From positions 124,001 to 188,000 of the forward strand of contig NZ_SMKZ01000003.1 in NCBI RefSeq assembly GCF_004349065.1: a stretch of 64,000 nt of DNA. Reading direction: 5' to 3'. Shown piece after piece: positions 1-64,000 of this stretch. The first letter of the stretch is position 1, and each line of letters opens with the position of its first letter. The DNA is from Jiangella asiatica. Its GTDB lineage: Bacteria > Actinomycetota > Actinomycetes > Jiangellales > Jiangellaceae. A model generated the notes under the pieces. It saw only the letters and a list, made by a program, of their open reading frames with translations. It had not been told where the DNA came from and did no database searches. Position numbers and translations under genes: made by a program.

Positions 1-378
1 TCCCGACGATCGGCGCCAGCAGGAGCCGGGCATGCGCCTCGGCGACCGGAGCGAAGTCGACTCCTTCCACGACCTCACGCACCGCGGTGTCGAGTTGGAG
101 CATGTCCATGCCGTCGACTCCTGGTGCGATCGATCCGACCGAGCCGTCGACGGCGACGACGTACAACCCGTCCACGCCCAGCCGGTTGTGCAGCAACGCG
201 GCGAGCCCTTCAGGTTCGCGGTACGGATCGCCGGGCCGCAGCGGCGGATCGTCGCCCGGCAGGTGGTGGGCCAGCACACGAACGCGGGATACGGCAGCTC
301 GGCGATGTCGGCCCGGAGCAGCTCGGTGATCTGGTCGACACGGCCGCCGAGGTTCGAGACGGACGCGTCAGCCCTCAC
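1..378 (-). pseudogene. unrecognised gene, partial and frameshifted
   Basis: This leftward reading frame runs off the left edge of the window. A GTG at 378 is preceded by a GAGGAT-like ribosome binding site and begins VRADASVSNLGG. The first 35 or so codons (ITELLRADIAELPYP) read well to about position 275. Beyond that the sensible protein continues in another frame (LAHHLPGDDPPLRPGD, LGVDGLYVVAVDG), as if two extra bases were inserted near 270-282. No family was recognised. Either the gene is broken or there is a base-calling error. LacI-type site 484-501 lies upstream of it. Confidence 0.35.
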
Positions 379-483
379 GGGTCTGATCCTCACACCGACC
401 GCTCGGGTATCCGTTGGTAGTCATCCACGCGCGAGCCACAACTCGAAAAGGCGCATCTGTGGCGTGATGTCGGCCCGCTGACC

Positions 484-501
484 TCCTATATCGATTTCGT
501 G
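484..501. promoter_or_regulatory. LacI-type operator O-a (cluster 1)
   Basis: The site contains ATATCGATTTCG, twelve bases identical to one half and the centre of the site at 11871-11888 read on the other strand. It lies between the left-edge gene and the large secreted-protein gene, 101 bp centre to centre from operator 585-602. That spacing would suit a repression loop. It is the least symmetric of the four sites. Confidence 0.45.
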
Positions 502-551
502 AGCGCGACGGGGCGTCACGTGCTGCTTGCCAAGGCCCGCACGGTCAACTC

Positions 552-602
552 TTGACATTAGCGTCACACCGGACACTATGGAGTTACGAATTCGATTTCG
601 CG
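552..602 (+). promoter_or_regulatory. promoter and LacI-type operator O-b for the cluster 1 operon
   Basis: A -35 box TTGACA (552-557) and a -10-like CACTAT (574-579) are 16 bp apart. The palindrome TACGAATTCGATTTCGCG (585-602) follows, with the central CG typical of LacI-family operators. Sixteen of its 18 bases match the site upstream of the second binding-protein gene (11777-11794, opposite strand). Placed over the expected transcription start, it should work by repression. It also shows that the coding start of the next gene must lie downstream, at 668. Confidence 0.7.
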
Positions 603-667
603 ACCAACGGAGGGTGGTTCAAACGGCGGGTGACCGCCCGACCCCAGCGAACGAGGTGGAGGTTCAA

Positions 668-3600
668 TTGACTACGAGCGGAATCCCACGACGTCGTTTT
701 CTCGAGCTGTCCGGTGGTGTGGCCCTTGCCCCGGCCCTCCTCAATGGTCTGGGCGCGCCGGCATCGGCCAGCGCTGAGACCATGTCGGGCCCACCCGGCG
801 TCGGTCAGGACGTGCCGCCGGCGTGGACCTGCGACTTGACCAGGAGATGGCTGCACGTCGAGCCGCGAGTGGCCATGCCGGGCCTGGTGGCGGCGTGGCC
901 ATGTGACGAAGGGTCTGGATACGCGTTTCGCGACGTGACGGGCAACGGGCACACGCTGTACGTCATCGGCAGCAGGTGGAACACCTCCGACAGCGGACTG
1001 ATCTCCTCGTTCCGGCGGCAGGGTCGGCGCGGCGGCGGCGTCCACCTGGACGGAACTCGATGGCTGCAGGCCCAGCACACGCCCGCACTCGATGCTGGCG
1101 GCGCGCTCACGGTCTCGGTATGGGTCCGGCCGGCGGAGCTGCCGGAGGCGGAGGTGTCGTTGCTCGCCCTTCCGGGCCAGTGGTCCGTCGGCCTGACAGC
1201 TGCCGGCGCGATCCGGTGGACGGTGGTCGGCACGGACGGCAACCCGCGCACCGCTCAGTCGCCGGACCAGGCAGTCGTGGCCGGGAGATGGGCCCACGTC
1301 GCCGCCACGGCCAACGCGCACAGTGGCCGGCTGATCGTCTTTGTCCACGGGTCGCGCGTCCGGGTCGTCGACGTCCCCGCGTTCACGCCGGCCGGCACCG
1401 GCGACGACCTGATGGTCGGGGAGGGTCTGGTCGGTGACGTCGACGAGCCCGCCCTGTTCGACCGTGCTCTCGGCGCCGTGGCGGTCGAACAGCTCTACCT
1501 CGTCGGCGTCCCTCAGCTGTACACGCAGACCCGCGAGACTATCGACGCCAAACGCAGCGAGTGGACCCGGTTCAAGGGCAGCGAGCCGATTCCGCATCCG
1601 GTCGACACGGACACGGTCTTCTCCGCGCGCTTCGACGGATCGGCGGTATCTGACCAGGGTGCCGAGCCGGTCCGCGGTACCGCGTCGTTCCGGCCGGGGC
1701 GGTTCGGCGCGGCCCTGGCCGGATCGGACGACGGCATCGGCTACGCCTCACCCCTGGCCGGCTCGGACGGCACCTTCGAGGCCTGGTACGTCCCGACTGG
1801 CGGAAACCGAGGCGGCGAACTGTTCCGAGCGGCCGGCGCGCACGGCTGGCTCAGCCTGTCGCTCGTCGCGGACCGTTGGCGCGCGGACCTGGGCACCGGT
1901 GAGGTTACGACCCACACGGTGACAGGTCCGGCTCAGCGGCTGGTGACCTCGACGCTCGAGCACGTAGCCGTGGCCTGGGGAGACAGCGGCGGTGACCGAC
2001 TGCTGACCCTGCACCTCAACGGCGTCGACGTCGCCAGCGTGCGCATCGGCTCGGCGGACACGCGATTCGACCGGAGCATCACGATCGGCGGGACGGCCGG
2101 CTGCGTCGTCGACGACGTCCACATCTCCGACCGCGCGCGCGGGTGGGGAGAGGTGTGCCCGAGAGGTCACGCCAGCACTGACGCGGCGGGGCTCGACCTT
2201 CGCGACGGATTCGGCCGGCCCGACGGCACGATCCCGTTGTGGTGGCGGCCGGGTGGCTCCGAACCGCTCTGGACGCAGGCGACCCGGGACTGGGAGGACG
2301 TCGCGGCCACCCAGGACGACCCACACCGTCACCGCGCGCTGTACTGCCCGGCCGACGCGACGCTGCACACCGTCTTCCATCCCGATATGTACGGTGTGGC
2401 CTCCTCGATCGAGGCAGGGCTCGCGTTCGGGGTCGTCGCCGACGGTTGGGCCGGCGTGTTCGTGCAGGCGACGGAGCCGACTGGGGCGCTGTCCGGGTAC
2501 GCGTTCACGATCAACCCGGGCACCGACGAGCTGCGACTGGCTCGGTACGCCGACGGTGAGATCGCCGAGCACAAGACTCTCGACTACGACTTCGAGTTCC
2601 GGCCCGAGGCGACCTATACCCTCACCCTCACCTCTGCCGGAGACGGCGTGCTGCGCGGGTTCGTGGACGGGCACAACCTGATCAGCATGCGCACCGGGGA
2701 CCAGCCGCTCACCCGCGGCCACGCCGGGCTCCTGGCCCATGGTGTGGCGACGTACTTCGACGACGTCCACTTCACCGCTCTCACGCCGGCAGCCGCCGAG
2801 TCACGCGAGATACAGGCGCGCGTTCTGACCTTCGGGGACCGCGTCGCCTACGACGACCTGTCCGCCCAGCCCTTTCGCTGGCACAAGCGGCACGGCCTCG
2901 TCCCATGGCGGTACCAGACGAAGAACCCGGAGCCCCCCGGCCTCCTCGTCGGCGCCTACACCGACGATCCGCCGCGACCGATTCCCGCCGCGTTCTGGCG
3001 GTCGGGCGACAGCGCGAACTCCGATCTCAACCAGATCGACGGGCGGATCTTGTACTTCATGCGAGGGGGTGGAGAGCGGGGCGACTGGTCGTACGGCGGA
3101 CGCATCGGCGTCCTCGACACCACCGTGGACCAGTTCGACGGCATCCACTTCAACGACCGCAACCGCGACATCTCCGATCTCGAGAGCGGCACCTTCCTGC
3201 AGGGCAACTTCGACCCGCACTATCCCGACCTGCAGGACCGGTTCCCTCGCTTCAACCTCAATCCAGCACTGGCCGTGTACGCCGGCGACGGCCGGATGCT
3301 CGTTTTCGTCCACGAGATGCGCCCCAACGACCCCGACTTCTCGACGCGGTACCGGGTGATCGGATACGGCTACTACGACGTCCGCGCCGACGACTGGATC
3401 GACCACACCTGCCGGCACGTTCCGTGGTCGAGCATGGACCCCACCGACCCGGACGCACAACGCACCGGGATCCTGGGCGGGCCGGAGGTGGTCGGTCTGC
3501 GCGACCCCGACACCGACGAGTACCGGATCGTCCTTTACTACCAGAGCACCAACGCAGACGGCCACCAGGCGATGACCACCGTCGGGATGGTCATCGACGC

Positions 3601-4057
3601 GGACGGCGTCCCGCAGCTGGACCCGGAGCGACCGGCCGTCACGTCTCTCACGCGGACCGGGACCGACGCGAACGGACGCGAGCGGGCGACCAAGGCCATG
3701 TACGGCTTCATGGTGCTGTTCGACAACGGCATCTACTACAACGACTACTGCGAGGGTCCGCAGGTGCCCGACTGGCCGACCCACTTCCCGCTCTGCGCGG
3801 CGCTGGACCCGTACGCGGGCCCGTGGGTGCGCAACGAGGACACCAACCACGACGATGCGACGTACTTCCGCCGCGGCACCGAGTTCGAGCCGGACAACGC
3901 CGCGATCTGGCAAGCCGCGAAGTTCAAGCACCGCGGCCGCTACTACACGTACTACGAGACCATCCACGCGATCGAGAACGTCGACGCGCCGTACCAGCAC
4001 TACGACCACCGGCACGTGGGTTCACGGGTCGGCTATGCGACGGCGATGGGGACGTGA
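668..4057 (+). CDS. Tat-secreted LamG/GH43-like multidomain glycan-active protein
   Basis: A very large exported protein (1129 aa), probably an extracellular carbohydrate-binding or glycan-cleaving enzyme. The TTG start follows a GGAGG site; an upstream in-frame start would read through the promoter and operator. The N-terminus has a Tat motif (RRRF, residues 8-11) and an ASASA cleavage region near residue 36. Three concanavalin-like beta-sandwich domains follow: LamG-like at about 73-278 and 315-490, and a third, DUF1080-like, at about 510-704. The C-terminal 415 residues resemble a five-bladed GH43-type propeller rich in Trp, Tyr and Asp. First gene of a six-gene operon, 14 nt before the binding protein. 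Family assignment is from sequence style; catalytic residues were not identified. Confidence 0.7.
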   Translation: MTTSGIPRRRFLELSGGVALAPALLNGLGAPASASAETMSGPPGVGQDVPPAWTCDLTRRWLHVEPRVAMPGLVAAWPCDEGSGYAFRDVTGNGHTLYVIGSRWNTSDSGLISSFRRQGRRGGGVHLDGTRWLQAQHTPALDAGGALTVSVWVRPAELPEAEVSLLALPGQWSVGLTAAGAIRWTVVGTDGNPRTAQSPDQAVVAGRWAHVAATANAHSGRLIVFVHGSRVRVVDVPAFTPAGTGDDLMVGEGLVGDVDEPALFDRALGAVAVEQLYLVGVPQLYTQTRETIDAKRSEWTRFKGSEPIPHPVDTDTVFSARFDGSAVSDQGAEPVRGTASFRPGRFGAALAGSDDGIGYASPLAGSDGTFEAWYVPTGGNRGGELFRAAGAHGWLSLSLVADRWRADLGTGEVTTHTVTGPAQRLVTSTLEHVAVAWGDSGGDRLLTLHLNGVDVASVRIGSADTRFDRSITIGGTAGCVVDDVHISDRARGWGEVCPRGHASTDAAGLDLRDGFGRPDGTIPLWWRPGGSEPLWTQATRDWEDVAATQDDPHRHRALYCPADATLHTVFHPDMYGVASSIEAGLAFGVVADGWAGVFVQATEPTGALSGYAFTINPGTDELRLARYADGEIAEHKTLDYDFEFRPEATYTLTLTSAGDGVLRGFVDGHNLISMRTGDQPLTRGHAGLLAHGVATYFDDVHFTALTPAAAESREIQARVLTFGDRVAYDDLSAQPFRWHKRHGLVPWRYQTKNPEPPGLLVGAYTDDPPRPIPAAFWRSGDSANSDLNQIDGRILYFMRGGGERGDWSYGGRIGVLDTTVDQFDGIHFNDRNRDISDLESGTFLQGNFDPHYPDLQDRFPRFNLNPALAVYAGDGRMLVFVHEMRPNDPDFSTRYRVIGYGYYDVRADDWIDHTCRHVPWSSMDPTDPDAQRTGILGGPEVVGLRDPDTDEYRIVLYYQSTNADGHQAMTTVGMVIDADGVPQLDPERPAVTSLTRTGTDANGRERATKAMYGFMVLFDNGIYYNDYCEGPQVPDWPTHFPLCAALDPYAGPWVRNEDTNHDDATYFRRGTEFEPDNAAIWQAAKFKHRGRYYTYYETIHAIENVDAPYQHYDHRHVGSRVGYATAMGT

Positions 4058-4071
4058 CAGGAGGCAACGTG

Positions 4072-5511
4072 ATGCGAGAGCTGAGCCGAAGAAGGTTCCT
4101 TGGCTACAGCGGCCTGCTGGGCGCCGGCCTGGTGGTGGCCGGATGCGGTGACGACGACGGTCAGGGAGCCGGTGCCAGCGGGAAGCTGACCATGCTCGAC
4201 CCGTGGGAACCGGAACGGGAGCTCATGGAGTCTTGGTGCGAGACCTGGGCGGCCGACAACGGCATCCAGGTCGAGCACGTCCTGATGAACGCCGGCGAGA
4301 TCGGAGAGGCCCTTGCTCTGCAGCGGCAGAGCAACCAGCTACCGGACCTGTTCACGTTGTTCGGCCTCGAGCTGCCGCCCCGGGCACTCATCGACGACGG
4401 CTGGTTCAGCCCGATGACCAACGGTGACGAGGTGCTCGAGCTCGTCCCTGACGGCCTGATGTTCGAAGGACTGCACGTCTTCGACGGCGACGTGTACTCG
4501 CTGCCGCTGTTCAACCCGAAGATCATGCGCGCTTTCACCTGGTACAACACCGAGCTGCTCGCCGCCGCGGACCTCGACCCGGAATCCGTCGACACCTCCT
4601 ACGACGGGTTCCGGGCCGCCTGTGCCCAGATCAAGAGGAGCTCAGGGTCCGACGCCGGGGCGCTGGCACTCGCCCTCAAGGATCCCGGCGGCCTGGAGGT
4701 CGTCGTCGACAATCTGGTGATGGCGGCCGGATTCGACGGCATCGGCGGTCTCGACCTGAAGACCGGCGAGTACAGATTCGAGACCGAGCCGTTCGTCACC
4801 GCCATCGAGTTCCTGATGTCACTGCAGCAGGACGGATACCTCTTCCCCGCATCCAGCGGGCTCGACGCCAAGACCGCGCGTGCGCGATGGGCGAGCGGGG
4901 AGTTCCCGTTCCTGCTCGACGGTCAGTTCACCATCGGCACGGTGGCCGCCGACTACGAGGCCTTCATCGACAGCGTCGGCCTGGCGGACGTGCTCACGCC
5001 GGAGGCCGGCGCTCCGATCGTCACGCACCAGCCGCCGAAAGGCGCCGTCTACTGGATCGCCCACGACACCGACCACCCCGAGCAGGCCTCTGAGCTCTCG
5101 GCCAGCCTGGCCACTCGCGAGTTCCAGCAGCAGTGGGGCGAGCAGATGGGCACCATGCCCATCTACGAGGACCTGGTGCCGGAACTGGACGTGCACCCGC
5201 TGTTCAAGCTGGCACTCGAGAAGATCATCGCGCAGGTGTTCGTGGCCCCTTCGCCCGTGGTGCGGACGGTGGAGATCGCCGATGTCGACGCCGAGATGCG
5301 GCCACCGCAGTTCACGCTCGGCGCCATCGCGCAGGGCGCCATCACGGGACAGATGCCGGACTGGCAGAAGGCGCTCGAGGACCTCTCGGACAACCGGACC
5401 GAGGAACGCGAGAACGCGATCAAGGCCGCCGGGTCGAAGGTGACGCCCGACGACTGGGCGTTCCCCGACTGGGACCCGACCCGTGACTTCACCCCAGACC
5501 TGTACGGCTGA
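4072..5511 (+). CDS. sugar ABC transporter substrate-binding lipoprotein (orphan, copy 1)
   Basis: Predicted surface lipoprotein (479 aa) of the family 1 extracellular sugar-binding type. The N-terminus RRRFLGYSG is a Tat motif and leads into a lipobox with Cys25 (VVAGC). A strong AGGAGG site lies 7 nt before the ATG. The body has the usual two-lobe pattern (LPDLFTLFG, WYNTELL). It is clearly related to the protein at 10088-11533: both have NAGEIGEAL/NPAEMGEAL near residue 70 and end with DDWAFPDW. No permease or ATPase gene is in this operon, so it presumably docks onto a transporter encoded elsewhere. Follows the secreted LamG protein and precedes an exported sulfatase. Confidence 0.88.
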   Translation: MRELSRRRFLGYSGLLGAGLVVAGCGDDDGQGAGASGKLTMLDPWEPERELMESWCETWAADNGIQVEHVLMNAGEIGEALALQRQSNQLPDLFTLFGLELPPRALIDDGWFSPMTNGDEVLELVPDGLMFEGLHVFDGDVYSLPLFNPKIMRAFTWYNTELLAAADLDPESVDTSYDGFRAACAQIKRSSGSDAGALALALKDPGGLEVVVDNLVMAAGFDGIGGLDLKTGEYRFETEPFVTAIEFLMSLQQDGYLFPASSGLDAKTARARWASGEFPFLLDGQFTIGTVAADYEAFIDSVGLADVLTPEAGAPIVTHQPPKGAVYWIAHDTDHPEQASELSASLATREFQQQWGEQMGTMPIYEDLVPELDVHPLFKLALEKIIAQVFVAPSPVVRTVEIADVDAEMRPPQFTLGAIAQGAITGQMPDWQKALEDLSDNRTEERENAIKAAGSKVTPDDWAFPDWDPTRDFTPDLYG

Positions 5512-5533
5512 CCCTCCACCGGGAGACGCGACT

Positions 5534-7222
5534 ATGACTGAATCGAACACGGTCAGCAGGCGGACGCTGCTCGCCGGCGCGGGCGCGTTGGGCATCGGCG
5601 CTCTGGGCGCGGAGACCGCCGGCACCACGCCGTCGGCAGGCAGCTCCGCCAGCGCAATCGGAACGGCTGCGTGCGCCCGGCCGAACATCGTCATGATCAT
5701 GGCCGACGACTTCGGGTTCTCCGACGTCGGCTGCTTCGGCGGGGAGATCGCCACTCCGAACATCGACAACCTGGCACGCGACGGCCAGCGGTTCACCCAG
5801 CTGTACACCTACCCGGTGTGCTCGCCGACCCGTGCCGCCCTGCTGACCGGGCTCTACCCGACGCAGGCCGGCCTCGGCGCCCTGGGCAATCAGGGAACGC
5901 CCGAGTACCAGGGTCACCTGAAGGAGTCGTGCGTGACGCTGGCCCAGGTGCTCGGCATGGCCGGGTACCGCACGTCAGTCTCGGGGAAATGGCACATCAG
6001 CCCCTGGACGTTGCCCGAGTCGCTGCCGGTGGGTCGCGGGTTCGAGCGCTCGTTCTGCCCCGTCGGAGACAGGTTCACCTACTACCTGCCCCAGCGTTAC
6101 CTCGACGGCGAGTTGATCGGCCGCCCGGACGAGCCTGGGTACCACGTCACCGAGGCCATCACGGACCATGCGATCGCCTCGATCCGGCAGTTCGCCGCCG
6201 CCGACGACCCATTTTTCGTCTACGTCCCGCATTCCGCCGCCCACTACCCGTTGCACGCCTGGCCGGAGGACATCGAGCCCTACCGCGGTAGATACCTGGG
6301 CGGCTGGGGACGGCTCCGGGAGGAGCGCTTCGAGCGGCAGCGAGCGCTCGGCGTGATCGACCCCGACACCGTTCTTCCGCACCCCGGCCCGGGCGTGCCG
6401 GACTGGGACTCCGATCCCGACAAGGACTGGCAGGACTCCCGGATGGCCGCGTACGCCGCCATGGTCACCGTCATGGACCGCGGAATCGGCCGGATCCTGG
6501 CCACGCTCGACGAGCTGGGGATCGCCGACAACACCCTCGTGCTGTTCTTCGGTGACAACGGCGGCGCGGTCAACGAGGTCGTGCCGGGCAACAACTCGAA
6601 CGTGCCGACCCTCGACGGCAGCCCCATGATCGACGGTAACGTCCGCGGCGTGAGCCCGGGGCCGCACAACACGTGGGCCAGCTACGGCCGGGCGTGGGCC
6701 AGCGTGAGCAACACGCCGTTCAGCAGGTGGAAGAACTGGGTGCACGAGGGCGGCATCGCGACGCCGTTCATCGCCCGGTGGCCGGCCAGCCTCCCCGGTG
6801 GCGGCATCGACCACCGTGCCCTGCACGTCATCGATTTCATGCCGACCCTGCTCGAGCTCGCCGGCGCCTCGTATCCGACGAGCCACGACGGCCACGCGAT
6901 CACTCCGATGGAGGGCGAGAGCTTCGCCACGGTGCTCACCGACGCGGCGGGGACATCGGGCTGGCGGCGGAACACGCCGATGTTCTGGGAGTACAACGGC
7001 AACCGGGCCGTGCGAAGGCACCGCTGGAAGCTGGTCTCCGAGTACGGCGCGCCCGGCGCCGGTCAGTGGGAGCTGTACGACATCGGGACCGATCGCACCG
7101 AGACGCGGAACCTGGCCGCGACGCGCCCGGACCTCGTCGCCGACCTCGCGGGTGAATGGCAGGACTGGAAGGTCCGCGTCGGCGTCCGGGACTGGGAACC
7201 CGGCGACGGATATCGGCCATGA
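5534..7222 (+). CDS. exported type I sulfatase
   Basis: Sulfatase-family hydrolase (562 aa) that should remove sulfate esters outside the membrane. The N-terminus carries SRRTLLAGAGALG, a Tat-type signal. The formylglycine motif is C96-S-P-T-R, the cysteine form that needs FGE-type activation. Metal-binding Asp58-Asp59 (ADDFG) and the GDNGG region are present. Starts 22 nt after the binding-protein gene and 34 nt before the Tm-1-like gene, inside the LacI-controlled operon, so desulfation is coupled to uptake of the same glycan. The substrate cannot be read from the sequence. Confidence 0.9.
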   Translation: MTESNTVSRRTLLAGAGALGIGALGAETAGTTPSAGSSASAIGTAACARPNIVMIMADDFGFSDVGCFGGEIATPNIDNLARDGQRFTQLYTYPVCSPTRAALLTGLYPTQAGLGALGNQGTPEYQGHLKESCVTLAQVLGMAGYRTSVSGKWHISPWTLPESLPVGRGFERSFCPVGDRFTYYLPQRYLDGELIGRPDEPGYHVTEAITDHAIASIRQFAAADDPFFVYVPHSAAHYPLHAWPEDIEPYRGRYLGGWGRLREERFERQRALGVIDPDTVLPHPGPGVPDWDSDPDKDWQDSRMAAYAAMVTVMDRGIGRILATLDELGIADNTLVLFFGDNGGAVNEVVPGNNSNVPTLDGSPMIDGNVRGVSPGPHNTWASYGRAWASVSNTPFSRWKNWVHEGGIATPFIARWPASLPGGGIDHRALHVIDFMPTLLELAGASYPTSHDGHAITPMEGESFATVLTDAAGTSGWRRNTPMFWEYNGNRAVRRHRWKLVSEYGAPGAGQWELYDIGTDRTETRNLAATRPDLVADLAGEWQDWKVRVGVRDWEPGDGYRP

Positions 7223-7256
7223 CGTCGTCGACCCGAGCCGTCCGAGGAGGTCGACC

Positions 7257-8495
7257 ATGCCGACTGTGGCATTGATGGGCACGCTCGACACGAAGGGAGC
7301 CGAGTACGCCTTCGTGCGCGACCGGCTGCGCGCGGCCGGCCTCGAAGTCGTGGTCGTCGACACCGGCGTCCTCGGGGAGCCGGCGTTCGCACCGGACGTG
7401 ACGCGCGCCGAGGTGGCCCGTGCCGCAGGCACCGACGTCGCCACGCTCGCCGCTCGCGCCGACCGCGGCCAGGCGATCAGGGCCATGGCCGACGGCGCGG
7501 CGGTGATCGTCCGGCGGCTTCGTGACGAGGGCCGCTGCGACGGTGCTCTCGCCCTGGGAGGCACCGGAGGCACGTCCCTGGCGTCGACGGCGCTGCGTAC
7601 GCTGCCGCTCGGCGTACCCAAGATCATCGTGTCGACGGCGGCGTCCGGAGACACCCAGGCGTACGTGGGGGAGAGCGACCTGGTGCTGATGCCCAGCGTC
7701 GCCGACATCGCGGGAGTGAACCGGATCTCCGCACCCATCCTGGCCAATGCCGCCGCCGCTCTGGCCGGAATGGTGCGGCAGGAACCGCTCCCGCCGACCG
7801 GCGACAAGCCGCTCGTCGCCGCGAGCATGTTCGGTGTCACCACGCCGTGTGTCACCGCCGCCCGGCAACGGCTGGAGGAGCTCGGCTACGAGGTGCTCGT
7901 CTTCCACATGACCGGGGTCGGCGGGCGCACCATGGAAGCTCTCGCGCGGGACGGGCACCTCGCCGGCGTCCTCGACGCCACCACCACCGAACTCGCCGAT
8001 GAGCTGGTCGGCGGGGTGTTCTCGGCCGGGGCCGACCGGCTGACCGGAGCGGGGTCGGCCGGCATCCCGCAGGTCGTGTCGGTGGGCGCGCTCGACATGG
8101 TCAACTTCGGCCCGCGCGACACCGTCCCGGCACGGTTCGAGGAGCGAACCCTCCACGTGCACAACCCCAGCATCACCCTGCTACGCACGACCGCCGCGGA
8201 GTGTGCCGAGCTCGGCGGGCGGCTGGCGCAGCGGGTGTCGTCGTCGACCGGCCCGTCGGCCGTCTTCCTCCCACTGCGCGGCATCTCTGCCATCGCGTTA
8301 CCGGACGGCCCGTTCCACGACGCCGAGGCGGACGCGGCGCTGTTCGGCGCGATCCGCGGCGGGCTGGCGTCCGGCATCGAGCTGGTCGAAGCCGACGCCG
8401 ACATCAACGACCCGGTCTTCGCCCGTGCGATGGCCAACAGGCTGCACGAACTCATCGTCGAGAACGGGACGGCCGATGCCACGGTTCACCCGTGA
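7257..8495 (+). CDS. Tm-1-like / UPF0261 family protein
   Basis: A 412-aa protein of the Tm-1-like ATP-binding (UPF0261, PF06792) family, recognised from the start (ALMGTLDTKGAEYAF), the LALGGTGGTSLAS loop and the IPQVVSVGALDMVNFG stretch near residue 280. GAGGAGG lies 6 nt before the ATG. In many genomes this gene is followed by a TIM-barrel PEP-hydrolase-like partner; here only remnants of that partner remain in the next 150 bp. The biochemical role of the family in bacteria is poorly defined. Its place between a sulfatase and a sugar dehydrogenase suggests a part in catabolism of an unusual sugar acid or lactone, but that is inference. Confidence 0.85.
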   Translation: MPTVALMGTLDTKGAEYAFVRDRLRAAGLEVVVVDTGVLGEPAFAPDVTRAEVARAAGTDVATLAARADRGQAIRAMADGAAVIVRRLRDEGRCDGALALGGTGGTSLASTALRTLPLGVPKIIVSTAASGDTQAYVGESDLVLMPSVADIAGVNRISAPILANAAAALAGMVRQEPLPPTGDKPLVAASMFGVTTPCVTAARQRLEELGYEVLVFHMTGVGGRTMEALARDGHLAGVLDATTTELADELVGGVFSAGADRLTGAGSAGIPQVVSVGALDMVNFGPRDTVPARFEERTLHVHNPSITLLRTTAAECAELGGRLAQRVSSSTGPSAVFLPLRGISAIALPDGPFHDAEADAALFGAIRGGLASGIELVEADADINDPVFARAMANRLHELIVENGTADATVHP

Positions 8496-8634
8496 AACCT
8501 GCCTCACCTGTGGCCGACAATTCGCTCCCGGACCTCGGCTTTCGACGGCGCCTTCTCGATGGAGCGGCTGCCAGCCGAACGTGCCCTGACCGCCCAGGTA
8601 CGGGCCCACACCACCATCACCAACCGACCGCAGG
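8476..8634 (+). pseudogene. deletion remnant of a PEP-hydrolase-like TIM-barrel gene
   Basis: The stretch between the Tm-1-like gene and the cupin is not simple spacer. From the ATG at 8476 it reads MPRFTRET, the usual beginning of TIM-barrel PEP-hydrolase-family (PF09370) proteins. From about 8540, in another frame, it reads FDGAFSMERLPAERALTAQV, which resembles their C-terminus. Almost all of the roughly 270-residue middle is missing. Position and sequence fit the usual partner of UPF0261 genes. The assignment rests on recall of the family termini and should be aligned. Confidence 0.5.
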
Positions 8635-8645
8635 GAGTTCCGCCG

Positions 8646-9044
8646 ATGCCAGTCGTGAACACGTCGAATGCCGCCATGAAAGCAGACCGCCGCCCGGAGT
8701 GGAGCCAAGTGACGGCCGCCGGACGATTCCGGGTACCGCGCTCGGGTGGGACGTTCGATCGGCACTACCACGACTGCGACGAGTACTGGCTGATCTATGC
8801 CGGTCGGGCGAAGGTGATGACCGAGGGCGAGGAGTTCTACGTCGGCCCCGGCGACATCGTGTGTACCAGGGCGGGCGACGAGCACGATGTCGTGGAGGTC
8901 TACGAGGACCTGGAGGCGTTCTTCTTCGAGGACGTGCTCTTCGAGGGTGGCCGGGCAGGACACCTGCACCGATCGCCAGAGCTCGCCGAACGGCACGAGG
9001 TGACCGGTCGCGACGTCCCGGCCGGCTTCGTGAGGAGGGCCTGA
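8646..9044 (+). CDS. small cupin-domain protein
   Basis: Single-domain cupin (132 aa). The metal-site region reads FDRHYHDCDEYWLI, with the later half VGPGDIVCTRAGDEHDVVEV, matching the two cupin motifs. The ATG at 8646 follows a CAGGGAG site; the frame extends further upstream but that part belongs to a decayed gene. Its stop overlaps the start of the dehydrogenase gene (TGATG), so the two are translationally coupled. Probably a sugar isomerase or sensor-like accessory enzyme; no specific reaction can be assigned. Confidence 0.8.
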   Translation: MPVVNTSNAAMKADRRPEWSQVTAAGRFRVPRSGGTFDRHYHDCDEYWLIYAGRAKVMTEGEEFYVGPGDIVCTRAGDEHDVVEVYEDLEAFFFEDVLFEGGRAGHLHRSPELAERHEVTGRDVPAGFVRRA

Positions 9045-10093
9045 TGCTGCGCGTGGTTCACATCGGCCTCGGCCGCTGGGGCTCGGTGTGGTGCCGCGAC
9101 GTGCTGCCGCACCTGGAGTCCGCGGGCCTCGCGAAGACCGTGGCAGCCGTCGACACCGACGTGTCGTCGCACGGGAGGGCGCCCGCCGGCGTTCCGTGCT
9201 ACACCGACCTGCGCGATGCGCTGCGGGATCACGCCGCGGACTTCGTCACCGTCGTGGTCCAGCCCGCGTTCCACGAGGCCGTGATCGACGTCGCGCTCGA
9301 GCACGACGTCCACATCCTGTGCGAGAAGCCGATAGCGGACACCATGGAGGCATGCGCGCGGGTGTACCGGAAGGTCACGGCCGCGGGCCGGAAGATGGCC
9401 GTCACCATGAGCCACCGCTTCGACCAGGACAAGCATTCATTGGAGGCAGCGGTCCGCGGCGGTGACTACGGACGGCTCAACTACGTCGTGTACCGGTTCA
9501 CGCACAACAGCCGGCATGTGGGCGACTGGGGCGAGTTCCGCTACCGCATTCCCGACCCGTTGCTGGTGGAAGGGACGGTGCACCATTTCGACATCGTGCG
9601 GGCCCTCACGCGGGCCGACGCCGTCACTGTGTACGCCCGGACGTGGAATCCGCCGTGGAGCGAGTTCGCCGGCGACTCGACGGCCCTGATAACCGTCGAG
9701 ATGACCAACGGCACCAAGGTGCTCTACGAAGGCGCCAAGGCGAACGCCTCGACCATGAATGGCTGGGGCAACGACTACATCCGTGCCGAATGCGAGAACG
9801 GCACCCTGGAGCTCAGCCGACGGCGCCTTCGCGTGCTCCACGGGGGTGCGCACGACGTGCCCACCGCCGACGAGCTGCCGCTGCTCGACACCCGGTCGGT
9901 GTGGCGGAACGCCTGGATCGCCGAACAGTTCTGCGCGTGGCTGCGGGGTGGACCGGAGCCACCGACGACCCTCGCCGACAACCTCCAGTGTGCGGCCCTG
10001 CTGTTCGCCGCGATCGAGTCCGCCCACACGGGCGAGCCGGTGAAGGTGCAGGACTATCTCGCCGCACACCTGGAGGCGACGTCGTCGTCATGA
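9044..10093 (+). CDS. Gfo/Idh/MocA family oxidoreductase
   Basis: NAD(P)-dependent sugar or inositol dehydrogenase-like enzyme (349 aa). The N-terminal Rossmann motif is GLGRWG near residue 8, and the family EKP signature appears as CEKPIAD near residue 95. The C-terminal alpha/beta domain contains VHHFDIVRALT with the likely catalytic His-Asp pair. Start overlaps the cupin stop by one base. Last gene of the cluster 1 operon; its 3' end overlaps the convergent binding-protein gene by 6 bp. Likely oxidises the sugar released by the upstream hydrolases; the substrate is unknown. Confidence 0.88.
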   Translation: MLRVVHIGLGRWGSVWCRDVLPHLESAGLAKTVAAVDTDVSSHGRAPAGVPCYTDLRDALRDHAADFVTVVVQPAFHEAVIDVALEHDVHILCEKPIADTMEACARVYRKVTAAGRKMAVTMSHRFDQDKHSLEAAVRGGDYGRLNYVVYRFTHNSRHVGDWGEFRYRIPDPLLVEGTVHHFDIVRALTRADAVTVYARTWNPPWSEFAGDSTALITVEMTNGTKVLYEGAKANASTMNGWGNDYIRAECENGTLELSRRRLRVLHGGAHDVPTADELPLLDTRSVWRNAWIAEQFCAWLRGGPEPPTTLADNLQCAALLFAAIESAHTGEPVKVQDYLAAHLEATSSS

Positions 10094-11533
10094 GTACGTG
10101 TAGTTCTGACCGGAAGCCCAGTCCGGGAACGCCCAGTCGTCGACGCTGACCTGCGCGCCCTGCTTGCGTGCTTCCTCGATCGCGCGGTCCCGTTCGGCGG
10201 TCGTGTCGGAACTGAGCTTCTCCAGAGCGGCCTTGTAGTCCGTCACGTCGCCGGTGAGGGTCCCCGCGACGATCGAGCCGAAGTCCGGATCGATCGGTTT
10301 CATCTGAGCCTGTGCGACCGCCACGTCGGGATTGCGGACGACCGGGTTGGGCGCCAGGAACACGTGCTCGAAGATGATCTCGACCGCCTTCTTGAACAGC
10401 GGGTGGACGTCCGCGGTCTCCACCACCTCCGGGAAGAGCGGAACCGCGTTCATGCCTTCGACGATCCGCGCCTGGATCTCCTTCTTCCCGAACCACGAGA
10501 TGAGTGCGGACGCCTCGTCCACGTGCTCCGATTCGGCCGCGATCCAGTGGGTCGCGCCGGCGTGAACCGGGCCTTTCGACACGACGACGTTCTCCGAGGG
10601 TTCGGGGACCGCGAGCGGGCCGAGAGCGACCTTGCTCTCGAAGTCCGCGAAGTTGAGGACGACCTCGGCCATGTTGAACTGGGCGTCGAAGAAGATCGCA
10701 CTCTGGCCGGTGACCCACCTGGCCCGCGCCTGCCGCGCGTCGAGCGACGTCGAGGCGGGGAACAGCACGCCGTCCTGGCTCATCGCCAGCCACCACTCGA
10801 GAGCGTCGAGGTGGTACTGGCTGTGGAACTGGTACTCGCCGGTGCGCAGATCCACGCCCCCGAGGGTCGGTGCCCCCGCGGCCTGGGCGAGCTCCTCGAT
10901 GTGTTGCCCCATCCGGCCGGTCTCCTTGATGGGTGCGACCCAGCCGTAGAGGTCGTCGCCCAGGCCACGGATCTTCCGGGTCGCGGCCCTGATGTCGTCG
11001 TAGGTGACCGGGGGATTCTCCGGATCGAGGCCCGCCTGCTCGTACAGTTCGCGGTTGAACCACGTGAGGATGTTGAGCCCTCGGAAGTCGTTGACCGGCA
11101 GGCCGTAGACCTCGCCGTCGAAGACGTTGATCCCCTCGAGCAGGATGCCCTCCGGTATGCCGGCACGGACGTCGTCGTCGAGCTTGATCGGCGTGAACCA
11201 GCCCTCGTCCACCAGGCCGCCTGGGTTCAGGTCGAGACCGAAGATGGTGAAGACGTCGGGCATCTGGCCGCTCTGCTTCGCCAACTGCAGCGCTTCGCCC
11301 ATCTCGGCGGGGTTGTACACGGTGTAGTCGACCTGCAGCCCGCCGTCGGACTCGGCGAACTCGGCGAAGATCTCCCGCTGGATGTCGGCCACCGGCTGGC
11401 GCGGGTCCCACCACTTCAGGACGCCTGGTGAGTCCCCGCTCCGGCTCGCGCCGTCGTTGCCGCAGGCGCCGAGCCCGAGACCTGCTGCGGCAAGTCCACT
11501 GCTGACAAGGAACTGTCTGCGGTTGAGTCTCAT
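10088..11533 (-). CDS. sugar ABC transporter substrate-binding lipoprotein (orphan, copy 2)
   Basis: Paralogue of the 4072-5511 protein (481 aa). Signal MRLNRRQFL with lipobox Cys24 (LGLGAC) predicts a Tat-exported lipoprotein. GGAGG lies 6 nt upstream of the ATG. Shared landmarks are NPAEMGEAL, MPDVFTIFGLDL, FPASTSLDARQARARW and a DDWAFPDW ending. It is transcribed alone toward the main operon, from a promoter carrying a LacI-type operator nearly identical to that of the operon. No permease or ATPase gene is next to it. Two diverged binding proteins in one regulon suggest two related ligands feeding a shared distant transporter. Confidence 0.88.
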   Translation of the reverse strand: MRLNRRQFLVSSGLAAAGLGLGACGNDGASRSGDSPGVLKWWDPRQPVADIQREIFAEFAESDGGLQVDYTVYNPAEMGEALQLAKQSGQMPDVFTIFGLDLNPGGLVDEGWFTPIKLDDDVRAGIPEGILLEGINVFDGEVYGLPVNDFRGLNILTWFNRELYEQAGLDPENPPVTYDDIRAATRKIRGLGDDLYGWVAPIKETGRMGQHIEELAQAAGAPTLGGVDLRTGEYQFHSQYHLDALEWWLAMSQDGVLFPASTSLDARQARARWVTGQSAIFFDAQFNMAEVVLNFADFESKVALGPLAVPEPSENVVVSKGPVHAGATHWIAAESEHVDEASALISWFGKKEIQARIVEGMNAVPLFPEVVETADVHPLFKKAVEIIFEHVFLAPNPVVRNPDVAVAQAQMKPIDPDFGSIVAGTLTGDVTDYKAALEKLSSDTTAERDRAIEEARKQGAQVSVDDWAFPDWASGQNYTYS

Positions 11534-11774
11534 GTCGTACCTCCGTGTTCGTGGCGCTGGGAAGGTCGCCGGAAGGCTTGCGGAGCCGTACTGTCGTCGA
11601 GCCCGGTGACCAGGACGTGGTCAGGGGCGTTGTCCTGTGGAGGCTCGGTGGCGAAGCACTCGATGAGGCCTCGTGGCCGGCATACAATCGGCGCGAACCT
11701 CGACGTCGACGTCCGGTTTCGTGGCCTGGCTCCGTCCGGCACCGCGACGATCACGCCCGCCTCCCGGGACCCAG

Positions 11775-11829
11775 ACTACGAAATCGAATTCGTAGTTCAC
11801 ACCAAAACAAGGTCCGGGCATCTTGTCAA
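11775..11829 (-). promoter_or_regulatory. promoter and LacI-type operator O-c for the second binding protein
   Basis: On the minus strand a -35 TTGACA (11829-11824) is followed by a weak -10 (about TTTGGT) and then by a 22-bp near-perfect palindrome at 11775-11796. The arms read ACTACGAA and the centre has the LacI-type CG step. The core TACGAATTCGATTTCG is identical to the operator at 585-602. The -35-to-operator distance is also almost the same in the two promoters (35 against 33 bp). Confidence 0.7.
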
Positions 11830-11870
11830 GAGCTGCTCAGGAGCAGTGAGGAAGCGTGCGATCAGCTCGG

Positions 11871-11896
11871 CTCGAAATCGATATCGAGGCTATACT
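11871..11896 (+). promoter_or_regulatory. LacI-type operator O-d and -10 box of the cluster 1 regulator
   Basis: CTCGAAATCGATATCGAG (11871-11888) is a near palindrome centred on CG. It is followed three bases later by a good -10 box, TATACT (11891-11896). No clear -35 was seen. The operator lies in the promoter spacer, so autorepression is likely. It is 94 bp centre to centre from operator O-c, close to the lac O1-O3 spacing. Confidence 0.6.
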
Positions 11897-11946
11897 CGGA
11901 CCGTCGGCTGAGCCGGCGAGTGGCACCAACAGTGGCGAGGAGTCAG

Positions 11947-12990
11947 ATGAGCACCGACGAGCAACGCCGGAGGGTCACGGCGCGCGACGTCGCCGCGGTC
12001 GCCGGTGTCACCCCTGCCACCGTGTCCAAAGCCCTCAACAACTCTCCGGAGGTCAGCGAGGCGACCCGCTCCCGGGTGCTCGAAGCGGTTCGCCGGCTCG
12101 GCTACCGGCCGAACAGCGTCGCGCGAGGGCTGCGCGCACGCCGGACCCACACTCTCGGGCTTGTCACCGACGATCTCGAGGGCGTCTTCACCACCACGAT
12201 GATGCGCGGGGTTGAAGAGGTCGCCAGCGAGCAGGAGTTCGGGGTGTTCCTGTGCAACAGCTACGGAAGCGCGGCGAAGGAGCGGGCTCACCTCGAGATG
12301 CTCTACGACAAGCAGGTCGACGGCGTGATCCTGCTGTCGGGCTACCGCGTCCGCGAACGAGGCGCCCCCGTGCGAGATCTGCCCGGCACACCGACGGTGT
12401 ACCTGTTCCAGTACACCAACGACGTTCCCGTTCCTTGCATACTGCCCGACGACGAGATGGGCGCTCGTATCGCTACCGAGCATCTCCTTGGTCTGGGGCG
12501 ACGGCGGATAGCGTTCATCAACGGTCCGCCGCACTACGAGGCGACGCACGACCGGCTGGCCGGCTACCGAGCTGCCCTCACGGCTGCGGGGGTCGACTTC
12601 CGGCATGCGCTCGTCCGCATGGGCTCGACGTGGTACCAGGACGAGGGGTATGCCCAGATGTCCGACCTTCTGGACCTGAGTCCCGTTCCCGACGCCGTCG
12701 TCTGTGCGAGCGACCACATGGCCGCCGGTGCGCTCGACGCCCTGCACTCCCGCGGGCTGCGGGTCCCGGACGACGTGGCCGTCGTTGGCTTCGACGACCG
12801 CGCGTTCTCGCGTCATCTCCGCCCGCCACTCACGTCCGTCGCGCTTCCGCTCTACGAGATGGGCCGGCTCGCCGGCCAGCGGCTTCTCGCCGCCATCGGT
12901 GGCGAGAAGCAGAGTCACGAGTTCCTGCGCATCCCCTGCGACCTGGTCGTCCGCGAATCCTGCGGCGCGCCGCGCGGTGCCGATCGCTGA
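11947..12990 (+). CDS. LacI-family transcriptional regulator of cluster 1
   Basis: 347-aa repressor. The N-terminal helix-turn-helix reads VTARDVAAVAGVTPATVSKAL, followed by a hinge helix region (PNSVARGLRARR) and a periplasmic-binding-like effector domain (GVILLSGY, VVGFDDRAFS). ATG follows GAGGAG by a few bases; the reading frame is open further upstream, but that part overlaps operator O-d and the promoter. Divergent from the binding-protein gene 10088-11533. The four related palindromes at the two ends of the cluster are its most likely targets. The inducer is presumably a sugar from the glycan handled by the cluster. Confidence 0.9.
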   Translation: MSTDEQRRRVTARDVAAVAGVTPATVSKALNNSPEVSEATRSRVLEAVRRLGYRPNSVARGLRARRTHTLGLVTDDLEGVFTTTMMRGVEEVASEQEFGVFLCNSYGSAAKERAHLEMLYDKQVDGVILLSGYRVRERGAPVRDLPGTPTVYLFQYTNDVPVPCILPDDEMGARIATEHLLGLGRRRIAFINGPPHYEATHDRLAGYRAALTAAGVDFRHALVRMGSTWYQDEGYAQMSDLLDLSPVPDAVVCASDHMAAGALDALHSRGLRVPDDVAVVGFDDRAFSRHLRPPLTSVALPLYEMGRLAGQRLLAAIGGEKQSHEFLRIPCDLVVRESCGAPRGADR

Positions 12991-13451
12991 GCGAGCCGCA
13001 GCGCGGCTGCCGCCAGGACGGCTCCGAGGAGCGCGCCGAGCGTGTTGGAGAGCCAGTCGTTGGTCGAGCAGGATCGGCCGAGCGCAGTAGCGAAGGCCTG
13101 GAACACCTCGATCAGCAGTGAGAGACCGCTCGCGGCGAGGAACATCAGGAATGGGCGGCGGGTCAGGGCCGCGGCGAACAGGACCACCGGGGTGAAGAGG
13201 ACCACGTTGCCCATCAGCTCGACGGCGCCGAGCGTGGGGAAGTCCCACTCGATGGCGCAGCTGGTCTTGAGCTCACGGCTCGTCGGGACGAGGGTGAGCA
13301 GGAGCACCGGCACCATCGACACTCCCAGCAGTGCGAGGGTCACGCGCGACCTCGGGACCAGCCAGGCTCCGACGAGCGGACCCACGATGATCAGGCCAGT
13401 GAGAGCGACCGTCGTCAGCCAGGGATGTTCGACAAGGATGGTGCTGATCAC
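12915..13451 (-). CDS. VanZ-like family membrane protein
   Basis: 178-aa integral membrane protein of the VanZ type with about four or five hydrophobic segments (LTTVALTGLIIVGPLVGAWL, VVLFTPVVLFAAALT, FLMFLAASGLSLLIEVFQAF). The conserved VELMGNVVLF and STNDWLSNTLGALLG stretches match the family. GTG start. Convergent with the LacI gene and overlapping its 3' end by 76 bp. Function is uncertain; relatives are linked to glycopeptide tolerance or envelope processes in a few species only. Confidence 0.75.
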   Translation of the reverse strand: MISTILVEHPWLTTVALTGLIIVGPLVGAWLVPRSRVTLALLGVSMVPVLLLTLVPTSRELKTSCAIEWDFPTLGAVELMGNVVLFTPVVLFAAALTRRPFLMFLAASGLSLLIEVFQAFATALGRSCSTNDWLSNTLGALLGAVLAAAALRLAQRSAPRGAPQDSRTTRSQGMRRNS

Positions 13452-13679
13452 GGCACGACCCTACGCAGCGGCGGTGCCGTCGTGCGCGACGAGTTTTGGT
13501 CGCGCCGAGGGGAAGCTGGAGAATCTGCGACGGCCGCTGCTGGGGTCGGCCGGGTGGCGGAGCGGGCGAGCGCGGCCCACGCGCGGTCCTCGCGGATGAC
13601 CACGCAGGATCGGCAACGAGCTCATCTGGGCGGTGGCAGGCCCTCCTGGGCCGCGCCTCGGAGTGGAACCTGCTGATGG

Positions 13680-13885
13680 ACCCGCCCGCGAGATAGGTCT
13701 CCAGCGGGCCGTCGGCGCGAGCCAGCCCTTCGATCTCGGCGTAGGTCTCGCGACGTTCCTCGTCGTCGTAACCGCTCAGCGTGACGACGGCGATCGCGGC
13801 GGACCGATCCTCGGACATGTACCTCGCCCGCTCCTCGGCGCCCAGGCCTGGGCTCCAGTAGGAGATGCCACCTCAGGAGCAATGA
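13680..13885 (-). pseudogene. fragment of an MMPL-family transporter
   Basis: About 70 codons on the minus strand read like the periplasmic part of an MMPL/RND-type exporter: SYWSPGLGAEERARYMSEDR, AIAVVTLSGYDDEERRETYA, then LETYLAGGS. An in-frame stop lies just upstream (TGA at about 13887), and after the GGS the frame loses sense. The full protein would be over 700 residues, so this is an internal relic. The rest of 13452-13922 shows no convincing gene, although short stretches in other frames may be further relics. Confidence 0.5.
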
Positions 13886-13922
13886 GTGGTAACGCGGGAC
13901 GATGCGGATCGACGCGGTGAGA

Positions 13923-14804
13923 TCACAGGGCGGCCGGCTGACCGACGAGGCGGGCGCTTTCGTCCCAGAGCCGGTCGCAGCGCGCGGGATCGGTTGTGTG
14001 CGGCGCGGTGGCGACAGCCCTCCGCTTCACGAAGAACTGCCCGGTGACGGTGTCGACCTCGGGTGCGGTGGCGAGCCATGTCGGCGTGTCGGCGCCGACA
14101 TCGGGACCACCGGGTGAGAACAGGTGCGAGATCGCCGCGAATGCCCGGAGCAGACCCCGGTTACTGCTGCGGCCGAGATGGGTCCCCCGGATGATGCCGG
14201 GGTGCGCGCCGTTGACCGTGATGCCGCTGCCTTCGAGCCGGCGAGCGAGGGCATAGACGAACATGGCGTTCATGTTCTTGGTGCGCGCATAGGCGATGAA
14301 GGGCCGGAAGCTGCGCGGTGCGCCGAGGCCACGCGCCGTGTGCAGTTCGAGGTCATCGAGGTCCACCGGCGTTCGCGCCAAGCCCCGCGGCGAGGCGCCG
14401 ACGACCACGAACCGCGCGCGGCGAGCTCCGATGGGGTCGACCAGGGAGCGCAGCAACAGATAGGGCGCGAGATGGTTGGTGGCCAGGGTCCGCTGGTGCC
14501 CCTCGGGCGTGCGGTCCGCGACGTCGGCGACGACCGCGGCGTTGCTGACCACGATGTCCGGCGGCGGGGAGGCCAGCCGCTCCGCCAGCCTGCGGACGTC
14601 GCCGAGCAGCGAGAGATCGGCACGCTCCAGCCGCAGGTCAGCGTCCGGGACAGCCGCGACGATACGTCCCCGGGTCCGGGCGAGCCGGTCGTCGCTCCGG
14701 CCGACGAGGGTGACCCGCACTCCGTCCGTGGCGAGGTTGCGTGCGATCGCCTCTCCGATGCCGGAGGTGGCTCCGGTGACCACGGCGTTCTTCGTCGACG
14801 ACAC
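13923..14804 (-). CDS. short-chain dehydrogenase/reductase (SDR)
   Basis: 293-aa NAD(P)-dependent oxidoreductase of the retinol-dehydrogenase-like SDR group. TGATSGIGEA near residue 10 is the cofactor loop, SNAAVV the NAG-type motif, and YARTKNMN supplies the catalytic Tyr-Lys pair. GTG start preceded by AGGAGGAG. Transcribed leftward, downstream of an MFS exporter gene, with two TetR-type palindromes in the 81-bp gap. No regulator gene lies beside it. Confidence 0.88.
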   Translation of the reverse strand: MSSTKNAVVTGATSGIGEAIARNLATDGVRVTLVGRSDDRLARTRGRIVAAVPDADLRLERADLSLLGDVRRLAERLASPPPDIVVSNAAVVADVADRTPEGHQRTLATNHLAPYLLLRSLVDPIGARRARFVVVGASPRGLARTPVDLDDLELHTARGLGAPRSFRPFIAYARTKNMNAMFVYALARRLEGSGITVNGAHPGIIRGTHLGRSSNRGLLRAFAAISHLFSPGGPDVGADTPTWLATAPEVDTVTGQFFVKRRAVATAPHTTDPARCDRLWDESARLVGQPAAL

Positions 14805-14847
14805 TGGTGTGCTCCTCCTGGCGGTTCGACGTAGACCCTCGAGAACG

Positions 14848-14895
14848 GGTTGACGGCGTCAACCTAACTCCCCAGGTTGACGACGTCAACCTGGG
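14848..14895 (-). promoter_or_regulatory. tandem TetR-type operators and promoter for the SDR gene
   Basis: Two perfect palindromes lie in the MFS-SDR gap. GGTTGACGGCGTCAACC is at 14848-14864. A 25-bp one is at 14871-14895, built on AGGTTGACG, a central base, and CGTCAACCT, with CCC/GGG flanks. On the minus strand, TTGACG in the larger site and TAGGTT 17 bp later form a promoter embedded in the two operators. The larger palindrome also covers the stop codon of the MFS gene. Confidence 0.65.
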
Positions 14896-16175
14896 GTGGT
14901 GTCACGGGGCGCCGAGCCGCTGGACACTCCCACCTCGTACAGGTGCCGGCGGATCGCCACGTACACCACCAGGCACAGCGCCGTGCACACGATGACCGTG
15001 TAGGCCATGGGCAGGGCGACCGCACCGAAGGCGCCGGTGATCGGGGCGCAGACCGCGCCCGCCAGGTGCTGGCTGACGCCGAGGACCGCGGCCGTCGTGC
15101 CGCTGTCGCGCCGGGCCGTCGCCATGCCGAGCCACAGGACGTTGGGGGCGGCACAGCCATAGCAGGCGAGCAGGAGCACGAAGAGCGTGAAGGCGACCCA
15201 GAGCCGGTCCGCGCCCGCGGTGAAGGCGACGGCAAGGCCGATGCCGGTCAGGAGGGTGCCAGCGAGTGCGCTCCCGAGGATGGTGGCCGGGTGGAGCCAC
15301 CGGACGAGGGTGGCGTTGAGCTGGTTGCCCGCGATCAGCCCGACCATGCTGACAGCGAACACGACGCCGTACTCCTGGGCGGTCAGGCCGTAGGTCTCTT
15401 GCAGGATGAACGAGGCGCCGGCGAGGTAGGACATCATCGCGCCGGAGACGGCCGCCTTCATCAGCGCGATGGTCGGCAGGTGCGGTCTGGCCAGGACGGA
15501 ACGATAGGCCCGGAGCGGATCGAGCCAGGAGCGACGCACAGGCCGTTCCGGCAGCGTCTCAGGGAGCCGGAGAGCGACACATCCGAAGATGGCCAGGCCG
15601 AGCAGCGCGATCATCGCGAAGATCGCCCGCCACGAGAACACCTCCATGAGGTACGCGCCCAGGACCGGCCCGATCATCGGAGCGATCGCCGTGGCGGTCA
15701 GCAGGTGCGAGTAGAACCGGGCCAGCGGTCGTCCGTCGTAGCTGTCGCGGCCGATGGCCCGGGCGATGACGAGGCCCGTCGCGGCGCAGGCGCCCTGGAG
15801 CAACCGGGCGCCGATCAGGACCCAGATGTGCCAGGCCACCATGCACAGCAGTGACGCCGCCACGTAGCCGAGCAGCGCGAACAGCACCGGCCTTCGCCGC
15901 CCGACGACGTCGCTCAACGGCCCGGCCAGTAACTGTCCGGCCGCCATCCCCAGGAGAACGGCGGTGAGTGTGAGCTGGATGGTCGAGCGCGAGACCCCGA
16001 ACTCCGCGACGAGCGTCGGCAGGCTCGGGCTGTAGGCGTCGACGGTGAACGGCCCCAGCCAGGTGAGCAGGAGGGCGACGGCGACCCGCCAGCGCATGCC
16101 GGCTCCGCGAGGGCCCGTTCGGCCCTCGAGTGGTTCGGTGTCGAGCGGGCCGTGCTGGCCGGCGTCAGTGCTCAT
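14886..16175 (-). CDS. MFS multidrug exporter, Bcr/CflA type
   Basis: 429-aa transporter with the 12-helix major facilitator pattern. WLGPFTVDAYSPSLPTLVAE in helix 1 and LLAGPLSDVVGRRRP (motif A) near residue 80 are typical of the Bcr/CflA drug-resistance branch; RLLQGACAATGLVIARAIGR matches the helix 4 region. Located upstream of the SDR gene on the same strand. The pair may deal with a toxic aldehyde, ketone or antibiotic, but no substrate can be inferred. Confidence 0.88.
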   Translation of the reverse strand: MSTDAGQHGPLDTEPLEGRTGPRGAGMRWRVAVALLLTWLGPFTVDAYSPSLPTLVAEFGVSRSTIQLTLTAVLLGMAAGQLLAGPLSDVVGRRRPVLFALLGYVAASLLCMVAWHIWVLIGARLLQGACAATGLVIARAIGRDSYDGRPLARFYSHLLTATAIAPMIGPVLGAYLMEVFSWRAIFAMIALLGLAIFGCVALRLPETLPERPVRRSWLDPLRAYRSVLARPHLPTIALMKAAVSGAMMSYLAGASFILQETYGLTAQEYGVVFAVSMVGLIAGNQLNATLVRWLHPATILGSALAGTLLTGIGLAVAFTAGADRLWVAFTLFVLLLACYGCAAPNVLWLGMATARRDSGTTAAVLGVSQHLAGAVCAPITGAFGAVALPMAYTVIVCTALCLVVYVAIRRHLYEVGVSSGSAPRDTTPG

Positions 16176-16234
16176 CCGGGTGCCGTTCGCTGCATGTACC
16201 GCCTCCGATCGACCGATGTCCGCCGAGCTCGCCG

Positions 16235-16375
16235 TCAGTTCGCCACTCCGCCGATGTCGGAGCGTGCCGCGACGATCTCGGTGTCGAGGCGCGGCCGGCA
16301 GATGAAGTCATTCCGATCGGCGTGGCCGAGGATCCGGGACGACAGAAAGACGAGCTCTCGGAGTTCGCACGACAT
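16235..16375 (-). CDS. possible small protein (46 aa)
   Basis: A short leftward frame starting MSCELRELVFLSSRI has a GAAGGA site five bases before its ATG and strongly G/C-biased third positions, unlike the shadow frames around it. No family was recognised. It could be a real small gene or the relic of a larger one. It sits between the IclR gene and the MFS gene. Confidence 0.25.
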   Translation of the reverse strand: MSCELRELVFLSSRILGHADRNDFICRPRLDTEIVAARSDIGGVAN

Positions 16376-16517
16376 GCCCGTCCTTCGTCACTCGGCCGAA
16401 GGCGGGCGTGCGGGCCCCTTGACGCGCACGAATTCCTCTTTAAGGAAACTAGTTCTACTCAACAGAAGTCGATTCGGTCAAGGGCGAGCGTTGTTCGTGC
16501 TCGCCGCCGTGCGGCGC
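16376..16517. other. intergenic region with an A/T-rich patch
   Basis: No gene is seen here. An A/T-rich patch at about 16430-16486 (AATTCCTCTTTAAGGAA and following) stands out from the G/C-rich surroundings and may hold a promoter for the leftward small frame or the MFS gene. No clear -35/-10 pair could be assigned. Confidence 0.3.
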
Positions 16518-17303
16518 TCAGCCGAGCCGGTCTCCCACTTCCGTGGTCGCCTCGCGCAGGGCATCGACCCATTGCGACAGCAGGTCGTCGGTCAGGCGGG
16601 TGAGCGGTACGGCGATACTCATGGCGGCCGCGGGCACGCCGGCCTTGCGCACGACCATGCCGATGGAGCCGACGCCCTCCTCGCTCTCGCCGGAGTTGCG
16701 CGCGTAGCCGACGGCACGTACGCGCTCCAGTTCGCGTCGCAGGCCCGCCATGGTCGTGAGCGTCGCCTCCGTCACCGATTCCAACCGCCGCTGGGGCAGC
16801 AGCTCGCGCAGGGCGTCGTCGTCGAGCTCGGCCAGCAGTGCCTTGCCGACGCTTGTGGCGTGGGCCGGCAGCATACGGCCGGTGCGTCCGGAGACGCGCA
16901 GAGCGCGGTCGCTCTCGACGGCGTCGAGGAACCGGACGTTGGAGCCCTCGCGAACCGCGAGGTGAACCGTCTCGCCGACCGCCCGGGCCAGCCGCTCCAT
17001 GCTGGGCCGAGCGACAGTGCGGAGGTCGAGCGAGCGCACGACGGCGAGTCCGATGTCGAGCAGTGCGGGACCGGCAACGAACAGCTTCGAATCGGGCTCC
17101 CGGGCGATGAACCCCCGGTAGACCAGCATGGCCGTCAGCCGGTGCGCCGTAGAGTGCGCGACGCCGAGCGCGGCACTCACGTCGGTCAGCCGAATCGACT
17201 TGCGATGGGCGAACATGAGGATCACCTTGAGCGCGTTGTCCACCGAGTCGATCGGGTACTGGGGCAGCTCGCTGGACCCCTCGCCGAGTGCAGACTTCTG
17301 CAT
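16518..17303 (-). CDS. IclR-family transcriptional regulator of cluster 2
   Basis: 261-aa regulator. N-terminal winged helix (IDSVDNALKVILMF, LTDVSAALGVAHSTAHRLT), then the IclR effector domain with LPAHATSVGKALLAELDDD and the conserved GYARNSGESEEGVGSIG. Divergent from the ABC importer operon. A 15-bp TGGTTCA-A-TGAACCA palindrome, the usual length and symmetry for IclR-family sites, lies in the divergent region, and a second copy precedes the glycosidase gene at 25401. Repressor or activator mode cannot be told for certain; overlap of the first site with the expected start point suggests repression. Confidence 0.9.
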   Translation of the reverse strand: MQKSALGEGSSELPQYPIDSVDNALKVILMFAHRKSIRLTDVSAALGVAHSTAHRLTAMLVYRGFIAREPDSKLFVAGPALLDIGLAVVRSLDLRTVARPSMERLARAVGETVHLAVREGSNVRFLDAVESDRALRVSGRTGRMLPAHATSVGKALLAELDDDALRELLPQRRLESVTEATLTTMAGLRRELERVRAVGYARNSGESEEGVGSIGMVVRKAGVPAAAMSIAVPLTRLTDDLLSQWVDALREATTEVGDRLG

Positions 17304-17365
17304 GGCGGAAGCCTAGCCCGCAGGGCATTCGTCACTCGCGAGCACTGCCGTCACGCACCGGGACC

Positions 17366-17411
17366 TTGACGAGTCCAAAGGCTCCGTGGAATCATGTGGT
17401 TCAATGAACCA
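17366..17411 (+). promoter_or_regulatory. promoter and IclR-type operator upstream of the ABC importer
   Basis: TTGACG (17366-17371) and AATCAT (17390-17395) are spaced 18 bp. The perfect 15-bp palindrome TGGTTCAATGAACCA (17397-17411) follows directly. Its core GGTTCAATGAACC recurs at 25375-25387. Confidence 0.7.
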
Positions 17412-17770
17412 TATGCGACGGCGTTGTTGCAGCGGCGGGCTCGGCGGATGCAGCTGGGGCCGCCGGGCCCTTCCGGGCCCAACGCTGTCGTCCGCCGGTG
17501 GTGAGCGTCCGGGGTCTCACCGGACCGGCTCGATCGGCGTGCGTGTGCACCCAGCGGGGGAGCGGCGTGTCGCCCGCGCCGAACTCGGACCAGCTCCTCG
17601 TTCCCGCGGCCGACGCGGCCGACGCGGCTGCCGGCAGGGCGGGGGGTCGAAGCCGCGCGTGGTCTGGTTGATCACGATTCTCGGCAGATCCGGGCCACGA
17701 GCGAGGCAGCACGTCCCAACGTCCACTACCGCAAGCCTCAACGCTGTTTGCGGCGGTCAGAGGAGGTTCC
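17412..17770 (+). other. long leader of the ABC importer operon
   Basis: About 360 bp separate the operator from the first ATG. The frame from 17405 (MNHMRRRCCSGG) is open but has poor coding character. GGGCCC repeats around 17460-17480 could fold into hairpins. No known riboswitch was recognised. Confidence 0.3.
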
Positions 17771-19357
17771 ATGAGCGAACTGACGGAGCACCGATCTCAT
17801 AGGCGTCGAGTCCGTCGAACCGGTCGAACTCGTCCGGTCCGCCGGACGGCGATCGGCATCGCCGCCGCCGTACTGGTCCTGGCATCTGGCTCCTGCGCAG
17901 GGAGTGATTCCGCCGGCGAGCTCCAGGGTGGGTCGGCTGGCGGGGGCACGCAGAGCTCCTCGCTCGTCGTGGCATATCGAGAGCCGCTCAACTACGACTG
18001 GATCAACAGCGGCACGACCGTCGGCTCCGGCGGCCCACTCATGCTCAACGTGGTCGAGCCCTTGCTGGAGCGGATGGAGGACGGGTCGTTCGAGCCGCTG
18101 CTGGCGGAGTCGTACGAGGTCAGTGCCGACGGGCGCGAGTACGTCTTCACACTTCGCGACGGCGTGCTCTTCCACGACGGCAGCGAGCTCACCGCGGACG
18201 ACGTGGTGTACTCGCTCGAGTTCACCAAGGCGGGCAACACCATCGCCGCGACGCCGCTCGAGGTCGTCGATGCGATTGAGAAAATCGACGAGAGCACCGT
18301 AAAGGTCACGCTCTCCACGCCGTCGAATGTGTTCCTCCTCTCCATGGCCCGGCTCAGTGGCATGATCTTCCCGGAGGGCAGCGGCGACCAGATCGAGACT
18401 GATCCCGTCGGCACGGGGCCGTACGACTTCGCCGAATGGCGCCAGGGCATCGAAACGCGGCTGGAGAGATTCGACGACTACTGGGGAGAGGCGCCGTCGT
18501 TCGAGAACGTGACGTGGCGCTTCCTGGCCGATGACAACGCCGCGGTGAACGCGGTGCTGGCGGGCGACATCGACGTGATCGCCGACCTGCAGAGCTTCGA
18601 GCTGCTGGAGCGGGTCGAGGGCGACGCCGGCCTGCGGATCGTCGAGTCGCCGTCGGAGGCCACGAGTCTGCTCTGGCTGAATGCCAATGACCCGGTCCTG
18701 GCCGATCAGCGCGTGCGTGCGGCCATCGCACACGCCATTGACCGTCAGGAGATTATCGACGGCGTCATGGCCGGCTGGAGCGAGCCGCAATGCGTCTTCG
18801 TCGATCCGGTGAGCGATCTCATCGAGAACGAGTCCTGCCCGTACCAGTACGACCCGGCTCGAGCGACAGAACTGCTCGACGAGGCCGGTGTGCAGGATCT
18901 GGAGCTCGAGCTCAAGTACGACGACCGCACCGTCAACCGGCTGTTCGCGGAGGTCCTCGGAGCGCAGCTGGCGGAGGTGGGCATCACCCTCGTCCCCCGC
19001 GCCATGGATCGCGCGACGTGGTTCGAGGACGTCCGCGAGCACGGGAACTACCAACTTGCCCCGGGTCTGCTGCAGGCCACTGCCACGCTCGACGGCGAGG
19101 TGGCGTGCCCGCACCACTGGACGAACGACTGCCCGCCCGACGAGTTGCTTGCGCTCGTCGACGAGTCCGACGCGACGACGGACCGTTCTCAGATGGTCGA
19201 GTTGCGCCGACAGGCCCTGGACATGCACGCCGAGTGGGCGCACTGGATCACCATCGCCCGCACGCCCGGCATCGCCGTCGTCCGCGCCGACCTGAGGGGT
19301 GTCAAGCCGTACCGGTCGTGGGTCGAGTTCGACCTGCGCGGACTGGGCTGGGAGTAG
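17771..19357 (+). CDS. ABC transporter substrate-binding protein, family 5 (Dpp/Opp type)
   Basis: 528-aa exported binding protein for oligosaccharides or peptides. Arg-rich N-terminus, hydrophobic segment and a lipobox-like ASGSC (Cys42). Family 5 landmarks: LLAESYEVSADGREYVFTLR and DDVVYSLEFT near residue 140, then GTGPYDFAEW. A GAGGAGG site precedes the ATG. First gene of a five-gene importer unit followed by a sulfatase. Family 5 binding proteins often carry plant or algal oligosaccharides; the link to sulfatases here favours a sugar ligand, which is inference. Confidence 0.9.
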   Translation: MSELTEHRSHRRRVRRTGRTRPVRRTAIGIAAAVLVLASGSCAGSDSAGELQGGSAGGGTQSSSLVVAYREPLNYDWINSGTTVGSGGPLMLNVVEPLLERMEDGSFEPLLAESYEVSADGREYVFTLRDGVLFHDGSELTADDVVYSLEFTKAGNTIAATPLEVVDAIEKIDESTVKVTLSTPSNVFLLSMARLSGMIFPEGSGDQIETDPVGTGPYDFAEWRQGIETRLERFDDYWGEAPSFENVTWRFLADDNAAVNAVLAGDIDVIADLQSFELLERVEGDAGLRIVESPSEATSLLWLNANDPVLADQRVRAAIAHAIDRQEIIDGVMAGWSEPQCVFVDPVSDLIENESCPYQYDPARATELLDEAGVQDLELELKYDDRTVNRLFAEVLGAQLAEVGITLVPRAMDRATWFEDVREHGNYQLAPGLLQATATLDGEVACPHHWTNDCPPDELLALVDESDATTDRSQMVELRRQALDMHAEWAHWITIARTPGIAVVRADLRGVKPYRSWVEFDLRGLGWE

Positions 19358-19384
19358 GCCGGTGGACACGTCGAGGAGGTGGAC

Positions 19385-20341
19385 ATGGGACGCATAGCGC
19401 TCCGATCCTTCGCGGTGCTGCTCGGGTCGGCGCTGGTGGGCTCGTTGCTGGTCTTCGGCCTCCTGCGGCTGCTCAGGGGCGACATCGCCTGGGTCATCGC
19501 GGGGCAGGACGCGCCGGTCGAGGCTGTCCAGGAGCTGCGCGACGAGCTTGGCCTCGACCGGCCGTGGTTCGTTCAGTACGTCGACTGGCTCGGCGGGCTG
19601 GTCCGGGGCGACCTCGGGCAGTCCTACGCGAGTGGCTATGACATCGCCGAGCAGATCCGGATCCGGATGGGTCTGACGCTCAGCCTCGCGGTGCTCTCGC
19701 TGCTGCTGTCGCTGGCCTTCGCTATCGCGGTCGGAACCTACGCGGCGCTGCACAGTGGCGACGGGCGGGGCCGGGCGCTGGATCTCACCGCGCAGCTGGG
19801 CATCTCGATACCCACCTTCTGGATCGGCATGCTTCTGATCAGCTTCATCTCCATCCGGATGGGCTGGCTCCCCGCCGGCGGGTACGTCTCCTGGCGCGAG
19901 GATCCGGTCGGCGCGATCCGGTCGCTGATCTTGCCCGTGCTGACGCTCTCGGTGCACCTCGGCGCGGTACTGACGCGATACGTCCGGTCGGCGATGCTCG
20001 ACATCCTGAACGAGGACTACATCCGTTCGGCCATGGCCAAGGGCCGGACGTTCGGCAGCGCGGTTGCCACGCACGGCATCCGCAACGGCGCGGTGCCAGT
20101 GCTGACCGTGGGCGTACTGGCGCTCGGCAGCCTGCTGACCGGCGTCGCAGTCGTGGAGGTCGTCTTCAGCCTGCCCGGGCTCGGCCGGATGCTCCTGGAC
20201 GCCGTGCTTAGTCGCGAGGTCATCGTCGTCCAGTCGCTCGTCTTCATCTTCATCCTGATGATCCTGGTCCTGAACTTCCTGATGGACCTCGCCTACGGCC
20301 TGCTCGATCCCCGGATCCGAGACAAGAGGAGCGTGGCATGA
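19385..20341 (+). CDS. ABC transporter permease, DppB type
   Basis: 318-aa inner-membrane permease. About six hydrophobic segments; LRDELGLDRPWFVQYVDWLG near the N-terminus and the C-terminal VEVVFSLPGLGRMLLDAVLSR are standard for DppB/OppB. ATG 19385 has GAGGAGG five bases upstream and is preferred over GTG 19379. The stop overlaps the next permease (ATGA). Confidence 0.92.
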   Translation: MGRIALRSFAVLLGSALVGSLLVFGLLRLLRGDIAWVIAGQDAPVEAVQELRDELGLDRPWFVQYVDWLGGLVRGDLGQSYASGYDIAEQIRIRMGLTLSLAVLSLLLSLAFAIAVGTYAALHSGDGRGRALDLTAQLGISIPTFWIGMLLISFISIRMGWLPAGGYVSWREDPVGAIRSLILPVLTLSVHLGAVLTRYVRSAMLDILNEDYIRSAMAKGRTFGSAVATHGIRNGAVPVLTVGVLALGSLLTGVAVVEVVFSLPGLGRMLLDAVLSREVIVVQSLVFIFILMILVLNFLMDLAYGLLDPRIRDKRSVA

Positions 20342-21276
20342 ATCGCCAGGGGAGTTCGGTGCAGGCGTCCGGAATCCACGCGGACGCGCCGAAGACCGCG
20401 ATCGAAGGGACCACCGGTCCACAGCCGCATCGCTCGCGCGGACGCAGGTTCCCGGCGCCGCTCGTCACAGGCACGGCGCTGATCGCCTCGGCATGCCTCG
20501 TCGCGTTGATCTCGCTCTGGTGGACCCCGTTCGACCTCACCGGGGTCGACACCGCCGGTAGCCTGCTCCCGCCGCTGAGCGACGGACATCTCCTCGGCAC
20601 GGACCGCTTGGGCCGCGATGTCACCAGCCAGATCATGGCCGGCGCGCGCAACTCCCTGATCGTCGGCGGTGCGGCGACCGGGATCGCGATCGTGGTCGGC
20701 GTCGTCGTGGGCCTGATCACCGCGGCTTCGGGCCGGGTCGCGCGCGAGGTCATCACCCGCGTCATCGACATCGGCGTGGCCATCCCGGCCCTCCTGGTCG
20801 CGCTGGTCCTGGCCACCGTCCTCGGCCCGGGACGGGCGACCGTGATCGCCGCGATCGTCATCTCGTTCGTACCGTGGGCAGCCAGGGTGTCCGTCGGGCC
20901 GGCACGGCAGATCCTCGCGCGGGAGTACGTGGAGGCGGCCTTCGCCTACGGGCGCAGCCGGTGGTACGTGATGATGCGCCACGTCCTGCCGAACATCGGG
21001 TCGTTGATCGCCGTCCAGGCCGCGATCATGTTCGCGACCGCCGTGCTGGCCGAGGCTGCGCTGTCCTTCCTCGGCGTCGGCGAACCGCCGCCGGCGCAGT
21101 CGTGGGGCCGGCTGCTCAGCGAGTCCCAGTCGGTGGCGCATCAAGCACCGACGCTGGTGATCTTCCCGGGGCTCGCCATCACGGCGGTCGTGTTGGGCTT
21201 CATGCTGCTGGGCAACGGCGTCCATGCCTTGCTCGATCCGCATCAACGACGACGCGAGATGGAGGCGAGGGAGTGA
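20338..21276 (+). CDS. ABC transporter permease, DppC type
   Basis: 312-aa partner permease. A roughly 45-residue cytoplasmic N-terminus precedes the first helix. HLLGTDRLGRDVTSQIMAGA is the DppC signature and EAALSFLGVGEPPPAQSWGR the C-terminal coupling region. Overlaps both neighbours by 1-4 bases, showing tight translational coupling. Confidence 0.92.
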   Translation: MNRQGSSVQASGIHADAPKTAIEGTTGPQPHRSRGRRFPAPLVTGTALIASACLVALISLWWTPFDLTGVDTAGSLLPPLSDGHLLGTDRLGRDVTSQIMAGARNSLIVGGAATGIAIVVGVVVGLITAASGRVAREVITRVIDIGVAIPALLVALVLATVLGPGRATVIAAIVISFVPWAARVSVGPARQILAREYVEAAFAYGRSRWYVMMRHVLPNIGSLIAVQAAIMFATAVLAEAALSFLGVGEPPPAQSWGRLLSESQSVAHQAPTLVIFPGLAITAVVLGFMLLGNGVHALLDPHQRRREMEARE

Positions 21277-22262
21277 TGCTCGAGATCCGGGATCTCTCTG
21301 TGCGTATCGGCCGGCATCAGGTCGTCGCCATCGACGAGCTGACGCTCGCGTCCGGCGACCGCATGGGCCTGGTCGGCGAGTCGGGTTCGGGTAAGACCAT
21401 GACGGCCATGAGCATCGCCGGGCTCCAGCCCCGGACCGCCACGGTCAGCGGCTCGATCCGCCTGAACGGCCGCGAGCTGCTCGGCCTCGACCCCGCCGCG
21501 ATGGCCGAGGTCCGGGGCACGGACCTCGGCGTGATCTTCCAAGATCCGCTCCGGGCGCTCAACCCGACCATGCGGGTGGGCAAGCAGGTCGGTGAGGCGA
21601 TCCGGCTGCATCAGCGGGTCTCGCGCCGGACGGCACGAGAGCAGACGGTGGAGCTGCTCACCCGAGTCGGTCTCGACGACGCCGGCCGGCTCGTCGGCCG
21701 CTATCCGCATCAGCTGTCGGGAGGGCAGCGACAACGGGTCTTGATCGCCACAGCCATCGCCTGCGAGCCGATCCTGTTGATCGCGGACGAACCGACGACG
21801 GCCCTCGACGTCACGGTGCAGCAGGGCATCCTCGACCTGCTGGTCGAGTTGAGCACCGAGCAGGGCATGGGGCTGCTCTTCGTCAGCCACGACCTCGGCG
21901 TGGTCCGGACGGTGACCAGTTCGATCAGCGTCATGTACGGAGGGCACATCGCAGAGACCGGCCCGGTCGAGAGCGTGATCCAGCAGCCCCGGCACCGATA
22001 CACCGAGGCGCTGATCGCGGCCAGTCCCGGCCGCGGTGAGAGGGCCGGCCCCGCCCAGCACGGCAGGCGATTCAGGGTGATCGAGGGCACCGTGCCACCG
22101 CTCGGGTCGTTCCCCTCCGGCTGCCCGTTCCGCGGCCGGTGCGGCCACGAGGTGCCCGACTGCGCCATGGCACCGCCCAAGACAGGCCCGGGACCACACG
22201 TGTTCCGGTGTTGGAATCCGACCGCTCCAGCGGGTGATGAGGTCGATGCGCGGACTCATTGA
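21276..22262 (+). CDS. ABC transporter ATPase, DppD type
   Basis: 328-aa ATPase. Walker A GESGSGKT (about 34-41), signature LSGGQRQRV, Walker B ILLIADEPTTALD, and a C-terminal Cys-rich extension (CPFRGRCGHEVPDC) typical of the oligopeptide/oligosaccharide subgroup, where it may bind an iron-sulfur cluster. Start codon shares bases with the upstream stop (TGATG). Confidence 0.93.
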   Translation: MLEIRDLSVRIGRHQVVAIDELTLASGDRMGLVGESGSGKTMTAMSIAGLQPRTATVSGSIRLNGRELLGLDPAAMAEVRGTDLGVIFQDPLRALNPTMRVGKQVGEAIRLHQRVSRRTAREQTVELLTRVGLDDAGRLVGRYPHQLSGGQRQRVLIATAIACEPILLIADEPTTALDVTVQQGILDLLVELSTEQGMGLLFVSHDLGVVRTVTSSISVMYGGHIAETGPVESVIQQPRHRYTEALIAASPGRGERAGPAQHGRRFRVIEGTVPPLGSFPSGCPFRGRCGHEVPDCAMAPPKTGPGPHVFRCWNPTAPAGDEVDARTH

Positions 22263-23031
22263 GGTCGAGGGCCTGGAATTCAGCCATGGCCGGGAGCGCG
22301 GCTCCGACGCGAGAGGAGGCGGGAGCTGGTCGCTGCGGGTGCCGGAGCTGACCATCGAGGACGGGTCGACCGTTGGCATCGTGGGGGAGTCCGGCTCCGG
22401 CAAGTCGACGCTGATCCGTATCCTCTGCGGACTGCTGCCGGTGGCCGCCGGATCGGCCACCTTCCGCGGCAAGGAGATCGCGGACTGGCTGCGGATCGGA
22501 GGGCGAGAGTTCCGCAGGCAGAACCAGCTCGTCTTCCAGAATCCCTCGGGGTCGTTCGATCCGCGAATGACCATGGGGAGATCGGTCGCCGAACCGGTCA
22601 AGGCCATCGAACGGCGTGCGCCGACCGGTGCGGAGATCGCCGGCTGGCTGAGCGAGGTGGGACTTCGCGGGGAGATCCTGCGCCGGTATCCGCACGAGCT
22701 CTCCGGCGGGCAGCTCCAGCGGGTGGCGATCGCGCGTGCACTGTCATTGCGGCCGAGTGTGCTCTACGCCGACGAACCGACCAGTGCCCTCGACGTCTCG
22801 GTGCAGGCGCAGGTCCTGAACCTGCTCATGGACCTGCGCGAGAACCTCGGCCTCACCCTGGTGATGGTCTCGCACGACATCGTCGTGGTGGCCGAGCTCT
22901 GCGAGTACCTGGTCGTGATGAAGGACGGGGGAATCGTCGAGACCGGCCGTACCGACGACGTCATGCGACGGCCGCGTGCGTCGTACACCGAAGAACTGAT
23001 AGCCGCGGCCGAACGCGTGAGTCTGCGTTGA
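22234..23031 (+). CDS. ABC transporter ATPase, DppF type
   Basis: Second ATPase (up to 265 aa) of the importer. GESGSGKST Walker A near residue 52, ELSGGQLQRVAIARAL signature and [14 protein letters not shown] Walker B. Three start codons are close together (GTG 22234, ATG 22237, ATG 22246), all overlapping the previous gene; the exact start is uncertain. Lacks the long C-terminal Cys-rich tail of its partner. Confidence 0.9.
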   Translation: MMRSMRGLIEVEGLEFSHGRERGSDARGGGSWSLRVPELTIEDGSTVGIVGESGSGKSTLIRILCGLLPVAAGSATFRGKEIADWLRIGGREFRRQNQLVFQNPSGSFDPRMTMGRSVAEPVKAIERRAPTGAEIAGWLSEVGLRGEILRRYPHELSGGQLQRVAIARALSLRPSVLYADEPTSALDVSVQAQVLNLLMDLRENLGLTLVMVSHDIVVVAELCEYLVVMKDGGIVETGRTDDVMRRPRASYTEELIAAAERVSLR

Positions 23032-23078
23032 GTGCCGAAGACAGCGTTGTTCAGAAGTCGGGTAGTGAAGGAGTGGCG

Positions 23079-25277
23079 ATGACCACCGCCGCAACGCCGA
23101 ACGTCGTCATGATCGTGCTCGATGACCTCGGATTCGCCGATCTGGGCTGCTACGGCTCCGAGATCGACACTCCGAACATCGACCGGCTGGCCTCCGGTGG
23201 CCTGCGCTACACGGGATTCCATGTGACGGCCGTCTGCTCGGCGTCGCGCGCGTCCATCCTGACCGGCCGCAACCACCACAACGTCGGTATGGGGTTCCTC
23301 ACCATGCCGATGCATGCCCCCGGCTACACGGCGCGGATACCGAGGTCGGCGGCCACCTTGCCGCGCGTGCTGCGCGACGGCGGCTACAACACGTTCGCCG
23401 TGGGCAAGTGGCACCTGACGCCACAGTTCGACATGGGGCCCGACGGGCCGTTCGACCGCTGGCCTCTTGGTATGGGGTTCGAGCGCTACTACGGCTTCCT
23501 CGGAGGGTTGGCCAACCAGTGGACGCCCGACCTCGTCCGCGACAACAGCTTCGTCGAACCGCCAGGATCGTTCGACGACGGCTACCACCTGACCGAGGAC
23601 CTGACGTCTGAGGCGATCCGGATGGTCCTCGACCAGCAGAACGCAGCGCCCGGAAAGCCGTTCTTCCTCTACCTCGCGCCGGGTGCGACACACTTTCCGC
23701 ATCACGTCCCGCAGGAGTGGATCGACCGCTATCGCGGCCGCTTCGACGACGGTTGGGAGCGATGCCGCGAGCGGACCTTCGGCCGTCAGGTCGAGCTCGG
23801 CATCGTGCCAGAGGGCACGACGTTGGCGGAACGTCCCTCGTGGGTCGATGCCTGGGACGAGCTCACCGGCGACGACCGCATTCTGTTCGCTCGGCAGATG
23901 GAGGTCTACGCGGGCTTCCTCTCCCACACCGATGCGCAGATCGGCCGCCTCCTGGACTTCCTCGCCGAGCTCGAGGTCCTCGACGACACCGTCGTCATGC
24001 TCATGTCCGACAACGGTGCCAGCGCCGACGGCGGCCCGCACGGCGCCATCGGACCCGAGAACTACTTCGAGGCCAACCCGGTCGAGTCCATGATCGCCCA
24101 CCTCGACGACATCGGCGGCCCGCGCACCTTCAACCATTACTCCTGGGGATGGGCCTGGGCCGGGAACACCCCTTTCAGGTTGTGGAAGCACTACACGTGG
24201 CTGGGTGGGGTGCGGGTGCCGCTGATCGTTCGCTGGCCCGGCGGGATCGGCGCCGACGGTGGCGGCGTGCGCACCCAGTTCTGCCACGCGATCGACCTGA
24301 TGCCGACCGTGTTGCAAGCCGCGCGCCTGGATGCGCCACCGGTCGTCGACGGGGTCGACCAGCAGGCGATCGACGGCAGCAGCTTCCTCGACACGCTCGA
24401 CGATCCCGGCCGGCCGAGCAGCCGGACGACCCAGTACTTCGAGATGATGAGCTCACGGGCCATCTACCACGACGGGTGGAAGGCGACGACGAACCACGTG
24501 CTCGACTTCCCCGCCCAGCGGCGGCTTCTCGACGGCAGCACGAGCATCGACGCCGACGAGTGGTCGCTGTACGACCTCTCACGCGACTTCGCGGAGGCTC
24601 ACGACGTCGCCGACGAGTATCCCGAGGTCCGCCGCCGACTGGTGGAACTGTGGTGGTACGAAGCGGGCCGGAACCAGGTGCTGCCGCTCCTCGGAGGTCT
24701 GCACGACCGCCTGGCGGTGATCGAACGGCCGCCGTCCGCGGAGCGGACCCACTGGACGTATCGAGCCGGCGGTGCCCCGATACCGCTACCGTCCCTGACC
24801 GGCGGGTTCCGCCTCGTCGCGGTCTTCGAGGTCGTTGGCGGTCCGGCCGCGACCGGCGTGATCTGTGCCCAGGGCGACGTCACGGGCGGATGGAGCTGCT
24901 ATCTGCTGGAAGGACGGCCCGTCGTCACCTTCAAGGTCGGGTCGGAGGTGACGACGATCGCCGCCCCTGGTGCCTTGGGCACGGGCCGGCACGACCTCGA
25001 ACTGGTCTACCGCCCGCAGCCCGGCGACGCCGCATACCGGTTGAGCGTCCGGGTCGACGGCGACGACGTCGGCAGCGAAGCGCTCACGTCGGCGAGACGG
25101 CTGTCGATGGCGGCCGGGAAGCTCCTGATCGGCCGAGACACGGGCGTGCCGGTCAGCGATGACTATCGGGCCCCGTTCCCGCTGACGGGACGGGTTCACA
25201 GCGTGAGCCTCGACCTGCTCCGTATGACGCCGGAGGATCAAAACCAGGACGTCGAGTTCGAGCTTGTCGACGAGTGA
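23079..25277 (+). CDS. cytoplasmic arylsulfatase-type sulfatase with C-terminal beta domain
   Basis: 732-aa sulfatase without a signal peptide. Metal-binding Asp15-Asp16 (VLDDLGFADLG), formylglycine motif C53-S-A-S-R followed by TGRNHHNVGMGFL, the extended active-site helix seen in large arylsulfatases. The last 170 or so residues look like a LamG-type sandwich (GTGRHDLELVYRPQ). ATG 23079 is five bases after GAAGGAG; an earlier GTG at 23028 is possible. It follows the importer genes, so sulfate is probably removed after uptake. An activating FGE is not encoded in the window. Confidence 0.9.
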   Translation: MTTAATPNVVMIVLDDLGFADLGCYGSEIDTPNIDRLASGGLRYTGFHVTAVCSASRASILTGRNHHNVGMGFLTMPMHAPGYTARIPRSAATLPRVLRDGGYNTFAVGKWHLTPQFDMGPDGPFDRWPLGMGFERYYGFLGGLANQWTPDLVRDNSFVEPPGSFDDGYHLTEDLTSEAIRMVLDQQNAAPGKPFFLYLAPGATHFPHHVPQEWIDRYRGRFDDGWERCRERTFGRQVELGIVPEGTTLAERPSWVDAWDELTGDDRILFARQMEVYAGFLSHTDAQIGRLLDFLAELEVLDDTVVMLMSDNGASADGGPHGAIGPENYFEANPVESMIAHLDDIGGPRTFNHYSWGWAWAGNTPFRLWKHYTWLGGVRVPLIVRWPGGIGADGGGVRTQFCHAIDLMPTVLQAARLDAPPVVDGVDQQAIDGSSFLDTLDDPGRPSSRTTQYFEMMSSRAIYHDGWKATTNHVLDFPAQRRLLDGSTSIDADEWSLYDLSRDFAEAHDVADEYPEVRRRLVELWWYEAGRNQVLPLLGGLHDRLAVIERPPSAERTHWTYRAGGAPIPLPSLTGGFRLVAVFEVVGGPAATGVICAQGDVTGGWSCYLLEGRPVVTFKVGSEVTTIAAPGALGTGRHDLELVYRPQPGDAAYRLSVRVDGDDVGSEALTSARRLSMAAGKLLIGRDTGVPVSDDYRAPFPLTGRVHSVSLDLLRMTPEDQNQDVEFELVDE

Positions 25278-25373
25278 CCTGGGTGTGGGCGCGATGGATG
25301 GGAGACCACTGACGCGGTGAGCGCGGGTGGACCGCGGCACACCCGGACAACGACGGAACCGTTCGACAGTGTA

Positions 25374-25388
25374 AGGTTCAATGAACCT
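25374..25388 (+). promoter_or_regulatory. IclR-type operator upstream of the glycosidase operon
   Basis: AGGTTCAATGAACCT is a perfect 15-bp palindrome sharing 13 bases with the site at 17397-17411. It ends 12 bp before the ATG of the glycosidase gene. A TAAGGT -10-like hexamer (25372-25377) overlaps it, but no good -35 box is seen. Confidence 0.65.
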
Positions 25389-25400
25389 GTGGGAGTGTTG

Positions 25401-27554
25401 ATGAGGAAGTACGAGAAGACCTATCGGCGTTCGCTGCTGGACATGCACATCCCGGGATGGGACCCGGATTTCCTGTCCCGGTACGAACCGGCGTCACTGG
25501 CCGACGAGTATGCCCGTGCCGGCGTCGAGGGCGTCCTGCTGTACTGCAAGTCGCACATGGGCCTGAACTACTGGCCGGCGCCGGTGGGTGGGATCCATCC
25601 TGCGGCGGCCGAGCGCGACCTCGTCGGCGACCTTGTCGACGCGTTGCGCGAGCGCGACATCCGGCCGGCCGCCTACCACTCGGTCGTGTTCGACAACTGG
25701 GCCGCCGAGAACCATCCCGACTGGCGCCAGCTGTCGCCGGCGAGCCTGCGCGGCACCGACAACGTGGCCATCACCGGCGTGCGCTACGGCACCATGTGCA
25801 TGAACAACGCGGAGTACCTGGCATACGAACTCGAGCAGATCACCGCGCTCGTCCAGCGCTACGACTTCGATGCTTTGTGGATCGACATGGTGTTCTGGAC
25901 GACCATCTGCGTCTGCGAGAGCTGCCAGAAACGGTGCCGATCCGAACTGGGCTTCGAGGTGCCGCAGGTGATCGACTGGACCTCCGCCGAGTGGAGCCGG
26001 TTCCAGGAGGCCCGCACTCGCTGGCTGGACGAGTTCTGGCGGAGCATCCGCGCGGCGGTGCGCGCGGTGCGGCCGGAGCTGGCCATCACCCACAACCTCG
26101 CGCCGGAGCTGTACGGCTGGTACCTGGGCGGGTCGACCGACGAGTTCCCGGAGGACACGTTCGCTGCTGGCGACCTGTACGGCGGACGCGACCAGCAACT
26201 GTTCGTGTCGCGGCTGATGCACACGATCAGCACCGGCGCCCAGGGCGAGTACATGACGTCGCGCAGCCCAGACCTGCGCTACCACGTGCAGCTGCGCTCC
26301 GAGCGCGAGCTGCTGCTCCAGGCGCTCGGAGCGACGTCTCAGCACCTGGCGTTCCTGTTCATAGACGCGATCGACCCCATCGGGACGGTGCAGAAAGGCA
26401 CCTACGACCGCATCCGCGACGTCTTCGCCGTCACCCGGTCCTACGAGGACCACCTGGGCGGCACACCGGTCAGCGACGTCGCCCTGTACTTCAGTCCCCG
26501 CAACCGCACGTCGCCCGACGAGAACGGCAGCAACATCTGGGCGCCGTCGGCGGGCCGGTCGCCGTACGATGCGGCGTTCGACGGCGCTTGCGCGGCGCTC
26601 CAGGCCGCACACGTCCCGTTCGGGATCGTCACCCGCGCCACCCTCGGCCAGCTCGACAAGCACCGCGTCCTGGTGCTTCCGAACGTGTCGCGGTTGGACG
26701 ACGAGGAACTGTCGGCGTTCCGCGAGTTCGTCCGCGCCGGCGGCCGCGTCTACGCCAGTGGCCTGACCTCGCTCGGCGGCGTCTACGGCGAGCGCTTCGG
26801 GGAGTTCGCGCTGGGCGACGTCCTGGGCGTCCGCGCCGGGCGGCCGTACCAAGGCAACATAGTCTTCCTGAAGCCGCAGGTCCCGCACATTGAGACCGCC
26901 GCCAGCCCAGAGGCGTACGTCAGCTGGGGGCTGCAGCCGCGCGAGGTGCTGCCGCACCGCAAGCCGCCCCAGGCGCTCGACATCCCACTGCCGGCCGGCG
27001 TGACCGACGGCGCGGACGTCTGGGCCACCGTCACGCTCCCGTACGCGTACCCGGACTTCGGCAGCCTCCAAGGGCACCGGTTCGCCAGCATCCACTCGTC
27101 TCCGCCGTGGACTGACACCGAGACCCCTGCGATCGTCCGGAACTCTTTCGGCGCCGGCGAGTCGCTCTACTGCGTCGCGCCGATCGAGACCGCCGGCGAC
27201 GTGTCGTCGCGCGCGCTCTTCACCGAGCTCATCCTGCATCTGCTTCACGACGACCGGCGTATCGAGGCCACGGCGCCACCCGCGGTGTGGATCACGCTGT
27301 TCGACCAGCTCGATCAGGATCGGATGATCCTCAGCGTGCTCAACTACGAGCCGCAGGCCGGCATGACGGCGGACGTCAGCGTGATCGCACGAGCGCCCGC
27401 CGGGTACGACGTCGTCGGCGTCACACGGACCACCGACGACACAGACATCGAGTACGAGCTGGTCGAGAAGGGCCGGGGCGTCAAGCTCGACGGCCTGTCG
27501 CTGCCGCTCTTCGAGCAGCTGGAGATCTCGCTCGCCGGACCTCGGGAGTCGTGA
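25401..27554 (+). CDS. putative glycoside hydrolase (GHL6 plus GH42M-like)
   Basis: 717-aa cytoplasmic protein. The first 370 residues look like the hypothetical glycosyl hydrolase 6 (PF14871) TIM barrel: GVEGVLLYCKSHMGLNYWP, DALWIDMVFWT, and the Cys cluster CVCESCQKRC. A flavodoxin-like domain like the beta-galactosidase trimerisation domain (GH42M) follows, with RVLVLPNVSRLDDEE and FVRAGGRVYASG near residues 420-455. ATG is five bases after GGGAG. First of three coupled genes under the IclR-type operator. Such proteins are often labelled alpha-L-fucosidase-like or beta-galactosidase-like; activity is undetermined. Confidence 0.75.
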   Translation: MRKYEKTYRRSLLDMHIPGWDPDFLSRYEPASLADEYARAGVEGVLLYCKSHMGLNYWPAPVGGIHPAAAERDLVGDLVDALRERDIRPAAYHSVVFDNWAAENHPDWRQLSPASLRGTDNVAITGVRYGTMCMNNAEYLAYELEQITALVQRYDFDALWIDMVFWTTICVCESCQKRCRSELGFEVPQVIDWTSAEWSRFQEARTRWLDEFWRSIRAAVRAVRPELAITHNLAPELYGWYLGGSTDEFPEDTFAAGDLYGGRDQQLFVSRLMHTISTGAQGEYMTSRSPDLRYHVQLRSERELLLQALGATSQHLAFLFIDAIDPIGTVQKGTYDRIRDVFAVTRSYEDHLGGTPVSDVALYFSPRNRTSPDENGSNIWAPSAGRSPYDAAFDGACAALQAAHVPFGIVTRATLGQLDKHRVLVLPNVSRLDDEELSAFREFVRAGGRVYASGLTSLGGVYGERFGEFALGDVLGVRAGRPYQGNIVFLKPQVPHIETAASPEAYVSWGLQPREVLPHRKPPQALDIPLPAGVTDGADVWATVTLPYAYPDFGSLQGHRFASIHSSPPWTDTETPAIVRNSFGAGESLYCVAPIETAGDVSSRALFTELILHLLHDDRRIEATAPPAVWITLFDQLDQDRMILSVLNYEPQAGMTADVSVIARAPAGYDVVGVTRTTDDTDIEYELVEKGRGVKLDGLSLPLFEQLEISLAGPRES

Positions 27555-28789
27555 TGGGCGAGGCGTACGAAGGTGTGGCGTTCGACGCCATCGCGGCCGA
27601 GCGCGCGCTGGACGCCGGTCGCGGGATCGTCCGGCTCGCGCCCGCGTGGGTTCCGCGCGCGTTCTGCACCCCCGGGCGGCGGATCCGGTTGCATCCGGAC
27701 GACTACTACCCGTTCGAACAGGGCCGGGGCGGAATCGACGAGCGCTGGCTCGCCTCGGCAGTGCGCGCCGACAACGGCCCGCTGACCGGGCCGCACGAGG
27801 GTCTGAGCCTCGTCGTCGACCCAGCCGGCGCGTTGCTCCCGTTCGACGAGTTCGTCGCGCACCACCGGGCCGCGCTCATCGGCGAGCGGCTCTGGGCGGC
27901 GTACGGAAGATGGCCGATGTACTCGAAGTTCTTCGACAACCTCGAGGCGTTACCTTTCCACGTGCATCACCGCGACGAACACGCGGCGCTGGTGGGAAAG
28001 CCCGGAAAGCCGGAGGCCTACTACTACTCGCCGCACATGAACAATCACCTCGGCCGCCAGCCGATCTCGTTTCTCGGGCTGCAGCCGGAGGTGGCCAAGG
28101 AAGAGGTGCTGGAGAGACTGCGAAGATACTCCCGCGGCGGCGACAACCGAATCACCGACCTCGCGCGCGGCTATAAGACTCGACTCGGCACCGGGTGGGA
28201 CATTCCCGCGGGCGTTCTGCACGCGCCGGCGAGCATCTGCACCTACGAGCCCCAGGCCGCGTGCGATGTCTTCTGCATGTGTGAGTCGTGGAGCAACAAT
28301 CGGGAAGTGCCGGCCGATCTCCTCTGGAAAGACGTCCCGCCGGAGCGGCACGGCGATCTCGACTTCATCATCGAGCTTCTCGACTGGGAGAAGAACGTCG
28401 ATCCGGAGTTCGTGAGCCATCGGTTCATGACGCCGTATTCGACGAAGGGTTCGCTCGACGACGGCGAGACCGCCTATGTCGAGCGATGGGTGGTCTATCT
28501 CTCGGCACACTTCAGTGCGACAGAGTTGATGGTGCTACCCGGGCAGACGGTGACGATCAGCGACTCAGATGCCTACGGCCTGATCGTCGTGCAGGGCACG
28601 GGTGTGGTCGGCGTTCACGAGGTCGAGGCGGCGACGGCCATCCGCTACGGACAGCTCTCGCAGGACGAGCTCTTCGTGTCCGAGGCCGCCGCGGTGGCGG
28701 GAGTCCGGATCACGAACCGCAGCTCGACCTCCGACCTGGTGATGCTCAAGCACTTCGGTCCCGGCAACCCCTCCCGGGCGACGCTCTGA
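27554..28789 (+). CDS. mannose-6-phosphate isomerase-like cupin enzyme
   Basis: 411-aa protein with a phosphomannose-isomerase-like double cupin layout: FHVHHRDEHAALVGKPGKPE offers His and Glu ligands near residue 140, and GTGWDIPAGVLHAP matches the third metal-His region near 220. The start overlaps the glycosidase stop (TGATG), so the two are co-translated. It probably isomerises the sugar or sugar phosphate released by its neighbour; whether that is mannose, fucose or another sugar is not shown. It is not a close copy of the isomerase-like protein at 41200-42909. Confidence 0.7.
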   Translation: MGEAYEGVAFDAIAAERALDAGRGIVRLAPAWVPRAFCTPGRRIRLHPDDYYPFEQGRGGIDERWLASAVRADNGPLTGPHEGLSLVVDPAGALLPFDEFVAHHRAALIGERLWAAYGRWPMYSKFFDNLEALPFHVHHRDEHAALVGKPGKPEAYYYSPHMNNHLGRQPISFLGLQPEVAKEEVLERLRRYSRGGDNRITDLARGYKTRLGTGWDIPAGVLHAPASICTYEPQAACDVFCMCESWSNNREVPADLLWKDVPPERHGDLDFIIELLDWEKNVDPEFVSHRFMTPYSTKGSLDDGETAYVERWVVYLSAHFSATELMVLPGQTVTISDSDAYGLIVVQGTGVVGVHEVEAATAIRYGQLSQDELFVSEAAAVAGVRITNRSSTSDLVMLKHFGPGNPSRATL

Positions 28790-28791
28790 TC

Positions 28792-29799
28792 ATGGTGATG
28801 CTCTTCGGTCTCGCCGGCGAGGAGGCCATGCTGCGGATCGGCAGCCTGGATCAGCTCGCCTACGCCGAGAGCCTGGTCGAGGAGAACGGGCCCGGCCGCG
28901 GTGGCCGACGGCTGCGCTTGGTCAACGGGAGCGGACTCGAGCTCGAGCTCCATCCGGACCGTGCCCTGGACCTAGGCCGGGTCACCGCCTGGGGGACGCC
29001 GCTGGCGTGGCGGAGCGCCGCGGGCTTCCCGGTGCCGGTGACCCACCCGGCCCAGGGACTGGGCTGGTTGGAGAGCTTCGGCGGCGGGCTGCTGACGACC
29101 TGCGGGCTCGACACGTTCGGTGCACCCTGCCAGGACGACGGCGAGGACTTCGGGCTGCACGGCCGCGTCGGCGGTCTTCCGGCGCGGATCCGCAGGCTTG
29201 ACGTCACCGACCGGGCGGTGGTCGTCGAAGGAGACGTACACCAGGTGCGGGTCCTCCATCAGAACCTGAGGTTGCGGCGACGGGTCCAGCTCCCTCTCGG
29301 TGAGCCGGCTTTCACCGTTCGCGACACCGTCACCAACCTCGGCCCGGCCGACACCGCGCACATGATCCTGTACCACTGCAACTTCGGCTGGCCGCTCATC
29401 GAGGAAGGCACCGAACTGCTCATCGCCTCGACGGTCGTCGAGCCACGCGATGAGGCCGCGCACGAGGGCCTCGATGAATGGAACCGCATCGAACCGCCCG
29501 CCCCCGGCGTCCCCGAGCGGGTCTTCCGCCACGTCATCGACTCCCCGCGGCCGACAGTGGTGATCCGGAACCCGCGTCTGGGTATTCAGGTCTCGCTTCT
29601 GTATTCAGCGATCACGCTCGGTTCGCTCTATCAGTGGAAAATGATGAGAAACAGCGACTACGTCCTGGGAATCGAGCCGGCGAATTGCCCGACATTATTG
29701 GGGCGTGGTGCCGCCCGGCAACTCGGTGTCCTGCCGATGCTGCGAGCCGGACAGAGCGTCGAGTACGACCTCGAGTTCCGCGTCGAGCGTCTTTGCTGA
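28792..29799 (+). CDS. DUF4432 aldose-1-epimerase-like protein
   Basis: 335-aa protein of the DUF4432 aldose epimerase-like family. LELELHPDRALDLGRVTAWG and FGGGLLTTCGLDTFG are typical of the galactose-mutarotase-like fold, with HGRVGGLPARI supplying a conserved His. ATG 28792 or 28798 gives the family N-terminus MLFG. Three bases after the isomerase stop. Likely interconverts anomers of the cluster 2 sugar. Confidence 0.82.
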   Translation: MVMLFGLAGEEAMLRIGSLDQLAYAESLVEENGPGRGGRRLRLVNGSGLELELHPDRALDLGRVTAWGTPLAWRSAAGFPVPVTHPAQGLGWLESFGGGLLTTCGLDTFGAPCQDDGEDFGLHGRVGGLPARIRRLDVTDRAVVVEGDVHQVRVLHQNLRLRRRVQLPLGEPAFTVRDTVTNLGPADTAHMILYHCNFGWPLIEEGTELLIASTVVEPRDEAAHEGLDEWNRIEPPAPGVPERVFRHVIDSPRPTVVIRNPRLGIQVSLLYSAITLGSLYQWKMMRNSDYVLGIEPANCPTLLGRGAARQLGVLPMLRAGQSVEYDLEFRVERLC

Positions 29800-29821
29800 G
29801 CCGGATTGGGTCGGCTAGCCT
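29793..29821 (+). promoter_or_regulatory. promoter of the cluster 3 LacI gene
   Basis: TTGCTG (29793-29798) and TAGCCT (29816-29821) are spaced exactly 17 bp. The -35 hexamer overlaps the stop of the epimerase gene. The short leader contains GAGGGAGG before the GTG start at 29846. Confidence 0.5.
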
Positions 29822-29845
29822 GAATCGAGGGAGGTCAGCAGGTTC

Positions 29846-30868
29846 GTGGTCACCATTCGTGCGGTCGCCGAGCACGCCGGGGTTTCGGTCGGAACCGTGA
29901 GCAACGTCCTGAACCGCCCGTCCTACGTCACACCGGAGACACGCGAGCGAGTGCTCGAGGCCATCGACGCGCTGGGATTCGTGCCAACACAGCACCGCCG
30001 GCAGTATCGTCCGGGCCGCGAGCGCGTTCTCGGTTGTGTGCTGGCAGATCTCGCCAATCCGTTCTTCGTGGACATCGCGTTGGGAATCGAGGCCGAGGCC
30101 GCCAAACGAGGTGCCGGAGTCGTCATCTGCACCAGCGGCGAGCAGGTCCGTCGTGAGGAGCACAACCTCGACATCCTGATCCAGCTGCGGGTGCACGGCA
30201 TCATCGTCGCGCCCGTCGAGGACGAGAACCCGCGACTGGACGAGCTGCGTGAGAAGGGCGTCCCTCTGGTCTACCTCGACCGCCTCCACCCCAAGCACCT
30301 CATCACCAGCGTCCAGGTCGACCATGTCAAAGGCGGCTGGCTGGCTGCCCAGCACCTCGTCGGCCTGGGGCACCGCCGACTGGCCTACGTCGCCGGTCCA
30401 CAGCGCTCGCACCTCGTCGGCGACCGCCTCGCCGGTTTCTCGAAGGTCGCCCAGGACAACGGCATCACCAGCGGTGAGATCGCGGTCTTCTCGGCGAACA
30501 GCTGGACGCCGGACGCCGGTGCCCGCGCCGCCTCGGAGTTCCTCGAGATCCCACGCGAGGAGCGCCCCACCGCGGTCTTCTGCGCGAACGACATGCTGGC
30601 CCAGGGATTCACCAGGACCTGCCTGACCCATGGCGTCTCCATTCCGGACGACGTTTCGATCATCGGCTACGACAACCTCCAGCTGGCCGCGGACCTGCCT
30701 GTCGCCCTCACCACCGTCGGCCAGCCGAGGGACGAGCTCGGGCGTGCGGCAACCCGGTTGATGCTGAAGTCCATCGAGAACCCGAACGCGGAGGTCGAGC
30801 GGAAGATTCTCGAGCCCGAGCTCGTGGTCAGGGACAGCACGGCGGCTCGCCGCGAGATCCCCGAGTGA
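29846..30868 (+). CDS. LacI-family transcriptional regulator (cluster 3)
   Basis: 340-aa regulator with GTG start. Helix-turn-helix TIRAVAEHAGVSVGTVSNVL, effector domain with LADLANPFFVDIALGIE and IIGYDNLQLAADL. The DNA-reading residues (V-G-T-V-S-N) differ from both other LacI proteins here, so it should see another operator. No clean palindrome was found at its own promoter; TGAATCG at 29821-29827 resembles one half of the site before the sulfatase at 52077. It may control the downstream dehydratase gene. Confidence 0.88.
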   Translation: MVTIRAVAEHAGVSVGTVSNVLNRPSYVTPETRERVLEAIDALGFVPTQHRRQYRPGRERVLGCVLADLANPFFVDIALGIEAEAAKRGAGVVICTSGEQVRREEHNLDILIQLRVHGIIVAPVEDENPRLDELREKGVPLVYLDRLHPKHLITSVQVDHVKGGWLAAQHLVGLGHRRLAYVAGPQRSHLVGDRLAGFSKVAQDNGITSGEIAVFSANSWTPDAGARAASEFLEIPREERPTAVFCANDMLAQGFTRTCLTHGVSIPDDVSIIGYDNLQLAADLPVALTTVGQPRDELGRAATRLMLKSIENPNAEVERKILEPELVVRDSTAARREIPE

Positions 30869-30880
30869 GAGAATGGGCCT

Positions 30881-31480
30881 ATGGCGTCCAGCACGCGCGA
30901 TGCGCTCGTCCAGGCCGCGACTGGCCTGCTCGACGACGGAGGGGTGGAGGCGGTGACGCTCCGCGAGGTCGGTCGCCTCGCCGGCGTGTCGCACAATGCC
31001 CCGTACAAGCATTTCGCCAGCAAGGAAGCCCTCCTCGCGGCGATCGCCGCGCGGGAGCTGGTCGAGCAGACCGTGGGGCTGACCAGGACGACTGAGGCCT
31101 CGCCGACGCCGGAAGGGGCGCTGCGCGCGACGCTGTATGAGTACGTCGCATGGGCACGCCGGCGTCCTGCCCGGTTCAAGCTGACCTTCGGTTCCTGGAG
31201 CGTCGAGTCCCCGGAGCTCGCGGCGGCGGCGCATGCGGCGCAGGGCGCTCTGGTCGAGCTCGTCGCACGGGTCCAGGACTCAGGCCGGCTGCCGGCCGGC
31301 GACCCGGAGCGCATGGCGGCGTTGCTGCAGGCACTGGCCCACGGGGCGGCAGACCTCGCGGCCGCCGGTCACCTCGACGCCGACGGCAAGGGTCATGCGA
31401 GCCCGGCCGACCTGGTCGACGATCTCCTCGAATACTTGAACACGGCGACGGCTCAGGTGACGTCCCCACCCATCACGTGA
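30881..31480 (+). CDS. TetR-family transcriptional regulator
   Basis: 199-aa regulator. N-terminal HTH TLREVGRLAGVSHNAPYKHFASKEAL is the classic TetR fold (about 26-52); the C-terminal half (WARRRPARFKLTFGSW) resembles the TetR C-terminal WHG-type ligand domain. Twelve bases after the LacI gene, same strand. Two TGnCG-N-CGnCA palindromes directly follow its stop codon, one identical in core to the operators before the SDR gene at 14804, which lacks a local regulator. Confidence 0.88.
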   Translation: MASSTRDALVQAATGLLDDGGVEAVTLREVGRLAGVSHNAPYKHFASKEALLAAIAARELVEQTVGLTRTTEASPTPEGALRATLYEYVAWARRRPARFKLTFGSWSVESPELAAAAHAAQGALVELVARVQDSGRLPAGDPERMAALLQALAHGAADLAAAGHLDADGKGHASPADLVDDLLEYLNTATAQVTSPPIT

Positions 31481-31527
31481 TCATCAACCGTTGGCGACGC
31501 CATGACGTCGTCAACCGTTGATGATCA
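31478..31527. promoter_or_regulatory. nested inverted repeats between the TetR and dehydratase genes
   Basis: Outer arms at 31478-31493 and 31512-31527 pair over 15 of 16 bases. Inside are two adjacent perfect 11-bp palindromes, TGGCGACGCCA (31492-31502) and TGACGTCGTCA (31503-31513). The second equals the core of the SDR operator. The structure can be read either as a strong hairpin terminator without a T-run, or as a pair of TetR operators. Confidence 0.5.
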
Positions 31528-31582
31528 AGGGCTACTCCACGAGCCGCACGGTCGTTCCCCGGCCGGCGCGGTATGGTGGCCG

Positions 31583-32719
31583 ATGAAGATCACGCGGATC
31601 GAGCCCTTGCCCGTCAGCGCCGGCGGCGCGGCGTTCTTCCTGGTCGTGGTGCACACGGACGAAGGCCTGCACGGTCTGGGCGAGGTGGGCATTCGGTCCC
31701 GCCCGGCAACGGTGGCGGGCGCGGTCCGCGACGTGGCCGAGCGGGCGGTCGGTGCCGACGTCACCCGGATCGAGCACCTGTGGCAGCTGCTCTACCGCGG
31801 CGCGTTCTTCCCGGCCGATCGCGATGTCGGTGCGGTCCTCGCCGCCGTCGACCTGGCGCTGTGGGACCTGCGCGGCAAGGCGCTGGGCGTTCCGGTGTGC
31901 GATCTGCTCGGCGGGCGTACCCGCGACCACGTTCCGGCCTACGTCCACCTGAACGGATACGAGCCGGAGGAGTACCTCGACAACGCGCACCGCCTGGTGG
32001 CGGCCGGCTGGACGAACCTGCGGATCGCGGTGGGCGATCAGCCGGGCGGCGTGTTCGAGCCGCGCCGGGCGCTGCGCCGAACGCTCGACGTCGTCGCCGC
32101 GCTGCGTGCCGGCCTCGACGACGACATCGAGATCATCATCGACGTACACACCCGCCTCGACCCGGCCGAGGCGGTGCTCTTCTGCCACGAGGTGACGGCG
32201 ATGCGGCCGCTGTTCGTCGAGGACCCGCTGCGCTGCGAGAACCTCGATGCCTACCGGTCGCTGCGGCAGCGGACCACGGTGCCGCTGGCGGCCGGTGAGC
32301 AGTTGACCACCAAGTGGGAGTTCCGTCAGCTGATCGAGGACGACCTGATCGACCACGCGCGGATCGACCTGGCCAACACCGGCATCACCGAGGGGCGGAA
32401 GATCGCCGCGATGGCTGAGGCGCACTACATCAGCGTGGCCACGCACAATCCGCTCGGCCCGGTGTGCACGGCGGCGTCGACGCACGTGAACCTGAGCCTG
32501 CCCAACGTCAGCGTGCAGGAGCAGACCCGGCCGCACGGCTGGGACGATGCGCTGGTACTCGCCGCGCCGCGCGTCGAGGCCGGCACCGTCGTGCCCGCCG
32601 ACCTCCCGGGACTCGGCGTCGAGATCGACCTCGACGCCGCCCGGTCCGCGGCGTCCACCGTGGCCCTCGGACCACCGGCGCGGTTCCACCGCCCGGACGG
32701 CTCCGTCACCAACTGGTGA
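31583..32719 (+). CDS. enolase-superfamily sugar-acid dehydratase (galactonate dehydratase-like)
   Basis: 378-aa mandelate racemase/enolase-type enzyme. Metal ligands are visible as Asp187 (IIIDVHTRLD), Glu213 (FVEDPL) and Glu239 (AGEQ); His189 and the THNPLGP His near 315 match the acid-base pair of the galactonate/gluconate dehydratase branch. The start at MKITRIE fits the family; upstream frame extension is not conserved-looking. Probably dehydrates an aldonate from the catabolised sugar. Convergent with the secreted protein gene to its right, separated by a perfect hairpin. Confidence 0.88.
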   Translation: MKITRIEPLPVSAGGAAFFLVVVHTDEGLHGLGEVGIRSRPATVAGAVRDVAERAVGADVTRIEHLWQLLYRGAFFPADRDVGAVLAAVDLALWDLRGKALGVPVCDLLGGRTRDHVPAYVHLNGYEPEEYLDNAHRLVAAGWTNLRIAVGDQPGGVFEPRRALRRTLDVVAALRAGLDDDIEIIIDVHTRLDPAEAVLFCHEVTAMRPLFVEDPLRCENLDAYRSLRQRTTVPLAAGEQLTTKWEFRQLIEDDLIDHARIDLANTGITEGRKIAAMAEAHYISVATHNPLGPVCTAASTHVNLSLPNVSVQEQTRPHGWDDALVLAAPRVEAGTVVPADLPGLGVEIDLDAARSAASTVALGPPARFHRPDGSVTNW

Positions 32720-32732
32720 GACGGAGCCGTCC
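32695..32732. terminator. bidirectional hairpin at convergent gene ends
   Basis: GGACGGCTCCGTC (32695-32707) pairs perfectly with GACGGAGCCGTCC (32720-32732), a 13-bp stem with a 12-base loop that contains the stop codon of the dehydratase gene. It lies between two convergent genes, as expected for a shared terminator; there is no T-run, which is common in high-GC actinomycetes. Confidence 0.6.
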
Positions 32733-32753
32733 CCACCCGCGCGGAGGCGGCTG

Positions 32754-33905
32754 TCAGGCGTAGTGGATCTTGACGAACCGCGGGTAGTACGTCGACTCGT
32801 CCTCGAACACGTTCGGTCCGTTCGACGAGTAGATGGCGATGAGGTCGGCGTCGTCGCTGGTGAGCGCGGGAACCGCCCAGTTGTGGTAGACGCGCACGCC
32901 TGGCCGCTGACGTTCCGGGTGGTCGTAGACGACGGTGAACTGCTGGCCCCAGTGCCCGTCCGGCGTCGGCGCGTGGTCCCACGCCATGGGGCCGTAGTCC
33001 GCACTCTGCGTGATCATCGTGTACCCGGGCGATTCCTGGTGGACGCTGAACTGCAGGGCACGGGAGGTGAAAGCCGCTTCGCTCGGCTGTGCGCCGTTGA
33101 AGTCCGCCGCCGGCCGCCAGACGTCGCCGTCCTTCCACTCCCCGCCCGACACGTTGCCGTTCAGCAGCTCGGCGGCGGGCCACCGCACGCGGTAGACCGG
33201 GTTGGACGAAATGATGCCGTGGAACGTGCCATATCCCTCGACATAGCTCCCGCGCCGCGTCAGGCTCCAGTACCGCGGCTCGAACCGGGCGCCGAGTTCG
33301 CCGGCCACATCGGGCCCCAAGACGTAGGTGATCTCCCACTCGCTCGGGTGCTCCTGGTAGTTCGGCACGAAGGCCCACGTCGTGCCGAGCCTGGTCGGTA
33401 GCGCATCGTGGGTCCACTCGGCGAACAGCGTCGCCAGCACCGAGGTGGAGCCGTTGTCGACGACCAGGCTGCTGTTGCACCAGTAGACACTGTCCGGTTC
33501 GCGTCGCACGGGAGACAGGGCGGTGTCGAAGAACGCCCGCGGCTCCGCACCGTTCATGGACCAGTGGAACTCGATGTCCGCCGATGCCGGGTTGAGGCCC
33601 TGCTGGATCGCGATGCTGTTCCTGATGAACGTCGAGCCCGCTCGTTCGTACGGCGGCTCGAGGTCGATGAACGAGTCGCCGAAGTGCCACAGGACTCGTC
33701 CGGGCGCGAGGACGGTCGGCAACGCCAGGTCGCCGCCTCGCCACCGTGGATCACTCTTGAACAGCGCGTCCGCCTCGGGCCAGGCCTCGCCGGTGTGAGC
33801 GACCTGGCGTGGACGGGCCGACGCGGCCGGCCGCGCGAGGAATGCGCCGGCCAGCGTGCCGGCGGCGCCAACGAGGGTTGCACGACGGCTCAGGTTCCGG
33901 TTCAT
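32754..33905 (-). CDS. Tat-secreted protein with propeller-like (DUF4185/DUF5005-type) domain
   Basis: 383-aa exported protein. N-terminus LSRRATLVGAAGTLAG is a Tat signal ending near ASA (residues 28-30). The mature part begins WRGGDLALPTVL and has LWHFGDSFIDLEP and FIRNSIAIQQGLNP, reminiscent of DUF4185/DUF5005 five-bladed propeller proteins related to GH43-type glycosidases. AAGGAG six bases before the ATG. Last gene of the seven-gene LacI-controlled operon; likely acts on the glycan outside the cell before import. Enzymatic activity is not established from sequence. Confidence 0.7.
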   Translation of the reverse strand: MNRNLSRRATLVGAAGTLAGAFLARPAASARPRQVAHTGEAWPEADALFKSDPRWRGGDLALPTVLAPGRVLWHFGDSFIDLEPPYERAGSTFIRNSIAIQQGLNPASADIEFHWSMNGAEPRAFFDTALSPVRREPDSVYWCNSSLVVDNGSTSVLATLFAEWTHDALPTRLGTTWAFVPNYQEHPSEWEITYVLGPDVAGELGARFEPRYWSLTRRGSYVEGYGTFHGIISSNPVYRVRWPAAELLNGNVSGGEWKDGDVWRPAADFNGAQPSEAAFTSRALQFSVHQESPGYTMITQSADYGPMAWDHAPTPDGHWGQQFTVVYDHPERQRPGVRVYHNWAVPALTSDDADLIAIYSSNGPNVFEDESTYYPRFVKIHYA

Positions 33906-33931
33906 GCGTTCTCCTTGGGTGTGCGGTGGTT

Positions 33932-35410
33932 TCACTGCGGCCATGAGCGCGCCAGCCATGCGTCCAGCTCGTGAGCCAGCTGCGCCTGCTTGGTCTTGAA
34001 CTCCGGGTCGTGTGCGAGGTTGACGTTCTCGCCGGGGTCGTCGGCGAGGTCGTAGAGGTACTCGTCGCCGTCCGGGTAGCGCGCGTACTTCCACTCCGGG
34101 CTGCGGATCATGAAGCTGCCCTCCGCCGCCTCCGTGGTGAGGCGCCGGCGGTGCATGGTGTTGGCCGGCAGCCGCTCGCAGTAGGAGTACGTCTCTTCGG
34201 ACCGGCTCGAGCCGGTCCCCGAGATACGCTCCACGAGGCTGCGACCCTCCACGTGGGAAGGGACGGGAACGCCGGCGAAGTCGAGCAGTGTCGGCATGAT
34301 GTCGACCAGGGAGGCCGCGGACGAGTCGACCAGTGGCCCGGCCGTTGCCCGCGGGTAGCTGACGATGAGCGGGATGCGCACGATCTCGTCGTAGAAGGCC
34401 GACGTGCTCTTCCAGATCATGCCGTGCTCGGCGGCCATGTCGCCGTGGTCGGCGAGAAAGACGACGACGGTGTCATCGCGCCGGCCGCTGGATTCCAGGG
34501 TGTCGAGGACTCTGCCGACCTGATCGTCCATGAGCCGGACCGAGGCGTAGTACACCCGAAGGAACTCGCGCAGCCCGTTCTCGCCGAGCGCGGCGGCGAG
34601 GTGATGGGACGGGTCACCGGAGAAGCGCGCCTCGCCGGTGCTCGTCGGGAGACCGATGTCCGCCGGATCGTAGAGCTCGTAGTAGGGCGACGGAACGATG
34701 TTCGGATCGTGCGGAGAGTTGAACGAGCAGGTGATCATGAAGGGTTCGGGGCCACTGCGTTGGATGCGCTCGACGGTGCGGCTGGCGACCATGTGGTCGA
34801 ACGTCTCCTCGACCGGGAGCTCCAGCCTTCCGATCTTCGCGACGAAGTCGCCGAACATGCTCTTGGTGCCGTCCTGCGACATCCGGTCGTGAACGCCGGC
34901 CATCGCCGGGTCGGTCAGGACCGGCATCGCCCAGCCGTACCAGTCCATCCACTCCGCTCGCGGACGTTCACGGACTCGGCGGAACACGTCCTCCATCTGC
35001 GCCGCGTAGGTCTGGTGCTCACCGAAGGTGTCCGAGTAGTACGGCAGGTCCTCGTCGGACAGGTGCCATTTCCCGTAGTGGTGCGTCGCGTACCCGTGCT
35101 CGTCGAGGAGCTTCTCCGTGGTGACGTCCGACGCCTTGATGCCCTCTTCGGTGGGCGGGCTGGGCATCGTCGGATAGTCCCGCCGGCCCACGTTGTGGAG
35201 GATTCCGTGCGTGTGGGGATAGACACCGGTGATGAGGGATGCCCTGCTGGGCGAGCACAGGACGGCCGGGCAGGTCGCCTCGGTGAAGGTCACCCCCGAC
35301 CGGGCGAGCCGATCGATGTTCGGTGTGCTGACAGGCCCGCCGTAGGTGCCCATCACCGAGGCGTTGAGCTGGTCGCAGACGATCAGGAGGATGCTGGGCG
35401 GTCGACGCAT
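33932..35410 (-). CDS. cytoplasmic sulfatase of cluster 4
   Basis: 492-aa sulfatase without a signal peptide. Formylglycine motif C52-S-P-S-R, metal Asp13 in the CDQLN form seen in choline-sulfatase and monoester-hydrolase-like branches rather than the usual DD pair, and late metal residues in FLADHGDMAAEHGM. Nine bases after the binding-protein gene in the same operon, so it should act on imported sulfated oligosaccharides or monosaccharides before the alpha-mannosidase. Confidence 0.9.
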   Translation of the reverse strand: MRRPPSILLIVCDQLNASVMGTYGGPVSTPNIDRLARSGVTFTEATCPAVLCSPSRASLITGVYPHTHGILHNVGRRDYPTMPSPPTEEGIKASDVTTEKLLDEHGYATHHYGKWHLSDEDLPYYSDTFGEHQTYAAQMEDVFRRVRERPRAEWMDWYGWAMPVLTDPAMAGVHDRMSQDGTKSMFGDFVAKIGRLELPVEETFDHMVASRTVERIQRSGPEPFMITCSFNSPHDPNIVPSPYYELYDPADIGLPTSTGEARFSGDPSHHLAAALGENGLREFLRVYYASVRLMDDQVGRVLDTLESSGRRDDTVVVFLADHGDMAAEHGMIWKSTSAFYDEIVRIPLIVSYPRATAGPLVDSSAASLVDIMPTLLDFAGVPVPSHVEGRSLVERISGTGSSRSEETYSYCERLPANTMHRRRLTTEAAEGSFMIRSPEWKYARYPDGDEYLYDLADDPGENVNLAHDPEFKTKQAQLAHELDAWLARSWPQ

Positions 35411-35419
35411 GGGACGTCC

Positions 35420-37231
35420 CTACCGATTCGCCGGCGTCAGGTTCTGGAGGATCTTGTGCGTGCTCTGCCACCAGGTGGGCGGCTGGACGTAGTTGTTGCT
35501 CTGGCTCGGCCAGCCCTCCCAGTAGTACGAGTCGAACGGCACGAGCTTCTTCGCCTGGGCGATGGGGATGAACGGCAGGTCGTCGAGCCATGCTCTGGCC
35601 GCGGCGACGACGTGGGTCTCGATCTGCGGGTCGTCGAGGGGGAGCTCGGCGAACCTGTCGACGTTCTCGCCGTACTGCTGGTTCGTCCAGCGCACCACGT
35701 TGCCGTTGGCTCGCTGACCCGGCGCCACGACCCAGCGGGGGTGATAGAGCTGCATCGACGACCACGGCTCGCTGACCGAGCCGCAGGCGCCCCAGTCGGT
35801 GACCGCTTCGTACTGCCCGTTCGCGACGTTGTCACTCCAGGTGGCGTACGCGAGGCCGTTGCTCGTCGCGTTGATGCCGACGCGCCTGAGCTGTTCGACG
35901 ATGACCTGGGCGATGCGTTTGATCTCGGTGATCTCGGACGGTGTGTCGATGCGCAGCTGCAGCGGCTGCCCGTCCTTCTCGTAGAACTCGCCGTTCTTGG
36001 TGTATCCCTTGCGTTCGAGGATCTCGATCGCTCGGTCGGGGTTGTGCTCCAGGAGCGGGTACTCCTCGAACAGGCCTTCGGACTCGAGGAGGTCGACGTA
36101 CTTGTCGAGCTGGGGATAGCTCGGGAAGAAGAAGCGTGCCGGCGTCGTCGCGCCCTCGTAGGCGATGGCGACGATCTCGTCCCGGTCGATCGCGTGGTTG
36201 ACCGCCCAGCGCAGTTCGCGGTCGTTCCATGGTTGAACGGTGTGGTTGAACGACAGCAGCCGCACGCAGGGGTCCACCCAGGAGTACGGTTCTTCGTCGA
36301 CCCAGGCGGCCGCGTACTCGTTTCGAGTCTGCAGGCTGATGAACGCACCGGCGGTGATGTCGGCGACGCTGTCCAGCTGGTGATCGGCTATGCGCGCGAC
36401 CCGCACCTCCTCGGTCTCGTTCGCCACCCACACCAGCCGTTCCGGTTCGGGCAGCTTCATCACCCCGGTCTCGGCGGCCCACCAGTCAGATCGCCGTTCG
36501 TAGATGAACTCCGTCGGGCTCGCCTTCGTCAGCCGGTACGGGCCGGTGAAGACCGGCCACGACCTCTCCTTGTCGAAGTTGGTGAACGTGAGCGGATCCT
36601 GGCCCTGCCAGATGTGCGCGGGAAGGATCGGCACACTGTTGGTGATCTTCACCGAGAAGTAGTCCAGCTGGAACCGCGGGTTCGGCCCGACCAGCTGGAA
36701 CTCGACCGTACGCGGGTCCACGGCGGTGACACTCTGCACCCACTGCTTCATGGGCGCGGAGTGGAGCAGCTCAGCCGGCCCGTTCCGGAGCAGGTCGATC
36801 GTGAAGACGACGTCGTCGGCATCGAAGGCTTCGCCGTCGGACCACAGCGCACCCTCGCGCAGGGTGAGTGTCCAGACATCGAGGGTGTCGTTCGGCTCGA
36901 AGCTCTCCCCGAGCCAGGGCTCGACCTCCTCGGTCTCGTGATTCAGGATGAACAGCGGCTCCAGCACGGCTTGGTGCAGTCCTTGCTGGATGTTCACGCC
37001 GGGCACCAGGGGGTTGAACAGCTCGGGTGAGTCGACCCTGCCGGTGGTGATGTCGAACATCACCGTCTTCGCGCGCAGCGAGTCGCCGGCCGGTCCGCCG
37101 CTGCTGTCCTGGCAGGCGCTCAGGATCGACGCCATCGACGTGCCGGCGATTCCTATGCCCACGCTTCGGACCAGGAATGTACGGCGGGAGAGCGACGCGT
37201 TCACGCCCCTCGGTGTTCTCTGCTTACTCAT
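35420..37231 (-). CDS. ABC transporter substrate-binding lipoprotein, family 5
   Basis: 603-aa binding protein. Tat motif SRRTFLVRS at about 15-23 and lipobox Cys40 (ILSAC). Family 5 features include WTLTLREGALWSDGEAFDAD and FTGPYRLTKASPTEF. The start at 37231 (MSKQRT) keeps the Tat motif close to the N-terminus and has AGGAG 11 bases upstream; an alternative ATG at 37261 overlaps the preceding stop (ATGA). Binding partner of the adjacent importer genes; the large size suits oligosaccharide ligands. Confidence 0.88.
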   Translation of the reverse strand: MSKQRTPRGVNASLSRRTFLVRSVGIGIAGTSMASILSACQDSSGGPAGDSLRAKTVMFDITTGRVDSPELFNPLVPGVNIQQGLHQAVLEPLFILNHETEEVEPWLGESFEPNDTLDVWTLTLREGALWSDGEAFDADDVVFTIDLLRNGPAELLHSAPMKQWVQSVTAVDPRTVEFQLVGPNPRFQLDYFSVKITNSVPILPAHIWQGQDPLTFTNFDKERSWPVFTGPYRLTKASPTEFIYERRSDWWAAETGVMKLPEPERLVWVANETEEVRVARIADHQLDSVADITAGAFISLQTRNEYAAAWVDEEPYSWVDPCVRLLSFNHTVQPWNDRELRWAVNHAIDRDEIVAIAYEGATTPARFFFPSYPQLDKYVDLLESEGLFEEYPLLEHNPDRAIEILERKGYTKNGEFYEKDGQPLQLRIDTPSEITEIKRIAQVIVEQLRRVGINATSNGLAYATWSDNVANGQYEAVTDWGACGSVSEPWSSMQLYHPRWVVAPGQRANGNVVRWTNQQYGENVDRFAELPLDDPQIETHVVAAARAWLDDLPFIPIAQAKKLVPFDSYYWEGWPSQSNNYVQPPTWWQSTHKILQNLTPANR

Positions 37232-37257
37232 CTCGAACCGCACTCCTCTCACCGGAC

Positions 37258-38082
37258 TCATCCGGCTTGGCTGTGGGGTTCCCTGTTCCACCTGATGCTG
37301 GGATCAGGTACGGGGATCGATCCGATCAACAACTTGGCGTACTCGTGCTGCGGATTCTCGATGACCTCTTGTGCGCGTCCCTGCTCGATGAGCTCGCCGC
37401 CGTAGAGGATGTAGATGTCGTCGCCTATCTGATAGGCCGTCGACAGGTCGTGCGTGATGTAGAGGAACGAGATCCCGCGTTCGTCACGCAGGCGCAACAT
37501 GACATCGAGGATCATCGCTCGCAGCGATGCGTCGACCATCGACACGGGCTCGTCCGCGACGATGAGCCGGGGTTTGAGGAGATAGGCCCGGGCCATCATG
37601 ATGCGCTGCCGCTGGCCACCGGAGAGCTGGTGGGGGTTCTTGTCGAGAACCTCCTCGCCGCGGATTCCGACGACATTGAGCGCTTCTTCTATCAGTTCTC
37701 TCGCCTCTGCCTTTGACTGGGCGAGACGGAAGCGCTTGATGAGGACATCGAAAAGGCGCCGGATGCGGTAGAACGGGTTGTAGACCCCGAACGGGTCCTG
37801 GAACACGGCCTGGACGTCGCGCCGGTACTCCAGTTGCTGAGACCTTGTCAGCGTCGCGATGTTCGTGCCGCGGTAGGAGATCGTGCCGGACGTGAGCTGG
37901 GTGAACCCCAGGATCGAGTTCGCGAGGGTTGTCTTTCCGCTGCCGCTTTCGCCAGCGATGCAGGCGATGGTCGCGGGCGATTCGTCGACCACGAGCGAGA
38001 CACCCTTGAGAGCCGCGGTCGTCTCGCCTCGGGAGTGGTAGGTCTTGGTCGCGTCTTCGACCTCGAGCAGCACGTCAGCCAC
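37258..38082 (-). CDS. ABC transporter ATPase, DppF type (cluster 4)
   Basis: 274-aa ATPase. GESGSGKTTLANS Walker A near residue 44, QLSGGQRQRIMMARA signature, LIVADEPVSMVD Walker B (Val-Ser-Met instead of the common Thr-Ser-Ala-Leu). GTG start, overlapping the partner ATPase by 8 bases. Lower similarity to the cluster 2 ATPases shows the two importers are not recent duplicates. Confidence 0.9.
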   Translation of the reverse strand: MADVLLEVEDATKTYHSRGETTAALKGVSLVVDESPATIACIAGESGSGKTTLANSILGFTQLTSGTISYRGTNIATLTRSQQLEYRRDVQAVFQDPFGVYNPFYRIRRLFDVLIKRFRLAQSKAEARELIEEALNVVGIRGEEVLDKNPHQLSGGQRQRIMMARAYLLKPRLIVADEPVSMVDASLRAMILDVMLRLRDERGISFLYITHDLSTAYQIGDDIYILYGGELIEQGRAQEVIENPQHEYAKLLIGSIPVPDPSIRWNREPHSQAG

Positions 38083-39046
38083 GGGGTATCACCTCTTCGC
38101 GTTCGCTGGCCTCGCCGCTCGTGCGCCTGTCGCTGTGCTCGTCGTCGAGAGCGACGAGGTGGCCGGGCGACACCTCGCGCAGCTCCGGCTTCGGCCGGGC
38201 GGTGGTGAGGTCCGGCCTCTGGAACTCCTTGACCACGAGCGGCTTGCGCTCAGTGATCGACGGGACCGAGGCGATGAGATGCCTGGTGTAGGCGTGGACG
38301 GGATTGGAGAACAGCTCGGCGACCGGTGCCACCTCGACGATGTTGCCGGCGTACATGACGGCGATGCGGTCGACCAGCTGGGCCTGGAGCGCCATGTCGT
38401 GTCCGACCAGGATCATCGAACTGTTCAGTTCCTCTTTCACCTTGAGCAACGTCTCCGCCACGGTCTTCTGCACGACGACGTCCAACGCACTCGTCGGCTC
38501 GTCCGCGATGATCAGAGACGGTCCGAGCGCGATGGCCATCGCGATGCACACTCGCTGCTTCATGCCGCCGGACAGCTCATGCGGATACATGCCGTACACC
38601 CGGGCCGGCAACCGCACCATGTCCAGGAGCGAGAGAACGCGCTGGCGGAGGGAGTCCTTCGTCTGCCTCCGATCGTGAGCCTCGATGGCGTCCTGGATCT
38701 GGTCGCCGATTCGCATGACGGGGTTCAGCGAGTTCATCGACCCCTGGGGGATGAGCGACACGTCCGTCCATCTGAGCTGTCGCAGCTGACGGCCGCCGGT
38801 GGAGAGGATGTCCACGCCGTTGAGGTGGATTCGTCCCGAGACGATCCGGCCGGGCGGGGTGATGAGGCGCAGGATCGCCATGGCGAGGGTCGATTTGCCC
38901 GACCCGGACTCGCCGACCAGTCCCAGCGTCTCGCCGCGGCTCACGGTGAGGTCGACACCGTTGACGGCGATCACCCGGCCGTAGTGGACATGGACGTCGT
39001 CGATGCGGAGCAATGGTTCGCCGCTTCGTGTCATGTCGCGCGTCAT
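38075..39046 (-). CDS. ABC transporter ATPase, DppD type (cluster 4)
   Basis: 323-aa ATPase with GESGSGKST Walker [17 protein letters not shown] signature and [14 protein letters not shown] Walker B; the Q-loop reads [13 protein letters not shown]. The C-terminus has an acidic/basic tail ([16 protein letters not shown]) without the Cys motif found in the cluster 2 homologue. Six bases after the permease gene, with a GGAGG-type site. Confidence 0.9.
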
Positions 39047-39052
39047 GTGAGG

Positions 39053-39958
39053 TCACCTCCGTCCTCTGAGCCGTGGGTTGGCGACCTCGTCGAGCCCGGT
39101 GCTGATGAGGAAGAGGCCGACGAAGATGACGACGAGGATCACGGTGGGTAGGCCCCACCACCACCACATGCCGCGCAGGATCGCCGAGGACTGCAACGCG
39201 TTGTAGATCGTCATGCCCAGCGTGGGGATGCGTTGCGGGCCGAGCCCGAGAGACTCCAGGCCGACGGCGGCCAAGATGCCACCGGAGGTGGCGCCCACGA
39301 AAGCGGCCGCGAGATACGGCAGGAGATTCGGCATCATCTCCTTGAACATGATGTCGACGGTCGATGCGCCGGAGAGCCGGGCCATTCGGACGTAGCCGAG
39401 CTCTCGCATCGAGAGCACCTGTGCCCTGATGAGTCGCGTCGGCCCGGCCCAGGCGAACAGGGCGACGATGAAGGCCATCGTCGCGATGCCGATCTCGCGC
39501 ACGTAGGAGGAGATCACGATCAGGATCGCCAGTGCGGGTATGGTCAGCGCGGTGTCGGCAAGCGTCCGGATGACGGAGTCGATCCGGCCGCCGAGGTAGC
39601 CAGCGGAGAAGCCGAGCACGATTCCGATGACGATGCTGATGACCCCGACGATGAGGCCGATGCGCAGTGTCGCCGGCGCACCGGAGATCACCAGGGCGAG
39701 CATGTCGCGGCCGGAGTTCTCGGTGCCCAGCGGATGGTCCGAGCTGCCGCCGGCCTCCCAGAACGGCGGGAGGTTCAGCGGCGACGACGCGGCCGCGGAC
39801 AGCCGCGTGTCCCAGAACAGCGGACCGAGGACGCCGATCAGGACGATGACGAGAACCATGAGGGTCCCCACCATGAGCTTCGTGTTCCGCCATGGTGAGC
39901 GGGGACGCCGCGGCGTCGTTTCGGCGGGTGCGACCGTCTGCTGCACGGTGAGCGTCAT
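39053..39958 (-). CDS. ABC transporter permease, DppC type (cluster 4)
   Basis: 301-aa permease. HPLGTENSGRDMLALVISGA replaces the common GTD form near residue 80, and the EAA-loop region is seen before the C-terminal helices. The ATG overlaps the previous stop (ATGA), which fixes the start even though the frame is open far upstream. Confidence 0.9.
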   Translation of the reverse strand: MTLTVQQTVAPAETTPRRPRSPWRNTKLMVGTLMVLVIVLIGVLGPLFWDTRLSAAASSPLNLPPFWEAGGSSDHPLGTENSGRDMLALVISGAPATLRIGLIVGVISIVIGIVLGFSAGYLGGRIDSVIRTLADTALTIPALAILIVISSYVREIGIATMAFIVALFAWAGPTRLIRAQVLSMRELGYVRMARLSGASTVDIMFKEMMPNLLPYLAAAFVGATSGGILAAVGLESLGLGPQRIPTLGMTIYNALQSSAILRGMWWWWGLPTVILVVIFVGLFLISTGLDEVANPRLRGRR

Positions 39959-41025
39959 GTCGAACTCCGCTCGTACGTGATCCGCGGATCGAGCAATGGA
40001 TATATGAGGTCGACGACGAGTACCGCGGCGGCCGTCGTCAAGATCAGGATGAAGACGATGCCCTGGGTGACGGTGAAGTCGGAGTTGGACAGCGCGCGAA
40101 AGAGCAGCGAACCGGTTCCTGGATAGCCGAAGATGTACTCGACCAGCACGGTTCCGCCGACGATGTGGCCGAAGCTGAGCATGAGAGCCGTGAACTGCGG
40201 CAGGATCGCGTTGCGGATCTGGTAGCGAAAGAGAATCCGCAGCGGGTTCAAGCCCTTCGCCTGAGCGAGGGTGAGATAGTCCTCGCCCTCGATCGTGATC
40301 ATCATGCCGCGCATTCCCAGTGCCCAGAACCCCATGCTCCCGATCACGATGGACAGGGCCGGCAGGGTCCCGTGCTCGATCACGCTCGCGATGAAGTCCA
40401 CATTGAATCCGGGCATGGCGGTCGAGTCGTAGCCACCCGCGACCGGGAAGATCTCGAGTCCGAAGACGAAGAGATAGATCAGCAGCATTCCCAGGATGAA
40501 GAAGGGAATCGCCGTGAAGGTCAGCGTCAGCGGCAGGAGGAGGCGCAGCAGCGCCGGTGAGCGACGCCAGGCCATCAGCGCGCCGACGACCGTCCCGGCG
40601 ATGAAGGAGATGATCGTCGCGATGGTCAGCAGGCCGATCGTCCACGGGATCGCGTCGGCGATCATCGTCTCGACCTCGACGGGGAACTGCGACAGCGAGT
40701 ACCCGTAGTCGAAGGTGAGCATGTTCTTCAGGTACTGGGCGTACTGGATCAGCAGCGGATCATCGAGCCCGAACCGCTCCCGCCACGCCTCGATCATCCC
40801 GGCGCTGCCCTCGACGAACCCTGCCTGCTGGGTCAGCCGGGTCACCATCGCGCTGACGGGGTCGCCGGGCGCGAGTTGCGGGATCGCGAACATGATCGTC
40901 GCGCTGAGCCAGACGGTGAAGGCGAACATGCCCAGCCGCCTCCACAGATACCGCGCCGACACGCCCCGATAGGCGGTCGGCGTGACATCCGCTGCGGAAG
41001 CGTCTTCACGGTGCCTCGTCGCCAT
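39955..41025 (-). CDS. ABC transporter permease, DppB type (cluster 4)
   Basis: 356-aa permease, first gene of the seven-gene leftward operon. FAIPQLAPGDPVSAMV is the DppB N-terminal motif, and VEYIFGYPGTGSLLFRALSN the C-terminal one. ATG 41025 has GAGAGG about 9 bases upstream; a GTG three codons earlier is the alternative. The promoter overlaps a GGTATCG-type LacI operator. Confidence 0.9.
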   Translation of the reverse strand: MATRHREDASAADVTPTAYRGVSARYLWRRLGMFAFTVWLSATIMFAIPQLAPGDPVSAMVTRLTQQAGFVEGSAGMIEAWRERFGLDDPLLIQYAQYLKNMLTFDYGYSLSQFPVEVETMIADAIPWTIGLLTIATIISFIAGTVVGALMAWRRSPALLRLLLPLTLTFTAIPFFILGMLLIYLFVFGLEIFPVAGGYDSTAMPGFNVDFIASVIEHGTLPALSIVIGSMGFWALGMRGMMITIEGEDYLTLAQAKGLNPLRILFRYQIRNAILPQFTALMLSFGHIVGGTVLVEYIFGYPGTGSLLFRALSNSDFTVTQGIVFILILTTAAAVLVVDLIYPLLDPRITYERSST

Positions 41026-41054
41026 TGGCTTCACCTCTCCCGGATCGCACGCAA

Positions 41055-41095
41055 GGTATCGCTACCAATCTGTCGAGTCAATAGCGTCGTGCCAG
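41055..41095 (-). promoter_or_regulatory. leftward promoter and LacI-type operator of cluster 4
   Basis: On the minus strand TTGACT, 17 bp and TACCTT form a promoter whose -10 and spacer contain the near palindrome GGTATCGCTACC (41055-41066). It drives the importer-sulfatase operon. Confidence 0.65.
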
Positions 41096-41164
41096 TGGGC
41101 GGCATACATGCTGGGAAGAGGCGCCAACGTGATTTCATTCTTCCCCTCGGCGGTGACCCAAGCT

Positions 41165-41178
41165 AAGGTATCGATACC
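41165..41178 (+). promoter_or_regulatory. rightward promoter element and LacI-type operator of cluster 4
   Basis: GGTATCGATACC (41167-41178) is a perfect 12-bp palindrome centred on CG; TAAGGT (41165-41170) inside it fits a -10 hexamer for the rightward genes. It is 112 bp centre to centre from the leftward operator, and both flanks start AAGG on the same side. The repressor is most likely the LacI protein at 43887. Confidence 0.65.
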
Positions 41179-41199
41179 ACCCAGACTCGAGGTCAACTC

Positions 41200-42909
41200 A
41201 TGAGACATGTCCGCCGTTACGATCCGATGCCCACCTACCCGCCGGCCGGTGAGTCCGTCACGGTGGGGTGGGCGGACGCGGTCGCATCACTGCCGCGCGG
41301 GTCGACGACCCTGGCGGTCGAGGGACCGGCCATCGCGGACTGGCCCGCGGTGATCGACGGGCTCGCGCACGCCCTCGCACAGCGCGGGCAGCACGTCGCC
41401 ACCGTCGACATGGCCGACCGGTTCGTCTCGTGGGACGAGATCCTGAGGCGGACGGACTCTCCGGAGCTCGCTGGAGACCAGCACTTCGCGACGATCACGA
41501 CCAGCCGGCTGAGCGAGCTGCTCGGCGAGCTTCCGGACGAGGCCCCACCAGCGGACGGGATGCTCGTCGTGTTCGGCCCGGGTGCCGCGGAGGTCAGGCA
41601 CGACGTCCTGTGGTACGCCGACCTGCCCAAGCGTTACGCCGAAGCCGCGGTCACCGAAGGGACCGGACGCAACATCGGACAGCCGCGCACCGAGCGCTCG
41701 GGTACGACCAAACGGCTCTTCTACATCGACTGGCCACTGCTCGACCGTCACCGGGACTCGATGGCCGGGAGCATCGATCGATGGCTGGACGTGCAGGATC
41801 CGGGTGCCCCGGCGTCGGTGGACGGTGCGACGCTGCGCGCCACCATCGCCGGGCTCGCCGAACAGCCGTTCCGCACCCGGCCGACCTTCAACACCACGTC
41901 GTGGGGCGGCCACTGGGCACAGCGCGAGTTCGGGTTCAACCCGCAGGCACCCAACACCGCGCTCGGCTATGAGCTCATCGCGCCCGAGAGCGGGATACTC
42001 ATCGGGACCGCCGGCGGCCCCGCCGTCGAGGTGCCGTTCCAGCTGGCGGTCTCACTGCATCCCCGGCAGATCATGGGCGAGCGAGTGCACGGCACCTTCG
42101 GCACGTCGTTCCCGGTGCGCTTCGACTACCTCGACACCGTCGGCGGGCAGAGCCTCTCGGTCCACTGCCATCCGCAGTCCGACTACATGCGGAAGATCTT
42201 CGGCTGGCCGTACACCCAGCATGAGACGTACTACATCATGGTCGGCGGCGAGAACAGCGAGGTGTACCTCGGGCTGCGCGGCGACGTCGACGTGGACGCC
42301 TTTCACCGTGACGCACTGGACGCGCACCATCGCCGTCGGCCGTTCGACATCGAGCAGTACGTCCGGACGTTCCCGGCCGAGCCGCACCAGCTTTTCCTCA
42401 TCCCGGCGGGCACGCCGCACGGAAGCGGCAAGGGCAACGTCGTCCTCGAGGTCAGCGCCACGCCGTACCTGTACTCGTTGCGGTTCTACGACTGGTTGCG
42501 CCAGGACGAGCAGGGCAACAGCCGCCCCGTGCACATCTCCCACGCCTTCGCCAATCTCGACCTGCGCCGGCGCGGCGACGCCGTGTCGCGGGACCTCGTC
42601 CAGCCGGCGCGGACCCTGCGGCGGGGGGAGGGATGGCGTGAGGAGCTACTCGGCACCCTTCCGGAGATGTTCTACGAGGTGCGGCGCGTCGTCATCGAAC
42701 CGGGCGGTGCGGCGCGCGGCGACGCGTCCGCCGGCTTCCACGTGCTCAACGTGGTCGAAGGGGAGGGTGTCGTGGTCGAGACGGCGACCGGGCACAGCCA
42801 TGCCGTTGCCTATGCCGAAACGCTGTTGGTACCTGCCGCGGTCGGCGGCTACCGTCTCACTCCGCTCGGAACCGGTGACGTTCAGGTGGTCAAGGCGCTG
42901 GTGCGATGA
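41200..42909 (+). CDS. class I mannose-6-phosphate isomerase-like enzyme
   Basis: 569-aa cytoplasmic enzyme. The metal site of class I phosphomannose isomerases is visible: SVHCHPQSDYMRK (two His and a Gln), QHETYYIM (Glu) and PAGTPHGSGKG (His). It is longer than the usual 390 residues, with about 230 extra N-terminal residues whose P-loop-like ADWPAVIDGLAHAL section is not recognised. GAGG is seven bases before the ATG. First rightward gene of the divergon; would convert mannose-6-phosphate to fructose-6-phosphate, the exit from mannoside catabolism. Confidence 0.82.
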   Translation: MRHVRRYDPMPTYPPAGESVTVGWADAVASLPRGSTTLAVEGPAIADWPAVIDGLAHALAQRGQHVATVDMADRFVSWDEILRRTDSPELAGDQHFATITTSRLSELLGELPDEAPPADGMLVVFGPGAAEVRHDVLWYADLPKRYAEAAVTEGTGRNIGQPRTERSGTTKRLFYIDWPLLDRHRDSMAGSIDRWLDVQDPGAPASVDGATLRATIAGLAEQPFRTRPTFNTTSWGGHWAQREFGFNPQAPNTALGYELIAPESGILIGTAGGPAVEVPFQLAVSLHPRQIMGERVHGTFGTSFPVRFDYLDTVGGQSLSVHCHPQSDYMRKIFGWPYTQHETYYIMVGGENSEVYLGLRGDVDVDAFHRDALDAHHRRRPFDIEQYVRTFPAEPHQLFLIPAGTPHGSGKGNVVLEVSATPYLYSLRFYDWLRQDEQGNSRPVHISHAFANLDLRRRGDAVSRDLVQPARTLRRGEGWREELLGTLPEMFYEVRRVVIEPGGAARGDASAGFHVLNVVEGEGVVVETATGHSHAVAYAETLLVPAAVGGYRLTPLGTGDVQVVKALVR

Positions 42910-43877
42910 CTGGTCCTGGGAAAGAACCCGACGTGGTGCCGGCCCTGGAGGTCGGCGGCACTCACTGCGCCGTCGCCGTCGTCGACACCACGCACTGGCG
43001 TCTGGTCCCAGGTACCGTCCACCGCCTCGCACTGCGGTCGGACGGGACGGCCGAGGAGATCATCTTCGTGATCCTGGAATGCGCCCACTCGGTGGACATC
43101 GAACCCGGCCGCCGGTGGGGCGTGGCGATACCCGGCCCGTTCGACTACGAGAGCGGGGTGGCGCGGTTCCGGGACGTGGGCAAGTTCGACGCCTTGTTCG
43201 GGCTGGACCTACGAGCGATCCTGCTGGACGATGCCGAGACACGACCCCGGGACGTGGCGTTCGTCAACGACGCCGACGCGTTCCTGCTCGGCGAGTGGAT
43301 GGCGGGGGCGGCTGCCGGCCATCGCCGTGCGGTGGGACTGACCCTGGGCACCGGTATCGGCTCGGCGTTCCTGATCGACGGAACGGTCACCGAGGACCAC
43401 CCCGCGGTGCCGCCGGAGGGGCGCGTGGACCTGCTGACCATCGACGGCGGGCCGCTCGAGGACACGGTGTCCCGGCGCGCGATCATCGCCCGGTACGCGG
43501 AGCTGACGAAGTCCGCCGACACCGACGTCGACGTTCGCGACATCGCGATGCGGGACCGGGATGGCGAGCCCGAGGCGCGCCAGGTCCTCGATCGAGCGCT
43601 CATCGCGCTCGGGCGGACCATCGGGCCGTGGGTGGAACGCTTCGGTGCGACCGTCCTCGTGGTGGGCGGCTCCATGGCGGCGTCGTGGGACATCGTGCTG
43701 CCGCGGCTGCGTGCCGGAATCGCGCAGACCGCCCCGGCTGTCGTCGGCCGTACCGCCGTCGTGTGCGCGACGCGGCCGACGGAGGCGGCGCTGATCGGGG
43801 CGGGTTCGGCGGCGTTCCGGCGCACCACGACGCGTGCGGTCAAATCCGGCTCGTCGCACCCTGAAAAGAGAGCCTAA
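42906..43877 (+). CDS. ROK-family sugar kinase
   Basis: 323-aa ROK protein. N-terminal phosphate loop EVGGTHCAVAVVD, catalytic-type FVNDADAFLLGEW near residue 120 and LGTGIGSAFL. The usual ROK zinc motif CxCGxxGCxE is absent; DLLTIDGGPLEDTVS occupies that place, so the metal site is lost. No HTH domain, so it is an enzyme rather than a NagC/XylR-type repressor. Overlaps the isomerase stop by four bases. A mannokinase role fits the neighbours but is inference. Confidence 0.85.
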   Translation: MTGPGKEPDVVPALEVGGTHCAVAVVDTTHWRLVPGTVHRLALRSDGTAEEIIFVILECAHSVDIEPGRRWGVAIPGPFDYESGVARFRDVGKFDALFGLDLRAILLDDAETRPRDVAFVNDADAFLLGEWMAGAAAGHRRAVGLTLGTGIGSAFLIDGTVTEDHPAVPPEGRVDLLTIDGGPLEDTVSRRAIIARYAELTKSADTDVDVRDIAMRDRDGEPEARQVLDRALIALGRTIGPWVERFGATVLVVGGSMAASWDIVLPRLRAGIAQTAPAVVGRTAVVCATRPTEAALIGAGSAAFRRTTTRAVKSGSSHPEKRA

Positions 43878-43886
43878 GGTTCGGCA

Positions 43887-44942
43887 ATGGCAACACAGGA
43901 TCGACGCCGTGGGCCTCAGCCCACCATGCAGGACGTGGCCAGGCGAGCCGGTGTCAGCCCGATGACGGTATCGCGGGTGCTGCATGACAACCCGAGCGTC
44001 AGCGACGACAACCGCCGCAAGGTGATCACCGCCGTCGAGGAGCTCGGCTACCGCCGGAACGAGGTGGCGCGCAGCCTTCGTCTCGGGCGCGCACCGGATC
44101 TCGTCGGCCTGCTCGTGGCCAACCTCGCCAACCCGTTCTACTCCGCCGTCGCTCTCGGCGTGGAGTCCACGCTCAGCGACCACGGCATTCGCGTCATGGT
44201 GGCGAACACGGCTGAGCAGGTGGACCACGAGCGCAAGGCGATCGCGGACCTGGTGTCCCGTCGCATCGACGGGATCATCGTCCTGCCGGCCGGCAACGAG
44301 CACACCCATCTGGACCCGGTGCGGCTCGAGACACCGATCATCTTCGCCGCCAGCCAGCCGTCCGGCGTCGACGCCGACGCGGTCCTGCTCGACGACTTCA
44401 ACGGAACCCGGCTGGCCACCGCACGGCTGCTGGCCGCCGGTCATCGCCGGATCGGTTTCCTCGGCCTGCCGCCGGCGGCATGGACGGGTGCGGAACGGTT
44501 CCGCGGGTTCTGCGCCGCGTTCGACGAGGCCGGCCTGGAGTTCGATGCCCGCTACGATCGCCGCCCGCTGCGCACCGTGGCCGCGGCGGAGAAGGCGACC
44601 ATGGACCTGCTGTCGCAGGTGGACCCTCCCACGGCGCTCTTCTGTGCCAACAACCGGCTGACCATCGGGGCCTTTCGGGTGTTGCGCGCCCGCGACCAGC
44701 GCGTCGACCTCGTCGGCTTCGACGACTTCGAGCTGGCCGACACTCTCGGGATTCCACTCACCATCGTCGCCTACGACCCGATGGAGATCGGCCGCCAGGC
44801 GGCCCGTCTGCTCCTCGACCGCCTCGGTCGTGGGTCGGACGACCGCGATGCGCCGCCCCGTCGCCTTGTCATCCCCACCACGATCATCTACTACGGCCAG
44901 GCAGTCGAGTCGCACCATCCACCGAGCAGCGAGGAGAACTGA
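43887..44942 (+). CDS. LacI-family repressor of cluster 4
   Basis: 351-aa regulator with HTH TMQDVARRAGVSPMTVSRVL, LVANLANPFYSAVALGVE at the start of the effector domain and LVGFDDFELADTLGIPLT near the C-terminus. Nine bases after the kinase gene, two before the mannosidase gene. The two GGTATCG palindromes in the divergent promoter region are the best candidate operators. Confidence 0.9.
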   Translation: MATQDRRRGPQPTMQDVARRAGVSPMTVSRVLHDNPSVSDDNRRKVITAVEELGYRRNEVARSLRLGRAPDLVGLLVANLANPFYSAVALGVESTLSDHGIRVMVANTAEQVDHERKAIADLVSRRIDGIIVLPAGNEHTHLDPVRLETPIIFAASQPSGVDADAVLLDDFNGTRLATARLLAAGHRRIGFLGLPPAAWTGAERFRGFCAAFDEAGLEFDARYDRRPLRTVAAAEKATMDLLSQVDPPTALFCANNRLTIGAFRVLRARDQRVDLVGFDDFELADTLGIPLTIVAYDPMEIGRQAARLLLDRLGRGSDDRDAPPRRLVIPTTIIYYGQAVESHHPPSSEEN

Positions 44943-44944
44943 CG

Positions 44945-47900
44945 ATGACGACCCGGCTTCTCACCCGAAGCGGTCACGCGCCCCGGGCACAGCGAGTGTT
45001 GGACGCCCTGATCAGCGCGACCCTGCGACCCGCGCTGACCATCGACGACACCGTGGTCTCCGCCGGTGAGCTGCCGCTGTTCCGATATCCGGAGCCAGGT
45101 TCCGGGACCGGACTGCACCAGGTGGTCCGCGTCCATGTCAGCCGCGATCTGCCGGCGCTGGATCGGGTCGAGCTGCGCGAGCAGGACGGCAGCGGGTTCG
45201 CGACGATGGCGCCGTCGCCGCCGTCCAGCGTCATCGACCTGCTCGTCCCCGAGGTCACCGCACCGTCACGGTGGCGCCTGGTCGTCGTGGCCGACGGTCA
45301 CGAGCACATCGGCGAGATCGAGCTCGCACCCAGCCGGAAGCTCACCGTCCACCTGGTGCAGCACAGCCACCTCGACATCGGCTACACCGACCCCCAGGGC
45401 ATCGTCCTGCGCAACCACCTCGAGTACCTCGACGCGGCCGTGGAGCTCGCCCGTCAGGGCGACGACACCCAACCCGACAGCCGGTTCAAGTGGACGGTGG
45501 AGTCGAACTTCCCGATCCGTGCGTGGCTCGCGCACCGATCGAGCGCGGTGATCGAGGAGTTCTGCCGGCTGGCGCGCCAGGACGTCCTCGAGGTCGCGGC
45601 GATGCCGTTCAACCTGCACACCGAGGCGTCGAGTCAAGAAGAGCTGGTGCGGCTCCTGCGCGGGACCTTCGAGCTGCGCGAGCGCTACCGGATCCCGATC
45701 CGGACGGCCATGCACACCGACGTTCCCGGCGCCACGACCGGCTGGGTGGACGCGCTGGTCGAAGCCGGTGTGCGTTACCTGTCCGCGGCGCACAACTGGG
45801 CCGGCCGTTCGGTGCCGTACCGCACCGGCGGGCAGGAGCTCTCGCGGCCGTTCTGGTGGTGCACACCCGCGGGCAACCGCATGCTCACCTGGTTCACCGA
45901 CAGCGCACACGGCGCCGCCTACATGGAGGGCAACCTGGTCGGCCTGGTGGACTCCTACGACGAGGCCATCCACCGCCTGCCGATGTACCTGCAAGCCCTC
46001 ACCACCAAGCCCATCCCGTACGCCAAGGACGTGCTGGGATTCGCCGGGTACCCGCAGGAGAGCGAGCTGGTCAAGGAGCCGTTCCCGTACGACCTGCTGC
46101 AGCTGCGAGTGCAGGGCAGCCATTCCGACAACGCCTGCCCCAGCGACATCACGGCCGAGATCGCGCAGGCCTGGAACGCGCAGTGGGCCTACCCGCGTCT
46201 GGTCGTGGCCACCAACCACTCCTTCCTGTCCACCGCGGAGCGAGAGCTCGGCGACCGCCTCGCCGAGCAGACCGGCGACTGGGGTGACTGGTGGGCCGAC
46301 GGACTCGGGTCCGGTGCGCGCCCACTCGGGTACAACCGCCGCGCACAGTCCATCCTCCGCGCGGCCGAGACGGCCCATGCCTTCGCCGACCTGGCGGTGG
46401 GCGAGACACATGACGTGCGAGAGGAGATCGATCGCACCTACGACAAGATCGGACTCTTCGACGAGCACACCTGGGGAGCCGCCAACCCCTGGCATGACCA
46501 CGAGCACGGCCCGGGTTCCGGTGCCATCCAGTGGTCGCGCAAGGTCGAGTTCGCCTACCAGGCTCACGACGACGCCCAGGACCTCCTTCACGCCGCCGTC
46601 CGGCGCCTCGGCGCCGCCACCACCGCACCGGCGAGCGCGCAGGTCCTCGGCTCGGTCGTCGTGTACAACACGTCGGGCTGGCACCGCACCGACATCGTCG
46701 ACGTCTTCGTCCCGGAGAGCGCCTTCTCCGCATCCGTCGAGGACTTCGCCGTCATCGACAGCCGAAAGGCAGAGCCCGTGCCTGCCCGGATCACCCGGGA
46801 GACCCGCCAGGCGTCGCCGCGCGGCTGGCACGTCCAGTTCGTCGCGACCGACGTTCCATCGGCGGGGTGGGTGCGATACGACATCACGCGTCCGACCGCC
46901 GGTTCCGCCATCACGCCGGAGACCGGGTCCTGGCAGCTGTCGAACGAGTTCTACGACGTGACCTACGACCCGGATCTCGGTGCCATCGCCTCGATCACCG
47001 ACCGCGCGACCGGAAGGGAGCTCGTCGACGTCGGGGCCCTCACCGGGGTCAACCAGTACATCCACGACGCCTACGGGTCCGCGCCCGGGGTCAACCACCT
47101 GTCCAGCCGCCTGCACGCCCACGACCTGTCGCTGCTCACCTCCCGCACCGTCGCCCGTGGGACGCGACTGGTCCGATCGGAGCGGTCCGAGCTGGGACAC
47201 GTGCTCGAAGTCGAGACCTACGCGCCCGGCGTCGACCACATCCGCACGTCGGTCGCCCTCTATCGGGGCGTGCCACGTGTCGAGATCACCAACCGTGTCA
47301 GCAAGCAGGCGAGCAAGGGCAAGGAGAGCGGATTCTTCGCCTTCCCGCTCGCCTCTTCGACCTGGCCGACATATGAACTGACGGGGTCGGTGGCCGGCCA
47401 CGGAATCCCACACGTCCCTGGCGCGCCACAGCACATGCACGCGATCAGGCACTGGGCGGCGTTCAGCGAGGACGGCTACAGCACGGCGTGGGCGACCATG
47501 GAAGCACCGCTGGTGCAGCTCGGCACGATCCATCTGCCGTACGCGCCGTTCCCGTCGACGATCAGAGACACCGAGCCAGAACCCGGCACCATCTACTCGT
47601 GGGCCTTCAACAACATCTGGGACACCAACTTCCCGTCCCAGCAGAGTGGCGAGATGACGTTCCGATACGCCATCGCCGGTTCGGCGAGCAGCACGCCGCA
47701 ACGGCTGGGGGCCACGACGGCCACCGGGCTCACCGACTCCTTGGTCGCTGTGCTCGCGACCGGGCGGACCGGCGGTGAGCCGGTTTCCGGCACCGGAAGC
47801 CTGCTGTCGATCGAGTCGCCGCACGTCCTCGTCACGAGCATCGGCCGGCCGCAGGACGGATCGCCCGGCATCACGGTCCGGCTCAGGTCCGTCGCGTTGG

Positions 47901-48064
47901 AACCGACCGAAGCGGTGGTCGCTCTCAACGAGTACCCGGCGCAGCGCGCAGCCGTGGCGACCCTCTTCGAGGACGAGTGGCAGCCGATCCCCGTCCGGGA
48001 CGGGCGCGTGCACGTGGTCCTGCCGGCCGGTGCCAGCCGCACGCTGCGCCTGGGCACGACGTAG
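44945..48064 (+). CDS. GH38 alpha-mannosidase
   Basis: 1039-aa glycoside hydrolase family 38 enzyme with no signal peptide, so cytoplasmic. An N-terminal domain of about 130 residues is followed by the zinc-site motif H140-S-H-L-D144 (QHSHLDIGYTD), the ESNFPIRAWL helix, and the likely nucleophile Asp259 in MHTDVPGATTGW. The C-terminal half shows the GH38 beta domains (WQLSNEFYDVTYDPDLGAIA, YRGVPRVEITNRVS). Start is just after the LacI stop. Would hydrolyse alpha-mannosides after uptake and desulfation. Confidence 0.92.
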   Translation: MTTRLLTRSGHAPRAQRVLDALISATLRPALTIDDTVVSAGELPLFRYPEPGSGTGLHQVVRVHVSRDLPALDRVELREQDGSGFATMAPSPPSSVIDLLVPEVTAPSRWRLVVVADGHEHIGEIELAPSRKLTVHLVQHSHLDIGYTDPQGIVLRNHLEYLDAAVELARQGDDTQPDSRFKWTVESNFPIRAWLAHRSSAVIEEFCRLARQDVLEVAAMPFNLHTEASSQEELVRLLRGTFELRERYRIPIRTAMHTDVPGATTGWVDALVEAGVRYLSAAHNWAGRSVPYRTGGQELSRPFWWCTPAGNRMLTWFTDSAHGAAYMEGNLVGLVDSYDEAIHRLPMYLQALTTKPIPYAKDVLGFAGYPQESELVKEPFPYDLLQLRVQGSHSDNACPSDITAEIAQAWNAQWAYPRLVVATNHSFLSTAERELGDRLAEQTGDWGDWWADGLGSGARPLGYNRRAQSILRAAETAHAFADLAVGETHDVREEIDRTYDKIGLFDEHTWGAANPWHDHEHGPGSGAIQWSRKVEFAYQAHDDAQDLLHAAVRRLGAATTAPASAQVLGSVVVYNTSGWHRTDIVDVFVPESAFSASVEDFAVIDSRKAEPVPARITRETRQASPRGWHVQFVATDVPSAGWVRYDITRPTAGSAITPETGSWQLSNEFYDVTYDPDLGAIASITDRATGRELVDVGALTGVNQYIHDAYGSAPGVNHLSSRLHAHDLSLLTSRTVARGTRLVRSERSELGHVLEVETYAPGVDHIRTSVALYRGVPRVEITNRVSKQASKGKESGFFAFPLASSTWPTYELTGSVAGHGIPHVPGAPQHMHAIRHWAAFSEDGYSTAWATMEAPLVQLGTIHLPYAPFPSTIRDTEPEPGTIYSWAFNNIWDTNFPSQQSGEMTFRYAIAGSASSTPQRLGATTATGLTDSLVAVLATGRTGGEPVSGTGSLLSIESPHVLVTSIGRPQDGSPGITVRLRSVALEPTEAVVALNEYPAQRAAVATLFEDEWQPIPVRDGRVHVVLPAGASRTLRLGTT

Positions 48065-48065
48065 C

Positions 48066-48081
48066 GGGCGGGTGGCCGCCC
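48066..48081 (+). terminator. possible hairpin terminator after the mannosidase gene
   Basis: GGGCGG and CCGCCC form a perfect six-bp stem with a four-base loop starting three bases after the stop codon. No T-run follows, so this is only a candidate. Confidence 0.35.
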
Positions 48082-48110
48082 ACGCCGGCGGAGTGACCTG
48101 CCTCACACGG

Positions 48111-48137
48111 TGTCAGGATGTTCGATCACGCGGTGTC
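48111..48137 (+). promoter_or_regulatory. candidate ECF41 promoter
   Basis: TGTCAGG and TGTC are spaced 16 bp, close to the ECF41-type promoter pattern as recalled (TGTCACA with CGTC as -10). The site lies about 35 bp before the flavoprotein gene, which precedes an ECF41 sigma factor gene. Confidence 0.45.
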
Positions 48138-48170
48138 TTGTGTCCGAAGCCTCGGAACGAAGGAGACACC

Positions 48171-49391
48171 ATGACCGGGAACACCGACGTGGTCGTGATC
48201 GGCGGCGGGTACGCCGGCGTCATGGCGGCCAATCGGCTGACCCAGCGCGACGACGTGACCGTGACCCTGATCAACCCGCGACCGGCCTTCGTCGAGCGGA
48301 TCCGGCTGCACCAGCTGGTGGGCGGGTCGGATGACGCCGTGGTCGAGTTCAAAGACGTGCTGGCCGACCGCGTCCGGCTGGTGGTCGACACCGTGACCCG
48401 GATCGACGCGCCGGAGCGCAGCGTGGCGTTGGCCACCGGCGGCGCGATCGGCTACGACTACCTGGTCTACGCGGTGGGCAGTGGCAGCGCCGATCAGGGG
48501 GTGCCCGGAGCGGCCGAGTTCGCCTACCCGACCGCCAGCCTGGAGCAGGCGCAGCGGCTGCGGTCCGTCGTCGACGGCGCACCCGCGACGGCCTCGATGA
48601 CGGTTGTCGGTGGCGGTCCGCTCGGCATCGAGATCGCCTCCGAGCTCGCGGAGCTGGGCCGTACCGTGACCTTGGTCTGCGGTGAGCAGCTCGGCCCGTA
48701 CCTGCACCCACGGGCTCGACGCTCGGTGGCCAAGGAGTTGTCCAGGCTCGGGGTGACCGTCCTCGAGGGCCCCGGCTCGAAGGTGACCACGGTGACCCGC
48801 GATGCTGTCCGGCTCAGCGACGGCCGCCAGCTGCCGAGCGCGGTGACGATCTGGGCCGCCGGGTTCGGCGTTCCGGATCTGGCCGGGCCCAGCGGGCTGA
48901 CCACCGACGCCGTCGGCCGGCTGCTCACGGACGAGACCCTGACCAGCGTTGACGACGAGCGCATCGTCGCGACCGGAGATGCGGCGACCCCGTCGGGCCT
49001 GCCGTTGCGGATGAGCTGCCAGGCCGCGCTCCCGCTGGGCTCGCACGCGGCCGACACGGTGCTCAGCCGGATCGCGGGTGAACAACCTGAGGACTTCACC
49101 AAGGGGATCGCCGCCATGTGCGTCAGCTTGGGTCGTCGGGCCGGCGTCTTCCAGCTCTCCCACCGCAACGACATCGCGACCAGGTTCTACATCGGCGGTC
49201 GCACGGGCGCGAAGCTCAAGGAAGCCGCTAACACGAGCCCTATCCAGCAGCTGGCGGGAGAGGCACGCAAACCCGGTTCGCACGTCTGGTGGGTCAAGGA
49301 ATCCAAGCTCTTCCGCGGCGAGGGAATGAGCCGTAAGTGGCGCGAGCAGCGGCTCCAGGCCGAGCGCGGAAAGGCGTTGACCACCCGCTGA
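48171..49391 (+). CDS. NAD(P)/FAD-dependent oxidoreductase (NDH-2-like)
   Basis: 406-aa flavoprotein. FAD loop VVVIGGGYAGVMAAN at the N-terminus, second Rossmann motif VVGGGPLGIEIASELAELG near residue 145, and a C-terminal FAD contact VATGDAATPSG. AAGGAG lies five bases before the ATG. Directly upstream of sigJ; ECF41 sigma factors are commonly encoded next to an oxidoreductase, carboxymuconolactone decarboxylase or epimerase that they control, and a candidate ECF41 promoter precedes this gene. Confidence 0.88.
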   Translation: MTGNTDVVVIGGGYAGVMAANRLTQRDDVTVTLINPRPAFVERIRLHQLVGGSDDAVVEFKDVLADRVRLVVDTVTRIDAPERSVALATGGAIGYDYLVYAVGSGSADQGVPGAAEFAYPTASLEQAQRLRSVVDGAPATASMTVVGGGPLGIEIASELAELGRTVTLVCGEQLGPYLHPRARRSVAKELSRLGVTVLEGPGSKVTTVTRDAVRLSDGRQLPSAVTIWAAGFGVPDLAGPSGLTTDAVGRLLTDETLTSVDDERIVATGDAATPSGLPLRMSCQAALPLGSHAADTVLSRIAGEQPEDFTKGIAAMCVSLGRRAGVFQLSHRNDIATRFYIGGRTGAKLKEAANTSPIQQLAGEARKPGSHVWWVKESKLFRGEGMSRKWREQRLQAERGKALTTR

Positions 49392-49416
49392 ACCCGTTGA
49401 CGAAGGAGCTCGAGCT

Positions 49417-50313
49417 GTGAGGGAGCACGCCACCGACCAGGCGACCGAGGCTTTCGTCGCCCAGCGCAACCTGCTCTTCACCGTCGCCTACGAGATGCTC
49501 GGATCGGCGGCCGATGCCGAGGACGTCCTGCAGGAGACCTGGCTGCGATGGGTGAAGGTCGACCTGGGGGAGGTGCGTGACCAGCGCGCCTACCTGGTCC
49601 GCATCACGACCCGGCAGGCGCTCAACCGGCTGCGCACCGTGAAGCGCCGCCGGGAGGCCTACGTCGGCCCGTGGCTGCCGGAGCCGCTGCTGACCGCGCC
49701 GGACGTGGCCGAGGACGTCGAGCTCGCCGAGAGCATGTCGATGGCGCTCATGCTCGTCCTGGAGACGCTGACGCCGACCGAGCGGGCCGTCTTCGTGCTG
49801 CGCGAGGCCTTCGATGTGGGCTATGACGAGATCGCGGCCGCCCTCGACAAGACACCTGCCGCCGTCCACCAGATCGCCCACCGCGCCCGCCGGCACGTTG
49901 ACGCCCGCCGCCCCCGCGAAGTGGTCACCGCGAGCCAGACCCAGGCGGCCCTGGATGCGTTCCGGCACGCGCTCGAAGCCGGGGACCTGCAAGGCCTGCT
50001 CGAGGTGCTCGCTCCCGAGGTGGTGGCCATCAGCGACGGCGGCGGCGTCAAGCTGGCCCCGCCGCGTCCGATCACCGGCGCCGAGAAGGTGGGCCGCTTC
50101 GTCGTCGGCGGCCTCGCGAGGACCGATGCCACGCTCACCGTCGGCCAGACCGTGGTCAACGGCAACCCAGCATTGGTCCTGCGCGTCGACGGCGAGCTGG
50201 ACGGCGTCCTGGCGGTCCGGGTCGAGAACGCCCGCATCACCGGCCTCTACTTCGTCCGCAACCCGGACAAGCTGACCCGCATCGACTCCGAGACCGCCCT
50301 CACCCTGCGATGA
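49417..50313 (+). CDS. sigJ: ECF41-group RNA polymerase sigma factor (SigJ)
   Basis: 298-aa extracytoplasmic-function sigma factor. Region 2 (DAEDVLQETWLRW) and region 4 (DEIAAALDKTPAAVHQIAHR) are joined by a linker with WLPEP (86-90), and the SnoaL-like C-terminal domain carries DGGG and NPDKL, the three marks of the ECF41 group. In this group the C-terminal extension acts as a built-in regulator in place of an anti-sigma factor. GTG start with AAGGAG 8 bases upstream; the stop overlaps the next gene. Confidence 0.92.
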   Translation: MREHATDQATEAFVAQRNLLFTVAYEMLGSAADAEDVLQETWLRWVKVDLGEVRDQRAYLVRITTRQALNRLRTVKRRREAYVGPWLPEPLLTAPDVAEDVELAESMSMALMLVLETLTPTERAVFVLREAFDVGYDEIAAALDKTPAAVHQIAHRARRHVDARRPREVVTASQTQAALDAFRHALEAGDLQGLLEVLAPEVVAISDGGGVKLAPPRPITGAEKVGRFVVGGLARTDATLTVGQTVVNGNPALVLRVDGELDGVLAVRVENARITGLYFVRNPDKLTRIDSETALTLR

Positions 50314-51317
50314 ACACCGATCGCGGCCCGCTGACAGCCGACATGTCGCCGTCGCCCTGGCCGACGGTGGCCGGAGCGGTCGTGCTGCTCACGGCGGTCC
50401 TCAGCGTACTGCTCACCGCGTTCGCCTGGCCGTCGGTGCGGTCGTCGGCGCACGATCTGCCGATCGCCGTCGCCGGGCCGGCCGCCGCGGCCGAGCAGGT
50501 CGGCGTCGTCCTCGACGAACGCCTGCCGGACGCCTTCGAGATCACCGAGGTCGCCGACACGGCGGCCGCGGAGCAGTTGATCCGTGACCGGGAGGTGTAC
50601 GGGGCGATCGACGTCAGCTCCGGCACCCCGCAGGTCGTCATCGCCTCCGCCGCCAGCTCAGCGGTGGCCCAGACCCTCCAGAGCGTCGCGACCGCGCTCG
50701 GCCGGGCGGAGACACCAGGCGCCAGCACCGCGGTCGCGACCCGTGACCTTGCCGCCCTGCCGGCCGACGACCCGCGCGGTGCCGGCCTGACCGCCGGCGC
50801 CCTCCCGCTGGTCATGGGTGGCCTGCTCGCCGCGGTGCTGCTGACCAGACTCGTCCGCGGCACCGCCCGCCGGGTCACCGGAGCGCTCGCCTTCGCCGCG
50901 ACCGGCGGTCTGGCCGTGGCAGCGATCCTGCAGTTCTGGCTCGGCTCGCTGGGCGGCTCGTACCCGGCCAACAGCGGCGCCGTCGCCCTCACGATCGCTG
51001 CCACCTCCCTGAGCATCCTGGGGCTGGAGTCACTGCTCGGCACCGTCGGCTTCGGTCTGGGCGCCGTCATCATGATGCTCATCGGCAATCCCCTGTCAGG
51101 TACCTCGACCGCGCCCGAGATGCTGCCCGGCTGGTCCGGCACCCTGGGCCAGCTGCTGCCGCCGGGGGCGGGCGGCCAGCTGCTGCGCTCCACCGCGTTC
51201 TTCGACGGCCGCGCCGCCACCCAGCCCGTCGTCGTCCTGGCCGCCTGGCTCGCGCTCGGAGGAGTGCTGTGCCTGGGCAGCGGCCTGCGGCGTATGACGG
51301 GCCGGCAGCGGGCATGA
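50310..51317 (+). CDS. membrane protein, ABC-2/YhgE-like
   Basis: 335-aa protein with one N-terminal helix, a roughly 115-residue external domain (DLPIAVAGPAAAAEQVGVVL) and about five helices in the C-terminal half. The layout resembles YhgE/Pip and ABC-2 permease-like proteins. Overlaps the sigJ stop by four bases, so it belongs to that unit. No ATPase is nearby. Function unknown. Confidence 0.7.
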   Translation: MNTDRGPLTADMSPSPWPTVAGAVVLLTAVLSVLLTAFAWPSVRSSAHDLPIAVAGPAAAAEQVGVVLDERLPDAFEITEVADTAAAEQLIRDREVYGAIDVSSGTPQVVIASAASSAVAQTLQSVATALGRAETPGASTAVATRDLAALPADDPRGAGLTAGALPLVMGGLLAAVLLTRLVRGTARRVTGALAFAATGGLAVAAILQFWLGSLGGSYPANSGAVALTIAATSLSILGLESLLGTVGFGLGAVIMMLIGNPLSGTSTAPEMLPGWSGTLGQLLPPGAGGQLLRSTAFFDGRAATQPVVVLAAWLALGGVLCLGSGLRRMTGRQRA

Positions 51318-51324
51318 TGGCGAC

Positions 51325-51984
51325 ATGGACCTGGCTCGTGGCATCGCCGACCATGCGCGGTCGATGGTGGAGCGGTGCGCGCGGGTGCTGGTGGCGATCG
51401 ACGGGCCCGATGCCGCCGGTAAGACGACGCTCGCGGACGGCGTCGCCGCGTCGTTGGAGGGGCTGGCGGTGCGGGCGTCGATCGACGACTTCCACCGGCC
51501 GGCGGTCGAACGGAGAGCACGCGGGCTGACCGCCGAGGCGTACCTCGACGACACGTTCGCTTTTGACGACGTGGAGCTTTTGCTGCAGGCGTTCGCCGGC
51601 GGCACGACGTCGGTCGTGACCGGGGTCCTGGACCTTGCGACCGACCGGGTGAGCGTGCGACACGAGACCGTGCCGGAGGCGGCCGTGCTGGTGATGGACG
51701 GTGTCTTCCTGCTGCGGCGGGAGCTGCGGCGGTACTGGGACGTGGGCATCCATCTGCATGTACCCGAGGAGGTCACGCTCGAGCGGGCGCTGGTGCGCGA
51801 CCGTCAGGTGTTCGGGGATGCCGCGCGGGTCGAGGAGCGGTACCGGCGCAAGTACCTGCCCGGTCAGGCGCTCTATCGATCACGGGAGGACCCGTGGGGA
51901 GTGGCCGATGTCGTCGCGGACACCAGCGACGTCCGCTCGCCGGTCGTGACGTTCGACCGGATCGGGTTGGCCGGCCGCGGCTGA
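51325..51984 (+). CDS. P-loop uridine kinase-like protein
   Basis: 219-aa nucleoside-kinase-like P-loop protein. Walker A GPDAAGKTT near residue 27, SIDDFHRP with the acidic residue that often binds the substrate, VLVMDGVFLLRRELRRYWD and a lid region RDRQVFGDAARVEERYRRKY. Starts 8 bases after the membrane protein gene. Substrate not predictable. Confidence 0.82.
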   Translation: MDLARGIADHARSMVERCARVLVAIDGPDAAGKTTLADGVAASLEGLAVRASIDDFHRPAVERRARGLTAEAYLDDTFAFDDVELLLQAFAGGTTSVVTGVLDLATDRVSVRHETVPEAAVLVMDGVFLLRRELRRYWDVGIHLHVPEEVTLERALVRDRQVFGDAARVEERYRRKYLPGQALYRSREDPWGVADVVADTSDVRSPVVTFDRIGLAGRG

Positions 51985-52012
51985 GCGGACCTCCCTCCTC
52001 GTACGAGCCTGC

Positions 52013-52041
52013 TAGCATCCTCGGCGGCGTGAATCGTTTCA
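52013..52041 (+). promoter_or_regulatory. -10 box and LacI-type operator for the fourth sulfatase
   Basis: TAGCAT (52013-52018) is a good -10 hexamer. TGAATCGTTTCA (52030-52041) follows, a near palindrome centred on CG of the common LacI-family form. No regulator gene is adjacent. Confidence 0.55.
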
Positions 52042-52076
52042 GTCAATCGGTCGAGTCGATGTGATGGAGGCGGCAG

Positions 52077-53570
52077 GTGCCAGAACATGCGCCCAACGTG
52101 GTGATTCTCCTCAATGACCATCAGGCCCACTATCGGCACGGCTGGGACGACGGCCCACGGGTGCGACGCCCGCAGTTCGACCGGCTCCGCGGCGCAGGCG
52201 TCACCTTCGAGCGGGCGTACTGCCAGTCGCCGCTGTGCTCGCCGGCGCGGCGCAGCATCGTGAGCGGGCGCTACCCACACAGCCACGGAGAGATCCGCAA
52301 CGACACCGGCACACCCTTCGACGAGCCCACCCTGTTCTCCGAGCTGGCGGCCGCGGGGTACGCGCAGTACTACTTCGGGAAGTGGCATGCCGGGCCGGGT
52401 ACCGCCCAGGATCTGGGTGCGGAGGGGTTCTCCTATCCCAGCTACAACAATCCGTACACGAAACCGGAGTACGCGACCTATCTTGCGTCCCGAGGGCTGC
52501 CGGAACCGACGATCCAGGTCGAGCGCTCGTTCCATCCTCCGGACTGGGGGGAGCCGCTGGAAGGGCTGTACCGCCAGACCGGTGGCTGGTGCAACGAGCA
52601 CGCGATCGGTGTCCTGCAGAGCCCGGACGACACCCACGAGGCGTACTTCCTGGCGAACCTGGCCTGCGAGCAGCTGGATCGCCTCGCGGCGGAGGACTCG
52701 GAGCGGCCGTTCTCGATGGTCGTCAGCTTCTGGGGGCCACACGCCCCGTACTTCCCGACGCAGCGGTTCCTCGACATGTATCCGCCGGGCGACATCCCGC
52801 CGTACGGCAGCGTCCACGACGATCTCGCCGGCCGGACCGAGGTGCACTGGCGCGAGGGCAACCATCCGATGGGAGCGGGCGACCGGCTGGTCCAGCCGAG
52901 CGCGCTCTCGTGGCAGGAATGGCAGCGCGTGCTCGCGCACTGCTACGCCCAGAACACGCTCGTCGACGACGCCGCCGGTCGCATCCTCGACCGGCTGGAT
53001 GCCCTCAGCCTGACCGACCACACACTCGTGGTCTGGCTGGCCGACCACGGGGACGCCATCGCCAGTCACGGTGGACACTTCGACAAGCGCTCCTATCTGA
53101 CCGAGGAAGTCCTGCGCATACCCTTCGCCTTGCGCTGGCCCGGCGGGGTGGCCGCCGGCCAGACCGTGCGCGACCGGGTCGGTCAGATCGACATCCTGCC
53201 CACCGTGCTCGACGCTGCCGGGGCGCCGCCGCCGGCCGGCATCGACGGCGCTTCACTGCTCCCCCTGGTCCGCGGCGAGCAGGGCTGGCGGGACGAAATC
53301 GTCTGCGAGACGCACGGGCACGGCGAGAAGATCGTCGGCCGTGCCCTGATCGGTTCGCGGTACAAGTACGTCGCCTACGACGGCATCGGCGAGGAGCTCT
53401 ACGACCTGGTCACCGACCCGTACGAGCTCCACAACCTCACCGGCTCGCCGGAGCACCACGGTCGCCTCGCCGCCTCCCGCGAGCGTCTACGCGACTGGCG
53501 CGCCGCGACCGGCGACCCCACGACCCCGGACGGTGCGCTCAGCGATACGGGTCGTGGGACGGGAGCATGA
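52077..53570 (+). CDS. cytoplasmic sulfatase, distant from the clusters
   Basis: 497-aa sulfatase-family protein without a signal peptide. Motif C54-S-P-A-R followed by [12 protein letters not shown]; the first metal site reads LLNDHQ, lacking the common Asp pair, while [14 protein letters not shown] supplies the later metal residues. GTG start with GGAGG six bases upstream. It stands alone behind a LacI-type operator, so it may belong to the sugar regulons about 4 kb or more to the left or to an unlinked one. Confidence 0.9.
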
Positions 53571-53721
53571 TGGGGTGGTCGTGCTTGACGTTCTTCATCG
53601 GCTTGCATCACCTGTCGCGACACGTGCCGGAAGTCTACGCAGAAGCCATATCAGTCACCGCCGACGCAATTCCGATCGTCCGGCGGCGGCCCGACCGCGG
53701 GATCAGATCCCCGGAGGCTTG

Positions 53722-54193
53722 ATGAAGAACGTGTATGTAGTGACGCATCCTGAGGCGACGCATCACGTCGAGAGTCTCGTCGGAGGATGGTACGACTCGG
53801 ATCTCACCGAGCGCGGCGTCGCGCAGGCCGGGGCCATCGCGGAGGCGCTCGCCAGTCGCATGGCTGGACATGCGGTTCGTCCCTCCACCGGAGTTCGGTG
53901 AGCGCATGCGACACGACGAGGGGGTCGCGGGCGCGGAGACGCAGTGGGAGCTCGCCGTACGGGCCTACGCGGCGATGGAGCGAGTTCAACGCTCAACCGT
54001 GGAGCACCGGATCGTGGTCACCCACGGTGGTACGGCGACCTTCCTGCTGGCGGCCTGGATCGGCATGCCCATCGAGGCCGCTGGCCGGGTGCGGTTCCGC
54101 CTGACGTCGGGGTCCATCTCCCTGCTTCGCGAGGACGACTACTTCCACAACCGCCAGATCAGCGAGCTGAACGACGTGCGGCACCTCACTTGA
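53722..54193 (+). pseudogene. broken histidine phosphatase-family gene
   Basis: The first half reads [15 protein letters not shown] and [20 protein letters not shown], a phosphoglycerate-mutase-like N-terminus. Near 53865 sense moves to another frame, where [20 protein letters not shown] and HRIVVTHGGTATFLLAAWIG complete the family C-terminus with its second catalytic His. Compared with a usual length near 210 residues, around 60-80 middle residues are missing as well. A GGAGG site survives before the ATG. Confidence 0.75.
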
Positions 54194-54207
54194 TCACGCG
54201 GCGTGCT

Positions 54208-54253
54208 CTCGTGAAGGCCGTCATCCAAGGTGGCGGATGACGGCCTTCACGAG
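54208..54253. terminator. strong bidirectional hairpin terminator
   Basis: CTCGTGAAGGCCGTCATCC (54208-54226) pairs perfectly with 54235-54253: 19 bp, 8-base loop. It lies between the broken phosphatase gene and the convergent reductase gene. Confidence 0.75.
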
Positions 54254-54284
54254 CCCACGCCCCGCAGCTTCGGGGTTTGTGTGA

Positions 54285-54758
54285 CTACCGCGGGGTGAGG
54301 CGGATCACCGGGTACTGCCGATCGGACTTGCTCTGGTACTTCTCGTAGCGTGGCTGGGCGGCGGTGATGCGCTGCCATGCCTGTTCCCGCTCGTAGTGGT
54401 CGAGCCGGTTCGGCGTCACCTCGATGGGGTCGCGACCGGCCAGCTCGATCGATGCCCGATCGGGGTGCGCCATCAGATTGGCGTGCCAGTCCGGGTGCTG
54501 GCTTCCACCGCCGGAGGCGACGATCAGCCAGGCGCCGTCACCGTCGGCGAACCACGAGACGGGCGACTGCCGTGGTTGGCCGCTTCGACGACCGACCGTG
54601 TGCAGGATCAGGACGTCCATGCCCCTGAACGTGCCCTCGCCACGTCGAATCTTGCGGTTCATCCGGGCGTTCATCTTCTGCTGCATCCACCGGGAGAACC
54701 GGCCGGGCGTGCCCGGCTTGCGCTCCTGGCGGCTGTTCCCGTGCTGGTTCTGCGTCAT
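54285..54758 (-). CDS. deazaflavin (F420)-dependent nitroreductase-family protein
   Basis: 157-aa protein of the DDN-like family of F420H2-dependent reductases. LILHTVGRRSGQPRQSPVSW and SGGGSQHPDWHANLMAHPD match the cofactor-binding split barrel, preceded by a basic N-terminus that may touch the membrane. Six bases after the AhpD-like gene, same strand. Confidence 0.88.
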   Translation of the reverse strand: MTQNQHGNSRQERKPGTPGRFSRWMQQKMNARMNRKIRRGEGTFRGMDVLILHTVGRRSGQPRQSPVSWFADGDGAWLIVASGGGSQHPDWHANLMAHPDRASIELAGRDPIEVTPNRLDHYEREQAWQRITAAQPRYEKYQSKSDRQYPVIRLTPR

Positions 54759-54764
54759 TCGTGG

Positions 54765-55220
54765 TCAGCCCCAGGCTCCGGCTACCTGCTTGGTGGTGGC
54801 GTTGAGCCGGTTGAACAGGTTGGTCACGCCGACCATGAGGACGATCGCGGCCAGGCCTTTCTCGTCGAAGTGTTCGGCCGCCCGGCCCCAGATCTCGTCG
54901 GTCACGGGGTTCGGACGGTCGGCGAGCCGGGTCGCGGCTTCGGCGAGATCGAGGGCCGCGCGCTCGGCGTCGGTGTAGTACGGCGTGTCCCGCCACGCGG
55001 CGACCGCGGCAAGCCGATCGTCGTTCACACCCGCCTTCCGGGCGGTCTTCACGCCGCTGTCGACGCACGCGCTGCAGCCGTTGATCTGGCTCACCCGCAG
55101 GTGGACGAGCTCGAGCGTCTCCAGTTCGACCCCGCCTTGGTGGGCGGCCTTGAAGATGGCCTGGATCGGCTGCATCGCGTCGGACAGGACGACCGCTGGG
55201 TTGGGCATGCGTTGCTGCAT
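54765..55220 (-). CDS. carboxymuconolactone decarboxylase / AhpD-like protein
   Basis: 151-aa alkylhydroperoxidase-D-type protein. GCSACVDSGVKTARKAG supplies the CxxC and the nearby residues of the AhpD core. Two-gene unit with the F420-type reductase. Such proteins are common ECF41 targets. On the minus strand upstream, TGTCGTG and CGTC are about 18 bp apart, a weak candidate for SigJ control. Confidence 0.88.
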   Translation of the reverse strand: MQQRMPNPAVVLSDAMQPIQAIFKAAHQGGVELETLELVHLRVSQINGCSACVDSGVKTARKAGVNDDRLAAVAAWRDTPYYTDAERAALDLAEAATRLADRPNPVTDEIWGRAAEHFDEKGLAAIVLMVGVTNLFNRLNATTKQVAGAWG

Positions 55221-55444
55221 TCTTTCGCTCCATCTGTGGTTGGCGTCTGCCTTTGAACTGCTGACGTACCGTGCGACGAAAGGTCACGACAATGCACCGA
55301 TTCGTCGGTGTCAGAAGCCTCTGCCGAACGAGGCTAGGTGTGGCTCGACGACGGGCGCTTCTCGATTCCGGACAGGTCCGGTCATCGTGTTTTCGCCACG
55401 ACGTGTCGCTCCCAGGCCGCGCACCGGTTTTGCGTGAGGAGTTG

Positions 55445-55945
55445 ATGAACCGCCGGCGTGTTCAGGAGAATGAGGACGTGCAAACCGACCGTTCGACGCC
55501 TACGGAGGTGGTGAGCCCGCAACGCCTCCGTCACCTCGCACTGCTGTGCCGCGTCCGCGACCGCATCGACCGGGAGTACGCGCAGCCGCTGGACATCGAG
55601 GCGCTCGCCCGCGGGGTGAACATGTCCGCCCGGCACCTCGGCCGCGAGTTCAAGCTCGCTTACGGTGAGTCCCCGTACAGCTACCTGATGACCCGGCGCA
55701 TCGAGCGCGCGATGACACTGTTACGTCGGGGCGACCTCAGCGTCACCGAGGTCTGCTTCGCGGTCGGCTGCTCGTCGCTGGGCACCTTCAGCACCCGCTT
55801 CACCGAGCTGACCGGCGTTCCGCCCAGCACCTACCGTCGCCAGGTCACCCGCGCGACGCGGGGCATCCCACCGTGTGTGGTCAAGCAGGTGACCAGACCC
55901 GTCCGGAATCGAGAAGCACCGGTCAGCAAGCCGCAGCTAGCGTGA
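55445..55945 (+). CDS. AraC-family transcriptional regulator
   Basis: Short AraC-type activator (166 aa from this start), consisting mainly of the DNA-binding domain: DIEALARGVNMSARHLGREF is the first HTH, VTEVCFAVGCSSLGTFSTRF the second. ATG 55445 has GAGGAG three bases upstream; GTG 55479 is an equally plausible start and gives a more typical N-terminus. Followed by the VOC gene, a frequent pairing, so it probably controls that gene. Confidence 0.85.
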   Translation: MNRRRVQENEDVQTDRSTPTEVVSPQRLRHLALLCRVRDRIDREYAQPLDIEALARGVNMSARHLGREFKLAYGESPYSYLMTRRIERAMTLLRRGDLSVTEVCFAVGCSSLGTFSTRFTELTGVPPSTYRRQVTRATRGIPPCVVKQVTRPVRNREAPVSKPQLA

Positions 55946-55950
55946 CCGCC

Positions 55951-56361
55951 ATGGACATCACCATCAACACCAGCTTCCTCCCGCACAACGACCCGGAGGC
56001 ATCGCTGGCCTTCTACCGCGACACCCTCGGCTTCGAGGTCCGCAACGACGTCGGCGAGGGCGAGATGCGCTGGATCACGGTCGGCCCGGTCGGCCAGACC
56101 GACACCTGCATCGTCCTGGAGCCGCCGGCGGCCGACCCCGGCGTCACCGACGACGAGCGCCGCGCCATCGCCGAGATGATGGCCAAGGGCACGTACCGCA
56201 AGATCCTGCTGGCCACCGAGGACCTCGACGGCACCTTCGAGCGTCTCCAGGCCAGCGACGTCGACATCGTCCAGGAGCCGATGGAACATGCGTGGGGCGT
56301 TCGTGACTGCGCGTTCCGCGATCCCGCGGGCAACCTGATCCGTATCAGCCAGGCCCGATGA
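55951..56361 (+). CDS. VOC (glyoxalase-fold) family protein
   Basis: 136-aa protein of the glyoxalase/bleomycin-resistance fold: SLAFYRDTLGFEVRNDVG, and the C-terminal AWGVRDCAFRDPAGNLIRIS. Five bases after the AraC gene. Substrate unknown. Confidence 0.88.
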   Translation: MDITINTSFLPHNDPEASLAFYRDTLGFEVRNDVGEGEMRWITVGPVGQTDTCIVLEPPAADPGVTDDERRAIAEMMAKGTYRKILLATEDLDGTFERLQASDVDIVQEPMEHAWGVRDCAFRDPAGNLIRISQAR

Positions 56362-56395
56362 GCCGTCCGAAGCCACCGCCCCGCTGGGAGTGACC

Positions 56396-56833
56396 ATGAA
56401 GTTCCGAACCCACGTCGAACCTCCAGAACCCATGAGAGGGCTGGAGATTCCCTCGCACGTGGTGGCGGAGCTCGGCGAAGGCAAGCGGGCGAGGGTCGTC
56501 ATCACCATCAACGGGCACACGTGGAGGAGCCGGGTCGCCATCATGCGCGGCCGCTACCTGCTCGGCCTCAGCAACGCCAATCGGAACGCCGCGGGTGTGG
56601 TGACCGGTGACGAGGTCGAGGTCGAGGTGGAACTCGACCCCGACCCGCCAGTGGTCGTGGAGCCCGCGGACTTCGCCCGCGCCCTGGACGACGAGCCGGC
56701 CGCCCGCGCCGCCTACGACCGCCTGAGCCACAGCCAGAAGCGCAAGCATGTGCACGCGATCGAGAGCGCGAAGAAGCCCGAGACGCGCGTGCGGCGGATC
56801 GGGACGGCGCTGGCCTCGCTCCAGGACGAGTGA
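56396..56833 (+). CDS. YdeI/OmpD-associated, DUF1905-type protein
   Basis: 145-aa protein. The first half (IPSHVVAELGEGKRARVVIT, SRVAIMRGRYLLGLSNANR) is a DUF1905-type beta barrel, and the C-terminal half (AAYDRLSHSQKRKHVHAIES) is a YdeI-type helical domain. ATG 56396 has GGGAG five bases upstream. Role unknown. Confidence 0.82.
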   Translation: MKFRTHVEPPEPMRGLEIPSHVVAELGEGKRARVVITINGHTWRSRVAIMRGRYLLGLSNANRNAAGVVTGDEVEVEVELDPDPPVVVEPADFARALDDEPAARAAYDRLSHSQKRKHVHAIESAKKPETRVRRIGTALASLQDE

Positions 56834-56848
56834 CGGCGGGGCGGCCCC

Positions 56849-57286
56849 CTACTGGTTCGGTGCGCTCGCCGCGTCCGCGGGTGCCCGGTGGTAGACCTTG
56901 TTGGCGATCCGCCACTCGCCGTCCTGCTCGAGGAGGACGAACATGTCGGTGAAGTGGTCCGGGCCGTGGTGCAACGTCAGGGTCGCGACGGCGATGGTCG
57001 ACTCCACCCGCACCAGGTCGAGACGACGGCGCCGGGTCGACTCGTCCTCGGCGGGTTGACCGGTGAACCGGTCACAGTACGTGTCGACCGGCCACGAGAC
57101 GAACTGGCCGTCCCGGATGCCCTCGACGTGTGCCGAGGGTCGGAACGCCCGGCGGAAGTAGGCGGGATCGCCGGTGGCATGGCCGCGTACGTACGCGATC
57201 AACGGCTCGAGCACCGGCGCCGGAGCCTGCGCCTCCGGCGCGATCGTCAGCCCGAGCTCGGCCAGCGAGCGATCGCGGTCAACCAT
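56849..57286 (-). CDS. NTF2/SnoaL-like (lumazine-binding-like) protein
   Basis: 145-aa small alpha+beta protein: PLIAYVRGHATGDPAYFRRA near residue 30 and HHGPDHFTDMFVLLEQDGEW at the end resemble NTF2-like proteins of the lumazine-binding-like type. The start at MVDRDRSLAE is preferred over an upstream one with Arg-rich, non-coding-like sequence. Convergent with the DUF1905 gene, 15 bp apart. Confidence 0.75.
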   Translation of the reverse strand: MVDRDRSLAELGLTIAPEAQAPAPVLEPLIAYVRGHATGDPAYFRRAFRPSAHVEGIRDGQFVSWPVDTYCDRFTGQPAEDESTRRRRLDLVRVESTIAVATLTLHHGPDHFTDMFVLLEQDGEWRIANKVYHRAPADAASAPNQ

Positions 57287-57457
57287 GTCGGTGAGCCTTT
57301 CCCTGTTCTGATCCCGTCGTACCCGAGGACGTGAGCCCGTAAGAAGGGTGCCGCCGCGGCGGAGCCTATCGCGGCGATCCCGACCAGCGTCCACATGCAC
57401 CGTGCCGGCGGGTAAATGCTTTGCCGGAGGAAAAGGGCACGGCTAGCGTCGAGCGAC

Positions 57458-57991
57458 ATGAGACCGCTCACCGAGAGCGACATCCGCGGGTCGTTCGTCA
57501 ACTGCTCCAAGGGCGAGGCCAAACGGCTGAACCTTCCTCGAGAACTGGACGAGCAGCCCTGGGAGTACCTCGACTTCCTGGGCTGGCGCGACCCCGGCGC
57601 GCCCGACCGGTGCTACGTCGTCGCCGAACGCGACGACGGCTCGCTGGTCGGCATCACCCTGCGGGCGACCCCGAGGACGAACCGCGGGTTCACGACCCGC
57701 AGCATGTGCTCGCTGTGCCTGACCGTCCACACGAACGGCGGCGTGGCGCTGATGAGCGCACGCCGGGCCGGTGAGGCCGGCCGCCATGGCAACACTGCCG
57801 GCGAGTACCTCTGTGCCGACCTCGCCTGCTCGCTGTACAGCCGAGGCAAGAAGACGCCGATCGTCGGGGCGGAGATCGACGAGACCATCTCCGTGACCGA
57901 GAGGGTTGCCCGCGCTCAGCGCAACCTGGCCGGCTTCATCGGCCGCGTGCTGGCGCCCGGAACGCCCGCGGCCGCGAGCCCGGAGCAGTGA
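57458..57991 (+). CDS. FBP-domain (EF-G-binding-like) zinc-finger protein
   Basis: 177-aa protein. The middle and C-terminal parts resemble the treble-clef zinc-finger FBP domain (PF16571): RSMCSLCLTVHTNGGVALMS with one Cys pair and YLCADLACSLYSRGKK with the second. This domain is related to factors that bind elongation factor G. ATG 57458 chosen because the family starts MxPLTE. Confidence 0.82.
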   Translation: MRPLTESDIRGSFVNCSKGEAKRLNLPRELDEQPWEYLDFLGWRDPGAPDRCYVVAERDDGSLVGITLRATPRTNRGFTTRSMCSLCLTVHTNGGVALMSARRAGEAGRHGNTAGEYLCADLACSLYSRGKKTPIVGAEIDETISVTERVARAQRNLAGFIGRVLAPGTPAAASPEQ

Positions 57992-57992
57992 G

Positions 57993-58012
57993 CTTCCCCC
58001 CGCATCGGGAAG
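57993..58012. terminator. candidate terminator between convergent genes
   Basis: CTTCCC and GGGAAG form a six-bp stem with an eight-base loop just after the FBP gene and about 30 bp before the end of the convergent serine hydrolase gene. Confidence 0.4.
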
Positions 58013-58040
58013 GGTTCTGTGCCGCCTCGAACTCCCGCTG

Positions 58041-59231
58041 TCATTGCTGGGTGATCAGTGTGCGTTCCAGGTTGACCAGTGGCCAGTACCGGTCGGAGTA
58101 GTTGCTGAGACTGACCGATACCCAGTCCAGAGCTGGATGGAAGTCGAGCATGCAGGACACGCCGATCGAGCTGCCGCCGGAGTGGCCGCAGATACGCCTG
58201 TCGTTGAGCGTGGTCACCTCGAACCCGTAACCGTAGAACGAGTTCTGCCGCACCAGGTCCGGCCGCTGGTCGGGGCCCTGGACCGCCTTGCCGTTGGTGG
58301 CCAGATCGGCGAACGCGGACGGGAGCAGCGTTCCGTCCTCGTGCAGCGCGCGGATGAACTTCATCAACTCCTCCGCGGTGGAGAACGCGCCGCCTGCCGG
58401 GGTCCCGACGAACGGGAAGTCGTCTCTGGTGGTGGAGTCGATGCGTTCGCCGGTCTGCGGATGCGTGGCGTATGGGTGGGCTATGTCGTCGGCGGCAAGG
58501 ACCTGCGGCCTCGTATAGAAGCCGGTGCGTTCCATGCCGGCCGGGTCGAACACGTGCTCGCGGATGTACTTGTAGTAGTCCTCGTTGCTCGCCGCCCGCA
58601 CGATCGCGCCGAGGATGTGGAAGCCGGAGTTGCTGTAGCGCCACTCCGTCCCCGGCGTGAACTCCGGCAGGTCCTGCCTCCCGCGAATGACGTCCAGGGT
58701 CCCTTCGAACACCTCCTCGACACTGTCCCAGGCCCTCGAATCGGCGCCGTGGTCGCCCATCCCGCCGGTGTGGGTGAGCAGCTGGTGCACGGTGACGGTG
58801 TCGGCGACCTCGGCCCGGAAACCGTCCAGATAGGTTCCGACCGTCGCGTGAAGGTCGATCTTGTCCTGTCGCGCCAGCTGCATCACCGCCACGCTGGTGA
58901 AGGCCTTGCAGATCGACCCGACGCTGAACAGCGTGTCCATGCGGTTGGGGATGGACTTCGCCTTGTCGGCCATGCCGTAGGCCCGCTCGAGCACCGGCTT
59001 GCCGCGGTGGGCCAGGAGCACGGTGCCCGAGAACGTGTCCTCGGCCGCGAATTGTGCGACGGCCTTGTCGTATTCGCCGCCGGGCCGCAGCTCCTTGGGT
59101 ATGTGTCCCTGTCCGGCGGCCCCGGCACCGGCGACGCCGGGAGCCGCCAGCACGGCGCCGGCCGCGACCGGCGCGGCGCCCAGCATCGCCAGCACCGCGC
59201 GCCGCGATGCCATGGATCGTTGACTGTTCAT
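58041..59231 (-). CDS. exported serine hydrolase, class C beta-lactamase fold
   Basis: 396-aa beta-lactamase/penicillin-binding-type hydrolase. Arg-rich signal (SRRAVLAMLG) with an Ala-rich cleavage region near residue 30; S106-I-C-K109 nucleophile motif, RYSNSG as the Tyr motif and GHSGG as the KTG equivalent. Overlaps the carboxypeptidase gene by four bases, so co-expressed. Likely an esterase, D-aminopeptidase or peptidoglycan-related enzyme; true beta-lactamase activity is not implied. Confidence 0.88.
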   Translation of the reverse strand: MNSQRSMASRRAVLAMLGAAPVAAGAVLAAPGVAGAGAAGQGHIPKELRPGGEYDKAVAQFAAEDTFSGTVLLAHRGKPVLERAYGMADKAKSIPNRMDTLFSVGSICKAFTSVAVMQLARQDKIDLHATVGTYLDGFRAEVADTVTVHQLLTHTGGMGDHGADSRAWDSVEEVFEGTLDVIRGRQDLPEFTPGTEWRYSNSGFHILGAIVRAASNEDYYKYIREHVFDPAGMERTGFYTRPQVLAADDIAHPYATHPQTGERIDSTTRDDFPFVGTPAGGAFSTAEELMKFIRALHEDGTLLPSAFADLATNGKAVQGPDQRPDLVRQNSFYGYGFEVTTLNDRRICGHSGGSSIGVSCMLDFHPALDWVSVSLSNYSDRYWPLVNLERTLITQQ

Positions 59232-60856
59232 GAGGTCTCCTCCTCGTATACGGCCGTGGCGATCTCACCCAGCGCTTCCATCGCGATGGGCTGGAAGGCC
59301 GCTCCTTCTTCGGGTGTTGCGACCACCTTTTCGATGAACGAGCCGAAGGCCACCCGGCGCCCACCCGGCAGATCGATGTACCCCGCCAGCGCGCGGACGC
59401 TTCCGCTGGTGGGCGAACCACCACCGGTCTTGGCGTGGACGTGGCCGGCGGCCGGGGAGTTCACCTGGACGTGGGCCAGTGTCCCGTCCACGCCCATGAT
59501 GGGCAGCCCGTCGTGGTACTCGCGCATATAGGGCCTGCCCGCCATGTGGGTCAGGAACTGGACGAAGTGGTCCGGGGAGTACAGGCCGGTCTCCGAGCCG
59601 GGTGGATGCGGGTCCAGACCGGCCTCCGTGAACAGGGTGCTACGCATCTCCTCGTACACCGCCTCCGGGTTGTCGTGCTCGTGTCCGGCGATCGCGCCGA
59701 CCACGTAGGGCCAGTGCGCGGTGTGCGGGTTCGAGCTCAGCTTGAGCATCACCTTCACCGCTTCCGACAGCGGCGGGGACACGAGCTCGGCCACGAGCTT
59801 CTCCGGCCTGCGGTGGTTGGCCATCGCCTTCGGGTCGATGCTCGACGTCGCGTCGGAGGTGGCGCGGATTCCCTTTCCCCGCAGAGCCTCGGCGAAGGCC
59901 AGCTCCGCGAACCGCACCGGTCCGGGAACGGCGTAGGGCCGCAGCGTGTGGTAGCCGGCCGACAGCGGGACGCTGCCGGTGAGTCGCACCGTATGAGTGC
60001 CATCCTCATGCTCGACGTCGTCGACGAACCGCAGCGGCAGCACCGTCTCCTCCGGTGCGACCGTCGTCACCTCGTTGATGATGTCGACGTAGCCCAGCTG
60101 GGGGGTGACCTCCAGCACCGCCGGGGCGCCGACGACGCCGCCCGGCCTGGCGATCACGTCCACGATGTTGTCGTTGATCATCATCGGCGAGACCTGCACG
60201 CTGCCGTTGCCGGTCGTCTCCTCGCCCTGGCGGAACAGGGACGCATCCACCAGTACACGGCCCTCGATCCGCCGCACGCCTCGTGCGGCCACCTGGTCGG
60301 CCAGGTCGCGCAGCGACTGGATCGGATCACCCGGCACCGGCTCCACGCCCTCACCCCCGTAGGAGTGATCCTGGGCCTTCAGCCAGAGCGAGCCGTCCGG
60401 TTGGACGCGACCGCCCAGCAGCAGGTCGCCGCCGGCCACGAGCACCAGATCGCCTTTGAGCACGCCACGCGCGATCGGCCCGGTGCGGTAGACCCTGGTG
60501 CGGAAGCGGTGGTCCGGTCCCAGCCTCTCGTGGGCTGTCCCGGAGATGAAGACCTTCATCGTCGAGGCAGGCCTCATCGGGCGGTCCGAGGACAGCGCGA
60601 AGATGGGCTCGGACGCGCCCACGTCCTGGTACCGCATCGCCCAGGTGGCGCCGGAGAAGACGGGACGCCCGATGATCTCGCTGATCCTGGCCTCCAGCGT
60701 GGGGCTATATGGACTCGTCTCGGTGCGGCTGTCGCTCGCCGCATTCGCGACGCCCGGGGCATTCACCAGACCACTCGCGGCGAATGGAACAGCGGCCATC
60801 AGCCCCAGCACCGAACGCCGAGACGGCCCGTTCGCAAAGCGTGGTTCGTCTGTCAT
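59228..60856 (-). CDS. D-alanyl-D-alanine carboxypeptidase/endopeptidase, PBP4 (S13) type
   Basis: 542-aa exported peptidoglycan hydrolase. Tat-like signal (SRRSVLGLMAAVPF), S98-T-M-K101 active site, SxN motif as LSSNPHTAHW and AKTGG near the C-terminus. The large insert between SxxK and SxN is the PBP4 hallmark. Trims D-Ala peptide stems in the wall. Upstream of the serine hydrolase in a two-gene unit; GAGGAG precedes the ATG. Confidence 0.9.
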   Translation of the reverse strand: MTDEPRFANGPSRRSVLGLMAAVPFAASGLVNAPGVANAASDSRTETSPYSPTLEARISEIIGRPVFSGATWAMRYQDVGASEPIFALSSDRPMRPASTMKVFISGTAHERLGPDHRFRTRVYRTGPIARGVLKGDLVLVAGGDLLLGGRVQPDGSLWLKAQDHSYGGEGVEPVPGDPIQSLRDLADQVAARGVRRIEGRVLVDASLFRQGEETTGNGSVQVSPMMINDNIVDVIARPGGVVGAPAVLEVTPQLGYVDIINEVTTVAPEETVLPLRFVDDVEHEDGTHTVRLTGSVPLSAGYHTLRPYAVPGPVRFAELAFAEALRGKGIRATSDATSSIDPKAMANHRRPEKLVAELVSPPLSEAVKVMLKLSSNPHTAHWPYVVGAIAGHEHDNPEAVYEEMRSTLFTEAGLDPHPPGSETGLYSPDHFVQFLTHMAGRPYMREYHDGLPIMGVDGTLAHVQVNSPAAGHVHAKTGGGSPTSGSVRALAGYIDLPGGRRVAFGSFIEKVVATPEEGAAFQPIAMEALGEIATAVYEEETS

Positions 60857-61402
60857 GAGGAACTCCTCACTGTCAATGTGAACGAACGTGATCGACGTGC
60901 GGATGGTCGCAAGTCAGCGAAGACGTCGGCCGCACAGCGCCGAGCACGGACCGGCGGAACGTGGGTGCCATTCGGACATCGGTACAGCTCCTGTTCGGGG
61001 AGTTCGGTCAGGGGCAATGCTGCCGGTCGCCCGTCAGGATCCTGTCAGGATCCTCAGTCGGCAGCGCTTTCTCAGCAGATTCCCAGGGACCCGCGTCCGA
61101 CTCGTCGTGCCGAGGTCGACGAGCGCCATGCCGGTTCGTTGCGTGAATTCCCCGAATAAATGTTCAGGAATCCGTCACCGCCGCCCCGTTTTGCGCGAAC
61201 GCCGCGCCGGGATAGTGCTGTCACTTTACCTGTGTGCGGCCGATTCCGAATGGTGTCGACGTACCAACCGCTGGGAGCATTTTGGTGCAGAGAATCGATG
61301 CACGCAGAGCGGACGTGCGAGAGCCTGGTCAAACTACCTGGGCGTCCGGGACGGGCGCAGGTACCAGGCGCGGCGAACCAGTGTCGTGGCACAGGGAGTG
61401 GG
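60857..61402. other. 546-bp intergenic region
   Basis: Divergent spacer between the PBP4 gene and the fused remnant. No convincing gene. It holds an exact 11-bp tandem repeat at 61033-61054 and an A/T-richer patch around 61147-61175 (CCCCGAATAAATGTTCAGGA) that may include promoter sequence. Confidence 0.4.
61033..61054. repeat. 11-bp tandem direct repeat
   Basis: GTCAGGATCCT occurs twice head to tail without a gap. An 11-bp direct repeat is the usual layout of OmpR/PhoB-type response-regulator sites. It lies about 180 bp upstream of the PBP4 gene. Confidence 0.5.
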
Positions 61403-61604
61403 ATGAGTACACACGAGGACAACGGCTCGGAGCCCCGCCCCGCGTGGGCCGCGTGGATCGACGGCCGTCTACGCCCAGCTGGCGAGGCGACGGTGCCCGT
61501 GTGGGATCGAGCCTTCCTGTACGGCGACGGCTGCTTCGAAGGCATGCGGGTGCGCGATCACCTGTTGTTCCGGGCGCCCGATCATCTGGCCCGCCTCAGC
61601 CGGG
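61403..61604 (+). pseudogene. class IV aminotransferase N-terminal fragment
   Basis: From an ATG with a good GGGAG site, 65 or so residues match the start of branched-chain/D-amino-acid aminotransferases (WAAWIDGRLRPAGEATVPVW, FLYGDGCFEGMRVRD, DHLARL). The frame then becomes Arg-rich nonsense exactly where a fumarylacetoacetase-type sequence begins in another frame. The PLP-lysine part is missing. Confidence 0.75.
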
Positions 61605-62138
61605 GCGGTGGACTGGGAGGCCGAACTCGGCGTCGTCATCGGTGCGGCCGCCCGGCACGTTCCTGTCGACGCCGCGCTGGACGTCGTCGCCGGCTACACA
61701 GTCGTCAATGACGTGACCGTCCGCGACTGGCAGCACCGCACCCGCGAGTTCCTGTCCGGTAAGACGTTCGAGGCCACGACGCCCGTCGGCCCGACCCTGG
61801 TCACTTCCGACGAGCTGCCGCCTGGAGCGTCGGGTCTCGAGATCAGCTGTGCCGTCGACGGGGTCGTCATGCAGCGGTCGACGACATCGGACCTGCTGTT
61901 CTCGGTCGCCGAGATCGTGTCCTACATCAGCACGATCACCACACTCCTGCCGGGAGACCTCATCGCGACCGGCACTCCTGGCGGGGTCGGCGCGGGCCGC
62001 ACACCCGAAGTCTGGCTGCGCCCCGGCAACGAGCTCGTCACGACCGTCGAGGGTGTCGGCCAGCTGCGGAACCGCTGCGTCAAGGAAGAGGTCACGATCG
62101 GCCCGGCGTCGGGGAGTCTCACGGTCGGCCCGGGCTAG
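61605..62138 (+). pseudogene. fumarylacetoacetate hydrolase-family C-terminal fragment
   Basis: About 176 residues begin VDWEAELGVVIG, where the metal-binding Glu pair lies in this family, and continue through YTVVNDVTVRDWQ, GKTFEATTPVGP and LIATGTPGGVGAGR to a natural stop. The N-terminal third is missing. A GTG at 61608 could start translation, but the piece is joined directly to the aminotransferase fragment and is probably a deletion relic. Confidence 0.7.
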
Positions 62139-62345
62139 ACCGGGGCCGTCATCCTCGACACCGCTCGTGACGGTGACCGACCTCGCGATAGAGCAGATGA
62201 CCTGGATGGCGAGCCGCGCTGGCGTCGAGTCGCGCACGGGCGGCTTCCTCTGTTTCATTTATAGCAGAGTTCCGCCGTCCTCATGAGCGCAAAAATTTGC
62301 ATCTAAGGTGGCCAACCTCAGATCGAGCTGATGAGGTGAACCACC
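62139..62345 (+). promoter_or_regulatory. helR leader with hairpin over the ribosome binding site
   Basis: GGTGG (62307-62311) and CCTCA (62316-62320) can pair with CCACC (62341-62345) and TGAGG (62332-62336), each arm split by four unpaired bases. The TGAGG is the likely ribosome binding site and the structure ends at the start codon, so it could limit translation. An A/T-rich CAAAAATTTGC lies just before it. No clear rifamycin-type regulatory palindrome was seen. Confidence 0.45.
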
Positions 62346-64000
62346 CTGACTACCAGCGCGTTTGATCTTCCCGACCGCCTCGCCGCCAAGGCGGACCCGG
62401 CGCTGATCGCCGCCGACGAGCGGCACTTCGTGGACATCGCGGAGAGCCTCGAACAGACGATCGCGGACCTGTCCGGCCGCCTGGACTCCGAGCGCAAGGC
62501 GCCCGGCGGCACCGGCCAGGAGGCGATGGACCGCGACCTCGAGATCCACCGGCTGACCGCTCGCCTGCGCACCCTGCGTCGCTTCGGTCTGGACCTGTGC
62601 CTCGGGCACATGGTCGCCGCGGACGACGCCGAACCCGTGTACGTCGGGCGGCTCGGCCTCACCGACAGCGCGGGCCGCCGGCTGCTGCTGGACTGGCGCG
62701 CTCCCGCGGCCGAGCCGTTCTTCGGGGCGACCCACGCCAATCCCATGGGTCTGACGAGCCGTCGCAGGTATCGCTGGACCCGCGGCCGGATCAGCGACTA
62801 CTGGGACGAGGTGTTCACCGCCGACGGGCTTGCCGACGACGCCGCGCGCGTCGCCCTCGATGACCAGTCCGCCTTCATCGCCAGCCTGAGCGCCAACAGG
62901 TCGGCCCGGATGCGAGACGTGCTCGGCACCATCCAGGCCGACCAGGACGCCATCATCCGCGCGGGATCGCGCGGCGCCCTCGTCGTCGACGGCGGTCCGG
63001 GGACGGGGAAGACCGTCGTCGCCCTGCACCGTTCTGCCTATCTCCTCTACGCCGACCCTCGCCTCGAGCGCCGGCGGGGCGGCGTGCTGTTCGTCGGCCC
63101 GCACCAGCCCTACCTGGCCTACGTCGCCGACATCCTCCCCGGCCTCGGCGAAGAGGGCGTGCAGACCTGCACGTTGCGCGACCTCGTCGCCGAGGGAGCG
63201 TCGGCCGCGGCCGAGGCCGACCCGGAGGTCGCCCGCTTGAAGTCGTCCGCGGACATGGTGAAGGCGATCGAGAAGGCCGTCAGGTTCTACGAGGAGCCGC
63301 CGTCGGCGGGTATGACGGTCACCACCCACTGGGACGACATCTGGCTGAGCGCCGACGACTGGGCCGAGGCGTTCGACGCACCTGACCCCGGCACCCAGCA
63401 CAACGAGGCACGCGACCGGATCTGGGACGAACTGGGCACGATCCTGCTGGACAAGCAGGGCGGCGACGTCTCCGCCGAGCCGTTCCGCAAGTCGCTGCTG
63501 CAGAACACGGAGCTGCTCACGACCTTCAACAGGGCGTGGCCGCTGCTCGAAGCGACCGACCTCGTCGGCGACCTCTGGTCGGTGCCCGCCTATCTGCGGA
63601 TGTGCGCGCCCTGGCTGAGTCCCGACGACGTCCGGACGCTGCAGCGCGGCGACGCCCAGGCCTGGACGGTGTCGGACCTGCCGCTCCTCGACGCGGCACG
63701 GCAGCGGCTCGGCGATCCGGAGGTGTCACGGCGGCGTCGCCGCCGCCAGGCCGCCGTCGCGGCTGAGCGCGAGGAAATGCGCAGGGTCGTCGACCACCTG
63801 ATCGCCACGGACGACTCCGAGATGATGGTGATGTCGATGCTGCGCGGGGAGGACCTGCAGAGCACCCTGGTGGACGAGACCGCGCTGCCCGGCGCCGATC
63901 CGGACCTGCTCGCCGGCCCGTTCGCGCACATCGTCGTCGACGAGGCTCAGGAACTGACCGACGCGGAGTGGCAGATGGTGCTGCTCCGGTGCCCGTCCCG
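62346..64000 (+). CDS. helR: HelR/HelD-like RNA polymerase-recycling ATPase, partial, CTG start
   Basis: The frame is open from here to the right edge (over 550 codons). Beginning TTSAFDLPDRLAAK, it shows an N-terminal coiled arm (residues about 25-80), LDWRAPAAEPFF, Walker A GGPGTGKTVVALHRS and IVVDEAQELTDAEW as Walker B, the HelD-type superfamily 1 layout. HelR proteins remove stalled or rifamycin-bound RNA polymerase. The start at CTG is inferred because a stop codon lies nine bases upstream (TGA 62337-62339), the next in-frame GTG/ATG would cut the conserved N-terminus, and a GAGG site is correctly placed. The C-terminus is outside the window. Confidence 0.88.
   Translation, partial: MTTSAFDLPDRLAAKADPALIAADERHFVDIAESLEQTIADLSGRLDSERKAPGGTGQEAMDRDLEIHRLTARLRTLRRFGLDLCLGHMVAADDAEPVYVGRLGLTDSAGRRLLLDWRAPAAEPFFGATHANPMGLTSRRRYRWTRGRISDYWDEVFTADGLADDAARVALDDQSAFIASLSANRSARMRDVLGTIQADQDAIIRAGSRGALVVDGGPGTGKTVVALHRSAYLLYADPRLERRRGGVLFVGPHQPYLAYVADILPGLGEEGVQTCTLRDLVAEGASAAAEADPEVARLKSSADMVKAIEKAVRFYEEPPSAGMTVTTHWDDIWLSADDWAEAFDAPDPGTQHNEARDRIWDELGTILLDKQGGDVSAEPFRKSLLQNTELLTTFNRAWPLLEATDLVGDLWSVPAYLRMCAPWLSPDDVRTLQRGDAQAWTVSDLPLLDAARQRLGDPEVSRRRRRRQAAVAAEREEMRRVVDHLIATDDSEMMVMSMLRGEDLQSTLVDETALPGADPDLLAGPFAHIVVDEAQELTDAEWQMVLLRCPS

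Follow-up and report, generated by a model that had tools for sequence, protein, structure and literature searches.

The closest described relatives of the locus examined here are the Class II HelD (HelR) genes MAB_3189c of M. abscessus and SVEN_6029 of S. venezuelae, whose products belong to the same protein family (passages of PMC10719064 and PMC8655204). According to these excerpts, two putative promoters with a palindrome between them lie upstream of the gene, as they do here. The name RAE and the position of this element at two promoters are given in part of PMC10719064, and in passages of that paper and of PMC12802891 the element is flanked by a TATAGC box and another −10-like box, a layout that the putative boxes of the present locus share. 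Its rifamycin-sensing mechanism is described as unresolved in part of PMC12802891, and an excerpt of PMC8655204 reports that some HelR-group genes, including one of Frankia alni, have no clear RAE ahead of them. The dual convergent promoter alarm of B. subtilis helD (PMC12802891, in part) offers a further likeness, with two promoters before a HelD gene and a possible role as a rifamycin sensor; there sense and antisense promoters converge, whereas both putative promoters of the present locus point at the gene. Set against MAB_3189c and SVEN_6029 as the excerpts describe them, the gene studied here has a start apparently displaced by an insertion and a palindrome unlike the RAE.

The gene lies at the end of a 64,000-nt stretch of Jiangella asiatica DNA, here called the window, and its earlier identification as helR is borne out by a match of its product to NCBIfam NF041254 (motor_HelR) that scores 1295.1 bits against a cut-off of 750 and spans profile positions 1–706 of 706. 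By family, HelR is an RNA polymerase recycling ATPase that frees RNA polymerase from rifamycin. Four of 12 genomes of the genus, the present one included, carry this HelR type. Comparison of the window with a 192-kb contig (C91) of one same-genus relative, G004, found similarity confined to 62281–64000 and none elsewhere. Farther upstream, an open reading frame at 61479–62138 encodes a C-terminal domain of the fumarylacetoacetate hydrolase type (Pfam PF01557, 190.2 bits) without the first 44 profile positions, and the frame ahead of it (61340–61708) reads like the start of an aminotransferase and has no Pfam match; the two are perhaps a fused remnant of two genes.

We consider it likely, from comparison with related loci, that the region before helR combines a displaced GTG start with a promoter pair around a palindrome placed like an RAE. 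Relatives start at a GTG, ATG or TTG nine bases upstream of the present CTG, usually with GGAG 8 nt ahead, and CTG or TTG is their codon 4. In this genome an extra base shifts GTG 62336 out of frame, the GGAG site is short by one G, and translation would then begin at CTG 62346 with GAGGTGA. Transcription would proceed from putative promoters P1 and P2 on either side of CTCATGAG, laid out like an RAE but in other letters.

The promoter block upstream of helR

The elements of the block are as follows.
62260–62265, plus strand: TATAGC, putative −10 box of the upstream promoter P1, exact at six of nine block loci
62280–62287, no strand assigned: palindrome CTCATGAG, exact at seven of the nine loci, occupying the place of the RAE of other helR genes
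62304–62309, plus strand: TAAGGT, putative −10 box of the proximal promoter P2, present at seven of the nine loci, with a presumed transcript start near 62316

A block of the form TATAGC – CTCATGAG – TAnnnT was recognized at nine helR loci and is complete in six, namely this one, G011, G007, L119, L114 and L146. Among the incomplete blocks, L074 and L116 lack an exact TATAGC, L116 carries TTCGTGAG, and G004 has ATCATGAG and no TATAGC; the two loci without TAAGGT read TACGGT and TAGCGT at its position. The nine loci are related sequences, so that counts based on their alignment lean on kinship, and L119 and a later match, L151, look alike and may be one organism. When 393 genomes of the class were sampled twice, allowing at most 3 mismatches, parts of the block turned up in 4 and 5 genomes, always before helR. 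A sigma-70 consensus scan of 62140–62400 found no promoter, and the proposal of P1 and P2 is therefore based on conservation and spacing.

The spacing is close to that of the RAE, whose letters we take to be a 19-bp palindrome of the GCTTGCGGCAAG type, with a core that differs from CTCATGAG. An oligonucleotide upstream of M. smegmatis arr matches these letters (PMC7882622, in part). For comparison across relatives we used 85 genes, consisting of this one, G004, G011, G007, G016 and the best 80 of 577 relatives; G018, which the anchor motif missed, and L146, which was found later, stand outside the counts. An RAE core lies within 400 bp upstream at 52 of the 85 helR loci (at most 2 mismatches of 13; best 80 of 577 relatives included). 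Among those 52, again including the best 80 of 577 relatives, 46 have a TATAGC whose start precedes the RAE centre by 22 nt, and 48 have a [CT]AnA[AC]T box that begins 21 nt past that centre. Here TATAGC starts 23.5 nt before the centre of CTCATGAG, and TAAGGT follows that centre by 20.5 nt, an agreement within 1.5 nt on each side between boxes that are putative promoter elements. No canonical RAE palindrome occurs in the 400 bp upstream of this helR, where the best match has 7 mismatches in 19, and the genome as a whole has no match with at most 2 mismatches of 18; five of the 12 genus genomes have one. The two elements also differ in the genes they accompany: whereas the CTCATGAG block was confined to helR in the 393-genome samples, canonical RAEs of the genus precede rifampin-monooxygenase-like genes. 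We infer that helR regulation is mainly transcriptional, from the promoter pair TATAGC 62260 and TAAGGT 62304 flanking CTCATGAG.

Several neighbouring observations concern the same elements. G011 carries a canonical RAE (L175) ahead of a gene for a rifampin monooxygenase, whose product scores 849.8 bits against a cut-off of 800, and G007 carries one (L174) ahead of a gene for a similar protein; in both genomes helR itself is preceded by the CTCATGAG block. In Streptosporangium amethystogenes (L074, upstream of position 3001) the CTCATGAG block adjoins helR and an RAE core lies about 375 nt upstream. On the minus strand of the present locus, a terminator-like hairpin ATCTGAGGTTGGCCACCTTAGAT followed by GCAAATTTTT (62323–62301) could stop antisense transcripts, and a TATAAA box noted by eye is a candidate antisense promoter. 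A search of open-licence papers, judged mostly by title and the opening of the abstract, brought up none that treats a helR gene starting at CTG or CTCATGAG ahead of helR.

The start of helR in this genome and its relatives

The features around the start are listed below.
62307–62345, plus strand: imperfect inverted repeat with arms GGTGGCCAACCTCA (62307–62320) and TGAGGTGAACCACC (62332–62345)
62333–62339, plus strand: GAGGTGA, Shine-Dalgarno-like, ending 6 nt ahead of CTG
62336–62338, plus strand: GTG, the counterpart of the relatives' start codon but here out of frame, opening nine codons and a stop (62336–62365)
62337–62339, plus strand: TGA in the helR frame
62346–62348, plus strand: CTG, codon 4 (Leu) of relatives and possible start in this genome
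62346–64000, plus strand: helR, 737 codons counted from CTG 62346, running beyond the window end
62430–62432, plus strand: GTG, alternative start at codon 29 from CTG, whose use would drop 28 conserved N-terminal residues

The CTG, the in-frame stop (TGA), the GAGG site (within GAGGTGA) and the imperfect repeat are present as the original prediction described them. That prediction also held that the in-frame stop rules out an upstream start and that the conserved N-terminus begins at CTG; as a statement on the gene family, this is not borne out by the aligned starts of related genes. In 77 of 84 relatives, best 80 of 577 included, an in-frame start codon (GTG in 59, ATG in 12, TTG in 6) precedes the CTG position by exactly 9 nt, and in 82 of the 84 one lies within six codons. 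Of the 77, 70 carry GGAG or GAGG in the 20 bases preceding this upstream start, and 56 have GGAG at 8 nt (best 80 of 577 included). The relatives' CTG or TTG is therefore their codon 4, usually leucine, as in M-N-P-L-T-T-S-A-F. Codons interchange at that position, which holds CTG in 48, TTG in 17, GTG in 3, ATG in 3 and codons unable to start in 13 of the 84 relatives, best 80 of 577 included. G018, read by eye, and L146 likewise have GTG nine bases upstream of the CTG position.

What sets this genome apart is one extra base between GTG and CTG (GTGAACCACCCTG here, GTGAACCCCTTG in G004), together with the reduction of the upstream GGAG to GAG, one G fewer than in relatives. Because of the 1-nt insertion, GTG 62336 is out of frame and TGA 62337–62339 is in frame; the stop is thus a product of the insertion. 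GAGGTG stands directly before the codon here, in G004, G011 and G007, and in three further rows of the 85 (best 80 of 577 relatives included). This site could act for either CTG or TTG, which makes CTG a possible start. CTG 62346 is the first start-capable codon past the in-frame stop and the only one that retains the entire conserved N-terminus. Judged against its relatives, the CTG is an ordinary internal leucine codon, left as an apparent start by a one-base insertion. The claim of a CTG start thus survives for this genome only in altered form: the codon may be the start now, but as a remnant and not as a conserved rare start. If the sequence is correct, we lean slightly towards translation starting at CTG 62346 with GAGGTGA, probably weakly. 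Starts at CTG are rare: initiation data for M. tuberculosis show ATG, GTG and TTG enriched and CTG not (PMC9094748, in part), and E. coli work cited in a passage of PMC13068326 places CTG among the less efficient codons.

Two of the 84 relatives, best 80 of 577 included, have no in-frame start inside six codons, L126 and L083. At L083 (Nonomuraea typhae, near position 3001) helR is without the usual GTG and has GGAG 9 nt ahead of the codon-4 TTG, so drift of the start to codon 4 may have occurred there too. A block like ACCTCAGATCGGAGCTGATGACGTGAAC just upstream of the start (62315–62339 here) is common to many helR loci of different genera and is kept where sequences farther upstream differ; what is conserved there seems to go beyond a ribosome site.

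Leader folds and competing explanations

The original prediction combined the CTG with the inverted repeat, proposing that a selected rare start and a hairpin at 62307–62345 masking the ribosome site keep HelR low until induced. We regard this as improbable, although parts of it stand. This genome offers no in-frame start upstream, the arms GGTGGCCAACCTCA and TGAGGTGAACCACC are 79% complementary, and the repeat folded alone (42 nt) has a z of −2.96, better than 198 of 200 shuffles with 2 as good, for boundaries that were picked after the fact. With flanks the signal was weaker, at a z of −1.78 for 61 nt (10 of 200 shuffles as good) and −0.75 for 69 nt (43 of 200). GAGG is paired in predicted folds of longer leaders, as had been proposed, and the repeat is largely conserved within the genus: against 11 of 11 pairs here, G011 and G007 keep 10 each and G004 keeps 8. 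Outside the genus this conservation gives way, with 6 pairs at L074, 7 at L116, 5 at L119, 7 at L114 and 6 at L146. Across the nine loci there is no covariation (70.7% of cells paired against a shuffle mean of 69.5%, one pair changed on both sides), and the U-A pair of the hairpin, which uses the inserted base, is found only here. In register with CTG, the inner 5-bp stem is complete in none and the outer in one of 84 relatives (best 80 of 577 included), a count unfair to the inner stem because the insertion in this genome shifts the register; when a one-base slip is allowed, 6 of the 84 have the full inner stem and 1 the full outer one, again including the best 80 of 577. The matching 61-nt fold of G011 forms the inner stem with different outer pairs, and G004, G007, L074 and L116 adopt other minimum structures, that of G007 including the inner stem. 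Part of the conserved TAAGGT (62304–62309) is shared with the outer left arm, GGTGG; if TAAGGT is a −10 box, an RNA starting near 62316 would be without that arm, and for RNA from 62317 formation of the hairpin is not predicted. That CTG is an internal codon in relatives also argues against a selected start. The hairpin is a real repeat of this genome, partly common to the genus, and is unproven as a control element.

Masking could instead depend on the promoter used: modelled P1 RNA (from near 62271) would pair the ribosome site with CTCATGAG, P2 RNA (from near 62316) would leave the site free, and a shift from P1 to P2 would raise translation. Prediction for this leader gives such a fold, which is also the consensus of the nine sequences, the arms match over 10 of 10 bases in G011, and shuffles as good as the P1-length fold number 6 of 200 here, 4 of 200 for G011 and 0 of 200 for L119. 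The corresponding numbers for G004 and G007 are 57 and 45 of 200, no compensatory change was seen, and pairing in the outer arms (82.7% against a shuffle mean of 83.5%) and in the inner hairpin (86.1% against 86.0%) does not depart from that of shuffles; the stretches may be conserved as DNA sites instead. We think this switch has little likelihood. An assembly error, in which helR keeps the usual GTG start and the extra base is an artefact, is unlikely as well. The frame is kept in 3 of 3 same-genus relatives and in 77 of 84 overall (best 80 of 577 included), the 7.03-Mb assembly is in 134 contigs, and the insertion is read from one sequence of the genome. As a control, another contig of this genome (57 kb) was compared with the proteins of G007 and G004; each matched 42 genes, and the finding that none was split by a frameshift makes an assembly error less likely. 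Internal stops appeared in 3 and 1 matches. In the reverse comparison there were 2 and 4 splits along with 4 and 3 stops, all of which we took for over-long query frames. The extra base, moreover, is no simple homopolymer change, and the old start is also affected by another difference close by (GGAG to GAG). It is doubtful, though conceivable, that helR is weakened in this genome or that its translation begins at GTG 62430, giving a protein without its first 28 residues. Alignment with M. smegmatis HelD begins only at HelR residue 29, and codon 29 is GTG here, as in 2 of the 85 rows in all (best 80 of 577 relatives included). Against this, the remaining frame is intact over 737 codons, residues 1–28 (62346–62429) are strongly conserved across the 85 rows (best 80 of 577 relatives included) with the consensus kept here, and no clear ribosome site is seen by eye before 62430. 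Changes on this gene's own branch in codons 2–28 (2 replacement, 3 silent) are too few to be of use. The displaced GTG start with a promoter pair around CTCATGAG has its own difficulty in that TATAGC is missing or changed at 3 of the nine loci.

Implications for helR control

The insertion that displaced the GTG start replaces the reading of a conserved CTG start with a simpler one, and the expected N-terminus of a resistance-type factor is thereby corrected. More tentatively, CTCATGAG between TATAGC and TAnnnT is possibly another rifamycin-responsive element that has no sequence kinship with the RAE and replaces it before helR in some actinobacteria, with the start in this genome having also slid to the old codon 4 beside GAGGTGA. 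If so, the two-promoter geometry and not the letters of the RAE would carry the response, and helR of this genus would be inducible without an RAE. A natural promoter with near-RAE spacing and another palindrome would offer a way to separate geometry from palindrome as the carrier of the response.
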